DNA of 64,000 bases from Pseudomonas sp. Irchel 3E20 (GTDB lineage: Bacteria > Pseudomonadota > Gammaproteobacteria > Pseudomonadales > Pseudomonadaceae): assembly GCF_900187645.1 (NCBI RefSeq), contig NZ_FYEE01000009.1, forward strand, positions 1-64,000, written 5' to 3'. Positions within the stretch are counted from its first letter, which is position 1. Each line of letters opens with the position of its first letter. Shown here piece after piece: positions 1 through 64,000 of this stretch. The notes below the pieces were generated by a model. The model worked only from the letters and a program-made list of their open reading frames with translations, was not told the DNA's origin and ran no database searches. A program made the translations under genes and the position numbers.

Positions 1-2742
1 GTCACCCAGGCCCTGGACTTGCCACTGCCGGTACTCATCAACGCCACCGGCACCGGCGCCAACGTCACCTATGCGCCACTGCAAGGCGTAAACGGGGCCA
101 AGGTGCGGGTGAGCTACCCGGACATGAGCACCAGCGACAGCATCCGCCTCGTCATGGCCGGCACACCCGGCGCGGGAAGCCCGACCATCGCCCCTAAACC
201 AGGCGAAACCGACAAGACCGTCGAGTTCGATATCCCCGCCAGCGCCATCGCCGCCAACATCGGCAATGCCAACCGTACCTTTACCCTCACGTACGAAGTG
301 ACCCGCAGTGGGGAGATAAAACCCTCTGAGATGGTGACCGTGACCGTAACACCGATTCCCACCGACGAACTGTTCAAAACTCTCATCCAAATCAACCAAG
401 CCAGCGGCAATATTCTCGAACTCTCGACCATCACAAAAGGGGCCACCGTGCGCATTGGTGTGTGGCCGTTCATCACCACGGCTTGCCCGGTGTGGCTGGA
501 ACTCAAAGGCACGAAGACCGATGGTACGGCCGCCAGCCTGACTCTATGGAATGGCGGGAGCGCGCAGACCAACCCCACTTGGATCAGCGCCGGCCATTAC
601 CAGGAGACACATTCTTCCCCGTTCTTCGCCAGCCTCAAGGATGGCTCCACCTTGGAGATTCACTTCAAGGCATCCTTGACGACAAACAACACGGTGACAG
701 AGGCGATTGTCTTCCCGGTCAAGACCTACACCGTAAAAGCGGCTCTGAGCTTACCGCGGCCGGTGCTGGTGCAAGCCACGGGGTCAGGCGCCAATGTCAC
801 CTACGCTGCGCTGTTGGGTACCAACGGCGCCAAGGTGCGTGTCACCTACCCCGACATGAACACCAGCGACAGCATCCGCCTCATCATGGTGGGTACATCC
901 GGCGCGGGAAGCCCGACCATCGCCCCTAAACCAGGCGAAACCGACAAGACCGTCGAATTCAATATCCCCGCCAGAGCCATTGCCGCCAACATCGGCAATG
1001 CCAACCGTACCTTTACCCTCAAGTACGAAGTGACCCGCAGTGGGGAGATAAAACCCTCTGAGATGGTGACCGTGACCGTAACACCGATTCCCGCCGACGA
1101 ACTGGTCAAAACTCTCATCCAAATCAACAACACCAACGGCAATATTCTCGATCTCTCGACCATCACAGGAGGGGCCACCGTGCGCATTGGCGTGTGGCCG
1201 TTTATCACCACCGGTTGCCCGGTGTGGCTGGAACTCAAAGGCACGAAGACCGATGGTACGGCCGCCAGCCTGACTCTATGGAATGGCGGGGGCGCGCAGA
1301 CCAACCCCAGCTGGATCAGCATCGGGTACTTCGATCAACCAGCAGCGTACTCACCGTTCTTCGCCAGCCTGAGGGACAACTCCACCCTGGAAATTCACCT
1401 CAAAGCATCCTTGACGACCAACAACACGGTCGGCCGGGCGATTGTCTTCCCAGTCAAGACCTACACCGTAAAGGCGGTCCTGGACCTGCCGCTGCCGGTA
1501 TTGCTGAACGCCACGGGGTCAGGCGCCAATGTCACCTATGCGCCGCTGCAAGGCGTAAGCGGGGCCAAGGTGCAGGTGACCTACCCCGACATGAACACCG
1601 GCGACAGCATCCGCCTCATCATGGTGGGTACATCCGGCGCAGGAAGCCCGACCATCGCCCCTAAACCGGGCGAAACCGACAAGACCGTCGAGTTCGATAT
1701 CCCCGCCAGCGCCATTGCCGCCAACATCGGCAATGCCAACCGTACCTTTACCCTCAAGTACGAAGTGACCCGCAGTGGGGGCATGAAACCCTCTGGGATG
1801 GTGACCGTGACCGTGACACCGATCCCCCAGACCAGCCTGCCAAGGCCGCTCATCAATAACCTTCCCCACAACGCAAATCTGGACCTGAGCACCTTCACCG
1901 GCAACGCCAAGGCGGCTGTCGCCAAATGGTCATTGAGCAATACCGGGCAACGGGTATGGATGAGCTGTACAAGCCCGGGTGCGTCTAACTTGGTGGTACT
2001 TAGCGCCTATTCCATCAGTGCGAGCGAGGCGAACAGTGGTGTGGCAAACAAAGATGTGCTGCGCACTTGGCTGCAGGGGTTGAACAATAACAGCCAGGTC
2101 ACCATAAGTTGCAAGGTGACGTTTGATGGCAGTACCAGTGAAGCACAGGCTGTGTTGTTTCAATCGACCAACTACACACTGACGGCAAGACCGGCGCTGA
2201 ACATTGATACTTCGACGGTCATTCGCAACCAGACCTTGTATCTGTGGAAAGATAAAACCCATGAAGTAAGGCCCAGCAATGGTGCCGACCAATTCCAGCG
2301 CCAGGCCACTGGAGGGTTACCACCCTACGTCTATACCTCGAGCAATACGGCTTGCGCTGTCGTGGATAACAACGGCGTCGTGGTCATACGCAACAACGGT
2401 TCAACCACCATTACCGTGCAGGACTCGGAACACAAGCAAGTGTACTACTCCGTCTCGGTTTCCAACGTCAGGTTCTTCCAAGATACGTTCTACGGAGGCA
2501 GCTATAAAACGTGCGCAAGCATGGCAAGTAACCGGGGCGGCCGGCTGCCCAATATGAATGAACTAAGGGCGATCTACGATACGTACAGAGGTAATTGGCC
2601 AGGGCAAGCCCACAGCTACTTCTGGTCAACGGACAAAGCCGGAGGCCTGTTACCGCAGTACTGGGGCAAACACTTTCGTGACGGTAACGAAGCATATACC
2701 ACAGAACACAACACCAGCTTTCTTTGCCTAGTGGTGTTCTAG
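1..2742 (+). CDS. Repetitive Ig-like surface protein (adhesin/invasin type), 5' end outside window
   Basis: The reading frame is open from base 1, and the first residues already belong to a repeat, so the true start lies upstream. Two domain types alternate. Type A (about 112 aa, containing TYPDMNTSDSIRL and PKPGETDKTVEF) occurs three times. Type B (about 130 aa, containing IRIGVWPFITT-like and LELKGTKTDGT segments) occurs twice almost unchanged and once strongly diverged. A Big_2-like segment (GGLPPYVYTSSNTACAVVD, then NNGSTTITVQDS) follows. The last ~90 residues (KTCASMASN..LPNMNELRAIYDTY..FWSTD..SFLCLVVF) resemble the lectin-like/DUF1566-type tip of intimin-like adhesins. No membrane anchor is visible here, as expected if an N-terminal beta-barrel lies upstream. 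It converges on the exoprotein gene. Cell-surface adhesion is inferred from architecture only. Confidence 0.8.
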   Translation, partial: VTQALDLPLPVLINATGTGANVTYAPLQGVNGAKVRVSYPDMSTSDSIRLVMAGTPGAGSPTIAPKPGETDKTVEFDIPASAIAANIGNANRTFTLTYEVTRSGEIKPSEMVTVTVTPIPTDELFKTLIQINQASGNILELSTITKGATVRIGVWPFITTACPVWLELKGTKTDGTAASLTLWNGGSAQTNPTWISAGHYQETHSSPFFASLKDGSTLEIHFKASLTTNNTVTEAIVFPVKTYTVKAALSLPRPVLVQATGSGANVTYAALLGTNGAKVRVTYPDMNTSDSIRLIMVGTSGAGSPTIAPKPGETDKTVEFNIPARAIAANIGNANRTFTLKYEVTRSGEIKPSEMVTVTVTPIPADELVKTLIQINNTNGNILDLSTITGGATVRIGVWPFITTGCPVWLELKGTKTDGTAASLTLWNGGGAQTNPSWISIGYFDQPAAYSPFFASLRDNSTLEIHLKASLTTNNTVGRAIVFPVKTYTVKAVLDLPLPVLLNATGSGANVTYAPLQGVSGAKVQVTYPDMNTGDSIRLIMVGTSGAGSPTIAPKPGETDKTVEFDIPASAIAANIGNANRTFTLKYEVTRSGGMKPSGMVTVTVTPIPQTSLPRPLINNLPHNANLDLSTFTGNAKAAVAKWSLSNTGQRVWMSCTSPGASNLVVLSAYSISASEANSGVANKDVLRTWLQGLNNNSQVTISCKVTFDGSTSEAQAVLFQSTNYTLTARPALNIDTSTVIRNQTLYLWKDKTHEVRPSNGADQFQRQATGGLPPYVYTSSNTACAVVDNNGVVVIRNNGSTTITVQDSEHKQVYYSVSVSNVRFFQDTFYGGSYKTCASMASNRGGRLPNMNELRAIYDTYRGNWPGQAHSYFWSTDKAGGLLPQYWGKHFRDGNEAYTTEHNTSFLCLVVF
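22..753 (+). repeat. Tandem repeat unit 1 of the Ig-like adhesin gene (A+B domains)
   Basis: This 732-base unit begins at the codons for PLPVLINATG. It is repeated in phase at 754-1488 (735 bases). The A half recurs at 1489 to about 1830. Long stretches are identical at DNA level, for example around the codons for SPTIAPKPGETDKTVEF and NIGNANRTFTL, indicating recent duplication or gene conversion. Confidence 0.9.
754..1488 (+). repeat. Tandem repeat unit 2 of the Ig-like adhesin gene
   Basis: In-frame second copy of the unit at 22-753. It differs mainly around the end of the B domain (ISIGYFDQPAAYSPFFASL against ISAGHYQETHSSPFFASL), where a one-codon length change makes it 735 bases. Confidence 0.9.
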
Positions 2743-2756
2743 GCCATGTAAAAGCA

Positions 2757-2792
2757 CCGGAATGGATTTAGCCCTTCATAAATCCATTCCGG
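2757..2792. terminator. Perfect 14-bp inverted repeat after the adhesin gene
   Basis: CCGGAATGGATTTA and its exact reverse complement flank an 8-base loop, starting 15 bases after the adhesin stop codon. There is no T-tract, so it is either a weak bidirectional terminator or an mRNA 3'-end stabiliser between two convergent genes. Confidence 0.6.
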
Positions 2793-2827
2793 CCACCGCT
2801 CGCGCTACAGCATCCGCCGCAACCCCA

Positions 2828-2859
2828 CCTGTAGAGGCGGGAAAGCTCGCTTCTACAGG
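2828..2859 (-). terminator. REP-like hairpin overlapping the exoprotein stop codon
   Basis: The arms CCTGTAGAGGCG and CGCTTCTACAGG pair with one G-U wobble. The stop codon of the giant exoprotein gene (2853-2855) lies inside the stem. It has the shape of a Pseudomonas REP element and probably protects or ends the 12.7-kb transcript. Confidence 0.55.
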
Positions 2860-5800
2860 GTCAGGTTGCCTCGTTCCTCCTCAGTCAATTGCAACTGCGC
2901 CTGGTCGCTCAAGGGGCCTGCGCCAAGCACTTGCACCGGGCTTTGCCGGTTGTAGGCCGGGGCACGGCTGGCGCCTTCACGGGGGGCGGCCAAGGGTTCC
3001 TGGCCGTAGCCCAGCACCTTGACGGTCACCACCGAGGGCAGGTTCTGCCGCGCCGCGGCCTTTTGCTGGCGTGCCACGTCTTCGGCGGCCTGGGTGGCCG
3101 AGGTGGCGGCGGAACTGGCCGAGGTGATGGCCCCGGTGTTCACGGCCGCCACCACCGGCATGCCGGAAGCCTTGCCCTGCACTTGGATGTTCGCCGCGTT
3201 GACCACTTGCAGGGCATAGAGGTTGATGTTGCCCGACACCCGGATCCCCGCCTCGCCCGCATCGATGGTGCCCAGGGGTGCCAGCAGGTCGATGTCCCCC
3301 GCCGGTACTTCGGCAATCGGGGCCAGGGTGGCGATGCCCGCGCCGGAACTGGGCACGCTCGGCGCCAGGGCGACGTTGCCCCATTGGTCGTAGACCCGCT
3401 TGGGCGGCGTGTAGACCACCGTGGTTTTCGAGCCACGCCCGGCGTTGATGTCGCCCTGGTCCGACCAGCCGAAGATATCGCCGCCGAAGGTGGTCATGAT
3501 GCGGCTCTGGCCCAGCAGGATGCTGCCCTGGGCATACAGCCCGATATTGCCGGCGCCCTGGGTGATGACCCCCGAGGTGGACGGTGGCGCCTCCCCTTCG
3601 ACACCGAACACCTGCTGCCCGCCCGGGGTGAGCAGGTGGATGTCGCCGCCGAACAGGGTGTGGATCCCGGCGCCGCCATACAGGGTGATGTCGCCGTCGT
3701 AGACAATCGGGTTGCCCGCCACGTCGGTCTTGGGCAACAGGCTGGCGATAGCGTTGCGGCTGCGCAGGAAGCTGCCAAAACGCGGCCCGTCCACGTCGTT
3801 GTACTCGCGCCCACCGGCCCGCAGTTCGGCGAAGTACACATCACGGGCAAACACCCGCTGCTGCTCCGGCGCCAGGCTGGCGAAGTAGGTCGGGGCCTCC
3901 TGCGCTGTGCCGGCGTAGGCAAAGCGCGCCTGCAGCCAGGCCAGCAGTTCGGCCTCGTAAGTCTTGGCCACTTTGCCCGGTTGGCTGGCCAGGGCCTGGT
4001 CGCTGTGGGCGCGGCTGGCCGGGTCCAGGTAAGGCCGCACGAACTTGAGGTAATCCAGCCCCCCGGCGCCGACACCGGCCTCCATCACAATGCTCGCCCC
4101 CTGCCGCGTATCCCCCGGCACCACCGCCCCCAGGCTGGTCACCGAGGCGCGGTCTTCCATCAGGATATTGCGTCCGGCCTGGAGTTCCAGGGTGCCAGGG
4201 CCGGCGATGTTGAAGCTGCTGTAGCGGATGTCACGCCCCGCCGAAACCACCGAGATATCGCTGGCGTTGCCATGCACGAAGAGGTTGCCACTGCTGGTAC
4301 CCGAACCCGAGATATTGCTCGTGGTAGCAGCGATTTTCGTTGGCATCTGGGTCGGCATATTAAGCGCCGTACCCGAGCCGACGATGTCGCGCCCGGCCTT
4401 CATCCACACCGGGCCGGCACCCTCATAGCGGGTCTGGCCAATGCGGTCGCCGATGGTGAAGTTCAGTAGTTCACCGCTGCGCAGGCCGACGATGTCACCC
4501 GTGGCGGCGTAGAACCGCGCCGGTGTAGCCGAGAACGCGGCCCGCGCGCTGGCGGTGTTGGCACCGAAGGCGAACAGGGAGAACTCGATCTTGTTGGCGG
4601 GCACTGATTCGCGGCTCAGGTTATTGACCACCTGCTCAAGGCCATTCCAGCCGACAAAGGCCGGGGCAAACGGCGTTGGCAGGGTATCCAGGCTGGCACC
4701 CGACTGGCTGACGGCATAACCGCCGGCATAGATCGAGTTACCCGCCAGCAAAGCCAGGCGCCCGCTGTTGGACGGTGCCAGCAACAGGGAATAGGCAGAG
4801 TTGTTAAAGGCACCGTTGGCGCCCAGGGCCGAAGTCCCAAGGAAGATGCTGCCACTGGCGGCTACCGCACTCAATTTCGAGGGAAACAGGAAGCGCCCGT
4901 CCGTGGTGGAGTGGTTTTTGCTACCCTCAGGTGTCAACGTAGAGCCACGTACTACGGCACCGCTCTGCACGCTGGGGGTCATGCTGCCGCCGGCCGAGAA
5001 CAGGTTGATGGCGGTGTGTTCGGTCCACAGGGAGAACCAGCTCTGCCCCTCGCCATACGCCTGGCCGTTGTAGCGGTAGGCCGAGGCATGTTCGGTCTTG
5101 ATCCGCCCCGGATCGCCGGCCCCCGCCAGCACCAGGTCGCCACGGGTGGAGAGGTTCGCCGTGGCGTCCCCCAGCATCAGGGTCACACCGCCGGTGGCGG
5201 CGCCCCGGGTCGCGGTGTACGGCGAATAGGCGCGGCTCTCTTTGTCGTCATGCTGCCCCTCAAAACGGCCATAACTGAGGGCGATACCACCCAGGCTGCC
5301 CGCTTGCAGGTTGAGGGCGCCGCGCAGGTTGCTCAGCACACCGTTGAGGCTCAGGAGCTGTTGTGTGTAATCGCCAGGAGCGCCGGATACGTCGGTCCCT
5401 GGCAAGGCCGCACGGGCCTTGAGGTCCGGGTTGAGGTCGCCGCCCATGCGCACGTCCAGGTCACCGCCGCCGGTGAGCAGCAGCTCGCCGCCCGGGGTCA
5501 CGCGCCCGGTGCTGCCCACCGCCAGCGCCAAACCGGCGCTGCGCGGTGCTTTCAAGCCGCGGCTGTCACCGCGACGAGCAAGCATGCCCGCATCGCTGCC
5601 CAGGTCCAGGGTCAGGTTGCCGCCGCCCAGGGTGCCGACACCAGTGAAGCCCACCAGCCGCGGCATTGCCTCGATCTCGCTTCTTTCAAGGAGTGGGTAG
5701 GCCGTGTTGCCGCCGCCGGATCCCTTGATATAGGTGCCAAAGTTGATCCACCAACTGGTGGGGGTTTCGTCCACGCCCTGGGTGTGCCCGCTGCCCTGGC

Positions 5801-8800
5801 GCCATAGCCAGTTGCCCAGGTTGGCACTGTCCAGTTGGGTGCGCCCATCGCCGATATACGGCACCACGCCGGTGTTCGGGCTGAGGATGTCGCCACTGAG
5901 GCTGCCACCGGCCCGCAGCAGCACGTTACCGCCCTGGTCGGGGTACCAGGCCGCATACAGGCTGTTGGGGTTTTCATTGACCAGGCCTTCATAGGCCTTG
6001 CCCGCACTGCCCAGGAGGGTGCCGTCGCTGGCGTTGCTGCGCGGGCGGTCGAAGGCCGGCGCCGCGCTGCCGGCGCGCGAGGCACTGGACACCCCGGCCG
6101 TGTAGATGCCGTACAGCGATTGCATCGCCACGTTGCCGGCCGCCACCAGGTCGAGGTCGCCGGTGCCGGTGCGCAGCACACTGAAATGCTGGGTAATCGG
6201 GTTGACCCGTTTGAGCGCACCGATAATCACCTGCTCAGGCACTTCAGGGGTGGGCAGGCCGACCACCACGCAGTCGCCCTGCTCCAGGCACATGTCCTCG
6301 TCTGGGCCGGAGACCGCCGGGGTGCCGGGCGTGTAGCCGAACTGCGCTCCCGAATCGCCCCACACATAGGTCGTCGTAACGCAGGCGCCCGGCATGTCCG
6401 TGCACACGCCCTCGTCGTCCTCGGACACCGGGGTGCCGGATACATAACCGAACTCGGCCCCCAGGTCCGTCCAATACAGGGCACCGCCCGGCTTGGCCGG
6501 TTTACCCGGGATGATGGTTTTCTCGTACACCTCGTACAGGCCGTAGTGGGTATCGGCCAGGGTCAGGTCGCCGGCATAGGTGGGTTTGATCGCCCGGCTA
6601 TCGGCGGCCGTGGTGTCGGCGCCCGACACCAGGCGCAGCGACCAGGATTGCGAGCCTTCGGCCAGCATCGTCGCCACCGCCCAGTTGCTGCGGGTGCTGG
6701 CGCCGGTGACGCTGCGCAGCGGCACCGACAGCACGCCGGCTGGCAGTTTGATATCCGTCAGGGACGGGATCAACGCGCCCACCTTGAGCGCCAGGCTACC
6801 GGCCAGCCGCACGCCGTCCGGCTCATCGTTGCTGAACTGGGCCCGGCCCGGCAGTGGCACACCGGCCGGCCAGGTCATCGGCCCCAGGCTGGCGGGGCCG
6901 GGCAACAGGGTGCCGGCATCGAGCAAGGTGCCCGTGGCCAGCACCAGCGGTTGCTGCAACAGGGTGCCGGCGGCGTACAGCACCTGGCCGTTGCTGTCGC
7001 GCACGGCGGCGCTGAGCACGGTGTTGGCCGGCAGGGTCAGCGGCGCTTGCAAGCTGCCCTGCACCGCCAGCACGGTGCCGGAGGCCAGGGTGGTGGCCTT
7101 GAAGGGCAACGCATAGTTGAGGGTCTTGCCGGCCGGGAACAGGCTGCCGTCCTCCAACACCACCCCAGGGCCGGGCACGATAACGTCGGCGCCGAAGCCC
7201 TGCATACCCGGGGTGAGTACCCAGCCCTTGTCGTCCGGGGTGGCCGGCGGCGGCGCGAAGCCGTCGTTGATGCTGCCGTAGATATCCAGGTTGCCACCAG
7301 CACGGATCACCAGGCTGCCCGGTTCGCCTGAACCGTAAACCGAGGTCTGTTGGGTATGGGGGTTGACGCTGGCGTAGCGGTAGCCGGAGAGGTCGAGGTC
7401 GCCACTGACCACCAGGTCGCCTTCGGTGAGGATCTGCACTCCGGGGCGCAGGTGGAAGGCCTCGCGGTATGCCGCGTTGTTGAGGCCCGCGAGCTGGCCG
7501 TGCATCAGCCCGTTGTTGGCCAGTGCGTGGTCGATGAACTGTTGGCTGCTCAGGTGCTTGGCATTGAGGTACGCCTGGTCGATCATCTGATACGGCCGCC
7601 CGCTGGCCGCCGGCACCGGGCCGACCGGGGCGTCGGTGTAGCGCGCCACGGCGTTGAGGCCAATGGAACGCGCACCGAAAATGCCCAAGCGGCCGCTGGC
7701 GTCGATGGCGATGTCGCCCTGGGTCGGGTCGCCCGCATTCAGCCGCGGGGCGTTGAGTTCCAGGGTGCCACGGGCCTGGCCGTCGTGTTGGCCGGGGCCG
7801 CTGCCCACGGCCGCCGCAGTGCCGTGGCGCAGGTCGATGCGTGCGCCATCGGCCAGGGTCAGGGTGCCCAGGCCACTGTTGAGTTCAACGATGGCGCGGT
7901 TCGGCGAGTCGATGATCTTGCCGTAGCTATCGACCCGCAACTGCGTGCCATGGGCGTCGAGCAAGGCACTGCCGGCGAGGGTCAGGCCATGCTGGCCGGC
8001 CAGGCGAATGCTGCCGACCCGCTCGCCGCTGGCGTCGAGGGTGCCCAGCACCGTGAGGCTGCCGTTGTCCACCGAGACGTTGATCTGGCTGGCCTTGAGT
8101 TCGTTGCCGATCACCAGGTTGCCCTGTTTGAGGGTAAAGCTGCGCGCACCAAATACCTGGCCGTCGTTCAGGCGCTGGTTCAAGGCCACAAAATCGCCCA
8201 GGTATTGGCCGCGGATATCCACCCCCCCGGCCTTGTACGGCACCAGGGTGCCACCGGCGTCGTAATAGCCGCTGCTGCCCGCGAGAATGCGGCCCTGCAG
8301 ATCGATCACACCGGCGCCCGCCTCGACCGCCACGGCCTTGAGCAGGCCACCCTGGTTGTTGTGCGCCGACAGGTCGATCACCGCACCCGCCCCCTGGCGG
8401 ATATTGCCGTGGCGGCTCTGCAGGGTGACGTCGCCGCCCCAGCTATATTGTTTCTCGTCCAGCAGGCCCACGGTACGCCCGGCCAGGTCCAGCCGTGCGG
8501 CGTCGCCCAGGTGGATGTCCTGTTCAGCGCTGAGGGTCAACTTGCCGCTGGGCAGAACCACGGCAGTGTCCAGCCCGATGCTGCGGGCCGCCAGCAGCAG
8601 TTCGCCGCCCAAGGCCTGCACCGCCACGCCATTGGCCGCGCCGTTGCCATTGACGCGCAGGTCGCCGCCCACGGTGATGCGGTTCACCGAACCCGCTTCG
8701 CCGGTCAACAGCGGTGTGCTGATGGTCAGGTTGCCGCCGCTGTGGGCGTAGCCCTTGCCCGCTTCATAGGCGCCACGGGCCTGGTACACCGCCAGGCTGC

Positions 8801-11800
8801 CCTTGTGGTTGGCGGTGATGCGCTCGCTGGCCGTGAGGTTGACGTTGGCAAAACCCAGGGTGCTGCGCCCGTAATCCCCCAGGCTGTCGGCCTGGGTGTC
8901 GGGGCCGTGGCCGAACTCGATGCGCCGCGCCTGGACCTGCAGGGTGCCGCTGCCGGTTCCGGCCCCCTGGGCGATCACCGGCGCAGCCGCGTTCGGTGCC
9001 CCGCTCCAGATCAGGTTGCCGGTCTGGATCAGCGCCACGTCGTCAGCATTGCCCGCGCCGTAGATCGCCGGGGTGCTGAGGACCAGTTTGTCCAGCAGCG
9101 ACTTGCCGTTGCTGTCCAGGGTACTCAGGGTGCTGCTGCCAAAGAAGTTCAGCGATTGCCCGGCGGTCAGCCCCAGGCTTTCCAGAGCCGGCGCGCCGCG
9201 TGAGGTGTCGCCGCGCAGCAGGCGTTCCATCACCTGCTGGTCCAGGGTCAGGCCCAGGGGCAAGGTGTTGCGCTCGGCCGCAGCGGCCAGGGCCTGCGGG
9301 GTGCCGACGTTGATGGCGCCCACCGCCAGCGCCAAGTGGCGGGTGCCGTAGCGCACCGCATCGTCGAGGGTGAAGGTGTGGTTAGTGGCAAAGGCGATCG
9401 TGCCTTCGGAGTACAGCCGCGTTTCATTGCCGCAGGCCGCCAGCGCACACTGGCCGACGAGGATACTGCCCGGCGCGCGGTCGCTGGTGGCCAGCGGGGC
9501 CAACATCTGCAAGCGACCATTGGAGACAGCCACCACCGTGTTGACGCCCGGTTGGTAGATGAAACCGTCGCCGGAGTCGTAGGCAGCCTTGCCACGCCCC
9601 AGGGTATTGATCGACGCACCCTGCTCGATGTGGATGCCGCCGTTCTCCATCCCAAGCGGCGCGTTGGCGATCAGGAACACCTCCGGTGCCACCAGGGTCG
9701 CGCCTTCACGCAGGGCCACCGACCACGCTCTTTGCGCCCGGTCAAAGTCGACGAAGTTGCCGCCCTGGCCATACGTCACCGTGGTCGCGCCGCCCAGGGT
9801 CAGGCGGGCCGCGCCCAGGGCATTGAGGGTGTCGGCGTACAACGAAACCGTTTGCGGGTTGCTGCTGACGGGCGCGCCGCTGGCGAGGATCTCTAACCCC
9901 TGACTGGCGGTGACGGCAACGGTGGCGCCAAAACCGCCCTCGGCAGGTTTGAAGCGCGCCTCGCCCGCGAAGTTCAGGGCGTTTTGCGCCTGCACGCCCC
10001 GCGACAGCTCCAGGCGCAGGTTCTTGGCATCGGCCTCAAGCGCGGCACGGGGCACGCCGACCCGCACCTGGTCGGCGCGCACGAAGTCGGCATAGGAGGT
10101 TTCGTTGTACTGGGAATAGCGGCGCAACACAGCCGCCGGGGTGACGATCACCTGGCTGGCCTGGCTGTCGCGGATGCCGGTATGGGCAATCGACAGTTGC
10201 CCAGCCGTGGCCCAGGAACCATTGCGCAGGGCCACCGCACCCGGTACCGCGCCGGCGCTCAAGGCCTGGGCCAAGCCATTGACCTCCACCCGGAAGGCCC
10301 CCGGCAGCAAGGCATAGGTGGACGGCAACAGGGTGTAGGTGCCCGCCGGCAGGCCCGGCACGCCGCTGCCGATGCTGATCTGCTGGCCCGCCAGCGGCTG
10401 GCTCGCGCCACGCTCGCCATCGCTGGGCGCCACGTTGGCCTGCACCCCGGGGACGATAGCGTACACCGGGTTGGTGGCCAGCCCCGGCAGGGTGAAATGG
10501 CCGTCGGCGCTGATCTGCACCAGGGGGTTGTAGCGCGCATCGGTAGAGCCACCCCGCCCGGAAACAAAAGCCGCACCGAGCAAAGCGCCGCCGCCGGACA
10601 GGTCCAGGACCGCCCCCTGCTGCACGTCCAGGGTTTGCCCCAGCAACCGGGTTCCTACCTTCAGGTTGCCGGCGATGTCGGTGCCGCCCACGCCGAGCAA
10701 TTGCACCTGCTCGCCGTTGTAGCGCCAGGTCACGCCGTCCAGCGTGCCGCCATAGGGCAGGGTCAGGCCGCCGGCGCTGACCGAGGTCAGGCTGCCGGGC
10801 AGTAGGTTGACCGAACGCGTCGCCCGCTGCACGCCTGAATCAAAGCCCAGGGTCAGGTTGCCCATGGGCGCGCGCAGCACCCCTCCCTGCTCGATATGGG
10901 CCGCCGCCAGCGACAGGCTGCCGAACACCGAATAGGGTTGCGCCGGGTCAAGGGGGCTGACACGGCCAATGCTCAGGGTGCGCTGCACATCGAAATCGAC
11001 GTTGGGCCCCAGATAGCCTGCCCGCACCCGCGCAGATGCGCCGGTGGCCGGATAGATTTGCGCGGCGGCCAGGTGCAGGTCGCCCGGGGTGGTCAGTTCA
11101 GTGAGGGCCGTTTTGCTGGTGCCGGCCAAAAAGCGCAAATCGCCCTGGCTGACCCACTGCGTCTGAGCGAAGCCACGGCGGTCGAACACACCCGCCACGT
11201 GCTCATGCTGGCCGGCGTGGCCACCGAGGGTGACTCTATCGCGCACCTCCAGCAGCGTAGCAGCCGCCACCGACAGGTTGCCCGCCGCGGCCTGCTGGGA
11301 AACCGTGTCCTGGACCGTGGGGCGAATCTCGTTCGCCGGCCCCCCTCCAACATTGCCGACACCCGCCAGACGCACGTGTGGCGCCGCTAGGCTGACACGG
11401 GCCTGGCCCGCCGCGTTCTCACCCAGGGCCAGCACGTTGGCATACAAGCTCAGGCTCTGGCCCAGGCGCAGGGACATATCGCCGTCGAAGCTGATAGCGC
11501 CATTGCTCAGCAGGTTGAGGTTATCGAAACCACCCTGCTCGACCTGGGCCACCGTCAACCGCCCTTGGCCGTACACCAGGGTATCGGCCACCTGCGCCGC
11601 CGTCGCGCCGGCCAAGGCCGGGGCCTGGGTCGTGCTCAGCAGCAGTTCCCGGGCCTGGCGCACCCGTTGCGCGGCATCGGGCAGATAGAGGGGCGTTTCC
11701 AGGGCCATGCTCAAGGTGCCGCCCGCCGCACCACTGCCACCGGCACTGGCCTTCAAATCCCCCGCCAGGTACAGGCCATTGCTGGAGGCCAGGGAGATGC

Positions 11801-14800
11801 TACCGCCGTCGCTGGCCATCAGGGTTGGCCCGCCGCCCGCCAGGTCCACCCGCGCCTGGGTGCCGGACGCATCCAGCCGGGCGCCTTCGCGCACCACCAC
11901 AAACAGCTTGGCCGCATCGGCCTTGCCGGTGGCCGGGTCGATGGTACCACCCACCACTATGCTGCCGCCCTTGGCCACCGTGCCATAGTGCCGGCCCCGG
12001 GCATCCACCGCCGTGCTGGCGCGTGCGGCCACATCCAGCAACGCATGCTCGCCAATCCAGATGGAGCGGCCATGCCCCACCGCTTCTACCGGTTCGGTCA
12101 CCGAGGCACTCGGTGCAATAGCGCCCAGGGTGATCTGCCCGCCCCAGGCGCTGAGGGTGCCGTCCACCGTCAACTGGCCAATGCTGCGCACCTTGATGGC
12201 CTGTCCTGGGTCGACACGGATCAGCGCACCCTGGCCGATCTCGGCCTGCACCCTGGCCATCTGCGCCGCATTGGAGATCAGAGTGCCCGCCTGCAAGCTC
12301 AGGCTGGCGCCCTGGCGCTGGGTGAGCCGGCCCTTGATCGGGTCCGCCAGGGCCAGGGGCGGGGTCCACAGCTCCAGCGCCGCCCCTGGCGCCGAACCTA
12401 CGGCCAGGCCCTGGGCCGATTCCTTGAAGCGATACACCGGCGTCGTCACCTCGACCTGGGTGCCGTCGGCCACCCGCAGGCCCTCGTTGCCGGTGATGTC
12501 GTAGGCGGAGAAACCCTTGTTGAAAAAGCCACCGCCCAGGTGCAGGGCGGTAGACGCCGGGTCGCGGGCCTGGTCGCTGATAAGCACTTCGCCGGCCTGC
12601 ACACTCATGCGCCCGCCCCCCTTCACGCCGTAGCCCTGCAACTGGCCATCGAGGGTCAGGACGCCGCTGGCGCCTGCAGTGTTGGCGTTGGCGGCCAGGC
12701 TCAGGTCGCCGCCCTTGCCACCGAGCAACTGGCCCTTGACCCCCAGGCCCGCGCCCGAGGACACATCCACCGAGGTGCCCGCCGCCAGCGTGACATCGCC
12801 ACTGCTGCGCAGCGCCACGCTGCCACCGTTGAGGTAGGGCAAGCGGCTGATGTCGCCCGGGGCGAGCACTTGGTTGCTCCACAGCCCGCTGGCATCCAGC
12901 CGCGCCGCGTTCTGCACCAGCAGGGTGCCGCGCCCGCCGAGGGTAAAGTCCTGCTTGCCTTGGTCACCGAGGGTGGTGACCTGGGGCTGTACGTTGCCCA
13001 GTTGCAGGCGCCCGCCATGGGCGGTCAGGTTGGCGTTGACCTCGATATCCGGGCCATACAGGGTGATTTCCCCGCCGCTCGCCACCTGCAGGGCGGCGTC
13101 TACCTGGATCGCGCCCGTGGCCGCGACCTTGAGCGTGCCCAGGCCCATGGCGTTGAGCCGGTCGCTGTCCAGGTGCAAGGTGCCACGGCGCTCTTCGGGC
13201 AATACGCTGGCCAGGTCGAGGCCGGCGGCGATGGCCTGGGGGCTGTGGCCCAAGACGACGTTCTTGAGCGTGCCGGCGTTGGCCCCGAGGGCATATTCCA
13301 AGGCGCCGCGGTCCTTGATGTACCAGGGCACATAACTGCCCACCACCAACTCGGCGCCGCGGGCCACGGCGGTCTGCGTCTGCCGGTAGCCTTCGAGCCC
13401 GGCCTGGGCGGCCTGCACTTGGCGGTCCCCCTGGAAGGTGTCGCCGATGACCTGGCCTTCGAGCACCGCGTTGGTGGTGCCGATGACCAGGCGCCCGGCA
13501 TCGCGCCCGACGGTGTAGCCGGCCTCTGCCCGCTCACGCGGGGCAATCAGCGGGTTGTAGTAGTAATCGGTCACGCCCCAGCGCGGGCTGTGGTCTTCAT
13601 AGCCTTTGTAGAGGCCGCTGTAGAGGATGTCGCCAGGGGCGCGGGACACCTCGAACAGGCGCCCGTTCGCCGCCCGCAGCCAGCTCTGTTTAAGTTTGCC
13701 GCTCTGCACATCGAGGGTGCCGCCAGACAGGTTGATCTGCGAGCCTTGCTGGGTTACCACGTCGGCGCCGCTGAAATTCACGCTGCCGCCCTGGGCCATC
13801 CACTCGCCCACGCTGTGGTTGCGGGTGCCCAGGTAGCCGCCCACTTCCAGCAGGCCACCGGCGGTGTACCAGCGGTCGGTGGCGTAGCCGTTAGTACCTG
13901 CGGGCACGCGCACCAGCTCACGCACATCCACCCACACATCGGTGCTGTTGAGCTGCTTGCTGTCGCGGTTGACCGAAGCGTCGCGCTGCTCGTTGCCCTG
14001 GATATTGACCTTGACGCTGTTGGCCTCCATCGCCACTTTGACGCCCACGGCGCCGGAGACGTCGATCACCGCGCCGTCGCGCAGCAACGCGCGCTGGCCG
14101 GCCTTGACCGCCACCTGCCCGCCGGTGGCCAGGGTCACGGAACCTGCACGAAAGTCCACGGTACCGGCGCTGTTGATCTCCACGAGGGACTGGTCGCGAC
14201 GGTAGGTGTCGGCCGACACCACGTTGCCTTCCTGGTTCAAGACCGGGGTTATCAACCCCGCGCGCTGGCTGTCCAAGGCGTTGCTGCTGTCCAGCAGGAT
14301 GGCGCTGGTGCTGCCCTCCCCCAGGCTCACACTGGCGTCGCTGCCTGTGGCGTTGAGGTGCAGGGTGCCACGGGCGTCCACCGAGGAGCTGGACAGCAGC
14401 ACACCGTTTTGCCGCACCTGGCGCCCGGCCAGGGTGATATCGCCGGTGGCCGCCTGGATGCTGCCGCTGTTGCTCACCTGGCCGGCGCCGCTGACGCTGA
14501 CTTCATTGCCGCGGGTGGTGGAGCTGGCGTTGCCGTCCGTGCCGTAGCCCTTTTTGATAATGAAACTGTCGCCCGCCGCCAGGGTGGTCTGGCCCCGCGC
14601 CGTGTTGATGGCACCGGCGTTTTCCACGTCCTTGCCCAGCAACAGCACGTAGCCACCGCCGGCCGTGGAGGTGGCCGGCGCGTGGGTCTGGATCTGCGCG
14701 CCCTGCTCCACCAACACCTTGCCAGCGGCCTGGGTGAAACTGGGGCTGGTCGTGTTGGTGCTGTACAGGCCACGCTGGGTGAACTGCTCGGCAGTGAAAT

Positions 14801-15539
14801 CGGTGGCGGCGGCCACCAGGTTGCGCACGTTGACCTGGCTGCTGCCGCTGAACACGATGCCGTTGTTGTTGACGATCAACACCGTGCCATTGGCCTTGAG
14901 CGCGCCCTGCACCTGGCTGGGCGCGGTGCTGTTGTTGACCCGGTTCAACGCCGCCCAGTCGGCCTGCTGTTGCAGTTCCAGGGTGGTGTTGCGGCCAATG
15001 TTGAAGGTGTCCCAGTTGAGCACGGCCTTGTCTGCCGTCTGTTTGATGGTCACCAGGGTCTTGCCATTGGCATCGGTCTGCACCGGCCCCTCGGCATTGA
15101 CGAACAGCGGCTTGCCGTCGGCGCCGATGACCACATTCAGGCCATTGCCACCCAAGCCGTTGTGAATGGTCTCCAGCCCCGCCTTGGCCCCCGCCCGCCC
15201 GGCCGCTTGCGCCGCCTGTTGCGCGGCAATCGCTGCCACCGTGTTGTTCAGCGTGCTCAAGGAACGCTGCAACTGGGTGTTGGCCCGTTGCTGCTGGGAC
15301 AGCGGTGGCGGCGTGCCCGGCAAGCCGGCCCCCGGGCGCGCCACACCGGCCGCCTTGGCCGCGCCCTTGGCCGCGAACCAACCCGAACTGAACGCCTGGG
15401 GCTGCGCCCCATAGGCCGAGCCCGCGAGCATCAGCAAGGCAATGGCATGGGCCAGCGGCTTGAGCCGCAACACCGGCTGCGCGGCAGCTTCACGGCGGTG
15501 GGCAACAGGAGAGGCAGTCGGTTTGGGCTGGGAACGCAT
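2853..15539 (-). CDS. Giant filamentous-haemagglutinin-family exoprotein (TpsA, two-partner secretion; PdtA-like)
   Basis: About 4,228 aa from an ATG with AAAGGA upstream; an adjacent GTG at 15542 is less likely. Residues 1-45 form an extended signal peptide (a basic region, then LAHAIALLMLAGSAYGA). Residues ~120-260 are the TPS/haemagglutination domain that a TpsB pore recognises, with VLNWDTFNIG and IVNNNGIVFS. A very long beta-helix-type region rich in G, L, A, N and D follows (repeats such as GGxLxLxAxxxI). The C-terminal ~700 residues resemble the DUF3739 end of this family (TGDIVGLRSGELL; LPSVVTVKVLGYGQEPL). There is no CDI-type toxin tip or VENN motif. In P. aeruginosa the similar protein PdtA lies next to the hxc secretion genes, as here. 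Secretion and adhesion are inferred. No TpsB gene is in the window. Confidence 0.85.
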   Translation of the reverse strand: MRSQPKPTASPVAHRREAAAQPVLRLKPLAHAIALLMLAGSAYGAQPQAFSSGWFAAKGAAKAAGVARPGAGLPGTPPPLSQQQRANTQLQRSLSTLNNTVAAIAAQQAAQAAGRAGAKAGLETIHNGLGGNGLNVVIGADGKPLFVNAEGPVQTDANGKTLVTIKQTADKAVLNWDTFNIGRNTTLELQQQADWAALNRVNNSTAPSQVQGALKANGTVLIVNNNGIVFSGSSQVNVRNLVAAATDFTAEQFTQRGLYSTNTTSPSFTQAAGKVLVEQGAQIQTHAPATSTAGGGYVLLLGKDVENAGAINTARGQTTLAAGDSFIIKKGYGTDGNASSTTRGNEVSVSGAGQVSNSGSIQAATGDITLAGRQVRQNGVLLSSSSVDARGTLHLNATGSDASVSLGEGSTSAILLDSSNALDSQRAGLITPVLNQEGNVVSADTYRRDQSLVEINSAGTVDFRAGSVTLATGGQVAVKAGQRALLRDGAVIDVSGAVGVKVAMEANSVKVNIQGNEQRDASVNRDSKQLNSTDVWVDVRELVRVPAGTNGYATDRWYTAGGLLEVGGYLGTRNHSVGEWMAQGGSVNFSGADVVTQQGSQINLSGGTLDVQSGKLKQSWLRAANGRLFEVSRAPGDILYSGLYKGYEDHSPRWGVTDYYYNPLIAPRERAEAGYTVGRDAGRLVIGTTNAVLEGQVIGDTFQGDRQVQAAQAGLEGYRQTQTAVARGAELVVGSYVPWYIKDRGALEYALGANAGTLKNVVLGHSPQAIAAGLDLASVLPEERRGTLHLDSDRLNAMGLGTLKVAATGAIQVDAALQVASGGEITLYGPDIEVNANLTAHGGRLQLGNVQPQVTTLGDQGKQDFTLGGRGTLLVQNAARLDASGLWSNQVLAPGDISRLPYLNGGSVALRSSGDVTLAAGTSVDVSSGAGLGVKGQLLGGKGGDLSLAANANTAGASGVLTLDGQLQGYGVKGGGRMSVQAGEVLISDQARDPASTALHLGGGFFNKGFSAYDITGNEGLRVADGTQVEVTTPVYRFKESAQGLAVGSAPGAALELWTPPLALADPIKGRLTQRQGASLSLQAGTLISNAAQMARVQAEIGQGALIRVDPGQAIKVRSIGQLTVDGTLSAWGGQITLGAIAPSASVTEPVEAVGHGRSIWIGEHALLDVAARASTAVDARGRHYGTVAKGGSIVVGGTIDPATGKADAAKLFVVVREGARLDASGTQARVDLAGGGPTLMASDGGSISLASSNGLYLAGDLKASAGGSGAAGGTLSMALETPLYLPDAAQRVRQARELLLSTTQAPALAGATAAQVADTLVYGQGRLTVAQVEQGGFDNLNLLSNGAISFDGDMSLRLGQSLSLYANVLALGENAAGQARVSLAAPHVRLAGVGNVGGGPANEIRPTVQDTVSQQAAAGNLSVAAATLLEVRDRVTLGGHAGQHEHVAGVFDRRGFAQTQWVSQGDLRFLAGTSKTALTELTTPGDLHLAAAQIYPATGASARVRAGYLGPNVDFDVQRTLSIGRVSPLDPAQPYSVFGSLSLAAAHIEQGGVLRAPMGNLTLGFDSGVQRATRSVNLLPGSLTSVSAGGLTLPYGGTLDGVTWRYNGEQVQLLGVGGTDIAGNLKVGTRLLGQTLDVQQGAVLDLSGGGALLGAAFVSGRGGSTDARYNPLVQISADGHFTLPGLATNPVYAIVPGVQANVAPSDGERGASQPLAGQQISIGSGVPGLPAGTYTLLPSTYALLPGAFRVEVNGLAQALSAGAVPGAVALRNGSWATAGQLSIAHTGIRDSQASQVIVTPAAVLRRYSQYNETSYADFVRADQVRVGVPRAALEADAKNLRLELSRGVQAQNALNFAGEARFKPAEGGFGATVAVTASQGLEILASGAPVSSNPQTVSLYADTLNALGAARLTLGGATTVTYGQGGNFVDFDRAQRAWSVALREGATLVAPEVFLIANAPLGMENGGIHIEQGASINTLGRGKAAYDSGDGFIYQPGVNTVVAVSNGRLQMLAPLATSDRAPGSILVGQCALAACGNETRLYSEGTIAFATNHTFTLDDAVRYGTRHLALAVGAINVGTPQALAAAAERNTLPLGLTLDQQVMERLLRGDTSRGAPALESLGLTAGQSLNFFGSSTLSTLDSNGKSLLDKLVLSTPAIYGAGNADDVALIQTGNLIWSGAPNAAAPVIAQGAGTGSGTLQVQARRIEFGHGPDTQADSLGDYGRSTLGFANVNLTASERITANHKGSLAVYQARGAYEAGKGYAHSGGNLTISTPLLTGEAGSVNRITVGGDLRVNGNGAANGVAVQALGGELLLAARSIGLDTAVVLPSGKLTLSAEQDIHLGDAARLDLAGRTVGLLDEKQYSWGGDVTLQSRHGNIRQGAGAVIDLSAHNNQGGLLKAVAVEAGAGVIDLQGRILAGSSGYYDAGGTLVPYKAGGVDIRGQYLGDFVALNQRLNDGQVFGARSFTLKQGNLVIGNELKASQINVSVDNGSLTVLGTLDASGERVGSIRLAGQHGLTLAGSALLDAHGTQLRVDSYGKIIDSPNRAIVELNSGLGTLTLADGARIDLRHGTAAAVGSGPGQHDGQARGTLELNAPRLNAGDPTQGDIAIDASGRLGIFGARSIGLNAVARYTDAPVGPVPAASGRPYQMIDQAYLNAKHLSSQQFIDHALANNGLMHGQLAGLNNAAYREAFHLRPGVQILTEGDLVVSGDLDLSGYRYASVNPHTQQTSVYGSGEPGSLVIRAGGNLDIYGSINDGFAPPPATPDDKGWVLTPGMQGFGADVIVPGPGVVLEDGSLFPAGKTLNYALPFKATTLASGTVLAVQGSLQAPLTLPANTVLSAAVRDSNGQVLYAAGTLLQQPLVLATGTLLDAGTLLPGPASLGPMTWPAGVPLPGRAQFSNDEPDGVRLAGSLALKVGALIPSLTDIKLPAGVLSVPLRSVTGASTRSNWAVATMLAEGSQSWSLRLVSGADTTAADSRAIKPTYAGDLTLADTHYGLYEVYEKTIIPGKPAKPGGALYWTDLGAEFGYVSGTPVSEDDEGVCTDMPGACVTTTYVWGDSGAQFGYTPGTPAVSGPDEDMCLEQGDCVVVGLPTPEVPEQVIIGALKRVNPITQHFSVLRTGTGDLDLVAAGNVAMQSLYGIYTAGVSSASRAGSAAPAFDRPRSNASDGTLLGSAGKAYEGLVNENPNSLYAAWYPDQGGNVLLRAGGSLSGDILSPNTGVVPYIGDGRTQLDSANLGNWLWRQGSGHTQGVDETPTSWWINFGTYIKGSGGGNTAYPLLERSEIEAMPRLVGFTGVGTLGGGNLTLDLGSDAGMLARRGDSRGLKAPRSAGLALAVGSTGRVTPGGELLLTGGGDLDVRMGGDLNPDLKARAALPGTDVSGAPGDYTQQLLSLNGVLSNLRGALNLQAGSLGGIALSYGRFEGQHDDKESRAYSPYTATRGAATGGVTLMLGDATANLSTRGDLVLAGAGDPGRIKTEHASAYRYNGQAYGEGQSWFSLWTEHTAINLFSAGGSMTPSVQSGAVVRGSTLTPEGSKNHSTTDGRFLFPSKLSAVAASGSIFLGTSALGANGAFNNSAYSLLLAPSNSGRLALLAGNSIYAGGYAVSQSGASLDTLPTPFAPAFVGWNGLEQVVNNLSRESVPANKIEFSLFAFGANTASARAAFSATPARFYAATGDIVGLRSGELLNFTIGDRIGQTRYEGAGPVWMKAGRDIVGSGTALNMPTQMPTKIAATTSNISGSGTSSGNLFVHGNASDISVVSAGRDIRYSSFNIAGPGTLELQAGRNILMEDRASVTSLGAVVPGDTRQGASIVMEAGVGAGGLDYLKFVRPYLDPASRAHSDQALASQPGKVAKTYEAELLAWLQARFAYAGTAQEAPTYFASLAPEQQRVFARDVYFAELRAGGREYNDVDGPRFGSFLRSRNAIASLLPKTDVAGNPIVYDGDITLYGGAGIHTLFGGDIHLLTPGGQQVFGVEGEAPPSTSGVITQGAGNIGLYAQGSILLGQSRIMTTFGGDIFGWSDQGDINAGRGSKTTVVYTPPKRVYDQWGNVALAPSVPSSGAGIATLAPIAEVPAGDIDLLAPLGTIDAGEAGIRVSGNINLYALQVVNAANIQVQGKASGMPVVAAVNTGAITSASSAATSATQAAEDVARQQKAAARQNLPSVVTVKVLGYGQEPLAAPREGASRAPAYNRQSPVQVLGAGPLSDQAQLQLTEEERGNLTL

Positions 15540-15648
15540 CACTTACAGGTCCTTTTCACGGGTCTGGCGAACGACGGGCGCACGGCGGGGCCGCGGGCAC
15601 GCGCTGGGGTTACTACCTAGGCGGTTGGGCAGCGGCGCGACCGAACTC

Positions 15649-15666
15649 TTGTCATGCAATGTTCAT
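15649..15666 (+). promoter_or_regulatory. PHO-box-like 7-4-7 direct repeat (weak)
   Basis: TTGTCATGCAATGTTCAT resembles the PhoB consensus CTGTCATnnnnCTGTCAT (first half 6 of 7, second half about 4 of 7). It lies between the DING gene end and the exoprotein start, but in the orientation opposite to both genes. It is repeated at 17167-17184 only because the whole segment is duplicated. Phosphate control is plausible from gene content, but this site alone does not prove it. Confidence 0.3.
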
Positions 15667-15689
15667 GTGCCGGGCGTGCGCCTGAAACG

Positions 15690-15720
15690 AAAAAGCCGGC
15701 AATGGCTTGCGCCATTGCCG
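15690..15720 (-). terminator. Rho-independent terminator of DING gene A
   Basis: On the minus strand a CGGCAATGG / CCATTGCCG stem with a 6-base loop is followed by GCTTTTTCG. It lies 34 bases after the stop codon at 15754. Confidence 0.88.
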
Positions 15721-15753
15721 ACCCTGGAACCCAACCTGCCCAACGGCAGGTTT

Positions 15754-16914
15754 TTACAACGGACGGCCCAAACCGGCGCACAGGCTGGTGTTGCCCACGC
15801 GCAGCGGGCTGGCAGCCTTGTAGAACGTGTCGTGGACGGCTTGCTGCCAAGTGCTGGACAGCGGGATGAAGGAGTGATCGACCACAGCGGCATTGTTCAA
15901 ACCGGTGTAGTGACGGTTGATGAAGTTGCGGATGCGCAGGTTATCGCCGCTGTCCTTGTAGCACTGGCTGAACACCAGGTTGGTGGTGCCCACGATGGGG
16001 TAACCGGCAAATGGGTTGGCAAACGTCGGTACCCAGTCCAGTGGGTTGGCGACGTTTCTGGAGGAGTCCAGTGTTGGTGGCAGAACGCTGTCCAAACCCC
16101 CTAGATTGACCTCGCTGGGCAGGTAGCCGTTGATGAGCGCGACGGCCTGGGGGTTGTCATAGTCGGAGAAGTCCGGACTGTTGTAACCGATGGAACCGTT
16201 GTTGGCCACGATCGCGGCGGCAACGCCGTCACTGCCGGTCACGCCGATGTAGGTCGAGCCCACTGGCGCGCCGGTGGCTGGGTTAAAGCCCACGGCGGCG
16301 CTGAAGTTGTTGCTGGCGCCAGGCACCGACACCGGTTTTACCGCTTTGAGGTGAGTGGTGAAGATCTCGGTGGTACCGCTGTTTTCGGTGCGGTAGATCA
16401 CTTTGATCGGCAGGTTTGGACCGGCGGTGCCGTTGAAGGTCACTTGGTTCCAGTTGGTGGTTTTACCGGCGAAGATATCGGCCAGTTGAGCGCTGGTCAG
16501 TTTCAGCGAAGTCTTGCCGTCCAGGTGAAAAGGCACGGTGACCGAGGTAGCAGCGATAGGCACTTGGATCAGCGCGCCGAAGCTCGCTTTGCCCAGGGTG
16601 GCATGAGCGTCATAGGCAGTCAGTTCGGCGGCGCTGACCAGCGAATCGCTACCGGCATAGTCGACGGTGATACCAGGCGCCAACTTGATTTTGGCGGAGT
16701 CGTTACCGAAGAAGGCTTTTTTGCCGTCGCCGCTACCCACACCCTTGTACGCTACAAAGCCTGGGTTCGAGGACGCCAGGATGCCGGTGCCGGCGGTGGT
16801 GCCGTAGAGTTTTTCCGGCAGGGTGGCACCGCCACCGACAACAGCGGCCATGGATTGGGCCGAGGCCAGTGCAGCAACACCCAGGGAGGCCGCGATCAGA
16901 GTGCGCTTAAACAT
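15754..16914 (-). CDS. DING/PstS-like periplasmic or secreted phosphate-binding protein, copy A
   Basis: 386 aa from the ATG at 16914, chosen because AAAGGAG sits 7-13 bases upstream and the signal peptide (MFKRTLIAAS..AQSMA) begins there; the longer open frame to 17022 lacks this. The mature N-terminus would be AVVGGGATLPEKLYG, a variant of the DINGGG start. PBP-like features include the phosphate-loop-type GSGDGKKAF and the segment TENSGTTEIFTTHLKAV. Two cysteines near the C-terminus (SQCYKD, SLCAGL) could form a disulphide. DING proteins bind phosphate with high affinity, and some are exported by Hxc-type type II secretion in P. aeruginosa. The adjacent gsp operon supports the same role here. 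Confidence 0.85.
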   Translation of the reverse strand: MFKRTLIAASLGVAALASAQSMAAVVGGGATLPEKLYGTTAGTGILASSNPGFVAYKGVGSGDGKKAFFGNDSAKIKLAPGITVDYAGSDSLVSAAELTAYDAHATLGKASFGALIQVPIAATSVTVPFHLDGKTSLKLTSAQLADIFAGKTTNWNQVTFNGTAGPNLPIKVIYRTENSGTTEIFTTHLKAVKPVSVPGASNNFSAAVGFNPATGAPVGSTYIGVTGSDGVAAAIVANNGSIGYNSPDFSDYDNPQAVALINGYLPSEVNLGGLDSVLPPTLDSSRNVANPLDWVPTFANPFAGYPIVGTTNLVFSQCYKDSGDNLRIRNFINRHYTGLNNAAVVDHSFIPLSSTWQQAVHDTFYKAASPLRVGNTSLCAGLGRPL

Positions 16915-17166
16915 GAAGATTCTCCTTTCGTCGTGTTCATACGTTGACTGAGTTGTTCTTGCATGACGCCATATGGCGCTCGGTCTCCGGGGCTGTGGTG
17001 CAGGTGTTCCGGTCGAGGCCATGGGTTAGAAGTTCGCAGTTTGCGGTGACAGATAAAGGAAAAAACCACGGGAGGAAGTGGTTGCTTTTGAAATGTTTCA
17101 AGGCAGGGGGGATACGGGGACTGGCGTGGGAACCCTAATCAGTTGGGCAGCGGCGCGACCGAACTC

Positions 17167-17184
17167 TTGTCATGCAATGTTCAT
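17167..17184 (+). promoter_or_regulatory. PHO-box-like direct repeat, second copy (weak)
   Basis: Same 18 bases as at 15649-15666, carried by the tandem duplication. It lies between the two DING genes, about 250 bases upstream of the start of copy A. Its orientation is opposite to the genes, so function is doubtful. Confidence 0.25.
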
Positions 17185-17207
17185 GTGCCGGGCGTGCGCC
17201 TGAAACG

Positions 17208-17238
17208 AAAAAGCCGGCAATGGCTTGCGCCATTGCCG
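17208..17238 (-). terminator. Rho-independent terminator of DING gene B
   Basis: Identical stem-loop and T-run to the terminator at 15690-15720, just downstream of the stop codon of copy B. It should separate the expression of the two paralogues. Confidence 0.88.
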
Positions 17239-17271
17239 ACCCTGGAACCCAACCTGCCCAACGGCAGGTTT

Positions 17272-18435
17272 TTACAACGGACGGCCCAAACCGGCGCACA
17301 GGCTGGTGTTGCCCAGGCGCAGCGGGCTGGCAGCCTTGTAGAACGTGTCGTGGACGGCTTGCTGCCAAGTGCTGGACAGCGGGATGAAGGAGTGATCGAC
17401 CACAGCGGCATTGTTCAAACCGGTGTAGTGACGGTTGAGGAAGTTGCGGATGCGGGTGTTATCGCCGCTGTCTTTGTAGCACTGGCTGAACACCAGGTTG
17501 GTGGTGCCGACGATGGGATAACCGGCAGATGGGTTGGCAAACGTCGGTACCCAGTCCAGTGGGTTGGCGACGTTTTTGGAGGTGTCCAGCGTAGGCGGCA
17601 GAACGGTGTCCAGGGTGGTCTGCACGTTGGCCTGGCTAGGCAGCAGGCCGTTGATGGAGGCAACAGCCTGGGCGTTGTCGTAGTCGGCGTAGTCCGGGCT
17701 GACGTAGCCGATGGAACCGTTGTTGGCCACGATCGCGGCGGCAACGCCGTCACTGCCGGTCACGCCGATGTAGGTCGAGCCCACAGGTGCGCCGGTGGCT
17801 GGGTTAAAGCCCACGGCGGTGCTGAAGTTGTTGCTGGCGCCAGGCACCGACACCGGTTTTACCGCTTTGAGGTGAGTGGTGAAGATCTCGGTGGTACCGC
17901 TGTTTTCGGTGCGGTAGATCACTTTGATCGGCAGGTTTGGACCGGCGGTGCCGTTGAAGGTCACTTGGTTCCAGTTGGTGGTTTTACCGGCGAAGATATC
18001 GGCCAGTTGAGCGCTGGTCAGGTTCAGCGAAGTCTTGCCGTCCAGGTGAAAAGGCACGGTGACCGAGGTAGCAGCGGTAGGCACTTGGATCAGCGCGCCG
18101 AAGCTTGCTTTGCCCAGGGTGGCGTGAGCGTCATACGCAGTCAGTTCGGCGGCGCTGACCAGCGAATCGCTACCGGCGTAATCGACGGTGATACCAGGAG
18201 CCAACTTGATTTTGGCGGAGTCGTTACCGAAGAAGGCTTTTTTGCCGTCGCCGCTGCCCACACCCTTGTACGCTTCAAAGCCAGGGATCGAGGACGCCAG
18301 GATGCCGGTGCCGGCGGTGGTGCCATAGAGTTTTTCCGGCAGGGTGGCACCGCCACCGACAACAGCGGCCATGGATTGGGCCGAGGCCAGTGCAGCAACA
18401 GCCAGGGAGGCCGCGATCAGAGTGCGCTTAAACAT
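17272..18435 (-). CDS. DING/PstS-like periplasmic or secreted phosphate-binding protein, copy B
   Basis: 387 aa from the ATG at 18435, with the same AAAGGAG ribosome-binding site and signal peptide as copy A. The proteins are nearly identical except for a stretch around residue 250-290: copy B has LLPSQANVQTTLDTVLPP where copy A has YLPSEVNLGGLDSVLPP, with a one-residue length difference. As the promoter-proximal copy it is probably the ancestral position relative to gspF. The role is as for copy A: phosphate binding, probably outside the cytoplasm and possibly a type II secretion substrate. It could alternatively be a PstS-type periplasmic receptor, but no pstCAB genes are nearby. Confidence 0.85.
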   Translation of the reverse strand: MFKRTLIAASLAVAALASAQSMAAVVGGGATLPEKLYGTTAGTGILASSIPGFEAYKGVGSGDGKKAFFGNDSAKIKLAPGITVDYAGSDSLVSAAELTAYDAHATLGKASFGALIQVPTAATSVTVPFHLDGKTSLNLTSAQLADIFAGKTTNWNQVTFNGTAGPNLPIKVIYRTENSGTTEIFTTHLKAVKPVSVPGASNNFSTAVGFNPATGAPVGSTYIGVTGSDGVAAAIVANNGSIGYVSPDYADYDNAQAVASINGLLPSQANVQTTLDTVLPPTLDTSKNVANPLDWVPTFANPSAGYPIVGTTNLVFSQCYKDSGDNTRIRNFLNRHYTGLNNAAVVDHSFIPLSSTWQQAVHDTFYKAASPLRLGNTSLCAGLGRPL

Positions 18436-18802
18436 GAAGATTCTCCTTTCGTCGTGTTCATACGTTGAGTGAGTTGTTCTTGCATGACGCCATATGGCGC
18501 TCGGGCTCCGGGGCTGTGGTGCAGGTGTTCCGGTCGAGGCCATGGGTTAGAAGTTCGCAGCTCGCGGTGACAGATAAAGGAAAAAACCACGGGAGGAAGG
18601 CGCTGTTTTCGAGGTTTTTTTCACGGGTGTGCAGGGTGGTTTGCGAGGCTCTGGCGCGGGGTGTGAGGGTGTTTGTGCGACGTGCCGGGCTACAGGCCTG
18701 GGCCGCTGGTGAGGGCTTGGCGCGACATGAAGCAATGATGAACCCGAGGTTGAACGGGCTAATGCTGGGGAGTGCGGGCGCGCAAGGCATCGGCAATCGG
18801 CA
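18436..18802. other. Non-coding leader region of the DING locus
   Basis: No supported gene. The minus strand carries the ribosome-binding site, a 12-bp palindrome CGCCATATGGCG (also at 16967-16978 in copy A) and a lone PHO half-site CTGTCAC (18567-18573 as GTGACAG on plus; 17046-17052 in copy A). I could not place a convincing -10/-35 pair. Confidence 0.5.
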
Positions 18803-18886
18803 TGTAGCAAGCAGGCTTGCCTGCGCTGGGGTGCGTAGCGCCAACGGCCACTGCGTGCCCGAGCGCGGGCGCGCCCGCTTGCTACA
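18803..18886. repeat. REP-like inverted pair (TGTAGCAAGC type)
   Basis: TGTAGCAAGCAGGCTTGCC is followed about 50 bases later by the inverse GCGCCCGCTTGCTACA, a REPIN-like arrangement between gspF and DING copy B. A related single element occurs at 61829. Confidence 0.65.
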
Positions 18887-18910
18887 GAGCGGGTGGGCGG
18901 GAGGGTGCAT

Positions 18911-20116
18911 TCACTGCACCAACTGATTGATCTCGATGATCGGCAACAGCACCGCCATGACAATCACCAGCACCACCGCGCCCATGATGACGATCATCAG
19001 CGGTTCGAGCAGTGCGGTCATGCCCATGGCGCGGCGTTCGATGTCGCGGGACAGGGTTTGTGCGGCGCGTTCGAGCATGGGCGGCAGGCAGCCGGTTTTT
19101 TCGCCGCTGGCGATCAGGTGAATCAGTACCGGCGGGAAGACTTTTTCCACCCGCAGGGCCGAGGCCAGGTTGACCCCTTCGCGCACTTTGGCGGTGGCGT
19201 CGCTGACACTCTGGCTCAGGCAGTCGTTGGACAACGTCTGGCGCGCCGCTTCCAGGGCCCGTAACAGCGGCACCCCGGCGCCGCCGAGGATCGCCAGGGT
19301 GGACGCGAAGCGCGCAGTGTTCAGGCCCAGCACGAAGCGCCCGATCAGCGGCAGGCCCAGCACGCGGCGGTGCCAGGCCAGGCGGGCGTGGGGGTTGCGC
19401 AGGTACAGGCGCCAGCTCCACACCGCCGCCGCCAACACGCCAAAACACAACCAGCCCCAGGCGCGGATAAAGTCGCTGGCGTTGAGCATCACCAGGGTCA
19501 GCCCCGGCAGGTCCTGGCGGGCCTGGGAGAAGGCGCTGACCACCTGCGGCACCACGTAGCTGAGCAAAAAAATCACGATGGCCACCGACACCAGCCCCAC
19601 CACACCGGGGTAGATGAACGCGGTGAGGATTTTGCCGCGCAGGTTGTTACGCTCCTCGATGTAGTCGGCCAGGCGTTCCATGACCTGGGCCAGGTCGCCC
19701 GACTCCTCCCCCGCCGCGATCAGCGCCCGGTAGATGTCGGGGAAGTCCCGGGGCCGCGCCGCCAGGGCTTCGGCCAGGCGCATGCCGCCGCGCACATCGG
19801 CGCGCACGGCGCTGAGGGTCTGGGCGATGTGCTTGCGCTCAGCCTGCTCCACGGTGGCGCTCAACGCCGCTTCCAGGGGTAGGCTGGCGCCCAGCAGGCT
19901 CGCCAGTTGCCGGGTGGCCCAGGCCAGGTCGTTGTCCGAGAGCTTGGCGCCAAACAACCCGGCGCCGCTGCTGGGCTGGCTGTCCAGTTGCACCTGCAGG
20001 GCAATCAGGCCACGGCTGCGCAAGGCGGCCAGGGCCGCGCCCTGGCTGTCGGCTTCCAGGTGCCCGGTCTCAAGGTTGCCCTGGGCGTCGGCGGCTTCAA
20101 AACGGTAGCGATTCAT
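18911..20116 (-). CDS. gspF: Type II secretion inner-membrane platform protein GspF (HxcS-like)
   Basis: 401 aa, the usual GspF length. Two T2SSF domains are visible (about residues 70-190 and 270-395), each with the LASLLGASLPLEAAL / LAILGGAGVPLLRAL signature. Hydrophobic segments lie near 170-190 (IYPGVVGLVSVAIVIFLLSY), 215-235 and the C-terminus. It forms the membrane platform that connects the GspE ATPase to pseudopilus assembly. Its ATG overlaps the gspE stop as TGATG, so translation is coupled. It is the last gene of the minus-strand gspGKLMDEF operon; the DING genes follow about 480 bases on. Confidence 0.93.
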   Translation of the reverse strand: MNRYRFEAADAQGNLETGHLEADSQGAALAALRSRGLIALQVQLDSQPSSGAGLFGAKLSDNDLAWATRQLASLLGASLPLEAALSATVEQAERKHIAQTLSAVRADVRGGMRLAEALAARPRDFPDIYRALIAAGEESGDLAQVMERLADYIEERNNLRGKILTAFIYPGVVGLVSVAIVIFLLSYVVPQVVSAFSQARQDLPGLTLVMLNASDFIRAWGWLCFGVLAAAVWSWRLYLRNPHARLAWHRRVLGLPLIGRFVLGLNTARFASTLAILGGAGVPLLRALEAARQTLSNDCLSQSVSDATAKVREGVNLASALRVEKVFPPVLIHLIASGEKTGCLPPMLERAAQTLSRDIERRAMGMTALLEPLMIVIMGAVVLVIVMAVLLPIIEINQLVQ

Positions 20117-21534
20117 CAGGTGTCCCGTGTCACGCGCAGGATTTCTTCAGGGGCGGTGGCGCCACTGCGCACCCAGCGTTCACCGTCCTCGCGCAGGCTG
20201 AACATTCCCGCCACCCGCGCGGCGGCGCGCAGGGCCTGTTCGCCGGCGCCTTGGTGGATCAGGGTGCGGATGTCGTCGTCGATGCAGAACAACTCGTGGA
20301 TGCCCGTGCGCCCGCTGTAGCCCGTGTGGTTGCACGCCGCGCAGCCCACCGGGCGCCAGGTGCCGGGTGCGCTGGGGTCCTCTTGCTTGCATTGGTTGCA
20401 CAGGCGCCGCACCAGGCGCTGGGCGAGCACGCCGAGCATGGACGAGGCCAACAGGAACGGCTCCACCCCCATGTCGATCAGGCGATTGACCGCCGATACC
20501 GCATCGTTGGTGTGCAGCGTCGCCAGCACCAGGTGCCCGGTGAGGGAGGCCTGCACGGCGATTTGCGCCGTCTCCAGGTCGCGGATTTCGCCGATCATGA
20601 TGATGTCTGGGTCCTGGCGCAGGATGGCGCGCAGGGCCAGGGCGAAGGTCATGTCGATCTTGGCGTTGACCTGGATCTGGCTGATGCCCGGCAGGTCGTA
20701 TTCCACCGGGTCTTCGACGGTGAGGATGTTGCTGGTGCTGGCGTCCAGGCGCGCCAGGGCGGCGTAGAGGCTGGTGGTCTTGCCGCTGCCGGTGGGGCCG
20801 GTGACGAGCACAATGCCGTGGGGCTGGCGGATCAGGCCATCGAGTTTGCCCAGTACCTGGGCGTCCATGCCCAGGGTTTCCAGTTGCAGGCGCCCGGCCT
20901 GTTTGTCCAGCAGGCGCATCACCACCCGCTCGCCATGGCCGGTGGGCACGGTGGACACACGAATGTCGATGGGCCGCCCGGCCACGCGCAGGGCGATGCG
21001 GCCATCCTGGGGCAAGCGTTTTTCGGCGATGTCCAGTTGCGCCATGATCTTGATCCGCGACACCAGCGCGCCGTGCAATGCCTTGCGCGGCGAAACCACG
21101 TCGCGCAGGGTGCCGTCGACGCGGTAGCGCACCACCGAGTGGGTTTCGTAGGGCTCGATATGGATGTCGCTGGCCTCGTCCCGCGCGGCTTGGCTGAGCA
21201 AGGCGTTAATCATACGGATCACCGGGGCACCGTCCTGGGTGTCGAGCAGGTCGGTGATTTCCGGGATGTCCTGCATCAGGCGGTCGAGGTCCACCTCGTT
21301 CTCGGCCGCGCCTACCACTGCCGCGGCGCTGCCAGTGTCGGCATAGGCGCTGGCGAGCAGGCCGTCGAGTTCGTCGTCGCGCACCCGCACCAGCCGCGCC
21401 GGGCCGAACTGACGCCGCGCTTCGCCGATGCTCCAGCCCGGTGTGGACGGGCAAATGGTCAACACCGCGCCCTGCTCGTCTGCCCCCAGCAGGATGCGTT
21501 GGGCCTTGGCCCAGGCGTAGGGTAAGGCGCTCAT
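20116..21534 (-). CDS. gspE: Type II secretion ATPase GspE (HxcR-like)
   Basis: 472 aa. Walker A GPTGSGKT is at residues 246-253. Asp-box and Walker B features are DPDIIMIGEIRDLETA, and the His box is ATLHTNDA. The C-terminal tetracysteine zinc site (CNQC, then CAAC) is typical of GspE/PilB. It powers pseudopilus polymerisation from the cytoplasmic face. The N-terminal domain is short (about 90 residues before the EITDLLD region), as in Hxc-type enzymes. It is separated from gspD by 40 bases and coupled to gspF. Confidence 0.95.
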   Translation of the reverse strand: MSALPYAWAKAQRILLGADEQGAVLTICPSTPGWSIGEARRQFGPARLVRVRDDELDGLLASAYADTGSAAAVVGAAENEVDLDRLMQDIPEITDLLDTQDGAPVIRMINALLSQAARDEASDIHIEPYETHSVVRYRVDGTLRDVVSPRKALHGALVSRIKIMAQLDIAEKRLPQDGRIALRVAGRPIDIRVSTVPTGHGERVVMRLLDKQAGRLQLETLGMDAQVLGKLDGLIRQPHGIVLVTGPTGSGKTTSLYAALARLDASTSNILTVEDPVEYDLPGISQIQVNAKIDMTFALALRAILRQDPDIIMIGEIRDLETAQIAVQASLTGHLVLATLHTNDAVSAVNRLIDMGVEPFLLASSMLGVLAQRLVRRLCNQCKQEDPSAPGTWRPVGCAACNHTGYSGRTGIHELFCIDDDIRTLIHQGAGEQALRAAARVAGMFSLREDGERWVRSGATAPEEILRVTRDT

Positions 21535-21574
21535 CTCGCGGCCCTCGTCAGGGTTGGCGTAGCAAGCGGGGCGG

Positions 21575-23908
21575 TCATGGGGCAGGCACCGCGCGCAGGG
21601 TTGCCCGCACCGGGGTGGCGGGCGGTACGCCTTGGGCGGCGTTGGGCAGTTGCGGGGCTTGCATGTCGGGCATGGCCCAGCTGCGTTCCGGTTGCAGGCC
21701 GCCCTGGGCGCGGCGCATGAAGTCGTAGCGGTTGAGGGTGATACCGCGCCCCGCCGCGCTGTCGCGGATGATGTAGGGCCGCAGGAAGACCATCAGGTTG
21801 GTTTTGTTGATGGCGCGTTTTTCGTTGCGAAACAGTGCGCCAATGCCCGGCAGGGTGCCCAGCCATGGCACGGCGTCGTTGCTCTGGCTGTAGCCGTCCT
21901 GGAGCAGGCCGCCGAGGACCATGATCTGGCCGTCGTCCAACAGGATGCTGGTGTCGATCGCCCGTTTGTTGGTGACCGTGCCGCTGGAGGCGGCGGTGGC
22001 CCGTTCATCGACGCTGCTGACTTCCTGGTAGATGTCGAGCTTGACCGTACCGCCCTCGGAAATCTGCGGGCGCACGTTGAGCTTGAGCCCCACTTCTTCG
22101 CGCTGCACGGTTTGAAACGGGTTGTTGCTGGTGCCGCCACCCCCGGTCACGTAGCTGCCGGTGACGAAGGGGATGGTCTGGCCGACGAAGATGCTCGCCG
22201 CTTCGTTGTCCAGGGTCAGCAGGTTGGGCGTAGACAGCACGTTGCTGCCGCCCTTGGCCTTGAGGGCGTGGGCCAGCACCTTGAGGTCCAATACCTTGCC
22301 CACGCCGGGGATGTCCACAGTGCCGTTGACCAACCCCAGGCTCAGGCCGCCGGGTAGCACGTCGAGGCTGGTCTTGCCGCCGGTATTGATGCCGCTGCCG
22401 CCCAGGTTGGCACCGCCGATCACGCCTTTGCCGCCCAGGTTGCCGGTTTGCCATTGCACGCCGAATTCGCTGGCGTCGTCTTCGTTGACTTCCACGATCA
22501 GGCTTTCGATCACCACTTGGGCGCGGCGCTGGTCGAGCAGGTCGATGACTTCGCGCAGGTTGCGGTACAGCGGGTCGGGGGCGGAGATCAGCAAGGTGTT
22601 GGTGGTGGCGTCGGCCTGGATGGTCACGCCGCCGGCGGTGAACGCCACGCTCTGCTCATTGGCCGTCGCCCCGCCACTGCTGCCCGGTGCGCTGGCGCCC
22701 TGGGCATAGCCGCTGCTGGCCGGGGTGCCCGCGGGCGGTGGGCTGCTGCCGTTCTGGCCGCCACTCTGGCTGGCGCCGGTGGTGGCGCCCATGGCGCCGA
22801 GCTTGGCCCGGGCATCGTCGCTCAGGCCGCTGTCGCTTTCGCCGGTGAGCAAGCCGCGCAGGGCCTGGGCCAGTTTGCCGGCCTGGGCGTTGCGCAGGTA
22901 CACCACGTGCAGGTTGCTGGGGTTGCTCTGGGCGTTGTCCAGTTTGTACACCAGGTTGCGCGCCAACTCGGTGCGCTCCGGGCTGCCGGCGCGAATGATG
23001 ATGGCGTTGGAACGCGGGTCGCCGAGCACGGTGATTTTTTGGGTCGGGTCGTTACCCTGGCCTTCGAGCAACTCGGAGACCATGGCGGCGATATCGACTG
23101 CGATGCCGTTCTGCACCGCCACCACATCGGTGTCGATGGCGCTGGGAGTGTCGATGCCGTCGATGATGCGCGCCACCCGCTCGAGGTTTTCTGCGTAATC
23201 GGTGATGACCACCGTGTTATTGCCCGGGTAGGCGTTGATCGGGTTGTTGGGCGAGACGATGGGGCGCAGCACCGGGATCAGGTTCACCGCGTTTTCGTAT
23301 TGCAGGCGGAAGGTGCGGGTCAGCATGCCGTTACCGGCCGGTTGGTCGGCGCTGTAGAGCGGCCCGCCCAGCAATTTGGCGTCGGCCTCGGGCACCACTT
23401 GGGCGACGCCGCCGACCTCCACCACGCTAAAGCCCTGCATGCGCAGCGCCGCCAGCAGCATGTCGTAGGCCTGGCGCGCCGGCACCTGGCCCTCGGACAC
23501 CAGGGTCAGGTTGCCCTTGACCCGTGGGTCCACCAGAAACTGCTGGCCGGTGGAACGGGACAAGGCGCGCACCACGGCTTGGATATCGGCCTCGACGAAA
23601 TTGAGCTGCACCGGTTGCTCGCCCAACGGGTTGCGCGCCGGAGCCGGGGCGTTGCTGGCCGCGCGGCTGCGCCTGGGTTGGCTGATGGGGTGCTGCACCC
23701 GGGGCTTGGGCGCCAGGTCCGACTGGTTGCGCAAACGGTCGGCCAGGGCGTCGCCGCTGCGCTGGGTATTGGCCAGGGGCCGGCCCAGTTCGCTGTCCAC
23801 CAGCAAGGGCGGTTGCGGCGTGGGCGGGTTGCTGCTGCATGCGGCCAGCGCCAAGAGGAACACGGGCGCGACCTTGCGGTACTGACGGCGCAAAACTGAC
23901 TGCTTCAT
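21575..23908 (-). CDS. gspD: Type II secretion outer-membrane secretin GspD, liposecretin type (HxcQ-like)
   Basis: 777 aa. The N-terminus carries a lipoprotein signal, LLALAAC with Cys24, so this is a lipid-anchored secretin, like HxcQ of P. aeruginosa, which needs no separate pilotin. An N0 domain (VQLNFVEADIQAVVRALS, about residue 95) and N1-N3 domains follow; the N3 loop has a G/S/A-rich insert (about residues 365-410). The secretin channel domain occupies the C-terminal half (VPWLGTLPGIGALFRNEKR). The start ATG overlaps the gspM stop as ATGA. It forms the export pore for the pathway. Confidence 0.95.
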   Translation of the reverse strand: MKQSVLRRQYRKVAPVFLLALAACSSNPPTPQPPLLVDSELGRPLANTQRSGDALADRLRNQSDLAPKPRVQHPISQPRRSRAASNAPAPARNPLGEQPVQLNFVEADIQAVVRALSRSTGQQFLVDPRVKGNLTLVSEGQVPARQAYDMLLAALRMQGFSVVEVGGVAQVVPEADAKLLGGPLYSADQPAGNGMLTRTFRLQYENAVNLIPVLRPIVSPNNPINAYPGNNTVVITDYAENLERVARIIDGIDTPSAIDTDVVAVQNGIAVDIAAMVSELLEGQGNDPTQKITVLGDPRSNAIIIRAGSPERTELARNLVYKLDNAQSNPSNLHVVYLRNAQAGKLAQALRGLLTGESDSGLSDDARAKLGAMGATTGASQSGGQNGSSPPPAGTPASSGYAQGASAPGSSGGATANEQSVAFTAGGVTIQADATTNTLLISAPDPLYRNLREVIDLLDQRRAQVVIESLIVEVNEDDASEFGVQWQTGNLGGKGVIGGANLGGSGINTGGKTSLDVLPGGLSLGLVNGTVDIPGVGKVLDLKVLAHALKAKGGSNVLSTPNLLTLDNEAASIFVGQTIPFVTGSYVTGGGGTSNNPFQTVQREEVGLKLNVRPQISEGGTVKLDIYQEVSSVDERATAASSGTVTNKRAIDTSILLDDGQIMVLGGLLQDGYSQSNDAVPWLGTLPGIGALFRNEKRAINKTNLMVFLRPYIIRDSAAGRGITLNRYDFMRRAQGGLQPERSWAMPDMQAPQLPNAAQGVPPATPVRATLRAVPAP

Positions 23909-24450
23909 GAAGCTTCCTTAGCGCCAGGCGCCTGATCCATGCGTACGGTTCCGGACAATGTGCTGCGCGTGTCATCGAGCGCCGCGCCGCGCTGCAAGCG
24001 GGCCTCGATGACGTTCAGGGACAGTTGCCGGGGGTTGCCCAGCAGCCAGCCGACCAGCGCATCGGCGGGGGCTTTGTCGAACGTCAGTTGCCAGGCCGGG
24101 TTCCCAGAGTCGGGCGGCTGGAGTTGGTAGTGCTCGCCCAGGCCGCTGGCGTGCAGGGACTGGCGCAGTTGTTGTTCCAGGCCCGGGCCGGCGCCCTGCC
24201 CCAGGTCGCCGAGCAAGGCGTCCAGGGCTTCGGCCTGGGCGCGCACCTTGGGGGTTTCGGCCTGCCAGTAGGCGAGTTTTGCCAGGGCCGGCCCGATCAG
24301 CACGCTCCAAACCAGCAGCGCCGCGAGGGCCAGGGCAGCACCGGCCAGCAGGCGCTTTTCGCGCAGCGCCAGGGCCCGCCAGAACGCCTCGGCGCGGGCC
24401 GTGAGGTGGCGCAGGCGCGCCTGGGGTGCAGCGAAGGAAACCTTACTCAT
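23905..24450 (-). CDS. gspM: Type II secretion protein GspM (HxcZ-like)
   Basis: 181 aa from the ATG at 24450 (MSKVSFAAPQ), which overlaps the gspL end by 8 bases; the longer frame upstream is a shadow. It has a short cytoplasmic N-terminus, one membrane span at about residues 35-55 (LLAGAALALAALLVWSVLIG) and a periplasmic ferredoxin-like tail. GspM pairs with GspL in the inner-membrane platform. The family is poorly conserved in sequence, so the assignment rests on topology, size and its position between gspL and gspD. Confidence 0.85.
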   Translation of the reverse strand: MSKVSFAAPQARLRHLTARAEAFWRALALREKRLLAGAALALAALLVWSVLIGPALAKLAYWQAETPKVRAQAEALDALLGDLGQGAGPGLEQQLRQSLHASGLGEHYQLQPPDSGNPAWQLTFDKAPADALVGWLLGNPRQLSLNVIEARLQRGAALDDTRSTLSGTVRMDQAPGAKEAS

Positions 24451-25603
24451 CGTCCACTTCCTTGGGGCCGTCGGGGGTTGGGGCGGCGGCCATGGGGCGC
24501 AGGGTCCAGCCGGCGTCGCTGGCACTGGCCTGAATGCCCGCCTCGGCCAGGGTGGCCTGCCAGGCGTGGTCGGCGGGTTTACGGCTGTCAGCCAGCAGGG
24601 TCAGTTGCAACTCGCCATTCTCGAACACCAGCTCTTGCACGCTGGCGGCGATAAACGGCATGGCCGTGGCGGCGTGTTGGATCAACGGGGTGAAACCGGC
24701 CTCGCCCGCCACGCCGCTCTGCCGCGCGGCGAGTTGCTGGCGGGCCTGCTGCAAGGGGTTGAGGATCACCGGTAATTCGGGAAAGGCCTGCTTGACCCGC
24801 TGGTGGATCTGCGCCTTGAGCTGTTGGCCCCGGGCGGCTTCGCGGGCGGCGTAGAGGTTCAAGCCCAGCGCCCACACCGCCACCGCCAGGGCGCAACAGG
24901 CCAACGCCTTGCCCCACCCTTGGGCCGCGTGCCCACGGCCCAGCACCCCGGCGTGCAAGCCCCAGCCCGGCGCCGGCCCAGCCCAGCGCTGCTGGCTGGG
25001 CAAGGGCGCGGGCAGGCCTGCGGGGGCAGCGTCCCCCAGCCACTGCACGTCGGGGCCGGCGAGGGTCAGCAGGTCGGCGTCAGCCGCCTCGGGGTACACC
25101 TCGGCGTGCAGCAGGCTGTGGCGCAGCAGCAGGTAGCCGTCCCAGCGGCACGCCACCGAGGCGCCGCTGGCCACTGTCGGCAAGGCGTAGGCCGCCGGGA
25201 AAAGGCCGCGCAACGTCAGCCCACACTGGCGCAACAGGGCCCCGAGCCGCGCCAACGCATCACGGGGCAGCCAGGCCAGGGCCACCCGGCCGTGATCGTC
25301 GCGGCGGCCATGGGCAATGAACATTTGCTGCGGCGCGCCGAGGATCAGCCCCGCCACCGCGCACTGCACCGCCGCCGTGACCTTGGCCGCTGGCAACGGC
25401 GGCAGTTCGAGGCTGGCGAGCACGCTGTCCTGCGGGTGCAAGTAGGCCTCCAGCGCGGGCAACTTGGCGCGCTGGCCGAGTTGGGCCAGGGTGCAACGGC
25501 CCTCCTCACGCACCTGGCCGTTACGCTCCAGCCAGGCGAAGGTCACTTCGCTGTTGGCCTGCAAATCAGCCAGGGGCGGCAAGGCCATGCGCAACAGGCT
25601 CAT
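24443..25603 (-). CDS. gspL: Type II secretion protein GspL (HxcY-like)
   Basis: 386 aa from the ATG at 25603, overlapping the gspK stop as ATGA. A cytoplasmic actin-like domain (SLELPPLPAAKVTAAV, about residues 70-110) binds GspE in known systems. A single membrane span (LACCALAVAVWALGLNLYAA) lies near residue 240, and a periplasmic ferredoxin-like domain follows. It links the ATPase to the platform. Confidence 0.9.
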   Translation of the reverse strand: MSLLRMALPPLADLQANSEVTFAWLERNGQVREEGRCTLAQLGQRAKLPALEAYLHPQDSVLASLELPPLPAAKVTAAVQCAVAGLILGAPQQMFIAHGRRDDHGRVALAWLPRDALARLGALLRQCGLTLRGLFPAAYALPTVASGASVACRWDGYLLLRHSLLHAEVYPEAADADLLTLAGPDVQWLGDAAPAGLPAPLPSQQRWAGPAPGWGLHAGVLGRGHAAQGWGKALACCALAVAVWALGLNLYAAREAARGQQLKAQIHQRVKQAFPELPVILNPLQQARQQLAARQSGVAGEAGFTPLIQHAATAMPFIAASVQELVFENGELQLTLLADSRKPADHAWQATLAEAGIQASASDAGWTLRPMAAAPTPDGPKEVDDE

Positions 25604-26568
25604 ACCCCCACCCGCGACCAGATCACCCGGGGCATGGCCTCTTCGCTGCGGTACAACAACACGTCGAGGCTGACCCGGCGCCGGTCGCTGCGGGCCTGGC
25701 CGCGCAGGCGGAACCACTCGCTGGTAATGCCGACCCGCACGTCGTCGACCACCAGGTGCGGCATGCGCAAGCGGTTGACGAACTCACCCCGGTTGATAAA
25801 CCACTGGCCGCTGTCGCGCTCTGCGATCAAACCTTGGGCCCGGGCCAGCGACAGCCCCGGCACCACCGCCGCCAGCACCGTGGCGCTGGCGGTGTTGCCA
25901 TTGACCCAGGTGTTGGCCGGCAGAATCGTCAGGTACGGCGCCAAGCGCGCCAGCAAGGCGTCGTCCACCCCTTCGACACCACGCAGGTCATCGAGGCTGC
26001 GCAGCATGCTGTATTGCGCCCGCTCGGGTTTGGCCGGCGCGTTGGGTGAAGTGGCGCGAGCACCTGGACTGACGGGGGCTGCGGGCACCGGCTCACGCTT
26101 GGCAACACGGGGATAGGCATTAATGACCCGCTGGCTGATGCGCTGGCCCACCGCCGGGCTGACGCCGAGCAATTGGCACAGGCGCTCGAAGTTCTGCAAC
26201 TCTTGCGGGTCCGGGCGCTGGTTGGCCATCAAGTTGCGCAGGTTGAACTTGCCCTGCTCGTCCTGCAATTGCCCGGCGAAAGGGCCAGCGCCCTGTTGCA
26301 ACACGATGGGCCTGGCCCAGGGCTGGTCGAGGCGGGTCGCCGCTTCCTGGAGGCGGGCATCGCGCAGCACCTGGCGGCTCAGCTCCACCGCGCCGAGCAG
26401 GCGCCAGGTGCCCTGGACCCGTTGTTGTTCGGCCTCAAGGCTGCGGGTGAACAGGGTCTGGCGGTTGAGCATACCGCCGGCGATCACCGCAACCACGGCG
26501 GCGATCAGCAAGGCGCTGATGATGGCCATGCCCTGCTGCCCGGCCGGTGCTGGCGTAGGACGCTTCAT
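25600..26568 (-). CDS. gspK: Type II secretion minor pseudopilin GspK (HxcX-like)
   Basis: 322 aa, the usual length for the large tip pseudopilin. The prepilin-type N-terminus is QQGMAIISALLIAAVVAVIAGG, cleaved after Gly; the usual Phe+1 is Met. The alpha domain inserted in the pseudopilin fold contains helix-hairpin-helix-like segments (LCQLLGVSPAVGQRISQRVI). It caps the pseudopilus together with GspI and GspJ. It lies 8 bases from gspG. Confidence 0.92.
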   Translation of the reverse strand: MKRPTPAPAGQQGMAIISALLIAAVVAVIAGGMLNRQTLFTRSLEAEQQRVQGTWRLLGAVELSRQVLRDARLQEAATRLDQPWARPIVLQQGAGPFAGQLQDEQGKFNLRNLMANQRPDPQELQNFERLCQLLGVSPAVGQRISQRVINAYPRVAKREPVPAAPVSPGARATSPNAPAKPERAQYSMLRSLDDLRGVEGVDDALLARLAPYLTILPANTWVNGNTASATVLAAVVPGLSLARAQGLIAERDSGQWFINRGEFVNRLRMPHLVVDDVRVGITSEWFRLRGQARSDRRRVSLDVLLYRSEEAMPRVIWSRVGV

Positions 26569-26576
26569 GGCCGGCC

Positions 26577-27023
26577 CTACAACTGCCAGGAGCCGATATC
26601 GGCATTCACGCCCTCGCCGTCGGGCTGGCCGTCGGCGCCCAGGGAAAAGATGTCCACTTCACCATTAGCGCCGGGGTTGAGGTAGTTGTAAGGGCGGCCC
26701 CAGGGGTCATTGGGCAAGCGGTCCAGGTAGGCGCGCCAGTTGCTGTTCTTGGCATCGGCGGGGCGTTCCACCAGCACCTTGAGGCCCTGGCTCATGCTGG
26801 GGTAGGTGCCGTGGTCGAGGCGGTAGAGCTTGAGGGCTTGCATCAGGCCGCCGATGTCCTGGCGCGCGGCGGTGGCCCGGGCCTGGTCGGGGCGGTCGAG
26901 CACCTTGGGCACCACCATGGCCGCGAGAATCCCGAGGATGACCACGACCACCATGATTTCGATCAGGGTAAAGCCGCGCTGGCGGCGCCCATGGCCCTGG
27001 GAGTTGATGCGTGCGATATCCAT
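26577..27023 (-). CDS. gspG: Type II secretion major pseudopilin GspG (HxcT-like)
   Basis: 148 aa from the ATG at 27023, with AAGGAA upstream; the longer open frame has no such site. Prepilin motif RQRGFTLIEIMVVVVILGIL, cleaved after Gly, with Glu+5. The typical GspG core (DIGGLMQALKLYRLDHGTYP; DPWGRPYNY) and a C-terminal calcium-loop-like region are present. It polymerises into the pseudopilus. It is the first gene of the minus-strand operon. Confidence 0.95.
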   Translation of the reverse strand: MDIARINSQGHGRRQRGFTLIEIMVVVVILGILAAMVVPKVLDRPDQARATAARQDIGGLMQALKLYRLDHGTYPSMSQGLKVLVERPADAKNSNWRAYLDRLPNDPWGRPYNYLNPGANGEVDIFSLGADGQPDGEGVNADIGSWQL

Positions 27024-27169
27024 CTCGACGTTCCTTGGCTTGATTCGATTCGCCGCGAAGTGTTGCAAGAAGATATGTCAGAGGTATTGAAAAACCTCGG
27101 GAGGTTCGGTCAGCAAGCGGTCAAGGGCCGGGGCTAGTGTGCAAGGCTCTCCCCTGCCCTGGAATGCCC

Positions 27170-27544
27170 ATGCAGCGCCCTCGCCGGCAAGTTGGCTTTA
27201 CCCTGATCGAAGTGCTGGTGGCCCTGGCCATTATTGCCGTGGCCATGGCCGCGGCCGTGCGGGTGGCGGGGCTGATGACCCAGAGCAACGGCCTCTTGCG
27301 TGACAGATCCATTGCCCTGCTCGCGGCCCAGAGCCGCATGGCCGAACTGCGCCTGCAAGCGCGCCTGCCCAATGGCCTGAGCCGCGTCGATTGCGACCAG
27401 GGCCGTTTGCTGCTGCGCTGCGAACAACGCATCGCACCGGCCACCGACCCGCGCTTGTTGAGCATCAACCTCACCGTCCTGGACCGCAGCCGCGAGGCAC
27501 CGCCACTGGCAAGGCTTGAGACCCTGCTGGTGCGCCCGCTGTAG
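27170..27544 (+). CDS. gspI: Type II secretion minor pseudopilin GspI (HxcV-like)
   Basis: 124 aa from the ATG at 27170, with GGAA 5 bases upstream; ATG 27164 and GTG 27137 are possible alternative starts. Prepilin motif RQVGFTLIEVLVALAIIAVA, then LLAAQSRMAELRLQ. Size and sequence fit GspI (initiator of the pseudopilus tip). It is divergent from gspG with about 145 bases between them. In P. aeruginosa hxcV is followed by hxcP, hxcU and hxcW; here the gene is followed directly by REPINs and dpkA, so gspC, gspH and gspJ are missing from the locus. Confidence 0.85.
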   Translation: MQRPRRQVGFTLIEVLVALAIIAVAMAAAVRVAGLMTQSNGLLRDRSIALLAAQSRMAELRLQARLPNGLSRVDCDQGRLLLRCEQRIAPATDPRLLSINLTVLDRSREAPPLARLETLLVRPL

Positions 27545-27552
27545 GTACAACC

Positions 27553-27656
27553 CGTGGGAGCAACGCTGTGGGCCCTGCTCGCGATAGCGGTATTTCCACC
27601 GCGATAAATGCATTGCCTGGGCCGGCCTCATCGCGGGCAGGGCCCGCTCCCACAGG
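27553..27656. repeat. REPIN (GTGGGAGC..GCTCCCAC inverted pair)
   Basis: Two inverted REP cores (GGCCCTGCTCGCGATAGCGG; CATCGCGGGCAGGGCCCGC) enclose a spacer with GCGATAAATGCATTGCCTGG. The spacer recurs in the elements at 34319 and 34443. Located after gspI. Confidence 0.85.
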
Positions 27657-27696
27657 GGAGCCGCGGGCCAGCCAGCATAGGTGATCGACACCAGGT

Positions 27697-27785
27697 CCTG
27701 TGGGAGCGAGCCTGCTCGCGATGCCAGCCAGCACCTTTGCCGCCTCAGGCACCGCTGTCGCGAGCAGGCCCGCCCCCACAGGGGG
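27697..27785. repeat. REPIN, second copy after gspI
   Basis: CCTGTGGGAGCGAGCCTGC and its inverted partner GTCGCGAGCAGGCCCGCCCC flank the spacer. The linker before it (AGGTGATCGACACCAG, about 27679-27694) is shared with the REPIN tandem at 34.4 kb. Confidence 0.85.
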
Positions 27786-27803
27786 CGTTTTGAGGTATGT
27801 GGA

Positions 27804-28823
27804 TTAGATGACCAACTCCCGCAGTTTGGCCAGTTCTGCCGTCGGCAACGGGATGCCCGCGGCCAGCGACTTGGCCCGGGTGCGGTAGCGGCGGTCGCCC
27901 GGCAGGCGTTCCAGGCCCACGGCGTGCATCTGCCGGACCAGTTCGGCGCTGCGCTGGGCGAAGCTGTTGCCGCCGGATTTGCTCGGGTCGATCACGATAA
28001 CCAACTGCCCGGTCCAGGGCGTTTGCGCACCGGGGTGCTGGGACCAGTCGAACTCGAATGAGAAGTTGCCCCCGGTGAGCGCCGCCGCCAGCAGTTCCAC
28101 CATCATCGACAGCGCCGAGCCCTTGTGCCCGCCAAACGGCAGCAAGGCGCCGCCATTGAGGATGGCTTTGGGCTCGCAGGTAGGCTGGCCGAGGCTGTCC
28201 ACGCCCATGCCTGGGGCCAGTAGCTCGCCCTTGCGCGCGGCGATCTGCACGTCGCCATGGGCGATGGCGCTGGTGGCCAGGTCGAACACGATGGGGTCAC
28301 CCCCTTCGCGGGGGGCGGCGAACGCAATGGGGTTGGTGCCGAACAGCGGCCGCTGGGCGCCGTGGGGCACCACGCACGTCATGCTGTTGACCACACTCAG
28401 GGCTACCAGGCCTTCTTCGGCGAACGGCTCGACATCCGGCCACAACGCCGCGAAATGGTGGGAATTACGAATCGCCAGCACCGCGATCCCGGCGCTGCGC
28501 GCCTTCTCCACCAACAGCGCGCGTGCTGCGGCCAGGGCCGGTTGGGCGAAGCCATTGGCGGCGTCCACGCGCACGAAGCCCGACGCCACGTCTTCGACCA
28601 CCGGCAGCGCTTGGCCATCGACCCAGCCGCTGGCCAGGGACGACAGGTAACCGGCGATGCGGAAAACGCCATGGCTGTGGGAACCGTCGCGCTCGGCGCG
28701 GGCACAGTTGTCGGCCAGCACCTGGGCCACGGCCGGCGAGGTGCCGTGGCCCAGGAAGATGCGTTGCAGCAAGTGGCTCAGCTCGGCCAGGCTGAGGTGG
28801 GCCGTATCGGGGGATGAAGGCAT
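27804..28823 (-). CDS. dpkA: Delta1-piperideine-2-carboxylate/Delta1-pyrroline-2-carboxylate reductase (Ldh_2/MalDH family)
   Basis: 339 aa from the ATG at 28823, chosen because CGGAG lies 7 bases upstream; the ATG at 28841 has none. Family features: DGSHSHGVFRI near residue 45, IAVLAIRNSHHFAALW (catalytic His region), FGTNPIAFAAP and LPFGGHKGSALSMMVE. In P. putida DpkA reduces Delta1-piperideine-2-carboxylate to L-pipecolate with NADPH in D-lysine catabolism and also acts on the proline analogue. The divergent RpiR, ABC transporter and AmaD-like genes reproduce that P. putida neighbourhood, which supports this over malate or lactate dehydrogenase. Confidence 0.82.
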   Translation of the reverse strand: MPSSPDTAHLSLAELSHLLQRIFLGHGTSPAVAQVLADNCARAERDGSHSHGVFRIAGYLSSLASGWVDGQALPVVEDVASGFVRVDAANGFAQPALAAARALLVEKARSAGIAVLAIRNSHHFAALWPDVEPFAEEGLVALSVVNSMTCVVPHGAQRPLFGTNPIAFAAPREGGDPIVFDLATSAIAHGDVQIAARKGELLAPGMGVDSLGQPTCEPKAILNGGALLPFGGHKGSALSMMVELLAAALTGGNFSFEFDWSQHPGAQTPWTGQLVIVIDPSKSGGNSFAQRSAELVRQMHAVGLERLPGDRRYRTRAKSLAAGIPLPTAELAKLRELVI

Positions 28824-28870
28824 TCTGAGGCTCCGGTGCATTGTTATTGGAAGTGGGCTACAGCGGTTCG

Positions 28871-28899
28871 ACTATCCAGTCATGCCAGTTAGCTGTCAA
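28871..28899 (-). promoter_or_regulatory. Sigma-70-type promoter of dpkA
   Basis: Minus strand: TTGACA (28894-28899), a 17-base spacer, then GATAGT (28871-28876). It lies about 50 bases upstream of the dpkA ATG. The -35 hexamer is inside the inverted repeat described separately. Confidence 0.65.
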
Positions 28900-28917
28900 A
28901 TATTGACTTAATGACAG
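28893..28917. promoter_or_regulatory. Inverted repeat, candidate RpiR operator
   Basis: CTGTCA and TGACAG are perfect inverted arms separated by 13 bases that contain a smaller TCAAATATTGA palindrome. The element covers the dpkA -35 and lies about 50 bases before the rpiR-type gene, so it suits control of both directions. Binding is inferred. Confidence 0.55.
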
Positions 28918-28966
28918 AAAACATTCACCTTCTGCCTCAAGTGCTGAATAACAACAGGAAGCAGCC

Positions 28967-29842
28967 TTGAGCCAGCCTATCAAACAACGCCTTGAAAGCA
29001 GCTTGTCGACCGCCGCCGCGTCGGGCCGGGCGATTGCCAGCTACATGCTGGCCAACCTCTATGAGCTGCCGTTCCAGACCTCGGCCGATATCGCCGCCAA
29101 ACTGGGCGTGAGCGAATCCACGGTCGGGCGCTTTTGCCGCTCCATCGGCTACCGCCACTTCAAAGCGCTGAAAAACGACCTTAAGGCCGACCTGGGCGAA
29201 GGCCCGTGGCTGGTGGGCGATCGCCTGCAAGAATTCCGCCAGCAGGCGAACAACAGCCCCCAGGGCCTGCCGCGCAGCTTCGAGCTGGAAGTCGGCGCCC
29301 TGGTCAAAGTCTACGAATACAGCCTGACCCCGGCCTGGCAAGTGGTCAGCCAACGCCTGGCCACGCGGCCCAAGGTGTTTGTCGCCGGGTTCCAGACCGA
29401 ACGCGGCATCGCCGCCTCCATGGTGCACTTACTGCAATACCTGCGCGACGGCGTGCAGCAGGTGGACGGCTGCGCGGGCAATTTCGCCGACGTGCTGCTC
29501 AGCGTGCCCCAGGAATGTGCCCTGGTGGTGTTCGACGCCCGCCGCTACTCGCGCCACGCCCTGACCCTGTGCCGCAAGGCCCGCGAGGCCGGGATCGCGG
29601 TGACGCTGGTCACCGACACTTTCTGCGACTGGGCCGAGCAGAACGCCGACGAGGTGTTTCGCGTGCCCACCGAGTTCAACCTGTTCTGGGAATCCACCGC
29701 CACCATGCTTTCGCTGGTGCACCTGATGGTCAATGAGGTGTGCAAGCAACTGGGCCCGGACGTGGAGAAACGCCTGGAAGCCACCGCCGCCCTGCATAAC
29801 GAGTTCGTTGGCTACACATCGTCACCCGCTCAAAAACAATAA
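28967..29842 (+). CDS. RpiR-family transcriptional regulator (HTH plus SIS domain)
   Basis: 291 aa from a TTG start with AGGAAG 5 bases upstream. The N-terminal HTH_6 domain (SADIAAKLGVSESTVGRFCRSIGYRHFKALK, residues ~40-75) and the C-terminal SIS-type sugar/amino-acid phosphate-binding fold (KVFVAGFQTERGIAASM; ECALVVFDARRYSRHALTL) are clear. It is divergent from dpkA and first in line with the ABC transporter genes, matching the RpiR gene of the P. putida D-lysine cluster. Likely the local repressor or sensor. Confidence 0.85.
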   Translation: MSQPIKQRLESSLSTAAASGRAIASYMLANLYELPFQTSADIAAKLGVSESTVGRFCRSIGYRHFKALKNDLKADLGEGPWLVGDRLQEFRQQANNSPQGLPRSFELEVGALVKVYEYSLTPAWQVVSQRLATRPKVFVAGFQTERGIAASMVHLLQYLRDGVQQVDGCAGNFADVLLSVPQECALVVFDARRYSRHALTLCRKAREAGIAVTLVTDTFCDWAEQNADEVFRVPTEFNLFWESTATMLSLVHLMVNEVCKQLGPDVEKRLEATAALHNEFVGYTSSPAQKQ

Positions 29843-29854
29843 TCGAGGTGCTAC

Positions 29855-30610
29855 ATGAAAAACGTCGTCCGCTTTGCAAGTGCTTGCGCATTGGTCGTGG
29901 CCGGTCTGTCGACCGCCCAGGCCGAAGTCCTGAAAATCGCCACCGAAGGCGCCTACCCACCGTTCAACTACGTGGACTCCGACAACAAACTGCACGGCTT
30001 TGACGTGGATATCGCCAACGCCCTGTGCGAGCGCATGAAGGTCGAGTGCACCATCGTCGCCCAGGACTGGGAAGGCATCATCCCGGCGCTGATTGCCAAG
30101 AAATACGACGCGGTGGTTGCCTCGATGATCGCCACCGAGGAGCGTAAACAGAAAATCGCCTTCACCAACCACTACTACCGCACGCCGTTGTCGGTGGCCG
30201 TGGCCAAGGACTCGGACATCACCGACGCCCAGACCCAGTTCAAGGGCCGCACCGTGGGCGCCCAAGCGTCTTCGACCCAAGCCATCTACGCCGAAGACGT
30301 CTACGACAAGGCCGGCGCCGACGTGAAGCTGTACCCGACCCTGGACGAAGCCAACAGTGACCTGGCGGCTGGCCGTGTGGACGGGGTGATCGCCGACAAG
30401 TTCCCGCTGCTGGCCTGGGTCGAAACCGCCGGCAAGGACTGCTGCAAGATCCTCGGCGACGTCGCGGGCACCACCGCCGACGCTTCCATCGCCGTGCGCC
30501 AGGGTGACGATGCCCTGCGCGAACGCCTGAACAAGGCCCTGGACGAAATCGTCGCCGACGGCACCTACAAGAAAATCTCCAGCCGCTATTTCGCGTTCGA
30601 TATCTACTGA
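29855..30610 (+). CDS. Polar amino acid ABC transporter, periplasmic substrate-binding protein
   Basis: 251 aa with a 23-residue signal peptide ending in STAQA. The SBP_bac_3 fold is clear: LKIATEGAYPPFNYVD, LHGFDVDIANALCERM, DWEGIIPALIAKKYDAVVASM, and the hinge region GVIADKFPLLAW. Lysine/arginine/ornithine-binding relatives have the same motifs. It starts 12 bases after the RpiR gene with GAGG upstream. The neighbouring DpkA and AmaD genes suggest D-lysine or a related cyclic amino acid as substrate. Confidence 0.88.
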   Translation: MKNVVRFASACALVVAGLSTAQAEVLKIATEGAYPPFNYVDSDNKLHGFDVDIANALCERMKVECTIVAQDWEGIIPALIAKKYDAVVASMIATEERKQKIAFTNHYYRTPLSVAVAKDSDITDAQTQFKGRTVGAQASSTQAIYAEDVYDKAGADVKLYPTLDEANSDLAAGRVDGVIADKFPLLAWVETAGKDCCKILGDVAGTTADASIAVRQGDDALRERLNKALDEIVADGTYKKISSRYFAFDIY

Positions 30611-30625
30611 TCGAGACCACGATCA

Positions 30626-30715
30626 CCTGTGGGAGCGGGCTTGCCCGCGATGAGGCCGCTAGCCCCCGGCGCTGAGTGCCAGGTACAGCGCAATCGCCGG
30701 CAGGCCCGCTCCCAC
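30626..30715. repeat. REPIN between ABC transporter genes
   Basis: CCTGTGGGAGCGGGCTTGCC and CGGCAGGCCCGCTCCCAC form the outer inverted arms. It sits inside the operon, between the binding-protein and permease genes, where REPs often stabilise the upstream message and so raise binding-protein expression. Confidence 0.85.
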
Positions 30716-30797
30716 ATTTCCACACCCCGACTGCGTGCCTGAACAGGCACAAGGCCGGCGTGTGCTCCCAATACCGCGTATGCGAAGGAGTTCGACC

Positions 30798-31517
30798 ATG
30801 TTCGAACAGTTTTCCTTGTTATCGTTTGCCAGCGGCGGCTGGGGCGCGGCGTTGCTTGCCGGGGCCCTGGTAACCATCGCCCTGGCACTCAGTTGCGTGC
30901 CCATCGGCTTGCCGCTGGGCCTGGGCGTGGCCCTGGCAGCGCGCTCCAAAAAGCGTTGGCCGCGGGCGATGGCGACGGTGTTTTCCACGGTATTCCGTGG
31001 CCTGCCGGAGCTGTTGACCCTGCTCATCATTTACTACGGCTGCCAGATCGCCGCGCAGAAGATCCTCGGCGCCATGGGCTACGAAGGCCAGGTGGAGATC
31101 AACACCTTCGTCGCCGCCATGATCGCCTTCAGCCTGGTGTTCGCCGCGTTTTCCAGCGAGATCTGGCTGGGCGCGTTCAAGACCATCCCCAAGGGCCAGT
31201 TCGAGGCCTGCGCGGCCTTGGGCCTGTCCAAGGCGACGACTTTTCGCAAGGTGATCCTGCCGCAACTGGCGCGCATCGCCCTGCCGGGGCTGTCGAACAA
31301 CTGGCTGTCGCTACTCAAGGACACCTCCCTGGTGTCGACCATTTCCCTGGTGGACCTGATGCGCCAAACCAACCTGGCGGTCAGCGTGACCAAGGAGCCG
31401 ATGTTCTTCTACCTGGTGGCGTGTTTCGGCTACCTGTTTTTCTCGGCGTTGTCCGGGCGCCTGTTCCATTTCCTTGAGTCGTATTTCAGCCGCCATCAAC
31501 GGAGTGCCCGGCCATGA
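30798..31517 (+). CDS. Polar amino acid ABC transporter permease 1
   Basis: 239 aa from the ATG at 30798 (GAAGGAG, 7-base spacing; the longer frame runs back into the REPIN). HisM/HisQ-type permease with about five membrane spans and the EAA loop EACAALGLSKATTFRKVILPQ. Its end overlaps the next gene as ATGA. Confidence 0.9.
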   Translation: MFEQFSLLSFASGGWGAALLAGALVTIALALSCVPIGLPLGLGVALAARSKKRWPRAMATVFSTVFRGLPELLTLLIIYYGCQIAAQKILGAMGYEGQVEINTFVAAMIAFSLVFAAFSSEIWLGAFKTIPKGQFEACAALGLSKATTFRKVILPQLARIALPGLSNNWLSLLKDTSLVSTISLVDLMRQTNLAVSVTKEPMFFYLVACFGYLFFSALSGRLFHFLESYFSRHQRSARP

Positions 31518-32224
31518 CCTTCGATGACGTGCGCAACCTGCTGCTCAACCCCGACCTGTTGGAACGCTACGGCCCGCGCTTTATCGACGGCCTGCTGGTG
31601 ACCGGCAAACTGGTGGCGATTTCCTTCACCCTGGGGGCGATCCTGGGGCTGCTGCTGGCCTTGGGCAGGCTGTCGAAAAGCCGCGTGCTGCGTGGTTTCA
31701 CCGGTGGCTACATCTACTTCTTCCGCGGCTCGCCGCTGCTGGCCCAACTGTTTTTGCTGTACTACGGCCTCGGTTCGTTCAAGGGCCTGTGGCAAGACCT
31801 GGGGCTGTGGTGGTTTTTCCGCGATGCGTGGTTCTGCACCCTGCTGGCGTTCACCCTGAACACGGCGGCGTACCAGGCGGAAATCCTGCGCGGCGCGATG
31901 CTGGCCGTGGCCCAGGGCCAACGCGAGGCATGCAAGGCCCTGAGCCTGTCGCGCTGGACCACCTTTCGCAAAATCATCCTGCCGCAGTCGTTGCTGGTGG
32001 CCATCGGGCCTTTGGGCAACGAGTTGATCCTGATGATTAAGGCCAGCGCCATTGCTTCGCTTGTGACCATTTACGACCTGATGGGGGTGACCAAACTGGC
32101 GTTCTCGCGCAGTTTCGACTTCCAGATCTACCTGTGGGCCGCCGTGCTCTACCTGATTATTGTCGAGGTGGTGCGCCGCAGCCTGAAACTGATCGAAGGC
32201 CGTCTGGGCCGTCATTTGAACTGA
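31514..32224 (+). CDS. Polar amino acid ABC transporter permease 2
   Basis: 236 aa, HisM/HisQ family, five spans, EAA loop EACKALSLSRWTTFRKIILPQ. It is translationally coupled to permease 1 by a 4-base overlap. The pair should form the heterodimeric channel for the ATPase encoded at 33529. Confidence 0.9.
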   Translation: MTFDDVRNLLLNPDLLERYGPRFIDGLLVTGKLVAISFTLGAILGLLLALGRLSKSRVLRGFTGGYIYFFRGSPLLAQLFLLYYGLGSFKGLWQDLGLWWFFRDAWFCTLLAFTLNTAAYQAEILRGAMLAVAQGQREACKALSLSRWTTFRKIILPQSLLVAIGPLGNELILMIKASAIASLVTIYDLMGVTKLAFSRSFDFQIYLWAAVLYLIIVEVVRRSLKLIEGRLGRHLN

Positions 32225-32269
32225 ACCAAGCGGGGCCGCCACGCCGGCCCACGCACCAAGGATTCCCCC

Positions 32270-33511
32270 ATGCACTGTCAAACCCTAGTTCTGGGCGCCG
32301 GCATCGTCGGCGTCAGCACCGCCCTGCACCTGCAAGCCCGCGGGCGCAACGTGGTGCTGCTGGACCGCCAGGCCCCCGGCAACGGCACCAGCCACGGCAA
32401 CGCCGGGTTGATCGAACGCGCCAGCGTGATCCCCTACTCGTTCCCGCGGGACATCAGCAAACTGCTGCGTTACGGCCTCAACCAGCAATCGGACGTGCGC
32501 TACAGCCTCAAGCACCTGCCCAAAGCCGCCGGTTGGCTGCTGCAATACTGGCAACACTCTTCGCCCAAGGGCCTGGCGGCCGCCACCCGCGCCATGCTGC
32601 CGCTGGTGCAGCGCTGCGTGGTGGAACACGATGAACTGGCGACGCCCGCCGGCATGGGCGCGTTGATCCAGGGCGACGGCTGGGTCGAGGCGTTCAACGA
32701 CGAAGCGGCGTTCGCCAAAGCCCGGCACGACGCCGAAGGCCTGGCCGAGTACCAACTCAACTACCGCGTGCTCGACCGCCAACAGATGCACGCTCTGGAA
32801 CCGGGCCTGCACAGCGATATCGTCGGCGGCCTGCACTGGTTGGACCCCAAAACCGTCAGCGACCCCGGTGGCCTGACCCGTGGCTACGCCGAACTGTTCC
32901 AGCAACGCGGCGGCACCTTCGTACTGGGCGATGCCTTGAGCCTGTGCCAGCACAACGGCCAGTGGCAGGTGGACAGCGAGCAAGGCGTGATCTGCGCCGA
33001 AGAAGCGGTGATCGCCCTCGGCCCCCAGGCGCCGGCGCTGTTCGAGCCCCTGGGCTACAGGATCCCGCTGGCGATCAAGCGCGGCTACCACATGCACTAC
33101 GCCGCCCTGCCCGGCACCCATTTGCATCACCCGGTCCTCGACCCGATTGGCGGCTACGTGCTGGCGCCGATGGTGGGCGGCATTCGCTTGACCACCGGCA
33201 TCGAGTTCGCCGACAGCGACGATCCGCTCAATGAAATCCAGTTGCGCCGCTGCGAAGCCCTGGCGCGGCGTTTCTACCCCCTGGGCGAACGCCTCGACGC
33301 CGAACCCTGGCTGGGCCGGCGCCCCTGCCTGCCGGACATGTGCCCGGTGATCGGCCCGGCACCAGAGCACCCGGGGCTGTGGTTCAACTTCGGCCACGCC
33401 CACCACGGCTTGACCCTGGGCCCGGTGTGCGGGCGCCTGCTGGCGGAAATGATGACCGGCGCCACACCTTTTACCGACCCGACGCCTTACCGCGCCGACC
33501 GCTTCCAATGA
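32270..33511 (+). CDS. amaD: FAD-dependent D-amino acid dehydrogenase (AmaD-like, D-lysine)
   Basis: 413 aa DAO-family flavoprotein. The N-terminal dinucleotide motif is [17 protein letters not shown]; the C-terminal FAD/substrate segment is [37 protein letters not shown]. It resembles DadA but sits inside a transport/DpkA cluster like P. putida AmaD, which oxidises D-lysine and delivers Delta1-piperideine-2-carboxylate to DpkA. Substrate is inferred from context; other D-amino acids are possible. Confidence 0.75.
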
Positions 33512-33528
33512 TCGCTGGAGACCTGAGC

Positions 33529-34317
33529 ATGCCTAACCCCTCTGCCCTGCTGGAGACGCCAGCGATGCCCCACCCCGACACCCGCAAAGTGGTGGTCGAT
33601 ATCGCCGGGCTGAACAAGTTCTATTCGGCCTTCCATGTGCTGCACGACATTGACCTCAAGGTGCGCGAAGGCGAACGCATCGTCTTGTGCGGGCCTTCGG
33701 GCTCGGGCAAGTCGACCTTGATCCGCTGCATCAATCGCCTGGAAATCGCCGAAAAAGGCACCCTGCTGGTCAACGGCACTGACCTCTCGGACAACACCCG
33801 CCAAGCCGCCCAGGTGCGCAGCGAAGTGGGCATGGTGTTCCAGCACTTCAACCTGTTCCCCCACATGAGTGTGCTGGACAACTGCTCCCTGGCGCCGATG
33901 TCGGTGCGCGGCCTGTCGCGCAAGCAAGCCGAAGAGCGGGCGCGCATGTACCTGAACAAAGTGGGGATCGAAAGCCAGGCCGACAAATACCCCAGCCAAC
34001 TCTCCGGCGGCCAGCAACAGCGCGTGGCCATCGCCCGGGCGCTGTGCATGGAGCCGAAAATCATGCTGTTCGACGAGCCGACGTCGGCCCTGGACCCGGA
34101 GATGGTCAGCGAAGTGCTGGATGTGATGGTGAAGCTGGCCGGCAGCGGTATGACCATGCTGTGCGTCACCCACGAGATGGGCTTTGCCCGGCAAGTGGCC
34201 GAGCGGGTGCTGTTTCTCGATGGCGGCAAAATCATCGAAGACGCCCCGCCCAACGACTTCTTCAACGCCCCGCAAAGCCCAAGGGCCAAAGCGTTTCTAG
34301 CGCAGATCGTGCACTGA
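33529..34317 (+). CDS. Polar amino acid ABC transporter ATPase
   Basis: 262 aa from the ATG at 33529 with GGAG 8 bases upstream (ATG 33565, also with GGAGA, is an alternative giving 250 aa; ATG 33508 would overlap the amaD stop). Walker [10 protein letters not shown], signature LSGGQQQR, Walker [13 protein letters not shown], switch VTHEMG. GlnQ/HisP class. It energises the permease pair upstream; the gene order with the dehydrogenase in between is that of P. putida. Confidence 0.92.
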
Positions 34318-34318
34318 C

Positions 34319-34414
34319 CCGTGGGCGCGAGCCCTGCTCGCGATGGCGGCGTTCCCGCTACGATAAATGCATTGCCTGGACCGGCCTCATCGCGGGCAAG
34401 GCCCGCTCCCACAG
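34319..34414. repeat. REPIN, first unit of a tandem pair
   Basis: CCGTGGGCGCGAGCCCTGC and GCAAGGCCCGCTCCCACAGG as outer arms, with the GATAAATGCATTGCCTGGAC spacer. Repeated about 125 bases later. Confidence 0.88.
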
Positions 34415-34442
34415 GAGCCAACATAGGTGATCGACACCAGAA

Positions 34443-34540
34443 CCCGTGGGAGCGAGCCCTGCTCGCGATGGCGGCGTTCCCGCCGCGATAAATGCATCGC
34501 CTGGACCGGCCCCATCGCGGGCAAGGCCCGCTCCCACAGG
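34443..34540. repeat. REPIN, second unit of the tandem pair
   Basis: Same arms and spacer as 34319-34414, in direct tandem with a linker (ACATAGGTGATCGACACCAG). The linker also precedes the REPIN at 27697. Confidence 0.88.
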
Positions 34541-34561
34541 GGCTCACTCCACACAGGCTTG

Positions 34562-35899
34562 CTAGTTCTTGAACGCCGAGTGCTTGCGGCCCTGGTCGCA
34601 CAGGGCAAACACCACCACCAGCACCGAGGCGATGGCCAGGATGATGACCACGCCATCGGTGGAGTTTGTGGCCGAGGCCGCAACCAGGGACAAGGCGCCC
34701 AGCGGCGCGAGGCCGCCGGCCACTGCGGTGCCGATTTCCCGGCCGGTGCCAAAGCCCGACGAACGCGTCTCGGTAGGGAACTGACGGCTGAGGAACGACC
34801 CCTGCGGCGCGAACATCATCGGCGCGAGGATGCCTGTGCCGATGCCGATGGCCACGTAGATCATCAGCGGTTCCCCGGTATTGAGCAGCGCCAGGAACGG
34901 GTACGCGAACACCAGCGAAAACACCCCGCCCAGCATCAGCACCATTTTGCTGCTCCACTTGTCGCACAACCAACCGAAGCAGGGCACCGCGACGATGGCG
35001 ATCAGGCTGGCGATGGTCACCGACAACGAGGTGACGTGCACATCCACGCCTTTGAACTGGGTCAGGTAAGCCAGGGAGAAGGTCTTGAAGATGTAGCTCA
35101 GGGCGTTGTAGCCAATCGCTACGAAAAACACCACGGCCAGGCCCTTGAGGTCGTTCTTGAACAGCGCCTTGAGGGGGGAGACCTGGGGTTTGTGTGCTTC
35201 TTTGTTCTGCTCTTTATTGCGCTCGAACTCCGGGGTTTCCGGGATACTGTTGCGCACCCACAGGCCCACGCCCACCAGGGCGATGCTGCAAATGAACGGG
35301 ATGCGCCAGCCGCCATTGAGCAAAAACTCATTGCCGTTGATGGTCAGCAGGTACACCGTCAGCGACGACAGCAACAGCCCCAGGTTCAAGCCCAACGCCG
35401 GCCAGGCACCCTGGCTGCCGCGCTTGCCTTGGGCCGCGTGCTCGTAGGAGGTGACCGCCGCGCCGGACAACTCGGCGCCCGCGCCCAGGCCCTGGATGAT
35501 GCGCACCGCCACCAGCACGATGGGCGCCCAGATGCCGATGGAGGCGTAGCTGGGGATCAGGCCGATCAGCGTGGTGCACACGCCCATCATGCAGAACGTC
35601 ACCACCAACACCTGTTTGCGGCCGAAGCGGTCGCCCAGGTAGCCGAACAGAATGCCGCCGAACGGGCGGGCGATAAAACCGATGGCGAAGGTGGAAAACG
35701 CCAACAGGGAGGCGGTTTTCGGGTCGCTGTTATCGAAGAAGATCTTCGAGAACACGATGGCGGCCATGGTGGCGTACAGGTAGAAGTCGTACCACTCCAG
35801 CATGGAGCCGAAAATCGTCGCCGCAGCGACTTTACGCAGGCGTTTTTTGGTTTGTAGCGGGGTCTCTGCTGCCAGGGCAGCGGCGGTGATTGCCGTCAT
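34562..35899 (-). CDS. MHS-family MFS transporter (dicarboxylate/2-hydroxyglutarate type)
   Basis: 445 aa from the ATG at 35899 (AAGGAA upstream); the frame extends 12 codons further without a site. Twelve predicted spans. Metabolite:H+ symporter features are FGSMLEWYDFYLYAT at the N-terminus, RPFGGILFGYLGDRFGRK and RIIQGLGAGAELSGA. Relatives carry alpha-ketoglutarate, shikimate or proline. It is downstream of lhgO on the same strand, 93 bases away, so its natural substrate may be L-2-hydroxyglutarate or 2-oxoglutarate; this is inference. Confidence 0.82.
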   Translation of the reverse strand: MTAITAAALAAETPLQTKKRLRKVAAATIFGSMLEWYDFYLYATMAAIVFSKIFFDNSDPKTASLLAFSTFAIGFIARPFGGILFGYLGDRFGRKQVLVVTFCMMGVCTTLIGLIPSYASIGIWAPIVLVAVRIIQGLGAGAELSGAAVTSYEHAAQGKRGSQGAWPALGLNLGLLLSSLTVYLLTINGNEFLLNGGWRIPFICSIALVGVGLWVRNSIPETPEFERNKEQNKEAHKPQVSPLKALFKNDLKGLAVVFFVAIGYNALSYIFKTFSLAYLTQFKGVDVHVTSLSVTIASLIAIVAVPCFGWLCDKWSSKMVLMLGGVFSLVFAYPFLALLNTGEPLMIYVAIGIGTGILAPMMFAPQGSFLSRQFPTETRSSGFGTGREIGTAVAGGLAPLGALSLVAASATNSTDGVVIILAIASVLVVVFALCDQGRKHSAFKN

Positions 35900-35992
35900 G
35901 GGTGTTTCCTTATGCGTCTTTATAGTTATGTGCACAGGGTGCGTAGGGGCTTGCGTCAGCGGTGGGCCGGCGCAAGGTCTGGGTTCGGGGTG

Positions 35993-37186
35993 TCAGTTGG
36001 CGTTGAACATGCGGTCGGCGATCATCGCGCCGATGGGAATCGCCGAAGTGGCCGCCGGTGATGGCGCGTTGCACACGTGCAACATGCGCGGGGTTTGGGC
36101 GAACAGGAAGTCGTGCACCAGGGTGCCGTCGCGCATCACGGCCTGGGCGCGGATACCCGCCTCGAACGGCAGCAAATCGCCGATTTCCAGAGACGGGCAG
36201 TACTTGCGGCACTGCTCCAGGTAGCCAGACTTGAACAGCGAATTCTTCATTTCCACGCTGCCGGAACCCAGGTTCTGCCAAATGGTTTTCCAGAACCCCG
36301 GGAAACTGGCGTACTGCGCCACGTCGCGCCAGTTCACGGAAAACTTCTTGTAGTTCTCACGGCCAAAGCCCAGCACCGCATTGGGGCCCACGGTGACGCT
36401 GCCGTCGATCATGCGCGTCAGGTGCACGCCCAGAAACGGCAGCTGCGGGTCGGGAATCGGGTAGATCAAGTGGTTGACGATGGTGTTCTTCGCCGCCGGC
36501 AAGCGGAAGTATTCGCCCCGGAACGGGATGATCTGGTGGTCGATCTTGACCCCGGCCATGGTCGCCAGGCGATCGGACTGCAAGCCGCCACACACCACCA
36601 GTTTTTTTGCCAGGGCTTGGCCGCGGGCGGTGCGCACGGTGACGTGGTCACCGCCCTCGACGATGGCTTCGACGGTGCGTTGCAGCTGAATCTCGCCGCC
36701 CTTTTGCACGATCACCCGGGCCATGGTTTCGCACACCTGGCGGTAGTCGACGATGCCGGTGGCGTCGAGGAACAGGCCGCCCAAACCCACGATGTTCGGC
36801 TCGCGGCGTTGCAACTCCTGGGCGTCGAGGCGCTCGACCTTCATCCCGTTGAGCTGGGAGCGCTCGTACAGGGCCTGCATGCGCTGCATTTCCAGGGGCG
36901 TGGAGGCCACCAGCAGCTTGCCGCACACCTCGAACTTGATCCCATGCTCCAGGCAGAACGCCTTGGTCGCCGCCGCGCCGCGCTTGCACAGGTCAGCCTT
37001 GAGGCTGCCCGGCGCGTAGTAGATGCCGGCGTGGATCACCCCGCTGTTATGCCCGGTCTGGTGCCGGGCCAGGGTGCTTTCCTTTTCCAGCAGCAGCAAC
37101 GAAGCGCCGGGTTGGCGGTCCAGCAGCTCCATCGCGGTGGCGAGGCCGACGATGCCGCCGCCGATGATGCAAAAGTCATAAATCAT
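35993..37186 (-). CDS. lhgO: L-2-hydroxyglutarate oxidase/dehydrogenase LhgO
   Basis: 397 aa DAO-fold flavoenzyme of the usual length. N-terminal FAD motif CIIGGGIVGLATAMELL; family hallmarks TGHNSGVIHAGIYY, PFRGEYF, FLGVHLTRMIDGSVTVGPNAVL and CNAPSPAATSAIPIGA. LhgO oxidises L-2-hydroxyglutarate to 2-oxoglutarate and passes electrons to the quinone pool at the membrane. AAGG precedes the ATG. In many bacteria the gene follows csiD (glutarate hydroxylase); here csiD is absent and a transporter and GntR regulator are present instead. Confidence 0.9.
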   Translation of the reverse strand: MIYDFCIIGGGIVGLATAMELLDRQPGASLLLLEKESTLARHQTGHNSGVIHAGIYYAPGSLKADLCKRGAAATKAFCLEHGIKFEVCGKLLVASTPLEMQRMQALYERSQLNGMKVERLDAQELQRREPNIVGLGGLFLDATGIVDYRQVCETMARVIVQKGGEIQLQRTVEAIVEGGDHVTVRTARGQALAKKLVVCGGLQSDRLATMAGVKIDHQIIPFRGEYFRLPAAKNTIVNHLIYPIPDPQLPFLGVHLTRMIDGSVTVGPNAVLGFGRENYKKFSVNWRDVAQYASFPGFWKTIWQNLGSGSVEMKNSLFKSGYLEQCRKYCPSLEIGDLLPFEAGIRAQAVMRDGTLVHDFLFAQTPRMLHVCNAPSPAATSAIPIGAMIADRMFNAN

Positions 37187-37223
37187 TGTGGTTACCTTGG
37201 ATCGGTTACGTCCGGTTATCAGG

Positions 37224-37235
37224 TTGTCAGACTAA
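37224..37235. promoter_or_regulatory. Candidate GntR/FCD operator before lhgO
   Basis: TTGTCAGACTAA, a near-palindrome (TTGTC-A-GAC), 38 bases upstream of the lhgO ATG. The surrounding 14 bases TCAGGTTGTCRGAC are shared with the site in front of the regulator gene at 38028. Confidence 0.6.
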
Positions 37236-37245
37236 TACATTCATG

Positions 37246-37277
37246 AAAAACCCGCGTACCAGGGCACACGGGGTTTA
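37246..37277 (-). terminator. Rho-independent terminator of the GntR-family gene
   Basis: Minus strand: AAACCCCG arm, about 14-base loop, CGGGTTTT arm running into TTTTT. Located 19 bases after the regulator stop codon and upstream of the lhgO operator. Confidence 0.7.
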
Positions 37278-37295
37278 ACAGGGGTTTGGGGTGGC

Positions 37296-38006
37296 TTAAT
37301 CGGTGGCGGGCAGTTCCAGCTTCAAGCGCTTGGCCGAGGCCCGCAGGTGGGCGTCGGCACAGGCACTGGCGGCTTGCCGGTCGCCATCGGCGATGGCTTG
37401 GAACAAGGCCTGGTGCTCACGGGCCGCGTCGGCCGAGCCGCCGACCTGGGGGCTGGCCGAGTTTTCCCATGCGGTACGCCGGGCGCTGGCCAACTGGCTG
37501 CGCAAAAAGTCGTGGAAGGCGACGAAGTAGTCGTTCTTGCTGGCCTCGGCGATGGCGCGGTGAAAGGCCACGTCCGCGGCGGCAGCGGCAACGAAGTCGG
37601 TGCGCTTGTCATGCATTTGCTGCAGGGCTTGCTGCATGCGTTGCAGGTCATCCTCGTCGCGGCGCTGGGCGGCAATGGCGGCAGCCTGGGTTTCGATCCA
37701 CAGGCGCATCTCGAACATCTGCGCCAAATCCGGGCGCCGGCCCTGCGGCTCGGGAAAACGGAACACCGTGCCGGCAGGTGTCTTGGAAATGTACGAACCC
37801 AAGCCACGGCGGGCGATCAGCACACCATCGGCCTTGAGCTGGGCAATCGCCTCGCGCACCACCGAGCGGCTGACATTGAGCTGCTCAGCCAATTGCTGTT
37901 CGGTGGGCAGGCGGGCTTCGGGGCCCAATTGGCCGGAGTCGATTTCGGCACGGATCGCGCTGACCACACGCATGACCAGCGAATCGGGGCGTTGGAGTTC
38001 GAGCAT
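37296..38006 (-). CDS. GntR-family (FCD/FadR subfamily) transcriptional regulator
   Basis: 236 aa from the ATG at 38006. The frame is open to a TTG at 38039, but that would place the operator palindrome inside the gene. The winged helix is residues ~8-75 (RLPTEQQLAEQLNVSRSVVREAIAQL..GVLIARRG); the FCD ligand domain follows (MFEMRLWIETQAAAIAAQR; DVAFHRAIAEASKN). It probably represses lhgO and the transporter and itself, responding to a C5 hydroxy- or dicarboxylate. No strong ribosome-binding site is visible at the chosen start. Confidence 0.85.
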   Translation of the reverse strand: MLELQRPDSLVMRVVSAIRAEIDSGQLGPEARLPTEQQLAEQLNVSRSVVREAIAQLKADGVLIARRGLGSYISKTPAGTVFRFPEPQGRRPDLAQMFEMRLWIETQAAAIAAQRRDEDDLQRMQQALQQMHDKRTDFVAAAAADVAFHRAIAEASKNDYFVAFHDFLRSQLASARRTAWENSASPQVGGSADAAREHQALFQAIADGDRQAASACADAHLRASAKRLKLELPATD

Positions 38007-38027
38007 GGTTCTATTCTTATAAGTCAG

Positions 38028-38038
38028 GTTGTCGGACA
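38028..38038. promoter_or_regulatory. Candidate GntR/FCD operator before the regulator gene
   Basis: Perfect palindrome TTGTC-G-GACAA, 22 bases upstream of the regulator ATG, of the TTGTCnGACAA type bound by FCD regulators. It suggests autoregulation. Confidence 0.65.
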
Positions 38039-38123
38039 ATGCCGTTCGCTCGCAGGGATGTCAAGGCTGGGATGAATGTGGAAGCCCCCCACAAAAGCCA
38101 CAGCCACACGGCCACCCTTCCCT

Positions 38124-39125
38124 TCAAGCCCCCGCCCGATAGCGCCCCGGCGTCTGCCCGGTCCACTTACGAAACGCCCGGTGGAACGCACTGGGCTCCT
38201 GGAACCCGGTCTGCTCGGCGATTTCACTCACGCTCAATGTGCCTTGGCGCAGCAGCTCGAACGCCAGGCTGCGGCGCACTTCGTCCTTGATCTGCTGGAA
38301 CGAGCCATGTTCGCGGGCCAAGGTGCGGCGAAAGGTGCTGGGGCTCATTTGTTGTTCCGCGGCCAGGGCCGGCAGGGTCGGCCACTGCCCATAGGCGGTA
38401 CCGCGCAGGCGCTGTTGCACCCGCGCCACCAGGCTTTGCTGGTTGCGAAAGCGGACCACCAGCCACTGTGGGGCGCTGCGCAGGAACACCTTGAGCGAGG
38501 CCAAATCCTGCACCACCGGCAGTGCCAGGTAATGGCTGGAGAATTCGATCTCGGTGCAGGGGGCGCCAAAACTCAGGTGGGTGCCCCACAGCAAGGGGTC
38601 GTCGCGCAGGGATACGCGCTGATGGGCGAACGCGGCGCGGTCGATGCTGATGCGCCGCCCGCCCAGCCAGCACAGCAGGCTAATCATCAGCACCAGAAAG
38701 GTTTCGTCGCCATAGCCCCGGGCCGCGGGGTCGGCGCTGTCGCTGTGTACCCGCAGTACCGCGCGCGGGCCGCGCACGCTGAGCTGGCCGCGAAAGTCGT
38801 GCAGAAACAGGCCGAAGTTGCCCAGGCACTGGCCCAGGGCCTTGCCCAGGTTGGGTTCCTGGATCAGCGCGCGGCAGATCAGGGCAAAGGCACCGGGTGG
38901 CATGCCGTGGCGGTCAAGGCGAAAAAACTCGTCCTGCAATTCGTCGATCTGGATCAGCCACAGCGCCGCAAAAGCACTGGCCGGCACCCGTGCCTGCGGC
39001 TGGCCCAACAGCGCCGGATCGATTCCCGCTTGCGCCAGTACGGCGCGCAGGCGCTGGGGCTGCGCGCCCAAGGCGTGGAGCATGATCTGGGCAAAATACA
39101 GGGCGACTGAGTCTTTTTCGTCCAT
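38124..39125 (-). CDS. AraC-family transcriptional regulator (arabinose-binding-like N-domain)
   Basis: 333 aa from the ATG at 39125, which has GGGGGAGC upstream; the ATG at 39173 lacks one. The N-terminal ~190 residues match the Arabinose_bd type domain (ALGAQPQRLRAVLAQAGIDPALL; CLGNFGLFLHDF..). The C-terminal HTH_18 (MSPSTFRRTLAREHGSFQQIKDEVRRSLAFELL..SVSEIAEQTGFQEPSAFHRAFRKWTGQTPGRYR) is intact. Divergent from the 3-hydroxyacyl-CoA dehydrogenase gene and likely its activator. Confidence 0.87.
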   Translation of the reverse strand: MDEKDSVALYFAQIMLHALGAQPQRLRAVLAQAGIDPALLGQPQARVPASAFAALWLIQIDELQDEFFRLDRHGMPPGAFALICRALIQEPNLGKALGQCLGNFGLFLHDFRGQLSVRGPRAVLRVHSDSADPAARGYGDETFLVLMISLLCWLGGRRISIDRAAFAHQRVSLRDDPLLWGTHLSFGAPCTEIEFSSHYLALPVVQDLASLKVFLRSAPQWLVVRFRNQQSLVARVQQRLRGTAYGQWPTLPALAAEQQMSPSTFRRTLAREHGSFQQIKDEVRRSLAFELLRQGTLSVSEIAEQTGFQEPSAFHRAFRKWTGQTPGRYRAGA

Positions 39126-39301
39126 GGCGGCGGCGCTCCCCCGGCGAGCGGAAAAAGTGGCAAAAAGCGTCATGCCGGGTGACTGCTTATGGCATAGGCC
39201 TGAAACGCGTACGCACCTAGACTGGCGCCATCACCCGGCATGGCAAGCAGCCATGGTACGCCAAGGGGCGCGCCCCTTCTGAACAAAAAAGAGACTTTCT
39301 G

Positions 39302-40153
39302 ATGAACCTACACCGCATCGGCGTGATTGGCGCCGGCACCATGGGCAACGGCATTGCGCAAGTCTGCGCGGCGGCCGGTTTCGACGTGACCCTGCTGGAC
39401 ATCGCTGAACCGGCGCTGCAACGGGCCCTGGCCACCATCGACAAGAACCTCGACCGGCAAGTGGCCAAGCAGGTACTCAGCGCCGAGCAAAAGGACGCCG
39501 CCCTGGCGCGCATCCGCCTGAGCACCGACTACACCAGCCTGGAAGGCGCCGACCTGGTGATCGAAGCCGCCACGGAAAACCTCGACCTCAAGCTGCGCTT
39601 GCTGCAACAGATCGCCGCCCAGGTCAGCACCGAGTGCGTGATCGCCTCCAACACCTCGTCACTGTCGATCACCCAGTTGGCCGCCAGCGTCAGCGTGCCC
39701 GAGCGTTTTATCGGCCTGCACTTTTTCAACCCGGTGCCGATGATGGGCCTGATCGAGGTGATCCGTGGCCTGCAAACCAGCGATGCCACCCACGCCTTGG
39801 CGCTGGAGCTGTCCACGCGCCTGGGCAAGACCGCCATCACCGCCGGCAACCGCCCAGGCTTTGTGGTCAACCGCATTCTGGTGCCGATGATTAACGAAGC
39901 CATCCTGGTGCTACAGGAAGGCCTGGCCAGCGCCGAAGACATCGACGCCGGGATGCGCCTGGGCTGCAACCAGCCCATCGGCCCGCTGGCCCTGGCGGAC
40001 CTGATTGGCCTGGACACCCTGCTGGCGATCCTCGCGGCGTTCTATGAAGGCTTCAACGACAGCAAGTACCGCCCTGCGCCACTGCTCAAGGAAATGGTCG
40101 CCGCCGGCTACCTGGGGCGCAAAAGCGGGCGTGGTTTCCATGCCTATGGCTGA
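39302..40153 (+). CDS. 3-hydroxybutyryl-CoA (3-hydroxyacyl-CoA) dehydrogenase
   Basis: 283 aa, the typical single-function size. NAD-binding IGVIGAGTMGNGIAQVCAAAG; the 3HCDH signature region FIGLHFFNPVPMMGLIEVIRG; C-terminal domain NRPGFVVNRILVPMINEA and GYLGRKSGRGFHAYG. Catalyses reversible oxidation of (S)-3-hydroxyacyl-CoA in fatty acid or aromatic degradation. There are no thiolase or enoyl-CoA hydratase genes beside it, so the pathway cannot be fixed. It overlaps the start of the TetR gene. Confidence 0.9.
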   Translation: MNLHRIGVIGAGTMGNGIAQVCAAAGFDVTLLDIAEPALQRALATIDKNLDRQVAKQVLSAEQKDAALARIRLSTDYTSLEGADLVIEAATENLDLKLRLLQQIAAQVSTECVIASNTSSLSITQLAASVSVPERFIGLHFFNPVPMMGLIEVIRGLQTSDATHALALELSTRLGKTAITAGNRPGFVVNRILVPMINEAILVLQEGLASAEDIDAGMRLGCNQPIGPLALADLIGLDTLLAILAAFYEGFNDSKYRPAPLLKEMVAAGYLGRKSGRGFHAYG

Positions 40154-40736
40154 GCGCTGCGCGCGCTTTGCCCAAAGCCGGGAAAAAGCCCTGGAGCTGT
40201 TCGCCAGCAAGGGGTTCGGCCAGGTCGGCATGCGGGAATTGGCGAGCCACTTGGGCCTGGCACCTGGCTCGCTGTACCACCATTACCCGAGCAAACAGCA
40301 TTTGCTGCTGGACTTGATCGAGGAGTTCTACGACGAACGCCTGGCCGCCCTGCGGCGCATCGCCAAGCGGCCGGGGGCGATGGCGGCGCGGGTGCCGCGC
40401 ATCGTCCAGGCCCACGTGCAACTGCACCGCGAGCTGCCGCTGCACTTTCGCCTGGTGGAGCGCGACAGCCCTTGCCTGAATGAGGAGCAGCAACAACAAG
40501 TGGCCCGCTTGCGTGACGCCTACGAAGGCCAGTTGCTCAGCCTGCTCGGCCAGCAGACCCGTTTGGACGACCCGGCGGTGCGGGCCGCGGGCCATGCCCT
40601 CGCGGCGCTACTCAACAGCGCCCCGGCATGGTTGACAGAGCATGTGCCGCATCAGGATGGCTTGATCGAACACTGGGTGGCGGCCGCCATCGAGCGCCTG
40701 CTGCCCTGCCCCAGGCCGCAGGCGCTGGCGGGTTAG
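40146..40736 (+). CDS. TetR-family transcriptional regulator
   Basis: 196 aa from ATG 40146 (ATG 40140 also possible); the longer frame upstream is a shadow of the dehydrogenase gene. N-terminal HTH: ALELFASKGFGQVGMRELASHLGLAPGSLYHHYPSKQHLL. The C-terminal ligand domain is variable. The start overlaps the dehydrogenase stop, so the two are co-transcribed. It converges with the DUF4174 gene with a 4-base overlap of stop codons. Confidence 0.85.
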   Translation: MAERCARFAQSREKALELFASKGFGQVGMRELASHLGLAPGSLYHHYPSKQHLLLDLIEEFYDERLAALRRIAKRPGAMAARVPRIVQAHVQLHRELPLHFRLVERDSPCLNEEQQQQVARLRDAYEGQLLSLLGQQTRLDDPAVRAAGHALAALLNSAPAWLTEHVPHQDGLIEHWVAAAIERLLPCPRPQALAG

Positions 40737-41269
40737 TCGTCCAAGGGTTTGGGCGGCGCGGCGGGCTTGGCCGGTTTGGTGTGCTTGCCGGGCGTAGCCG
40801 GCACGGCTTCGGCGGGCGGCGCCACGGTGGCGGTGAGTTGTTTTTCGCTGGCGGGGAGTTGGTCGACGGCGGTAAAGATGTCCTTGAGTTCGATGGCGCC
40901 TTCGTCTTCGAGTTTTTTCTCGCCGTCCTTGCCCAGTAAAACCACCTTGATCTTCGAGCCTGCGCCCAACTTCAAGGTACGGATCAAGGCCATGGTGCTT
41001 TGCGGGTCCAGCGCCTTGTCGTCCCGTTTGCCGGTCATGCCCACCAGGGTGTAGAGCACCAGGTTGCGTTCCTTCGCGGCGCTTTGGTTGGCCGGCTCCT
41101 TGAGCGCCTGCTCCAACCGGATCAGGGTCGGGTCCAGGCTATCGCGAGCGATGACGACCAGTGGCCGGGACTTGCCGCGATCCATCGCCAGGGGATTGTC
41201 GTCACCAGCCGCCAGGGCTGGAGCCGCAACGGCCACCCACGTGGCCAGCATCAGGGAACGGATCAACAT
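40733..41269 (-). CDS. DUF4174 domain protein, exported
   Basis: 178 aa from the ATG at 41269, preceded by GGAGGT. Signal peptide of about 20 residues ending APALAA. The DUF4174 core (RPLVVIARDSLDPTLIRLEQAL; LVLYTLVGM; KIKVVLLGKDGEKKLEDEGAIELKDIFTAVDQLP) has a thioredoxin-like look without a CxxC motif. The tail is low-complexity P/A/K (about 35 residues). Family members are small periplasmic proteins of unknown function. Confidence 0.78.
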   Translation of the reverse strand: MLIRSLMLATWVAVAAPALAAGDDNPLAMDRGKSRPLVVIARDSLDPTLIRLEQALKEPANQSAAKERNLVLYTLVGMTGKRDDKALDPQSTMALIRTLKLGAGSKIKVVLLGKDGEKKLEDEGAIELKDIFTAVDQLPASEKQLTATVAPPAEAVPATPGKHTKPAKPAAPPKPLDD

Positions 41270-41329
41270 GGCTACCTCCATTTCATTTTTTTTCAAGCGT
41301 AGTCCAGAGAAGCAGCTTCAAGCTTACCG

Positions 41330-42247
41330 CTAGGCCGTTTGCCGCTTGCCCTGCCACTCCTGTAAGGCAAATTCGACAAAACAGCGCAGCTTGGGCAAAC
41401 GGTAGCGGTCTTGGGCGTACACCAGGTGCATCGCGCGGCTGGGCAAGCGGTAGTCCGGCAACAGGCGCACCAGGCGACCGCTGTGCAGGTCATGGCCCAC
41501 CTGGGCATCGGGCAGCATCACCACGCCCATACCCGCCAACGCGGCGTGGTACAGGCCCGCGGTGCTGTTCATCACCATGGGACCGTCCACCGGCACCAAA
41601 ATATCCCCGTCGGGGCCGTGCAGGCGCCATTGTTTTTCCACCGAGGCCCAGTCATCCCCCGCCGGGTAGCTGAAGGCCAGGCAATCGTGGGCCTGTAGAT
41701 CCGCGGGCGTGCGCGGCGTGCCCCGGCGCGCCAGGTAGGCCGGCGCGGCGCACAGGCTCAGGGTGTAATCGCGCAAGGGCCGGGCGATCAGGCTGCTGGG
41801 TTCCAGGTTGCCCAGGCGCAGGGCCACGTCGAAGGCACTGTCGATCAGGTCCATGCGCCGGTTGCTCAGGGTCACGTCCACCTTCACCTGCGGGTAGCAC
41901 GCCACGAAGCGGCTCAAGGCCGGGGCCAGGCAGGTGGCGCCGAAGGTTTCCGGGGCGGTGACGCGCAAGGTGCCCTGGGGCGCGGCCTGGGTTTGCTCGG
42001 CCAGGCGCTCGGAGTCGGCCACCAAGCCCAGCACTTCCAGGCAGCGCTGGTAATAGCCGTGGCCGAATTCGGTCAAGCGCTGGCGCCGGGTGGTGCGGCT
42101 GAGCAGGCTCACCCCCAGGCGCTGCTCCAGGGCGCGCAAGTGGTTGCCGACCATGGTGGTGGACAGCCCGCACTCCTGAGCGGCCGCGGTCATGCTGCCG
42201 GTCTCGACCACTTTGACGAACACCGTCATTGCCTGGAACAGATCCAT
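41330..42247 (-). CDS. LysR-family transcriptional regulator
   Basis: 305 aa from the ATG at 42247 (AGGG 7 bases upstream). HTH: MTAAAQECGLSTTMVGNHLRALEQRLGVSLLSRTTRRQ. The substrate domain is of the CrgA/DmlR class (GTLRVTAPETFGATCLAPALSRF; GNLEPSSLIARPL). Divergent from the aminotransferase gene, with about 105 bases between them; probable regulator of that gene. Confidence 0.88.
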   Translation of the reverse strand: MDLFQAMTVFVKVVETGSMTAAAQECGLSTTMVGNHLRALEQRLGVSLLSRTTRRQRLTEFGHGYYQRCLEVLGLVADSERLAEQTQAAPQGTLRVTAPETFGATCLAPALSRFVACYPQVKVDVTLSNRRMDLIDSAFDVALRLGNLEPSSLIARPLRDYTLSLCAAPAYLARRGTPRTPADLQAHDCLAFSYPAGDDWASVEKQWRLHGPDGDILVPVDGPMVMNSTAGLYHAALAGMGVVMLPDAQVGHDLHSGRLVRLLPDYRLPSRAMHLVYAQDRYRLPKLRCFVEFALQEWQGKRQTA

Positions 42248-42353
42248 TATCAACCCTGACTTTAAAATGTTTGAACTCGGCCCATGTTTATCCAGCCAAT
42301 GTGGCTAACCATACTGCAAGCACCCCGCTCAATCACCCTCGGAGAGTGCCGAC

Positions 42354-43541
42354 ATGAGCCACGCTTGCCTGATGAACACTTACCAGCCCCTGCCCATCAG
42401 CTTCACCCATGGCCTGGGCACGCGCCTGTGGGACCAACACGGGCGCGAGTACCTCGACGCCATGGCCGGCGTCGCCGTGACTGGCATCGGCCACGCCCAC
42501 CCCCGACTGGTGGCGGCGCTGCGCGAACAGGTCGGCCTGCTGTTGCACACCTCCAACCTCTACGCCATCGACTGGCAGCAACGCCTGGCGCAAAAACTCA
42601 CCCGCCTCGCTGGCCTGGACCGGGTGTTTTTCAACAACTCCGGCGCCGAGGCCAACGAAACCGCGCTGAAACTGGCGCGCCTGCACGGCAGGCAAAAAGG
42701 CATTGCCGCGCCCTTGGTGGTGGTGATGGAGAACGCCTTCCATGGCCGTACCCTCGGCACCCTGTCCGCCAGCGACGGCCCGGCGCTAAGCCCGGGTTTC
42801 GCCCACTTACCGGGGGATTTCCTCAAGTTGCCCTTTGGCGACCTGGCGGCACTGGAGCACGCCACGCAGTTGTATGGCCAGCGGATCGTCGCCGTGCTGC
42901 TGGAGCCGATCCAGGGCGAAAGCGGCATTCAACCGGCGCCGCCCGGTTACCTCAAGGCCGTGCGTGAACACTGCACCCGCCACGGCTGGCTGATGATGCT
43001 CGACGAGATCCAGAGCGGCATGGGCCGTACCGGGCAGTGGTTTGCCTACCAGCACGAAGGCATCGTTCCCGATGTCGTGACCCTGGCCAAGGGCTTGGCC
43101 AATGGCATTCCCATTGGCGCGTGCCTGGCCAGCGAAGCGGCGGCCAGCCTGTTCACCCCCGGCAGCCACGGCAGCACCTTCGGCGGCAACCCGTTGGCGT
43201 GCCGCGCCGCGTGCACGGTGCTGGAGGTGATCGAGGACGAAGGCCTGCTGGCCAACGCCCAACTTCAAGGCGGGCGCTTGCTGGCGCGGCTGCGGGTGGA
43301 GCTGGGCGCGCACCCGCAGGTGGTCGCGGTGCGTGGCCAAGGCTTGATGATCGGCATCGAACTGGCCCGGCCCTGCCGCGAGCTGATGCTCATCGCCGCC
43401 CGCGACCACGGGGTGCTGATAAACGTCACCCGCGGCACCACCATCCGCCTGCTGCCGCCCCTGACCCTGGATGAGCGCGAGGTGGAGATGATCGTGCGCG
43501 GCGTGAGCCGGGCGCTAGAGGCCCTGCCTGTGCTGGCTTGA
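42354..43541 (+). CDS. Class III aminotransferase, acetylornithine-transaminase type (ArgD-like paralogue)
   Basis: 395 aa. PLP-dependent fold type [43 protein letters not shown] and the Schiff-base Lys in [18 protein letters not shown]. The C-terminus has GLMIGIEL and [16 protein letters not shown], as in acetylornithine/succinylornithine transaminases. The stand-alone position beside a LysR regulator suggests a catabolic or secondary copy rather than the arginine-biosynthesis enzyme. Confidence 0.85.
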
Positions 43542-43563
43542 CTACGGCTGTGGGAGCAGGCGT

Positions 43564-43974
43564 TCAAGCCTCTAACGGCACCGCAAACACCCCATTGGCC
43601 CGGGCCACCGTCCGCTCGCCGACTTCCAGCACCACGGTGGCGAAGGCCATTTGCCGGCCGCGCTTGGCGTGCTCCAGGCGCACGCTCAGCCATTCGCCGA
43701 TTTTCACCGAGCCCAGGTAATCCAGGTGCATGCTCGCGGTTATCAAGGGCAGCGGTGGGTCGCTGGAAAACGCCATGGCGTAGCCCATGCCCACGTCCGC
43801 CAGGGTCGCCAGCACCCCACCGTGCAAGGTGCCGCGGCCATTGGCGTGGCGCGGCTCGATGAGCAGGCCGACTTCCAGTTGCAGCCCAAGGCCCCGGCAG
43901 TACACCGGGCCGATCAGGTCGAGCAAGGGGCTGCTGCGGGGCAACGCGACAAAACCTTCGGGGATGGTACTCAC
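43564..43974 (-). CDS. PaaI-type hotdog-fold thioesterase
   Basis: 136 aa from a GTG at 43974 with GGAGT upstream; the 211-residue open frame runs back over the neighbouring LysR gene and is not credible. Hotdog signature ANGRGTLHGGVLATLADVGMGYAM, with the Asp of the active-site helix, and LITASMHLDYLGSVKIGEWL. Likely hydrolyses an acyl-CoA; substrate unknown. Divergent from the following LysR gene. Confidence 0.82.
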   Translation of the reverse strand: MSTIPEGFVALPRSSPLLDLIGPVYCRGLGLQLEVGLLIEPRHANGRGTLHGGVLATLADVGMGYAMAFSSDPPLPLITASMHLDYLGSVKIGEWLSVRLEHAKRGRQMAFATVVLEVGERTVARANGVFAVPLEA

Positions 43975-44118
43975 GGGCAGGCACTCCACTGGCGACAAAG
44001 CCTCACCATGAATCCCCCGAGGCCCGCCCGACAGCCTTATCCACGGCGCAAATCCCCGTTCATTTGCGCGGCTGTGGCACGATGGCAGCCCTTCGCGCCC
44101 CAAGAAGGACCTTGCGCC

Positions 44119-45018
44119 ATGATCGAAACCCGCCTGCTGCGCCAATTCATCGCCGTCGCCCAAGAGCTGCATTTCAGCAAGGCCGCCGCTCGCCTGCACA
44201 TGGCCCAGCCGCCCTTAAGCCAGGCCATCAGCCGCCTAGAAGACAAACTCGGGGTGGCGCTGTTCATCCGCAGCAAACCCGGCGTGCAACTGACGCCGGC
44301 CGGCCGGGCCTTTCTGGACACGGCCTATACCACCCTGCGCGGCCTGGAGCTGGGCATCGACCACGCCCGGCAAGTGGCCCGCGGCGTGGCCGGCACCCTC
44401 ACTGTCAGCGCCCTGTCCCTGGCGTGCTACGACACCTTGCTCGACAGCCTGCAAGGCTTTCGCCAGGCGTTGCCCCAGGTGCGGCTGGTGCTGCTGGAAA
44501 TGCCCTCGGCAGAGCAGGCCCGGGCCCTGCTGGCCGGCGAGGTGGACATCGGGTTTCTGCGCCAGGTGCGCTTTGACAGTGAGCAGATGGAGTGCGTCGA
44601 GGTGCTGCGCGAACCCCTGCTGCTGGCCCTGCCCGCCACGCACCCCAAGGCGGGCGTCACGCCCATCGAACTGCGCGACTGTGCCGACGAGGACTTTGTA
44701 TTCACCCCCCAGCCTCTGGGCAGCGGTTATCACCAACAGCTGATCGGCCTGTGCGAAGCCGCCGGGTTTTACCCACGGGTGGTGCAGGAAGCAGCGCAGA
44801 TGCACACCCTGATCGCCCTGGTCGGCCGGGGTTTCGGCGTGGCCCTGGTGCCCGCCTCCATCGCCAGCGCCGTGGCCCGCAGCGATGTGGTGCTGCGCCC
44901 GCTGGCCCAGGTCGGCGCCCAGCCCAACCCGGGCATCAGCCTGTTCATGTGCTGGGCCCGCAGCAACCCTTCGCCTTTGCTTGAGCCCCTGCGGGCCTTG
45001 GTGCTGGCGCCACGCTGA
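44119..45018 (+). CDS. LysR-family transcriptional regulator
   Basis: 299 aa from the ATG at 44119 (GAAGGAC upstream). HTH: LHFSKAAARLHMAQPPLSQAISRLEDKLGVALFIRS. The effector domain GTLTVSALSLACYDTLLDSL..LLAGEVDIGFLR resembles the BenM/CatM class. Its neighbours are the thioesterase (divergent) and the MFS gene downstream; either may be its target. Confidence 0.87.
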   Translation: MIETRLLRQFIAVAQELHFSKAAARLHMAQPPLSQAISRLEDKLGVALFIRSKPGVQLTPAGRAFLDTAYTTLRGLELGIDHARQVARGVAGTLTVSALSLACYDTLLDSLQGFRQALPQVRLVLLEMPSAEQARALLAGEVDIGFLRQVRFDSEQMECVEVLREPLLLALPATHPKAGVTPIELRDCADEDFVFTPQPLGSGYHQQLIGLCEAAGFYPRVVQEAAQMHTLIALVGRGFGVALVPASIASAVARSDVVLRPLAQVGAQPNPGISLFMCWARSNPSPLLEPLRALVLAPR

Positions 45019-45101
45019 AAAGTATCAAGACGCCACTTATTTAATATTTCCCGCAGCGGGCGCGGGTGGCCACTCTGTAGGCCGAACTTATGGGCGCGAA
45101 A

Positions 45102-45193
45102 CCTGTGGGGCTCTGCCCGCGATGGGGCCGGTACAGCCACTCAATCTCCAGCGCCAGGGCCGCCGCTATCGCGGGCAAGCCCGCTCCCACAGG
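45102..45193. repeat. REPIN before the MFS gene
   Basis: CCTGTGGGGCTCTGCCCGCG and the inverse TATCGCGGGCAAGCCCGCTCCCACAGG flank a spacer. The first core is degenerate. Confidence 0.75.
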
Positions 45194-45236
45194 TTCGGTG
45201 TGCACAGTCAATTCCTTTGTCTTGCGGAAGCCCCCT

Positions 45237-46415
45237 ATGCCTGCAGTGATCTACCTCTTTTCCCTCTGCACCTTCGCCTTCGGCCTGTCCGAGTTTGTAT
45301 TGGCCGGGTTGGTGTCGGTGATGGCCGATGACCTGCACGCCCCGGTGGCCGAGGTCGGCTCAGCGATTGCCGCCTACGCCTTGGGCGCGGCCATTGGCGC
45401 ACCGATCCTCACGGCGCTGGCCCATGCCTGGAGCGACAAGGCCCTGCTGCTGACCACCCTCGGCGTGCTGGCCCTGGGCAGCCTGGCGATTGGCGTCGCC
45501 CCGGACCTGCTCACCCTGCATGGCATCCGCTTTGTCATTGGCCTGGCCCACGGCGTGTTCATGGCCGTGGCCTCCAACGTGGCGGTCAAGTGCGTACCGG
45601 CGGATCAGTCCGGGCGGGCCTTGGCGCTGGTGTGGTTGGGCCTGACCCTGTCGGTGGCCCTCGGCGTGCCGCTGGGCACCTACCTGGGCAGCGTCTGGTC
45701 ATGGCGGCTGGTGTTTGTCGCCATCGGCGCTTTGGGCTTGCTCAGCAGCCTGGGCCTGGTGTGGCTGATGCCTCGCGCGCCGGCCACGCCTGCGGGTGCC
45801 GGGGCGCTGGCCGGCCTACGCGCTGCGCTGCACCGGCAACTGCTGATGGCAGCGGCCCTGGCGATGCTGGTGAGTGTGGCGACGTTCGCCTTCTTTACCT
45901 TTGTCTCGCCGTACCTGCTGCACATCAGCGCCGTCAGCCACGCCACCCTGAGCCTGGCGATGCTGCTGTTTGGCGGCTGTTCGATTTTGGGCAATATGCT
46001 CGGTGGCCAGTGGGCCGACCGCTACTCGGTGACCCATTGCCTGTACCTGGCGCTGGGCGCCTTGGCCCTGGACATGGTGGGGCTGTACCTGTGGCGTGAG
46101 CAGCCCTGGGTGATGTTGCTGCTGGTGGGGCTGCTGGGGGTGTTGTTCTTCGCCATCGTCACCCTTTCCACCCTGCGTTTGCTGCGCCTGGCCAACCACT
46201 ACATCCCGCGCTACAGCGCCGTGGCGGCGGGCCTGAACATCGCTTCGTTCAACCTGGGCACCGCCATTGGCGGTGCGGCCAGCGGCGTGCTGATCCACCT
46301 CGCGGGGCTGGCCTGGGTGCCGCTGCTCGGTGCGCTGGCAGCGTTGGCGGCCATGGCCCTGCTATGGGTGCAGGGCCGTTGGCTGGTGCCTCAGGAACAT
46401 CCCGCCGTTGGCTGA
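45237..46415 (+). CDS. MFS transporter, DHA1/AraJ-like exporter
   Basis: 392 aa from the ATG at 45237 (GGAAG upstream); the longer frame reads through the REPIN. Twelve spans. Family motifs FAFGLSEFVLAGLVSVMADDL, GAAIGAPILTALAHAWSDK, RFVIGLAHGVFMAVASNVA. Proton-driven efflux of a sugar, amino acid or drug is likely; substrate unknown. Convergent with pqiC, overlapping its end by 25 bases. Confidence 0.82.
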   Translation: MPAVIYLFSLCTFAFGLSEFVLAGLVSVMADDLHAPVAEVGSAIAAYALGAAIGAPILTALAHAWSDKALLLTTLGVLALGSLAIGVAPDLLTLHGIRFVIGLAHGVFMAVASNVAVKCVPADQSGRALALVWLGLTLSVALGVPLGTYLGSVWSWRLVFVAIGALGLLSSLGLVWLMPRAPATPAGAGALAGLRAALHRQLLMAAALAMLVSVATFAFFTFVSPYLLHISAVSHATLSLAMLLFGGCSILGNMLGGQWADRYSVTHCLYLALGALALDMVGLYLWREQPWVMLLLVGLLGVLFFAIVTLSTLRLLRLANHYIPRYSAVAAGLNIASFNLGTAIGGAASGVLIHLAGLAWVPLLGALAALAAMALLWVQGRWLVPQEHPAVG

Positions 46416-46993
46416 CTGACCCAGGCCCGCGCCGTGCGGGCGATGCGCGTGGCCAGTTGCTCGACCAGTTGCTGGTGGGCTAACACCAACGCCTCGATGC
46501 CCACCCCGGCGCTCTGGCGCAGGGTGCTGCTGCACGTCAGAGTGCGCCGCGGCTGGCCATCGCCGCGCAGGCTCAGGCTCCACACCACATCCACCAGGGC
46601 GTACTGCCCCGGCAACGAGTCGAAGCGGCGCACGTCGGTGCGCAGGGCCAGGCGTTCGCGCCCCGGGGCAATGGCCAGGCCCGCGAGGTCGCGGGTGCCG
46701 AGCTTGTTTTCCATCTGCAAGGCCAGGGCATCGTGCAGTTCATCGGCCAGGGGCGCGCTCCAGCGCTCGGTTTCAAGGATCGCCAAGGCCCCGCCGCCCT
46801 GGCGCACCACCACTTGCGGCTGGTCTACCTGCACGGGGATGCGCACGCTTTGCATCTCGAATTCAAAGCCCGGCGCCGGGGCCGCGACCGCGCCTTCATG
46901 GGCGGCGGGGATCAAGGTGTAGTAATGGGTCGGCGCCGAACTGCACGCACTCAGGGCCAGGGCGGCGGCCAGGGTCAAGGAACGGGTCATCAT
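46391..46993 (-). CDS. pqiC: PqiC-type outer-membrane lipoprotein (MCE transport auxiliary)
   Basis: 200 aa. Lipobox LSAC with Cys17, then the ABC-transport auxiliary domain (THYYTLIP; VRIPVQVDQPQVVVR; WSAPLADELHDAL). PqiC docks the PqiB needle at the outer membrane. The ATG overlaps the pqiB stop as ATGA. The last 25 bases overlap the convergent MFS gene. Confidence 0.88.
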   Translation of the reverse strand: MMTRSLTLAAALALSACSSAPTHYYTLIPAAHEGAVAAPAPGFEFEMQSVRIPVQVDQPQVVVRQGGGALAILETERWSAPLADELHDALALQMENKLGTRDLAGLAIAPGRERLALRTDVRRFDSLPGQYALVDVVWSLSLRGDGQPRRTLTCSSTLRQSAGVGIEALVLAHQQLVEQLATRIARTARAWVSQPTAGCS

Positions 46994-48654
46994 TGCGGGT
47001 CGCTCTGGCGGGAAGTCGAAGACGGCGCTTGATAAGCGTCGGGTTGGTTGTCCTTGAGGCGGCCCCGGATCAACGCCTCGGGGTGGCGGCCGAGGAAGTC
47101 GGTAAGCACCCGCACCGAACGGGCGGTGCGTTGCACTTCATCCATGGCCTGGCCCAGTTGCTGGCGTTGAGGCGAGTCCTCGGCAAAGCTGTCGTTGGCC
47201 GTGGCCACGGTCTTGCGCGTTTGCTCCAGGGTGTCACGCAGTTGCGGCAACACCTGGCCATTGACCTGTTTGAGGGTCTTTTGCATCTCGCCCAGGCTGC
47301 CGTTGAGGTTGCTGGCGATCTGCTCGATCGGCAGCTTGCTGATCTTGTCCACCACCGCTTGCAGTTGCTCCTGGAGCTTGTCGAGGCTGCCGGGCACCGT
47401 GGGGATCTCCACCGGCCGCGCGGCCAGGTCGAATTGCACCGGTTTGGCCTTGGGGTCGAAATCCAGGGCGATGTACAGCTGCCCGGTAATCAGGTTGCCG
47501 GTGCGGGCCTGGGCGCGCAGGCCGCGGGCCACCAGTTCGTCCATCAATTGCGAGGCCCGCGTCTCGTCGTCGGCGCCGCCGCGTTCAAGCATCTTGGCGT
47601 GGGCCTTGCCCAGGCGCGTGGGGTAGATCACCGCCCCGATGATAGTGGGGAAGGTTTTTTTCACTTCGTCGTAATCCAGGTCCACCGAGACCACGCGGCC
47701 CAGGTTGACCCCGTGGAACTCCACCGGGGCATTGACCACCAGCCCGCGCAATGGCTGGTCGAAGCGCATGCGGATGTAGCGCGGCTGGCCATCGGCCGGG
47801 GCCATGGCGCTTTGCTGGTCGTCGAACAGGGAAAACGCGGTATTTTCCGCCGCCACCTCCGGGTTGGGGCTGTACTTGGGCTCCACGAAGGCAATGCCGC
47901 CGGCGAGGATCGAGGACACCGATTCGGTGTTCACCTTCAAGCCATCGGCGGCCAGGCTGACGTCGATGCCGCTAGCGTTCCAGAACCGCGTGTCGCGGGT
48001 GACGAAGCGGTCGTTGGGGGCGTGGACGAAAATCTCCACGTCCACACCCTTACCGTCCTCAGACAACCGGTAGGCCACCACTTGCCCCACGGGGATACGC
48101 CGGTAATACACGCTGGAGCCAATGTCCAGCGAGCCCAGGTTGTCGGTGCGCAGGGTGAAGCGCTTGCCTTTCTCGCCGTAAGTGATGGCGGGCGGGGTTT
48201 CCAGGCCGACGAAGTCCTTGCGGGCCTTGCTCGATTCCCCGGCATCGGCGCCGATAAAGGCCCCGGACAGCAGCGTATCCACCCCGGAGATGCCATTGGC
48301 GCCGATGCGCGGGCGCACCACCCAAAAACGCGCATCGCGCGAGGCGAAGGACTTGGCCGAGGCGTCCAGCTCGATGCTCGCCTGCACATGGCTGCGGTCA
48401 TCGGCCAGGGCGATGGCGGTGACTTTGCCGATCACCACGTTCTTGTACTTGACCTGGGTCTTGTTCGCCTCCAGGCCCTCGGCCGTGAGAAAGCTCACGG
48501 TGATCTGCGGCCCGGCGTTGCGCGCGTTGTGCACCACCATCGACAGGCCCACCAGGGCCGCGACAATGGGCACCAGCCACACCAGCGAAACGTTGAAACG
48601 CCGGCGCTTGACCGCCGGGCTGCCCGGCGCGGGCGGTGTATGGGTATCAGGCAT
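46990..48654 (-). CDS. pqiB: PqiB, MCE-domain lipid-transport protein
   Basis: 554 aa from the ATG at 48654 (GAGG upstream; a TTG 2 codons earlier is less likely). One N-terminal span (VSLVWLVPIVAALVGLSMVV) and three MCE domains (around residues 45-135, 160-255 and 285-375; ITVSFLTAEGLEANKTQVKYKNVVIG marks the first). A long C-terminal helix (KLQEQLQAVVDKISKLPIEQ..) forms the needle in E. coli PqiB. It overlaps the second pqiA gene by 8 bases. Confidence 0.92.
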   Translation of the reverse strand: MPDTHTPPAPGSPAVKRRRFNVSLVWLVPIVAALVGLSMVVHNARNAGPQITVSFLTAEGLEANKTQVKYKNVVIGKVTAIALADDRSHVQASIELDASAKSFASRDARFWVVRPRIGANGISGVDTLLSGAFIGADAGESSKARKDFVGLETPPAITYGEKGKRFTLRTDNLGSLDIGSSVYYRRIPVGQVVAYRLSEDGKGVDVEIFVHAPNDRFVTRDTRFWNASGIDVSLAADGLKVNTESVSSILAGGIAFVEPKYSPNPEVAAENTAFSLFDDQQSAMAPADGQPRYIRMRFDQPLRGLVVNAPVEFHGVNLGRVVSVDLDYDEVKKTFPTIIGAVIYPTRLGKAHAKMLERGGADDETRASQLMDELVARGLRAQARTGNLITGQLYIALDFDPKAKPVQFDLAARPVEIPTVPGSLDKLQEQLQAVVDKISKLPIEQIASNLNGSLGEMQKTLKQVNGQVLPQLRDTLEQTRKTVATANDSFAEDSPQRQQLGQAMDEVQRTARSVRVLTDFLGRHPEALIRGRLKDNQPDAYQAPSSTSRQSDPQ

Positions 48655-49261
48655 CTTCAACCTCTGCGTCCCAGATCAATCGGGGATCGAAACTCATGGC
48701 GGCCAGCATCGTCAGCACCACCACCAGACCAAAAAACAAAATGCCGATCCTGGGCTCGATGGTGCTCAGGGACCGGAACTGCACCAACGCGGCAATCAAC
48801 GCCACCACCAGCACGTCGAGCATCGACCAGTAGCCGATCACCTCGATCAGCCGATACAGCCGCGCCCGCTCGGCCATGGCCCAGCGGCTGCGGCGCTGGC
48901 AGGTCACCAGCAACAGGCCGAGCACGACGAACTTCATGCATGGCACCACCACGCTGGCGATAAAGATCAACGCGGCCAGGTCCCAGGCGCCTTCGTGCCA
49001 GAACTCCAGCACACCGCTGAAAATGGTGTTTTCACTGCCGCTGCCAAAAATATCGGTGAACATCACCGGCATCAGGTTGGCCGGGATGTAGCAGATCAGG
49101 CTGGCCAGCAACAGCGCCCAGGTACGGTTGAGGCTGTCGGGTTTGCGCCGGTGGACGATAGCGTCGCAACGCGGGCAGCGCAGTTGGCCGCTCAGGCAAG
49201 CCTGGCCGCAGGTGTGGCATAGCAACAGGCCCAGTTGCGAGGCGTAGGGCGGCAGGTTCAC
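48647..49261 (-). CDS. pqiA: PqiA, second half-protein
   Basis: 204 aa from a GTG at 49261 that overlaps the preceding pqiA stop as GTGA. The zinc-ribbon-like pair CHTC..CPRC is at the N-terminus, followed by four membrane spans with PANLMPVMFTDIFGSG. E. coli PqiA is one ~417-aa protein with two such modules; here the C-terminal module is a separate gene. Inner-membrane partner of PqiB. Confidence 0.88.
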   Translation of the reverse strand: MNLPPYASQLGLLLCHTCGQACLSGQLRCPRCDAIVHRRKPDSLNRTWALLLASLICYIPANLMPVMFTDIFGSGSENTIFSGVLEFWHEGAWDLAALIFIASVVVPCMKFVVLGLLLVTCQRRSRWAMAERARLYRLIEVIGYWSMLDVLVVALIAALVQFRSLSTIEPRIGILFFGLVVVLTMLAAMSFDPRLIWDAEVEDA

Positions 49262-49869
49262 GGGATCACGCCCTCCAGGTCTTTCCACAAGCGCCGGATG
49301 CCTTTGCCGGAGATCAGGATAATCAGCACCGTGAGCATCGCCAGCGCCCACAGGCCCAGGCCGGGGTGCACGTCGAGCATGCCGGCCAACTTGACGATCG
49401 CCACGAGGATGCCCAGCAGGCACACCTCCAGCATGCTCCACGGCCGCAGGTGCTCCAGGGCGCGCATGCACGCCTTGAACCCCGGCGCGGCGCGGCCCAC
49501 CAGCGCGTAGCTGAGCAGCCAGCACAGCAAGGCGATTTGCAGCATGGGCGCGAGGATGATGGTCAGCCCGGCCACGGCGGCGATAGGGCTGATATCGCCC
49601 TGGGCCAGGGCCTGCACCGATTGCCACAGGGTCGCCTGGTTGCTCAGGCCCTTGAGGCTGATGGTGATAACCGGGAACGCATTGGCGAGCACGAACAGCA
49701 GCGCCGCACCGATAGACAGCGCCAGCAGTTGCTGGATGCTCATCTGCCCGCCCCGCTCCAGGATTGCCGCGCACCGCACGCAACGGGCGATTTCGCCCTG
49801 GCCCAGGGGCACCGGGCTGTAGACCGAGTCACAGTGCTCGCAAATGATCCACTGGGGGTTGGACGTCAT
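49258..49869 (-). CDS. pqiA: PqiA, first half-protein
   Basis: 203 aa from the ATG at 49869 (a TTG at 49878 also in frame; no clear ribosome-binding site at either). Zinc-ribbon-like CEHC..CVRC, then four spans with the typical ANAFPVITISLKGLSNQATLW. It is first in the pqiA-pqiA-pqiB-pqiC operon, and every junction overlaps. Probably envelope lipid homeostasis. Confidence 0.88.
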   Translation of the reverse strand: MTSNPQWIICEHCDSVYSPVPLGQGEIARCVRCAAILERGGQMSIQQLLALSIGAALLFVLANAFPVITISLKGLSNQATLWQSVQALAQGDISPIAAVAGLTIILAPMLQIALLCWLLSYALVGRAAPGFKACMRALEHLRPWSMLEVCLLGILVAIVKLAGMLDVHPGLGLWALAMLTVLIILISGKGIRRLWKDLEGVIP

Positions 49870-49940
49870 GGAGGGCAAAGGCCTGTGGTGAGGATGGCGA
49901 GGGTTTGGGCGGCGACAGAGTCAATCATAGACACAAACTC

Positions 49941-50010
49941 GGTGGGAGCGGGCGCTGCCCGCGATGGCGATCTTGGGGCCGCCATCGCGGGCAGCGCCCG
50001 CTCCCACAGG
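49941..50010. repeat. REPIN, near-perfect inverted pair
   Basis: GGTGGGAGCGGGCGCTGCCC and the inverse GGGCAGCGCCCGCTCCCAC are almost exact complements around a 10-base centre. It separates the pqi operon from the caspase/MBL cassette. Confidence 0.88.
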
Positions 50011-50032
50011 GGGGTTGGCGGTGTAAGAGGTA

Positions 50033-51127
50033 TCACGCCAACAGGTCCAGCGCCACGCGGCCCTCCTGCCCAACCGTGGGAAAGACACAACGGTAGTTCC
50101 ATTTCTGCATCAGCGCCGGCACGTTCCAGCACAGGGTCTGGGGTTGGCGGAAGTTGAACACCAGGGTCTTGGGCCGCTGGGGGTCGGCCTTGAGGATGCG
50201 GGCGATCAGTTGCGGGTCCGGGTGGCCGTGGCGCGAGCCGTCGGTGGAGAAGGCAAAGCAGGTGCAGTCGATGATGCCCAGCAGCCCTGGCGAGGTGTTG
50301 CCCTGGCTGCCGTGGTGGGCGACTTTCAGGCACGCCAACCGGTAGCGCTGGGTTTCACTGGCGCCGAGGCGGCGCAGGGACGCCTCGACGATATCGGAGT
50401 AAGCATCCGCGGCCATCAGCACCCGCGCGCCGTTGTATTGGGCGATGAAGGCGATGCTGGAACCATTGGGCTTTGTCTGATCGGGTTTGAAGTCCATCGC
50501 CGCCAAGGCTTCCACGTCCAACCCGCCCAGGTGCACATGGCCGTCAGCGGGCGGTGGCGGCGGCGCCACCAGATCTTCCAGGCGCAGGCCGGCGCGGATG
50601 AGTTCCTTGAGCCACACCGGCAACAGGTTGGCCAGGCTCTGGTCCGTGGGCGAGAGCAAGGTCAGTTGCAGGCCACCGGCAAACGTCAGCGGCGCCGCGC
50701 CTTCGGGGCTGTCCACCGAAACCACGCGGCTGGCAAAGCGGCTGTTGAGCGGCCAACCACTGGCGGCCAGGCCCTCGCTGACCTTTTCCGCCTGTTTGGA
50801 ACCCAGCGGCACCCGTTGCTCCGGCGCCAGGCGTGCATTGGCCGCCAGCAATTGGGCGCGGGCGTTGAACCACACCTCGCGGGCCTTGAACGGCAGGTCC
50901 GGGGCCTTGAACAGGCTCACGGCGCCTTCGATGTGGTCGGCGTCGATGTGGCTCAACGCGAACAGCTCGACCTCCCCCAGGCCTTGCAGCAATGGCTTGA
51001 GGGGCTTGTAGTCGCCGCCACGGCCCAGATCCACCAGGGCATGGCGCAGGGCCGGGGCCTTGCCCCAGGTGAGGATCAAGGCATCGCCTTCGGACGCCGG
51101 GTGCAAGGTCAGGGTGAAAGTGGCCAT
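50033..51127 (-). CDS. ComEC-type metallo-beta-lactamase-fold protein, partner of the caspase-like gene
   Basis: 364 aa, soluble, no signal or membrane spans. The metal motif is SHIDADHIEG (His60, Asp62, Asp64, His65), the HxDxDH form used by ComEC-type domains. The second metal His motif is KVAHHGSQGNTSP. The conserved LVDLG strand is near residue 33. It is 4 bases downstream of the caspase-like gene, so the two are co-translated. ComEC-type domains are phosphodiesterases or nucleases in other proteins; here the domain stands alone without the membrane channel. Function unknown; a nuclease or nucleotide hydrolase is the likeliest reading. Confidence 0.8.
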   Translation of the reverse strand: MATFTLTLHPASEGDALILTWGKAPALRHALVDLGRGGDYKPLKPLLQGLGEVELFALSHIDADHIEGAVSLFKAPDLPFKAREVWFNARAQLLAANARLAPEQRVPLGSKQAEKVSEGLAASGWPLNSRFASRVVSVDSPEGAAPLTFAGGLQLTLLSPTDQSLANLLPVWLKELIRAGLRLEDLVAPPPPPADGHVHLGGLDVEALAAMDFKPDQTKPNGSSIAFIAQYNGARVLMAADAYSDIVEASLRRLGASETQRYRLACLKVAHHGSQGNTSPGLLGIIDCTCFAFSTDGSRHGHPDPQLIARILKADPQRPKTLVFNFRQPQTLCWNVPALMQKWNYRCVFPTVGQEGRVALDLLA

Positions 51128-51131
51128 GGGC

Positions 51132-53285
51132 TCAGGCTCCAGCGTTGCGCAAACGGATTACGGTAAAGGTGCGGGCGGGGTCGACGCGGATCGACAGTTC
51201 CCGGGCGATGCGGCGTTTTTCCAGGAGTTCGGCGCTGTTGCCGGGCACGCTTTCCAGGCCCTGGGCCAGCCAGTCCAGCGACAGCGAGTAATAGGGCACG
51301 CCACGGCGGTAGCCTTCGAGGAACCAGGCGCCGGCTTCGTCGATCTGTGCCTGGCTGCGGGCACGGCTCATCAGGCGCCGGCCAAGGATGATCGGCCCGT
51401 CGGGCAACCCGGGGAACCACTGGCACAGGTTGCGCAGCCAGGGGTCCCAGTGCTCCTCCACCTTCGGGCTGGCAGCCCCCACCGCCACCAGCGCCCCGGC
51501 GGTGGCGGCCACATTGTTGAGGACTTTGTTGCGGATGGCGCCCAGGACGTCCTCGGCCAGGCCTTCGTCGAGGAGTTTTTCGCCCTCGACAAAGTTGCGG
51601 GCGGCCACACAGCCCAGCAGCTTGCTCCAGCGCCGGTCGTCGATATGCACCCGGGTCATCGCTTCGTAACGGGCCGCGCCCAGGTCGATGCGCACCTCGG
51701 CGCACCAGCGGCTGTCGCCCAAGGGGCCAATGTGCTGGCGGGCGGGCACGGCGGCGTATTCCTCATAGCCGTCGGCGTGGCGAACCTTAATGAACACCGG
51801 CGTGCCCGGGGCCACGCTGCTGTCGAAGTCCCCCAGTTGGTTCTCGCCCAAGGCGACCGTGTTCGAGCGCTCGCGACCAATGTCGAAGGCTGGCGTGGCA
51901 TGGCCATTGGCGGGGCGAGCCTCGTCAAGGCCCATGGACAGCGCGCCCACCACCCGCACGGTGGCGCTCAACGACGGCGGTGGCTTGCCCGCGCCGGCCC
52001 GGGGCCGAATGACCGTGCCGAATTTCAGCGCCTGGAACAGGTCATCGCGCGTTGGCGTCCATTTTTGTAGGCCCAGCATGGGCGGCCGTTGCTTGTCTTC
52101 CCGTGGCGGTGAGACCTGCAAAAACAGCACCGGCGCCCGAACCCTGGCGGTGTTGCTGCCCAGGGACTCGCCATCGTGCTCGGCACTGACACGAACATCG
52201 GCTTGGTCCTTATAACGCGCCAGGTAGAACGGCCCGGCCCCGCCCTGGTGGGCAATGGTGCCCTGGGCCACGCCATCGACCGTCACGGTGAGGGTGCTGT
52301 CGGGCCACAGGCTGGGGTCGTACAGGCTGATGTACACCGGCACATCGCTGCTTTCCCCGGGCAAAGTGATATCGAAACTGCCGCTGATCCGCCCCGCCGG
52401 CAGTTGCACGCTCTCGTCGGGGCGCCGGTACAGGTCGAGGATGCGGGTCACCCGGTCCACCAGGGTGCCGGGGCGCACCGGCCAACCTTCGGCGCTGACG
52501 TCGCTGGCCACGCCGTTGAGGGCATCGAGCAGGGCCAGGTTGAACAGCGTCGGCCCCGCCGCCAGCCCCGTGGCGACCTGGCCCAGGGTGGTGGAGCAAA
52601 TGCCCCATTGGTTGCGCGGCTGGCCGTGGTCCTTGGGGTCGCGCGGCAAGACCACCAACGGCGTGCCGAACATTTCCTCAGCCGCCAGTTTCACGTCCGT
52701 GGCGTTGCGGCAGCAGTCGATCAGCAGCAACTGACGGGTGGCCCAGGCGTTCTCCAGGGTGCCGAACAACTGCTCGACATTGACCAGGCCAAAGGTGGCG
52801 TTTTGCGGCGCACTGCCGAAATCCTCCAACAGGAACGCGGTGCGCCCGTTCAGGCTCTGGCCATGGCTGGCCACATAGAGGATCGCCAGGTTGTCCGGGT
52901 GGCCGTGCAGGCGCTTGAGCCATTTACCCAGGGCTGCTTTGACTCTGGCACTGGTGGCCCGTGGCACCTCGCCACCGCCGTAGGTGGCCAGGGGTGCTTG
53001 GGAGGGTTGGGTGGTTTCCGAGAGCAACAGCGCCACGCTGCCCAGAGGCTGCCCAGCGTTGCTGAAACGCGCCTTGCCCGGGGCCAGGAACCAGTCGGCC
53101 AGGTGACGCGCCGACAGGGTGGCGGTGGTCAGGTTGAGCGGAAAATTGGCCGAGCGCAATGCCGCCACGCCCACCACCAGCACATGGGTGGCCGGGGCCT
53201 TCGCCAGTGCCGGGTCGTGATAGACCAGGCCTTCGCCGAGACGACGCGGGTCGTCGCCCGCCAGGAAGCAACTTGCGTGTGGCAT
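51132..53285 (-). CDS. Caspase-like (peptidase C14) protein with beta-rich and helical C-terminal extensions
   Basis: 717 aa from the ATG at 53285 (AGGG 9 bases upstream; ATG 53294 also possible). The caspase fold is residues ~33-260: VLVVGV strand, LPLNLTTATLSARHLADWFL, catalytic His141 in YVASHGQ and catalytic Cys192 in LLLIDCCRN, a 51-residue spacing normal for the fold. Residues ~300-390 look beta-sandwich-like; a second beta-rich part spans ~420-560; the rest is helical (about 560-690). No signal peptide, so cytosolic. It probably cleaves a protein, perhaps on infection or stress. The substrate is unknown, and no gasdermin-like gene is adjacent. Confidence 0.78.
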   Translation of the reverse strand: MPHASCFLAGDDPRRLGEGLVYHDPALAKAPATHVLVVGVAALRSANFPLNLTTATLSARHLADWFLAPGKARFSNAGQPLGSVALLLSETTQPSQAPLATYGGGEVPRATSARVKAALGKWLKRLHGHPDNLAILYVASHGQSLNGRTAFLLEDFGSAPQNATFGLVNVEQLFGTLENAWATRQLLLIDCCRNATDVKLAAEEMFGTPLVVLPRDPKDHGQPRNQWGICSTTLGQVATGLAAGPTLFNLALLDALNGVASDVSAEGWPVRPGTLVDRVTRILDLYRRPDESVQLPAGRISGSFDITLPGESSDVPVYISLYDPSLWPDSTLTVTVDGVAQGTIAHQGGAGPFYLARYKDQADVRVSAEHDGESLGSNTARVRAPVLFLQVSPPREDKQRPPMLGLQKWTPTRDDLFQALKFGTVIRPRAGAGKPPPSLSATVRVVGALSMGLDEARPANGHATPAFDIGRERSNTVALGENQLGDFDSSVAPGTPVFIKVRHADGYEEYAAVPARQHIGPLGDSRWCAEVRIDLGAARYEAMTRVHIDDRRWSKLLGCVAARNFVEGEKLLDEGLAEDVLGAIRNKVLNNVAATAGALVAVGAASPKVEEHWDPWLRNLCQWFPGLPDGPIILGRRLMSRARSQAQIDEAGAWFLEGYRRGVPYYSLSLDWLAQGLESVPGNSAELLEKRRIARELSIRVDPARTFTVIRLRNAGA

Positions 53286-53401
53286 GTACCCCATCCCTGA
53301 GACTGATGCAGGAAAAAAGTGGCGAAACGCCTTGGACGGGCAAACCTACACCGCCTATCGGCTTTTTTCGACGCTCGATGTACGAAATTTCTATCGACCC
53401 C

Positions 53402-55666
53402 CTATCCGACCACGTCAACCGCCCACCAATCGGGTAGCAACTGGCGCACCCGGGGTTCGGCAAAACGGTCGTCGATCAACATCACCATGCCTTGGTCCTC
53501 GGGCGTGCGGATCACCCGCCCGGCGGCCTGCACCACTTTTTGCAGGCCGGGATAGAGGTAAGTGTAGTCATAGCCGTTACCGAATATTGCCGTCATCCGC
53601 TGGCGCAACTGTTCGTTGACCGGGTTGACCTGGGCCAGCCCCAACGTGGCGATAAAGGCGCCGATCAACCGCGCGCCCGGCAGGTCGATGCCCTCGCCGA
53701 ACGCCCCACCCAACACGGCGAAGCCCACGCCTTGGCTGCTGGCGGTGAACTGCTGCAAAAAAACCTGGCGCTGGCCCTCGTCCATGCCCCGCGATTGCGG
53801 CCACAACGGGATGTGGGGGTAGCGCTCGGCCAGTAGCTGGGCCACCTGTTGCAAGTAATCGAAGCTGCTGAAAAACGCCAGGTAGTTGCCCGGGCGCTGG
53901 CCAAAGCGTTCGGCGATCAATTCGACAATCGGCCCCAGGGACTGCTGGCGGTGGGTATAGCGGGTGGAAATACGGCGGATGACCTGCACCTGCAACTGCT
54001 CGGCCTTGAACGGCGATTCGACGTCGATCCACACCGTGTCGGCGGGCAGGCCCAGCAGGTCAGCGTAATAGCGCCGAGGGTTGAGGGTGGCGGAAAACAG
54101 CACGCAACTGCGCGCCGCTTTCAGCCGCGGGCCGATGAACCCGGCCGGCACCACGTTGCGCAGGCACAGGCGCGACAGGCTCTTCTTGGCGCTGAGGTCG
54201 CGCTTGCTGATGTCGAACAGAAACTGGCCGTCGAACAGCTCACCCACGCGGATAAATTGCAGCGCCTCGAAATAGAGCCCTTGCAGGGCGCTGTCCAGGC
54301 CCTGGGGGTGGTCGTTCTGGTAGTCGCCGATGGCCGTCACGCAAGTGCCCAGCGCCGCCAGCAGTTTGCCCGGCGCCTCGGGGTAGGCCTGGTACGGCGC
54401 GATTTGCGCCTTGTGCAGGGCGTTCCATTCCCGGTTCAGCCGCTGCAAAGGCTTTTTCAGCACCTGGGGGGCGCTGCGCCGCACCTGGTCGAGGCTCGAT
54501 TGATCGAGGCTCGCGCTGTACATCTGCCGCGCCCGCTCCACCAGGTTATGGGCCTCGTCCACCAGCACCGCGACGCGCCATTGGTTGAGCTGGGCCAGGC
54601 CGAACAACAGGGCACTGAAATCGAAGTAGTAGTTGTAGTCCGCCACCACCAGGTCGGCCCAACGCGCCATTTCCTGGCTCAGGTAATAGGGGCAGACCTC
54701 ATGCGCCAAGGCGATGGCCCGCAACCCCGGCTGATCCCAGCAACCGCTGGCGGTGGCCGCTTGCCGGGCGGCGGGCAGCCGATCGTAGAAGCCCCGGGCC
54801 AGGGGGCAGGACTGGCCGTGGCAGGCTTTATCCGGGTGCTCACAGGCCTTGTCCCGGGCTACCAGCTCCAGCACCCGCAGCGGCAACGCCGGGTGGCTGT
54901 GGCGCAGCACCTGCGTTGCGTCCAGGGCCAGGGCCCGGCCCGGGGTCTTGGCAGTGAGGAACAGCACCTTGTCCAGGCGCTGCGGCGCCAGGGCCTTGAG
55001 CATCGGGAACAGCGTGCCCAGGGTCTTGCCAATGCCCGTGGTGGCCTGGGCCATCAGGCAGCGCCCGGTGCTGACAGCCTTGAACACCGACTCGGCGAGG
55101 TGGCGCTGGCCGGGGCGGAAATCGCCATGGGGGAAGCGTAAGTGGGCGGCTTCGCGGTCACGGGCGGCGCGGTGGTCGCTTTCCTGGGCGGCCCAGTGCA
55201 GGAACACCGCGCACTGGCGGTTGAAGAATGCCTCCAGGGCCTGGGCCGTCCAGTGTTCGCTCAAGCAGGTTTCCCGCTCGTTGGTGACATCGAAGTACAC
55301 CAGGGCCAGGTGCAGGTCGGGCAATTGCAGCTGCTGGCACATCAACCAGCCATACACCCGGGCCTGGGCCCAGTGCAATTGCCGATGGTTGTCGGGCATG
55401 GCCGCCAGGTCGCCGCGGTAGGTTTTCACCTCTTCGAGGCGGTTTTGCTGCGGGTCGTAGCCATCCGCCCGGCCCCGCACCCGCAGGCCTTGGTACTGGC
55501 CCTCCAAAGCAATTTCGCTTTGATAGCCCGGTGCCCGCCGCGAGGCCACCGTGCGGTGCCCGGCCATGCCTTCCAGGGCCGTGGGCGATGGCGTGAAGCG
55601 CAGGTCGAGGTCGCCGCACTTGGCGGTGAATTCACACAGGGCGCGCACCGCCACGCTGTAGTTCAT
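53402..55666 (-). CDS. PD-(D/E)XK nuclease fused to XPD/DinG-family helicase
   Basis: 754 aa from the ATG at 55666, overlapping the FAN1 stop as ATGA. Residues ~1-150 look like a Cas4/RecB-type nuclease (GRADGYD, then EEVKTYRG and QARVYGWLMC). The superfamily-2 helicase follows: Walker A ATTGIGKTL, VDEAHNL (DEAH box), FSATLN, and QAAGRVIRTPEDQG (motif VI). Cysteines in CEHPDKACHGQSC, with a further Cys (CPYY), fit an XPD-type iron-sulphur cluster. It probably works with FAN1 in interstrand-crosslink or structure-specific DNA repair. Confidence 0.85.
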   Translation of the reverse strand: MNYSVAVRALCEFTAKCGDLDLRFTPSPTALEGMAGHRTVASRRAPGYQSEIALEGQYQGLRVRGRADGYDPQQNRLEEVKTYRGDLAAMPDNHRQLHWAQARVYGWLMCQQLQLPDLHLALVYFDVTNERETCLSEHWTAQALEAFFNRQCAVFLHWAAQESDHRAARDREAAHLRFPHGDFRPGQRHLAESVFKAVSTGRCLMAQATTGIGKTLGTLFPMLKALAPQRLDKVLFLTAKTPGRALALDATQVLRHSHPALPLRVLELVARDKACEHPDKACHGQSCPLARGFYDRLPAARQAATASGCWDQPGLRAIALAHEVCPYYLSQEMARWADLVVADYNYYFDFSALLFGLAQLNQWRVAVLVDEAHNLVERARQMYSASLDQSSLDQVRRSAPQVLKKPLQRLNREWNALHKAQIAPYQAYPEAPGKLLAALGTCVTAIGDYQNDHPQGLDSALQGLYFEALQFIRVGELFDGQFLFDISKRDLSAKKSLSRLCLRNVVPAGFIGPRLKAARSCVLFSATLNPRRYYADLLGLPADTVWIDVESPFKAEQLQVQVIRRISTRYTHRQQSLGPIVELIAERFGQRPGNYLAFFSSFDYLQQVAQLLAERYPHIPLWPQSRGMDEGQRQVFLQQFTASSQGVGFAVLGGAFGEGIDLPGARLIGAFIATLGLAQVNPVNEQLRQRMTAIFGNGYDYTYLYPGLQKVVQAAGRVIRTPEDQGMVMLIDDRFAEPRVRQLLPDWWAVDVVG

Positions 55667-57312
55667 GGCGCCCCCGGCGCCCATTGCACGTAGCACACCG
55701 CCACGGGCATGGCGTGTTCTTCGCAGAACGCCAGCCAGCGCAGCTGGTTGTCTTGCAGGCGATCGCCGGGGCCTTTGACTTCGATCATGCGATAGGTTTT
55801 TTGCGCGGGGAAAAACTGGATCAGGTCCGGCATACCGGCGCGGTTGGCGCGGATATCCAGCAGCAGGCGATTGAACCACAGCTTCAGGTGCTCAGCCGGC
55901 AGGCACGCCAAGGCCTGCTCCAGCAGCGCTTCGCTGAGCGCGCCCCAGAACACGAACGGCGACTGGATGCCGAATTTCTGCCGGTAGCGTTCACCGATAG
56001 TGGCCAGGTAGCGGCCATCGTCCAGCTCCGCCAGGCAGGCGCGCAGCAACTCACTGCGCCGCTCATGGAAGTCTTCGCTGAGCAGGTCTGCCGGGCCGCG
56101 CTGGAACGGGTGGAAGAACGCCCCCGGCACCGGGGCGAAAATCGCCGGCCAGCACAGCAGGCCGAACAGCGAGTTGATAAGGCTGTTTTCCACGTAATGC
56201 ACGGGTGCGGCGGCAGCGTCCAGGTGAGCCTGCACGCAGAACTCCACCGCCAGCCCCGCTTCGCTCCTGGGCAGGCACAGGTCCAGGCGTTCGGCCGCCT
56301 GGGTTTTGCGCCGCGGCTGGGGCGGGCCGCCCAGTTTGCGCCGCAGGCGCGGCAAGGTGCGCAGCAATTGCTGCTGTTCGGCGCCGCTGTGGGGTTGGGC
56401 GGCGATGGCTTCGGCCAGGGCCAACGCGGCGCCTGGTTCGCCACCGCGCTCTAGCACGCGGATCAAGCGCAGCCGCGCCCCAGGGTAACTGCTGGCGCGG
56501 TACAGCGCCTCGGCGGCGGGCCAGTCGGCCAGGCGCTCGCAGTGCTGGCCGACCTGGAACAGCAACTTGGCCTGGCGCCGTTGCAGCCAGGGGTTGGCGG
56601 TGTGCAAGCGGTTGATCCCTTCGATCACTTCCGCCAGGCAGGCGCCCTCTTCAAAGCGGCGCTGGTGCTCGTACAGGTGCAGGTAGCCGTCAACGTCTTC
56701 ACGGCAGCGCAAACCCCGGGATTCGCTGCAAAATTCGACCTTTTCGTAGACAAACACCCCAAGGTCGGCCAACACGAACTCGGACCAGTCCTGGTGCAGG
56801 TTGCCGAAGAACATCAGCCGCAGGCGATCGCACAGCGCCATGATGGTCAGGCCAAACAACCGGTCCTGCACCTGCGGGGCCCATTGGCCGAAGGTTTGTG
56901 CGGTGTGGAAGCTAGCTTCCAGGTCTGCCAGCCATTGGCTTTTTTTGCCCTTGGGCCGGGGGATGGCCTCCTTGAAGCACTGGAGGATCTCGGGTTTGAG
57001 CAATACCTCGAACAGCTCGGCCAGGCTCAGCGGCACCTGTTCATCGACCCAACCCAGGGCCAGCAAGGGCGCCACGGCTGTGGCGGTGTCGCCGATTTCG
57101 CTGTAGCTGAGCTTGCTGGCACGAAAGTGCACGCCCTTGCGCATCACCATGCGCACCAGCAACCCCTGGGCCGGTTGAGGCAATTGCTGGAAGTCGGCGA
57201 TGAATTGCCGCTCGGCTTCGCTGAGCACGTCGCCATAGCGCTGCTCCAGCCAGGCCAGCACTTGCAGGAAGTTGTGCAGGTAATAGAACGGATGGTCGAG
57301 AGGGTTGGACAT
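55663..57312 (-). CDS. FAN1-like structure-specific nuclease (VRR-NUC domain)
   Basis: 549 aa from the ATG at 57312 (GTG one codon earlier also in frame). A SAP-like/helical DNA-binding N-terminus, a TPR-like middle (WPAAEALYRASSYPGARLRLIRVL) and a C-terminal VRR-NUC nuclease (GMPDLIQFF..YRMIEVKGPGDRLQDNQ) carry the PD..EVK catalytic residues. P. aeruginosa FAN1 has the same layout and cleaves 5'-flaps and crosslink structures. First gene of a two-gene repair operon. Confidence 0.9.
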   Translation of the reverse strand: MSNPLDHPFYYLHNFLQVLAWLEQRYGDVLSEAERQFIADFQQLPQPAQGLLVRMVMRKGVHFRASKLSYSEIGDTATAVAPLLALGWVDEQVPLSLAELFEVLLKPEILQCFKEAIPRPKGKKSQWLADLEASFHTAQTFGQWAPQVQDRLFGLTIMALCDRLRLMFFGNLHQDWSEFVLADLGVFVYEKVEFCSESRGLRCREDVDGYLHLYEHQRRFEEGACLAEVIEGINRLHTANPWLQRRQAKLLFQVGQHCERLADWPAAEALYRASSYPGARLRLIRVLERGGEPGAALALAEAIAAQPHSGAEQQQLLRTLPRLRRKLGGPPQPRRKTQAAERLDLCLPRSEAGLAVEFCVQAHLDAAAAPVHYVENSLINSLFGLLCWPAIFAPVPGAFFHPFQRGPADLLSEDFHERRSELLRACLAELDDGRYLATIGERYRQKFGIQSPFVFWGALSEALLEQALACLPAEHLKLWFNRLLLDIRANRAGMPDLIQFFPAQKTYRMIEVKGPGDRLQDNQLRWLAFCEEHAMPVAVCYVQWAPGAP

Positions 57313-57500
57313 CACGGATCGAAAGCGCCACGGGTCGAATACTGGTTATACATACAGATAGCAGTTTGTCGCCGTACCTGGCAAACCCAAATGGATGGAC
57401 GGCTTCACAGTTTTCCCTCGCCGCCGCGAACTTTCTGACACTTTTCAGGACAAAGTGCCATCAATGCTCAATGGTTTTTCCACATGCACGAGGCATATCC

Positions 57501-57719
57501 ATGAAGATCAAGACCCTGGCCCTGGCTGTTCTCGCCACGGCGGCGCTGGCCGGTTGTGCGTCGCCGACGGTGGTCACCCTGCAGAACGGCACCCAGTACC
57601 TGACCCGGGATGTACCGGACACCAAGACCGCCGACGGTTTCTATGAGTTCGAGGATATTTCCGGGCGCAAAGTGCGGGTCAAGGCCGACGAAGTGGCCAC
57701 CGTGCGCAAGGCTGATTGA
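57501..57719 (+). CDS. YgdI/YgdR-family small lipoprotein
   Basis: 72 aa from the ATG at 57501 (GAGG upstream). Lipobox ALAGC with Cys19. The mature part (VTLQNGTQYLTRDVPDTK..FYEFEDISGRKVRVKADEV) is the DUF903 SH3-like fold. Outer-membrane or periplasmic; function unknown. Monocistronic by position. Confidence 0.88.
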   Translation: MKIKTLALAVLATAALAGCASPTVVTLQNGTQYLTRDVPDTKTADGFYEFEDISGRKVRVKADEVATVRKAD

Positions 57720-57740
57720 CAGCACCCACGGGGTGCTCCA
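57720..57740 (+). terminator. Hairpin after the YgdI/YgdR gene
   Basis: AGCACCC-ACG-GGGTGCT stem-loop starting directly after the stop codon, followed by CCATTTG. The T-run is weak. Confidence 0.6.
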
Positions 57741-57954
57741 TTTGAACGGTCGAACGTGACATTCCCAAGGCTGGAAACCTTATTCCAGCCACCTGCCTGA
57801 CAAATACATGACACGCGTCATACTTTTGCCAGGCAATTGCTAAAGGGTTTAAAAAAACCGATTAAATAGCGGCAATCTGATGCTAGGGTTAGCACTCAAC
57901 GGGCACGGCCAAGCAGGCCCTGTCGTTCCTACCGCGAGCTAAAGGAAGCGCTCA

Positions 57955-57978
57955 ATGACACAGGTGGGCACCCCATGA
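57955..57978 (+). CDS. Seven-codon upstream ORF coupled to the DUF1652 gene
   Basis: ATG ACA CAG GTG GGC ACC CCA TGA encodes MTQVGTP. A strong AAAGGAAG site lies 6 bases upstream, while the DUF1652 gene itself has no comparable site. The uORF stop overlaps the DUF1652 ATG as ATGA. Translation of the downstream gene should depend on it. Expression is not shown. Confidence 0.5.
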   Translation: MTQVGTP

Positions 57979-58250
57979 ACAAGACGTTTTCCAACAAGGT
58001 GACCTTTCCCAACGCTTGCCAGCTGATGCGATGGCATTTTCACCCCGTGGGTTTCGAAGCCAGCATGGACGCACCCGGCAGCCTGATTGCGCGGTTGTTC
58101 GACCGCCAGAGCGGCGAAACCATGATCGCCATTGCCGGCATCCCCTGCGCGACGGTGATGAACGCCACCGATGTGGAACGGATCATCGAAGCCATCGAGG
58201 CTGAGCTTGAGTGCTTTGTACCTCCATCGAGCCTTAAGAGTTTTGGCTAA
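57975..58250 (+). CDS. DUF1652 family protein
   Basis: 91 aa, a Pseudomonas-typical small protein with FPNACQLMRWHFHPVGFEAS and GETMIAIAGIPCATVMNATDVERIIEAIEAEL. Cytosolic, no signal or spans. Function unknown. Its start overlaps the seven-codon upstream ORF. Followed by a REPIN. Confidence 0.82.
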   Translation: MNKTFSNKVTFPNACQLMRWHFHPVGFEASMDAPGSLIARLFDRQSGETMIAIAGIPCATVMNATDVERIIEAIEAELECFVPPSSLKSFG

Positions 58251-58296
58251 GCCACTGATTTAAAACAATACTTATCACATTGCAGGACGGCGTCGT

Positions 58297-58386
58297 TGTG
58301 GGGGCGGGCTCGCCCGCGATGGGCTTTCCGGTCGATAGGTATGTCGAATCAGACATCGCCATCGCGGGCAAGCCCGCTCCCACAGG
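58297..58386. repeat. REPIN between DUF1652 and helicase genes
   Basis: TGTGGGGGCGGGCTCGCCCG and the inverse CATCGCGGGCAAGCCCGCTC around a spacer. Lies between two convergent genes. Confidence 0.85.
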
Positions 58387-58407
58387 GTGAGCTATCAGCC
58401 TGCCCCA

Positions 58408-60870
58408 TCAGCCCTTTGCACCCCGCAGGTCATTGAAGAACGGCTTATCCCCCGCCACCCGGTCCGAGGCCTTGGGCTGGTGAGCAGCTCGCCCGTCAGG
58501 CCCATCGACATACCAGTAGCAGTGCTTCACCGCCCGGGTAATGCCCACGTAGGCCAGGCGCAGGGTTTCGTCCTGCTGGGCGCTGTCATAGGGCTCGGCG
58601 TCGCCGTCACGGCCCAGGCCGGCCAAGGGGTACACCTGGTTCTTGTAGGGCGAACGGGTCAAGTGCTGGCAATCGCCCAGCAGAAAAACCGCATCCGCCT
58701 GTAGGCCCTTGGCGCTGTGATAGGTCAGCTGTTTAAGGCGGCGCTGCTCGGGAGGCAAGCTAGAATCCACATTAACTACAGACTGAATATGCTCTTCAAT
58801 CAATAGCTTATCGCTCACTCCTCGATACAACATCAAGATCGAATCGCCTTGGCGATAATGCTCGATCAAACGCTGGGCCAGGGCCGGGCCATCGCGCTCC
58901 AGCACGGTGACCGGCACCAAGGCCTTGGGTTCGCCGCAAGCCTTGGCCTTTTTCCCAGGGATGGTCGCAGCCGCTCGTACGATGTGCTCTGCCGCATCGA
59001 TGATGTGCTGGTGGCTGCGGTAGTTGTCGCTGAGCATCACCCGGGTGGTAGCAGGCGACGGGAACTCTTTGTTGAACGCCATGAAGTACTGGGGCGAACT
59101 GCCGCGCCAACCATAGATCGACTGCCAGTCGTCCCCCACGCACAGCAGCGACGAACGTTGTGCGCCGCGCCCCACGTGCATGGCCGGGCCGCGGCTGCGG
59201 ATTTCCCGCAGGCTGGCCCGCAGCCACGAGACGATCTGCGGCGAGACGTCCTGGAATTCGTCGATCATCAGGTGCGACAACGGCCGCAGGGTGGCGTCGC
59301 CGAGCAGTTTGAAGTTCTGCGGCGAATGTTCGCTAAACAGCGCGAACATGCGGTTATAGGACATGATCGGCGGCGACTGGTCGAGTAAGTGGTCTTCCAG
59401 GGCCCGCCAGTACAGGCTCAGGGCCTCGAAGAAGAAACGGTCCGGGTCGTCCTGGGCGAAGCGCATGCGGCCCACGGCCATGGGCACGTCCAGCCCCAGG
59501 TTTTCGATAAAACTGGCGGCGGCTACGAAGCAGTCGAGCAAAGGCGCGGAACTGAGCTCACCCTTGACCTTGTAGTCGAAACCCGGCCCGGCGCTGGCAT
59601 CACCGCCCAGGGTGGCTAAGACACGTTTTCCTGATTGGTAGTTATCCAACCAAATCAAAGGTTTATCGCAGAAAGCTTGAAACAGGGTGCGTTTAACCGC
59701 CCACTCCGCGCGCACCGACAGACGGGCGCCGGGGCGCGTCAGTTGGGCGCTTTCCCCCGGATCGAAGCCGAGCATCACCCAGGCCTCCAACTCGCGGCAG
59801 TAGCCGTGGCAATGAAAAGTAGCGCCGTTGATCTGGAAGGTTTGGCGCTTGGCTTCGATGCCCTTGATCGGCCAGGCCTTGGCCTGGCGCCAGAGGTTTT
59901 CCACGCTGTCACACAGCTCCACATCGCGCTGGGCCGCCAGTTCGGTCACCGCCACGCGTTTTTGCACGTCCGGGTGGTCACGCTCCAGTTCCTTGAGCTG
60001 CAAGGCGTGGCGCGACAGCGGCTTGATGAGGTCGCGAAAACGCGCCTCGCTCTGGAACAGGCGATGGTAGGCGCCATTGAGGTACTGGCGCTGGGTGTCG
60101 TTGAGGCGCAGGTCGAACGGGTTGCTGTCGGCCTCCTCCTCGCCGCCGCGGGCGTTGAGGTTCTCGAACGCCTGCAAGCGCTCGAACCCCGGCAGGCTGC
60201 GCACCATGGGCAGGATGCGCGAGTGAAAGGTGCGCACCAGGTCGCGCCCCTGGGCCGGGCTCAGGGCCAGGCCCCAGAGGGCGAAGGTGGCCATCAGTTT
60301 GCGAATGAAGTCCTTGCGCGACTCACGGGTGAAGGTCACCACGGTCAGAGAATCGAGCTCGAAACCCAGGTAGTGGTGCAGCACCAGCACCCGCAGCACC
60401 AGAGACGTTGATTTGCCCGCCCCCGCGCCGGCCACTACCGAGGTGGACGGCGTGTCGCTGAAGATCATTTTCCACTGCGCGGCGCTGGGCTGGCTGTGCT
60501 CGGGCAACCGCCGCGCCACATCGGCCTTGATGCGTTTTTTCAGCTCCGCCCCCAGGGGCAGGCGCCAGTCGTCGAACAGGTGATCGTCCACGCCAGGAGC
60601 CGGGTGCTCTGTGCAGCGCGAATCGCGGATCAACAACACCTGGCGCCCCGCTTCCAGCCCTTCCTGGTGCCCCTCGCGGTAACCGTATTCCACGCCTGCG
60701 CTGTGGCCGCTGCGAAAGCCGTCCGCCTGGCCGTGCAGCCACGAAGCGCGGTGCTGGGCGTGCAAGCGGCTCAGGCCATGGCCAAAAAACCGCGCCATCA
60801 GGCGTTTGAACAGGGGCATTTGCGCCAGGGGCACGAGTTCGGGAGGAAGTTGGGGGTTGTGCTGCGACAC
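58408..60870 (-). CDS. UvrD/Rep-family superfamily-1 DNA helicase (helicase IV-like)
   Basis: 820 aa. The N-terminal ~130 residues are family-specific (GYREGHQEGLEAGRQ). Motif I is VVAGAGAGKST, motif II LMIDEFQDVSP, motif III VGDDWQSIYGWRGS, motif IV LSDNYRSHQHI, motif V TYHSAKGLQADAVFLLG and motif VI LRLAYVGITRAV. A large insert (about 260-450) sits between motifs Ia and II. It is a 3'-5' DNA unwinding enzyme in repair or recombination. Downstream side has a REPIN; upstream is the pirin gene, divergent. Confidence 0.9.
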   Translation of the reverse strand: MSQHNPQLPPELVPLAQMPLFKRLMARFFGHGLSRLHAQHRASWLHGQADGFRSGHSAGVEYGYREGHQEGLEAGRQVLLIRDSRCTEHPAPGVDDHLFDDWRLPLGAELKKRIKADVARRLPEHSQPSAAQWKMIFSDTPSTSVVAGAGAGKSTSLVLRVLVLHHYLGFELDSLTVVTFTRESRKDFIRKLMATFALWGLALSPAQGRDLVRTFHSRILPMVRSLPGFERLQAFENLNARGGEEEADSNPFDLRLNDTQRQYLNGAYHRLFQSEARFRDLIKPLSRHALQLKELERDHPDVQKRVAVTELAAQRDVELCDSVENLWRQAKAWPIKGIEAKRQTFQINGATFHCHGYCRELEAWVMLGFDPGESAQLTRPGARLSVRAEWAVKRTLFQAFCDKPLIWLDNYQSGKRVLATLGGDASAGPGFDYKVKGELSSAPLLDCFVAAASFIENLGLDVPMAVGRMRFAQDDPDRFFFEALSLYWRALEDHLLDQSPPIMSYNRMFALFSEHSPQNFKLLGDATLRPLSHLMIDEFQDVSPQIVSWLRASLREIRSRGPAMHVGRGAQRSSLLCVGDDWQSIYGWRGSSPQYFMAFNKEFPSPATTRVMLSDNYRSHQHIIDAAEHIVRAAATIPGKKAKACGEPKALVPVTVLERDGPALAQRLIEHYRQGDSILMLYRGVSDKLLIEEHIQSVVNVDSSLPPEQRRLKQLTYHSAKGLQADAVFLLGDCQHLTRSPYKNQVYPLAGLGRDGDAEPYDSAQQDETLRLAYVGITRAVKHCYWYVDGPDGRAAHQPKASDRVAGDKPFFNDLRGAKG

Positions 60871-61121
60871 GCTGACTCCTGGGTGTGAGGCGGTGGGGCG
60901 CTATGGTCGCGCCATTCGCTGGTGAGTTCTAGTCAAATGCTTGTGGTTCATTGGCTTAGGCGATTCATTGAAGGTGGCGACTGAGTGTTTGGCCAAAAAA
61001 AACATCGACAAACCAGATTGATTCAGCGGATTTTTTGCGCTTTTTATCGATGCTTGGCTGATGGAAGATGCCTCCCATCAACCGCGGACAGCCCTTTGGC
61101 ACGCCGCTACAGGAGACGCTC

Positions 61122-61817
61122 ATGCTGCAACTTCGACCCTTCACTTCCCTGGGCGGCGCCCACCACGGCTGGTTGGATGCCCATCATCACTTTTCGTTCG
61201 CCGAGTACTACGACCCCCAACGCATGAACTGGGGCAACCTGCGGGTGTGGAACGACGACGTGATCGCCCCTGGTAGCGGCTTCCCGACCCACCCCCACCG
61301 GGACATGGAAATCATCACCTATGTGCGTGAAGGCGCCATCAGCCACGCCGACAACCTGGGTAACAAGGGCCGCACCGAGGCTGGTGATGTGCAGGTGATG
61401 AGCGCCGGCACTGGCATCGCCCACAGCGAATACAACCTGGAAACCACGCCCACGCGGATTTTCCAGATCTGGATTGTGCCCAGCGAAGCCGGCTCGCCGC
61501 CGTCGTGGGGCGCCAAGCCTTTCCCCAAAGGCTTGCGCGAAGGGTTTGTGACCCTGGCCAGCGGCAAGGACGGCGATGACCAGAGCCTGCGCATCCGTGC
61601 CGACGCACGGCTGGTGGCCGCCAACCTCAAGGCCGGGGAAAGCGCCGAGTACAGCCTCGACGCCGGGCGCCGGGCGTACCTGGTGCCCGCCACCGGGGTA
61701 ATCGAGGTCAATGGGTTACGGGCTCAAGCCCGGGATGGGGTGGCGATCGAAGACGAGCGGGTGTTGCGCGTCACCGCGCTGCAAGACAGCGAGGTCGTAC
61801 TGGTCGACCTCGCCTAG
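61122..61817 (+). CDS. Pirin family protein (bicupin)
   Basis: 231 aa from the ATG at 61122 (AGGAGAC upstream). N-terminal cupin metal motif FPTHPHRDMEIITYVREGAISHADN, with GTGIAHSEYN later; the glutamate and three histidines are intact. The C-terminal cupin is degenerate. YhaK/YhhW class; some act as quercetinase-like enzymes or redox sensors. Stands alone after a ~250-base AT-rich upstream region. Confidence 0.9.
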   Translation: MLQLRPFTSLGGAHHGWLDAHHHFSFAEYYDPQRMNWGNLRVWNDDVIAPGSGFPTHPHRDMEIITYVREGAISHADNLGNKGRTEAGDVQVMSAGTGIAHSEYNLETTPTRIFQIWIVPSEAGSPPSWGAKPFPKGLREGFVTLASGKDGDDQSLRIRADARLVAANLKAGESAEYSLDAGRRAYLVPATGVIEVNGLRAQARDGVAIEDERVLRVTALQDSEVVLVDLA

Positions 61818-61828
61818 CCACCGTTGTT

Positions 61829-61880
61829 GTAGCAAGCGGGCTTGCCCGCGCGGGGGCGCAAAGCGCCCCTCGCGTGTAGC
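61829..61880. repeat. REP element and GC-rich hairpin between pirin and pgm
   Basis: TGTAGCAAGCGGGCTTGCCC, then GGGGGCGC-AAA-GCGCCCCT. The same REP class as 18803. It lies between two convergent genes and may end both transcripts. Confidence 0.65.
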
Positions 61881-61942
61881 ACCTGGCCGGTTTTTTACGG
61901 CCGCTGTGCGCCCGAGCGCAAGCATGCAGAGGTGCCCTGCCC

Positions 61943-63586
61943 CTACGCGCTGATCGCGCCATCGACCAGGGCCTGGGCTTCTTGCACCAGTTGCTGGAGG
62001 TGGGCGTCGCCGAGGAAGCTTTCGGCGTAGATCTTGTAGATGTCTTCGGTGCCCGAGGGGCGTGCGGCAAACCAGCCGTTTTCGGTCATCACCTTCAAAC
62101 CGCCAATGGCCTGATCGTTGCCCGGGGCGTGGCTGAGGATGCTTTGAATCGGCTCCCCCGCCAGTTCGGTGGACGTGACCTGCTGCGGCGACAGCTTGCC
62201 CAGCAGGGCTTTTTGCTGCGGGTTGGCCTTGGCATCGACGCGCACGGCGAAGGGCTCGCCCAACTCGTCGGTGAGGGCGCGGTAGGCCTGGCTCGGGTCG
62301 CGGCCGGTGCGGGCGGTCATTTCGGCGGCCAACAGGGCCGGGATCAAGCCATCCTTGTCGGTGCTCCAGACCCCGCCATCACGGCGCAGGAACGAGGCGC
62401 CGGCGCTTTCTTCGCCGCCAAAGCCCAGGGAGCCGTCGAACAGGCCTTCGGCAAACCACTTGAACCCCACCGGCACTTCGTAGAGGCGACGCCCCAGGCG
62501 CCGAGCCACGCGGTCGATCAAGCCGCTGCTGACCACGGTCTTGCCCACGGCCGCATCGGCGCGCCAATGCGGGCGGTTCTGGAACAGGTAGTCGATGGAC
62601 ACCGCCAGGTAGTTATTGGGGGCCAAGAGGCCACCACTGGGAGTGACGATGCCGTGGCGGTCGTGGTCCGGGTCACAGGCGAACGCCACGTCGTAGCGGT
62701 CCTTGAGGCCGATCAGGCCCTGCATGGCATGGCTGGAGGACGGGTCCATGCGGATCTGCCCGTCCCAGTCCACGCACATGAAGCGGAACGTCGGGTCGAC
62801 GCTGGTGTTGACCACGTCCAGGTCCAGGCGATAGTGCTCGGCAATCGCCGACCAGTAGCGCACCCCGGCGCCGCCCAGCGGATCGACGCCCAGACGCAGG
62901 CCGGCGTTGCGGATGGCCTCCAGGTCGATGACGTTGGCCAGGTCTGCCACGTAGGTGTTGAGGTAGTCGTGGCGGTGCGTGGTGTCGGCCTTGAGGGCCT
63001 GGGCGTAGCTGATGCGCTTGACCCCGGCCAGCCGCGCGGCCAGCAGTTCGTTGGCCTTGGCCTCGATCCACTTGGTGATATGGGTGTCGGCCGGGCCGCC
63101 GTTGGTGGGGTTGTACTTGTAGCCACCGCTCTGCGGCGGGTTGTGGGACGGCGTGATGACGATGCCATCGGCCAGGCCCGAGACGCGGCCACGGTTGTAG
63201 CACAGGATGGCGTGGGAGACGGCCGGTGTGGGCGTGTACTCGTCGCCCTCGGCGATCATCACCGTGACGCCGTTGGCAGCGAACACTTCCAGGGCACTGG
63301 TGCCGGCCGGCGTGGACAAGGCGTGGGTGTCGATGCCGACGAACAGCGGCCCGTCGATGCCTTGGGCCTGGCGGTACAGGCAGATCGCCTGGCTGATGGC
63401 CAGCACATGCCATTCGTTGAAGCTCAGTTCAAAGGAGGTGCCGCGATGGCCGGAGGTGCCAAAGGCCACGCGTTGGGTTGGCACACTGGCATCCGGTTGG
63501 CCGGTGTAATAAGCCGTCACCAGTCGCGGGATATCGACCAACAAATGTGCTGGTGCCGGTTTGCCCGCCAAAGGACTGACTGTCAT
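61943..63586 (-). CDS. pgm: Phosphoglucomutase (alpha-D-glucose phosphate-specific)
   Basis: 547 aa from the ATG at 63586 (CGAGGT upstream). Phosphoserine loop [11 protein letters not shown], metal loop DPDHDRHG, substrate loop [11 protein letters not shown]-terminal phosphate loop [12 protein letters not shown]. Interconverts glucose-1-phosphate and glucose-6-phosphate for glycogen, trehalose and cell-surface sugar synthesis. Length and motifs fit the single-domain-order E. coli Pgm type rather than AlgC. Confidence 0.94.
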
Positions 63587-63703
63587 GCAAAACCTCGGGA
63601 AAAGGAGAGATCGGGGGAAAGTCGTGCAGTTTACTGGCACTTTGACCACCCGGCGACCGTATCTATCCCCTGCCCTGCAAGTTGTTTTGCCGCACCCGGC
63701 GGT

Positions 63704-64000
63704 TCAGTCCAGCCATTCCAGGCGCAGGGCGTCGGCCAGGCTGCCCAACGCCGCTTCCAAGTTGTGGGGGCCGCTGTAGGTGTGGCTCAGGCGCAAGCTC
63801 TGGGTGTGGAAACCGCAGATGCTGAACAACTCCCCCGGCGCCACGACAATGCGCTGTTTGAGGAGGCGCTGGAACACCCGGCGCACGTCCACCGGGCGCA
63901 CCGAGCGCACCCACAGCGTGGCGCCACCGGCCGGCAGCGACCATTGCAGCGAATCGGCGAAGCGCTCTTGCAGCAGTTGCACCATTTGCTGCATACGTTC
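63704..64000 (-). CDS. MocR/PdxR-type GntR regulator, C-terminal aminotransferase-like part (cut by window end)
   Basis: The frame is open to the last base, so only the C-terminal ~99 residues are present. PAGGATLWVRSVRPVDVRRVF, IVVAPGELFSI and SLRLSHTYSGPHNLEAALGSL are typical of the small domain of fold-type I aminotransferases fused to GntR DNA-binding domains. A free aminotransferase is possible; the N-terminus is outside the window. Confidence 0.7.
   Translation of the reverse strand, partial: ERMQQMVQLLQERFADSLQWSLPAGGATLWVRSVRPVDVRRVFQRLLKQRIVVAPGELFSICGFHTQSLRLSHTYSGPHNLEAALGSLADALRLEWLD

Follow-up and report, generated by a model that had tools for sequence, protein, structure and literature searches.

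The window, by which we mean the entire 64,000-nucleotide stretch of the Pseudomonas sp. Irchel 3E20 contig NZ_FYEE01000009.1 that was analysed, contains two genes on the reverse strand, separated by 4 nucleotides, which encode a protein with a caspase domain and a metallo-β-lactamase (MBL) protein (Table 1). Both frames are open and show high coding scores, and a search of the locus for a sigma-70-like promoter or terminator found none. The original prediction of a caspase-fold protease of 717 residues followed by an MBL protein with an intact HxDxDH metal motif thus stands, with the qualification that this length counts from Met4 of a 720-residue frame, in whose numbering the intact dyad given as His141/Cys192 becomes His144/Cys195.

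Table 1. Features of the canAB-canC locus, in window coordinates
Feature	Position	Strand	Basis and remarks
canAB fusion gene	51132..53294	-	ORF call; 720 aa, 717 aa if the start is Met4
Parts of the canAB product			caspase domain ~31-313 (His144, Cys195); seven-strand β domain 317-394; disordered linker 401-468; CanB part ~398-720
canC gene	50033..51127	-	ORF call; 364 aa, ComEC-like MBL pro-nuclease, HIDADH 60-65
CanC gate 1, residues 106-109, VPLG	50801..50812	-	model and alignments; predicted cut after G109
CanC gate 2, residues 198-201, VHLG	50525..50536	-	model and alignments; predicted cut after G201
REPIN-like inverted repeat 3' of canC	49942..50007	none	core repeats elsewhere in the window

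The flanking helicase, FAN1/VRR_NUC and PqiA genes were confirmed, and the locus adjoins a DNA-repair operon of the same orientation. The REPIN proposed as its other boundary is equally real, but the 12-nucleotide core of this inverted pair has 9 sites in the window, counting the two here, and is therefore not specific to the cassette. The further proposal of a module inserted between pqi and fan1 did not survive comparison with other genomes: in 20 of 20 relatives fetched, pqi and can genes are absent from the approximately 7 kb that were read on the downstream side of the helicase, and five relatives that carry close pqi genes have them hundreds of kb from the helicase or on different contigs. 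The interval in the window is thus a rearrangement junction, and a clean empty site was unobtainable since pqi and helicase are non-adjacent in the relatives examined. PADLOC matched only two of the ten neighbouring proteins, both of them helicases (a universal DinG-like and a UvrD-like protein), so that no defence island is evident among these ten; a match to LmuB at E up to 1e-5 was likewise absent from them (for the UvrD-like protein, among the best 25 of 26 families).

The two genes very probably belong to a known kind of system, namely the caspase-nuclease or Canu system, which was described and tested in 2025 by Tuck et al. as KaeCanABC of Klebsiella aerogenes, where it stops phage T4 (PMC12799240). 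The view that no system with this pair had been worked out has thereby been overtaken. The prototypical Canu locus comprises three genes, for the caspase CanA, the companion CanB and the pro-nuclease CanC; CanA and CanB form a complex on which activation of the nuclease depends, and phage defence is lost unless the two active sites and the two gate sites are all intact (PMC12799240). The window locus resembles KaeCanABC in its MALT1-like caspase, in a companion CanB, and in a ComEC-like MBL nuclease encoded downstream, whose two disordered gates bear conserved glycines; an Ig-like domain on the caspase is probably shared as well. They differ in that CanA and CanB form one 720-residue protein in the window, leaving only two genes. 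This fused, compact two-gene form is what the window adds to the published system.

The identity of the fusion protein, hereafter CanAB, is supported along its length. In Pfam it matches Peptidase_C14 and nothing else (E up to 1), passing narrowly (23.1 bits against a cut-off of 21.4). PDB relatives found by sequence were two antibody chains only, at E 0.14-0.15. The top structural match of the caspase part is MALT1, with Z 20.2 over 214 residues; the published comparison of KaeCanA with MALT1 gave a DALI Z of 20.7 (PMC12799240). His144 and Cys195 are invariant in all 53 aligned caspase domains. The seven strands that follow were modelled with good confidence in the AlphaFold2 model of CanAB, and this β domain is probably Ig-like. 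The C-terminal part, to which the original prediction could assign no function, is by sequence comparison the companion CanB, joined to CanA through a disordered linker: residues 24-322 match the separate caspase gene of another locus, L014 (BLAST, E 3e-16), and residues 539-711 the separate next gene of that locus (E 9e-15), that second gene being called CanB by its order and size. Matches to CanAB on plasmids likewise come as two pieces, the C-terminal piece corresponding to hypothetical proteins encoded after caspases.

CanC retains the ComEC/Rec2 nuclease fold and its metal-binding motif, its best Foldseek match being the ComEC β-lactamase-like nuclease domain 9ic4 (E 6e-12). It differs from ComEC/Rec2 in being a stand-alone protein with two gate insertions, and its full-length ComEC_Rec2 score of 12.6 bits is far under the cut-off of 190. 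PDB relatives of CanC by sequence were not found, nor was any paper on '6A-MBL', an NCBIfam name among its profile matches. D33, H60, D62, D64, H65, D241, H271 and H272 are invariant in all 51 aligned Canu nucleases. The structural model has a mean pLDDT of 87.7, and its three stretches below 50 (residues 103-109, 182-189 and 194-200) all lie within the two gates: the first forms the disordered loop of gate 1, and the other two belong to the disordered loop that VHLG closes in gate 2. In the model these loops match the published autoinhibitory gates (PMC12799240).

To place the locus among its relatives we considered 80 nuclease loci, the best kept of at least 451 confirmed in the genome collection. 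In 42 of the 80, same-strand caspase and companion domains lie no more than 4.5 kb upstream, a lower bound because the class with neither (36/80) includes contigs that end before the upstream genes, such as L086; the CanA, CanB and CanC locus profiles were built including the window sequences and hence cannot serve as independent evidence for the window. In the nuclease tree, composed without KaeCanC and trypsin-linked nucleases, the fused loci form a clade of six, namely the window, two from Labrys, and one each from Devosia, a Rhodobacterales MAG and Bosea (support 99/86, or 97/89 without the gate columns), with the same CanA-CanB fusion throughout and CanC proteins 47-61% identical. The smallest supported group around this clade adds a three-gene Agrobacterium caspase locus (100/97), and the neighbour group of these comprises eight rows without caspase and companion, together with L124. 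Rows without caspase and companion are interspersed through the wider tree, which requires 9 changes of the label 'split'. The other members of the fused clade are alphaproteobacterial, which makes horizontal acquisition of the window copy probable.

The fused relatives differ from the window in their accessory genes: three of the five have a second caspase gene after canC, Devosia has one before canAB, and both Labrys loci, in neighbour sets picked by length and position with antisense ORFs included, have a patatin-like gene before canAB. A homologue of the second Labrys caspase was not found in the window's genome, in a weak search run without a positive control. Phospholipase-like genes occur at 22 of the 42 Canu loci and 11 of the 36 nuclease loci without caspase and companion, but no association is claimed given that 13 of the 22 are from related Streptomyces. 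A literature search on caspase, phospholipase or patatin, and metallo-β-lactamase in antiphage contexts found no title on this system. As a separate observation, two loci of the genus (L016 and L019) fit, by gene calls, a Canu variant in which a lipase replaces the nuclease; a Bradyrhizobium locus considered as a third was excluded on account of a following MBL gene. An 887-residue partner at locus L022 has no Pfam match, and its identification as a CHAT protease was consequently abandoned.

Homologues of the protease are rare, being found in 9 of 298 genomes of the genus, the window's included, and in 1 of 390 genomes order-wide (the window's own, at E up to 1e-10). Relatives of the locus also reside on plasmids, and phage-borne copies of either protein were not found at E up to 1e-5 in 50,697 records. 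None of the results that the original prediction had named as speaking against it was found: the distribution is sporadic, catalytic residues are kept in homologues, and the two genes co-occur elsewhere.

The gates of the window depart from the usual cut-site motif. Gly109 is kept in 49 and Gly201 in 46 of the 51 Canu nucleases, and both gates read E-x-(F/L/M/Y)-(G/S/A) in 48 of them, the strict form E-x-(F/L)-G being present in both gates in 38; these and the following counts omit L088 and L090, which have a gap at a gate position, and the later finds L171-L173. The window instead has VxLG in both gates, against the ExPhiG usual in the alignment, and all five fused relatives keep the P4 Glu in both gates. 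The residues of the two gates tend to agree, with P1 being Gly in both in 46/51 and P2 identical in 45/51 (27.9 on shuffling). Once relatedness is allowed for, the match is not significant (median p 0.125 each for P4 and P2), with independent pairs giving for P4 about four same, none opposite and three without change, for P2 about four same, none opposite and two without change, and for P1 about one same and one opposite. In 37 non-Canu rows the match is partial (same P4 in 13, P2 in 23, P1 in 19). From these sequences we infer that one protease reads two matched cut sites and that its P4 specificity has shifted from Glu to Val in the window. As the window gates lack the P4 Glu, the cut sites are placed by alignment, and by analogy with the published system (PMC12799240) the cuts would fall after G109 and G201. 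A search for a compensating charge change in the caspase found none: every Lys, Arg or His that at least 70% of the others share is also present in that of the window.

The loss of the P4 Glu could alternatively mean that the locus is an inactive acquisition, with genes intact but a protease that no longer recognises its nuclease. VPLG and VHLG both depart from the Canu motif, which is compatible with this, and Canu loci do decay, since a related Agrobacterium plasmid locus keeps CanC with only a C-terminal fragment of CanB. However, all catalytic and metal residues are kept, the open frames and coding scores argue against decay, and an identical change in the two gates resembles a tracked shift of specificity more than random decay, so that this alternative is scarcely likely. 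It is also highly improbable that the pair is what remains of a different MBL-protease defence system (AVAST type 1, Lamassu or DRT) after loss of its core sensor, although PADLOC matches CanC to LmuA (204 bits, by a profile that also catches the wider nuclease family), Avs1a (132 bits) and RTasMBL (93 bits), and trypsin-linked nucleases were absent from the tree as controls. In Hachiman HamMAB and AVAST type 1, as predicted for the window, an MBL pro-nuclease is gated and is opened when two of its loops are cut (PMC12799240), but theirs is a trypsin-like protease fused to a defence protein, with conserved isoleucine cut sites and typically an upstream nuclease gene. The window protease, in contrast, matches only the caspase domain in Pfam, the NCBIfam Avs1a score of CanC (180 bits) is far below the cut-off of 420, the closest supported grouping is with a three-gene caspase locus, and pqi, helicase and fan1 genes flank the pair.

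The adjoining same-strand DNA-repair operon and the lack of an evident defence island among the ten neighbours might point to a stand-alone cell-death module aimed not at phage, in which DNA damage or stress triggers the caspase and thereby the nuclease; Hachiman relatives of the nuclease pair do respond to the state of DNA (PMC12799240). Against this, the nuclease-protease pairs that have been tested, Canu among them, are directed against phage (PMC12799240), and the sporadic spread and plasmid homes of the relatives fit defence, making this alternative improbable.

Given the above observations, the pair is very probably a two-gene Canu anti-phage system in which the fused CanAB caspase opens the CanC pro-DNase, and the original proposal of regulated cell suicide or anti-phage logic, for which Canu is the precedent (PMC12799240), was right in outline. 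CanC would be made as an inactive ComEC-like DNase proenzyme whose active site is covered by the two disordered loops. During infection, some trigger (perhaps phage replication activity) may be sensed or passed on by the CanB part, which would activate the caspase, probably through oligomerisation; the caspase would then cut both loops, after Gly109 (VPL-G) and Gly201 (VHL-G), and the opened CanC would degrade DNA, so that the cell might die or stop growing before the phage spreads.

In dying animal cells, caspase activity results in the cutting of DNA, and the switching on of a DNase by a bacterial caspase in Canu resembles this. We tentatively suggest that each Canu protease-nuclease pair has a private cut-site code, written in both gates with both copies changing jointly, and that the window might represent a natural re-coding from ExLG to VxLG. 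Given the change in both gates, its CanAB and CanC would be expected to be orthogonal to the pair of the closest relative, Labrys. As the gates are matched and both have changed in the window, the specificity of the protease is directly testable by swapping single gate residues between these two natural pairs. The clade with CanB inside the caspase chain also offers a simple 1:1 two-gene version of the system to purify and solve.

The caspase-fold and MBL genes of the cassette are separated by 4 nt, and a gene caller trained on the window itself assigned them coding scores of 203 (the 720-aa frame, canAB) and 113 (the 364-aa frame, canC), with G+C fractions of 0.677 and 0.669 as against 0.656 for the window. 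CanAB contains a caspase fold whose Pfam Peptidase_C14 match is barely over the cut-off, with the catalytic residues His144 (within SHG) and Cys195 (within DCCR), while CanC is an MBL protein carrying HIDADH at residues 60-65. Alignments showed both catalytic residues to be unchanged in 53/53 caspase domains, and those of the metal motif in 51/51 nucleases. Both genes and the intact motifs of the original prediction are present.

That prediction had also stated that no worked-out system was known with such a protease-MBL pair; however, the portion of PMC12799240 consulted already describes one, the caspase-nuclease system Canu. There, the caspase CanA is MALT1-like, has an Ig-like domain and co-purifies with CanB, and CanC is an MBL pro-nuclease shut by two disordered insertions bearing conserved glycines, which becomes a potent nuclease through CanAB. 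The Klebsiella aerogenes version, KaeCanABC, protects E. coli from T4, its defence requires the two catalytic sites as well as the two gate sites, and escape phages carry mutations in the helicase gene dda. No further Canu paper was recognisable by title in a literature search. Among the predicted structures of the window proteins, the top match of the caspase part is MALT1 (Z 20.2, rmsd 2.9, 214 residues) and that of CanC (mean pLDDT 87.7) is the ComEC beta-lactamase-like domain. All three modelled CanC stretches with pLDDT below 50 (residues 103-109, 182-189 and 194-200) lie within the two gates.

Positions of the principal features in the window and in other loci
Feature	Position	Strand	Basis
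canAB, 720 aa	window 51132-53294	-	ORF call
canC, 364 aa	window 50033-51127	-	ORF call
4206-aa open frame	window 2853-15473	-	
Second caspase 3' of canC	L083:9093-11240; L085:9010-10710; L074:9660-11708		
Second nuclease-family member, window's genome	L022 (G000:C29:194989-195942)		
Hydrolase-like, CanA-like and CanB-like genes	L016:5992-9813; L019:6432-10250		
726-aa protein 3' of nuclease	L014:4136-6316; L015:3881-6061		
Decayed Canu locus	L171:4551-6086		
Phospholipase-bearing loci	L082, L083, L087, L089, L101, L103-L105, L114 and others; L073, L076		

The window differs from most of these systems in gene number. Each of the eight other genus genomes that gave a caspase match encodes the caspase (called at 366-406 aa) and its neighbour (345-492 aa) in two adjoining genes, followed in six by a CanC-related nuclease. 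The window protein aligns with the entire CanA up to about residue 397 and with CanB thereafter, so that the C-terminal part, once considered to be without assignable function, corresponds to CanB. BLAST against the genus locus L014 likewise places residues 24-322 on its caspase gene and 539-711 on the following gene, and the model has a disordered linker (residues 401-468) at the junction. A genome-collection scan with the nuclease alignment retained the best 80 of at least 451 confirmed loci; among these 80, separate caspase and companion genes lie upstream in 38 and a fused gene in four, bearing out the predicted co-occurrence, with caspase alone in one, companion alone in one and neither in 36. 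The fused gene also occurs on a Bosea plasmid.

A tree of 90 nucleases places the six fused loci (window, two Labrys, Devosia, a Rhodobacterales MAG and Bosea) on one side of a single branch (99/86), adjoined by a three-gene Agrobacterium locus (100/97). This clade is kept when the gate columns are removed (97/89), while rows with and without caspase and companion intermingle in the wider tree. Given that every fused locus but the window's is alphaproteobacterial, and that the nearest relative of the window CanC is from Labrys (61%), transfer of the fused locus between classes is likely. In this tree, CanC of L014 almost coincides with that of Pseudomonas sp. TH43 (L160), which points to Pseudomonas as the genus. 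Three of the other five fused loci (L083, L085 and Bosea) have a second caspase gene, also a strong match, 3' of canC, possibly a protease cascade or an add-on; it is absent from the window and from L082 (Labrys okinawensis), although the two Labrys loci have the same flanking genes, and so is dispensable there.

The fused protein has homologues in 9/298 genomes of the genus, the window's included (E <=0.001), and in 1/390 of a separate order-wide draw (E <=1e-10), namely the window's own. The nuclease search reached 38/298 genus genomes, mostly through weak matches (E >=1e-5), many of them in frames of about 750 aa that we take for ComEC. The neighbouring helicase was matched in 298/298 (E <=0.001), some being weak matches to a different helicase. 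The cassette had been viewed as a module inserted between pqi and fan1; comparison of the interval replaces this with a rearranged junction, as neither pqi nor a can gene follows the helicase in the 8-kb stretches of 20/20 relatives, and pqi and the helicase are far apart or on separate contigs in five. PADLOC matched two of ten neighbouring proteins, both helicases.

The gates, in which the window has VPLG (residues 106-109) and VHLG (198-201) at positions P4-P1, both conform to E-x-(F/L/M/Y)-(G/S/A) in 48/51 Canu nucleases and to strict E-x-(F/L)-G in 38/51, with Gly at P1 of both in 46/51. Set against shuffling of gate 2, which ignores relatedness, the two gates agree at P2 in 45/51 (27.9 expected; 0/5000 shuffles as high), at P4 in 49/51 (47.1; p 0.042) and at P1 in 47/51 (44.3; p 0.006), with no agreement at P3 (2/51 against 3.9). 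Across the full set of 88 rows in which both gates are present, the agreement was 62 against 33.7 expected from shuffles (P4), 68 against 30.1 (P2) and 66 against 62.9 (P1; p 0.08), relatedness again being ignored; agreement is partial in the 37 non-Canu rows (P4 13, P2 23, P1 19). Independent pairs on the tree were consistent in direction for P4 and P2, being too few for significance (median p 0.125 each), and without signal for P1. The consensus may already be published, since Fig. 4D of PMC12799240 shows logos of the gate sites; the text consulted names only the glycines. The window alone among the 51 lacks an acidic P4 in both gates; Val recurs there in L124, whose nuclease adjoins a diverged caspase, and L119, both outside the 51. 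The second family member in the window's genome (L022, 352 aa; search identity 32%) has another matched pair, DLLG in both gates, and neighbours an 887-aa protein with no Pfam match.

Several other loci vary the theme. In the genus loci L016 and L019, a gene resembling alpha/beta-hydrolases, with Pfam matches that fall short of the cut-off, accompanies CanA-like and CanB-like genes, and the 16 kb covered in each contains no CanC match, possibly reflecting an exchanged effector. Patatin-like or Tle1-like phospholipase genes, often immediately 5' of canA or divergent from it, occur in 22 of the 42 Canu loci among the best 80 of at least 451 (13 of the 22 in Streptomyces). The 726-aa protein of two genus loci has a CHAT domain in its L014 copy (Pfam), and a Lokiarchaeota MAG contig (L116) bears a complete three-gene Canu-like locus. 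L171, on a plasmid of Agrobacterium strain 186, is a decayed Canu locus, in which canC is open and the 5 kb covered upstream retain no more of canB than a C-terminal fragment; its 43.8% match recurs in 18 more plasmid records among the matches listed.

By analogy with KaeCanABC, the fused CanAB would sense or relay an infection signal, its caspase would turn active and cleave CanC after Gly109 and Gly201, and the released nuclease would destroy DNA. As a kind, the system is already described; no account of the fused clade or of the double gate change in the window was found in the text of PMC12799240 consulted. The window pair is a real, intact and rare two-gene variant of Canu, which was probably acquired horizontally.
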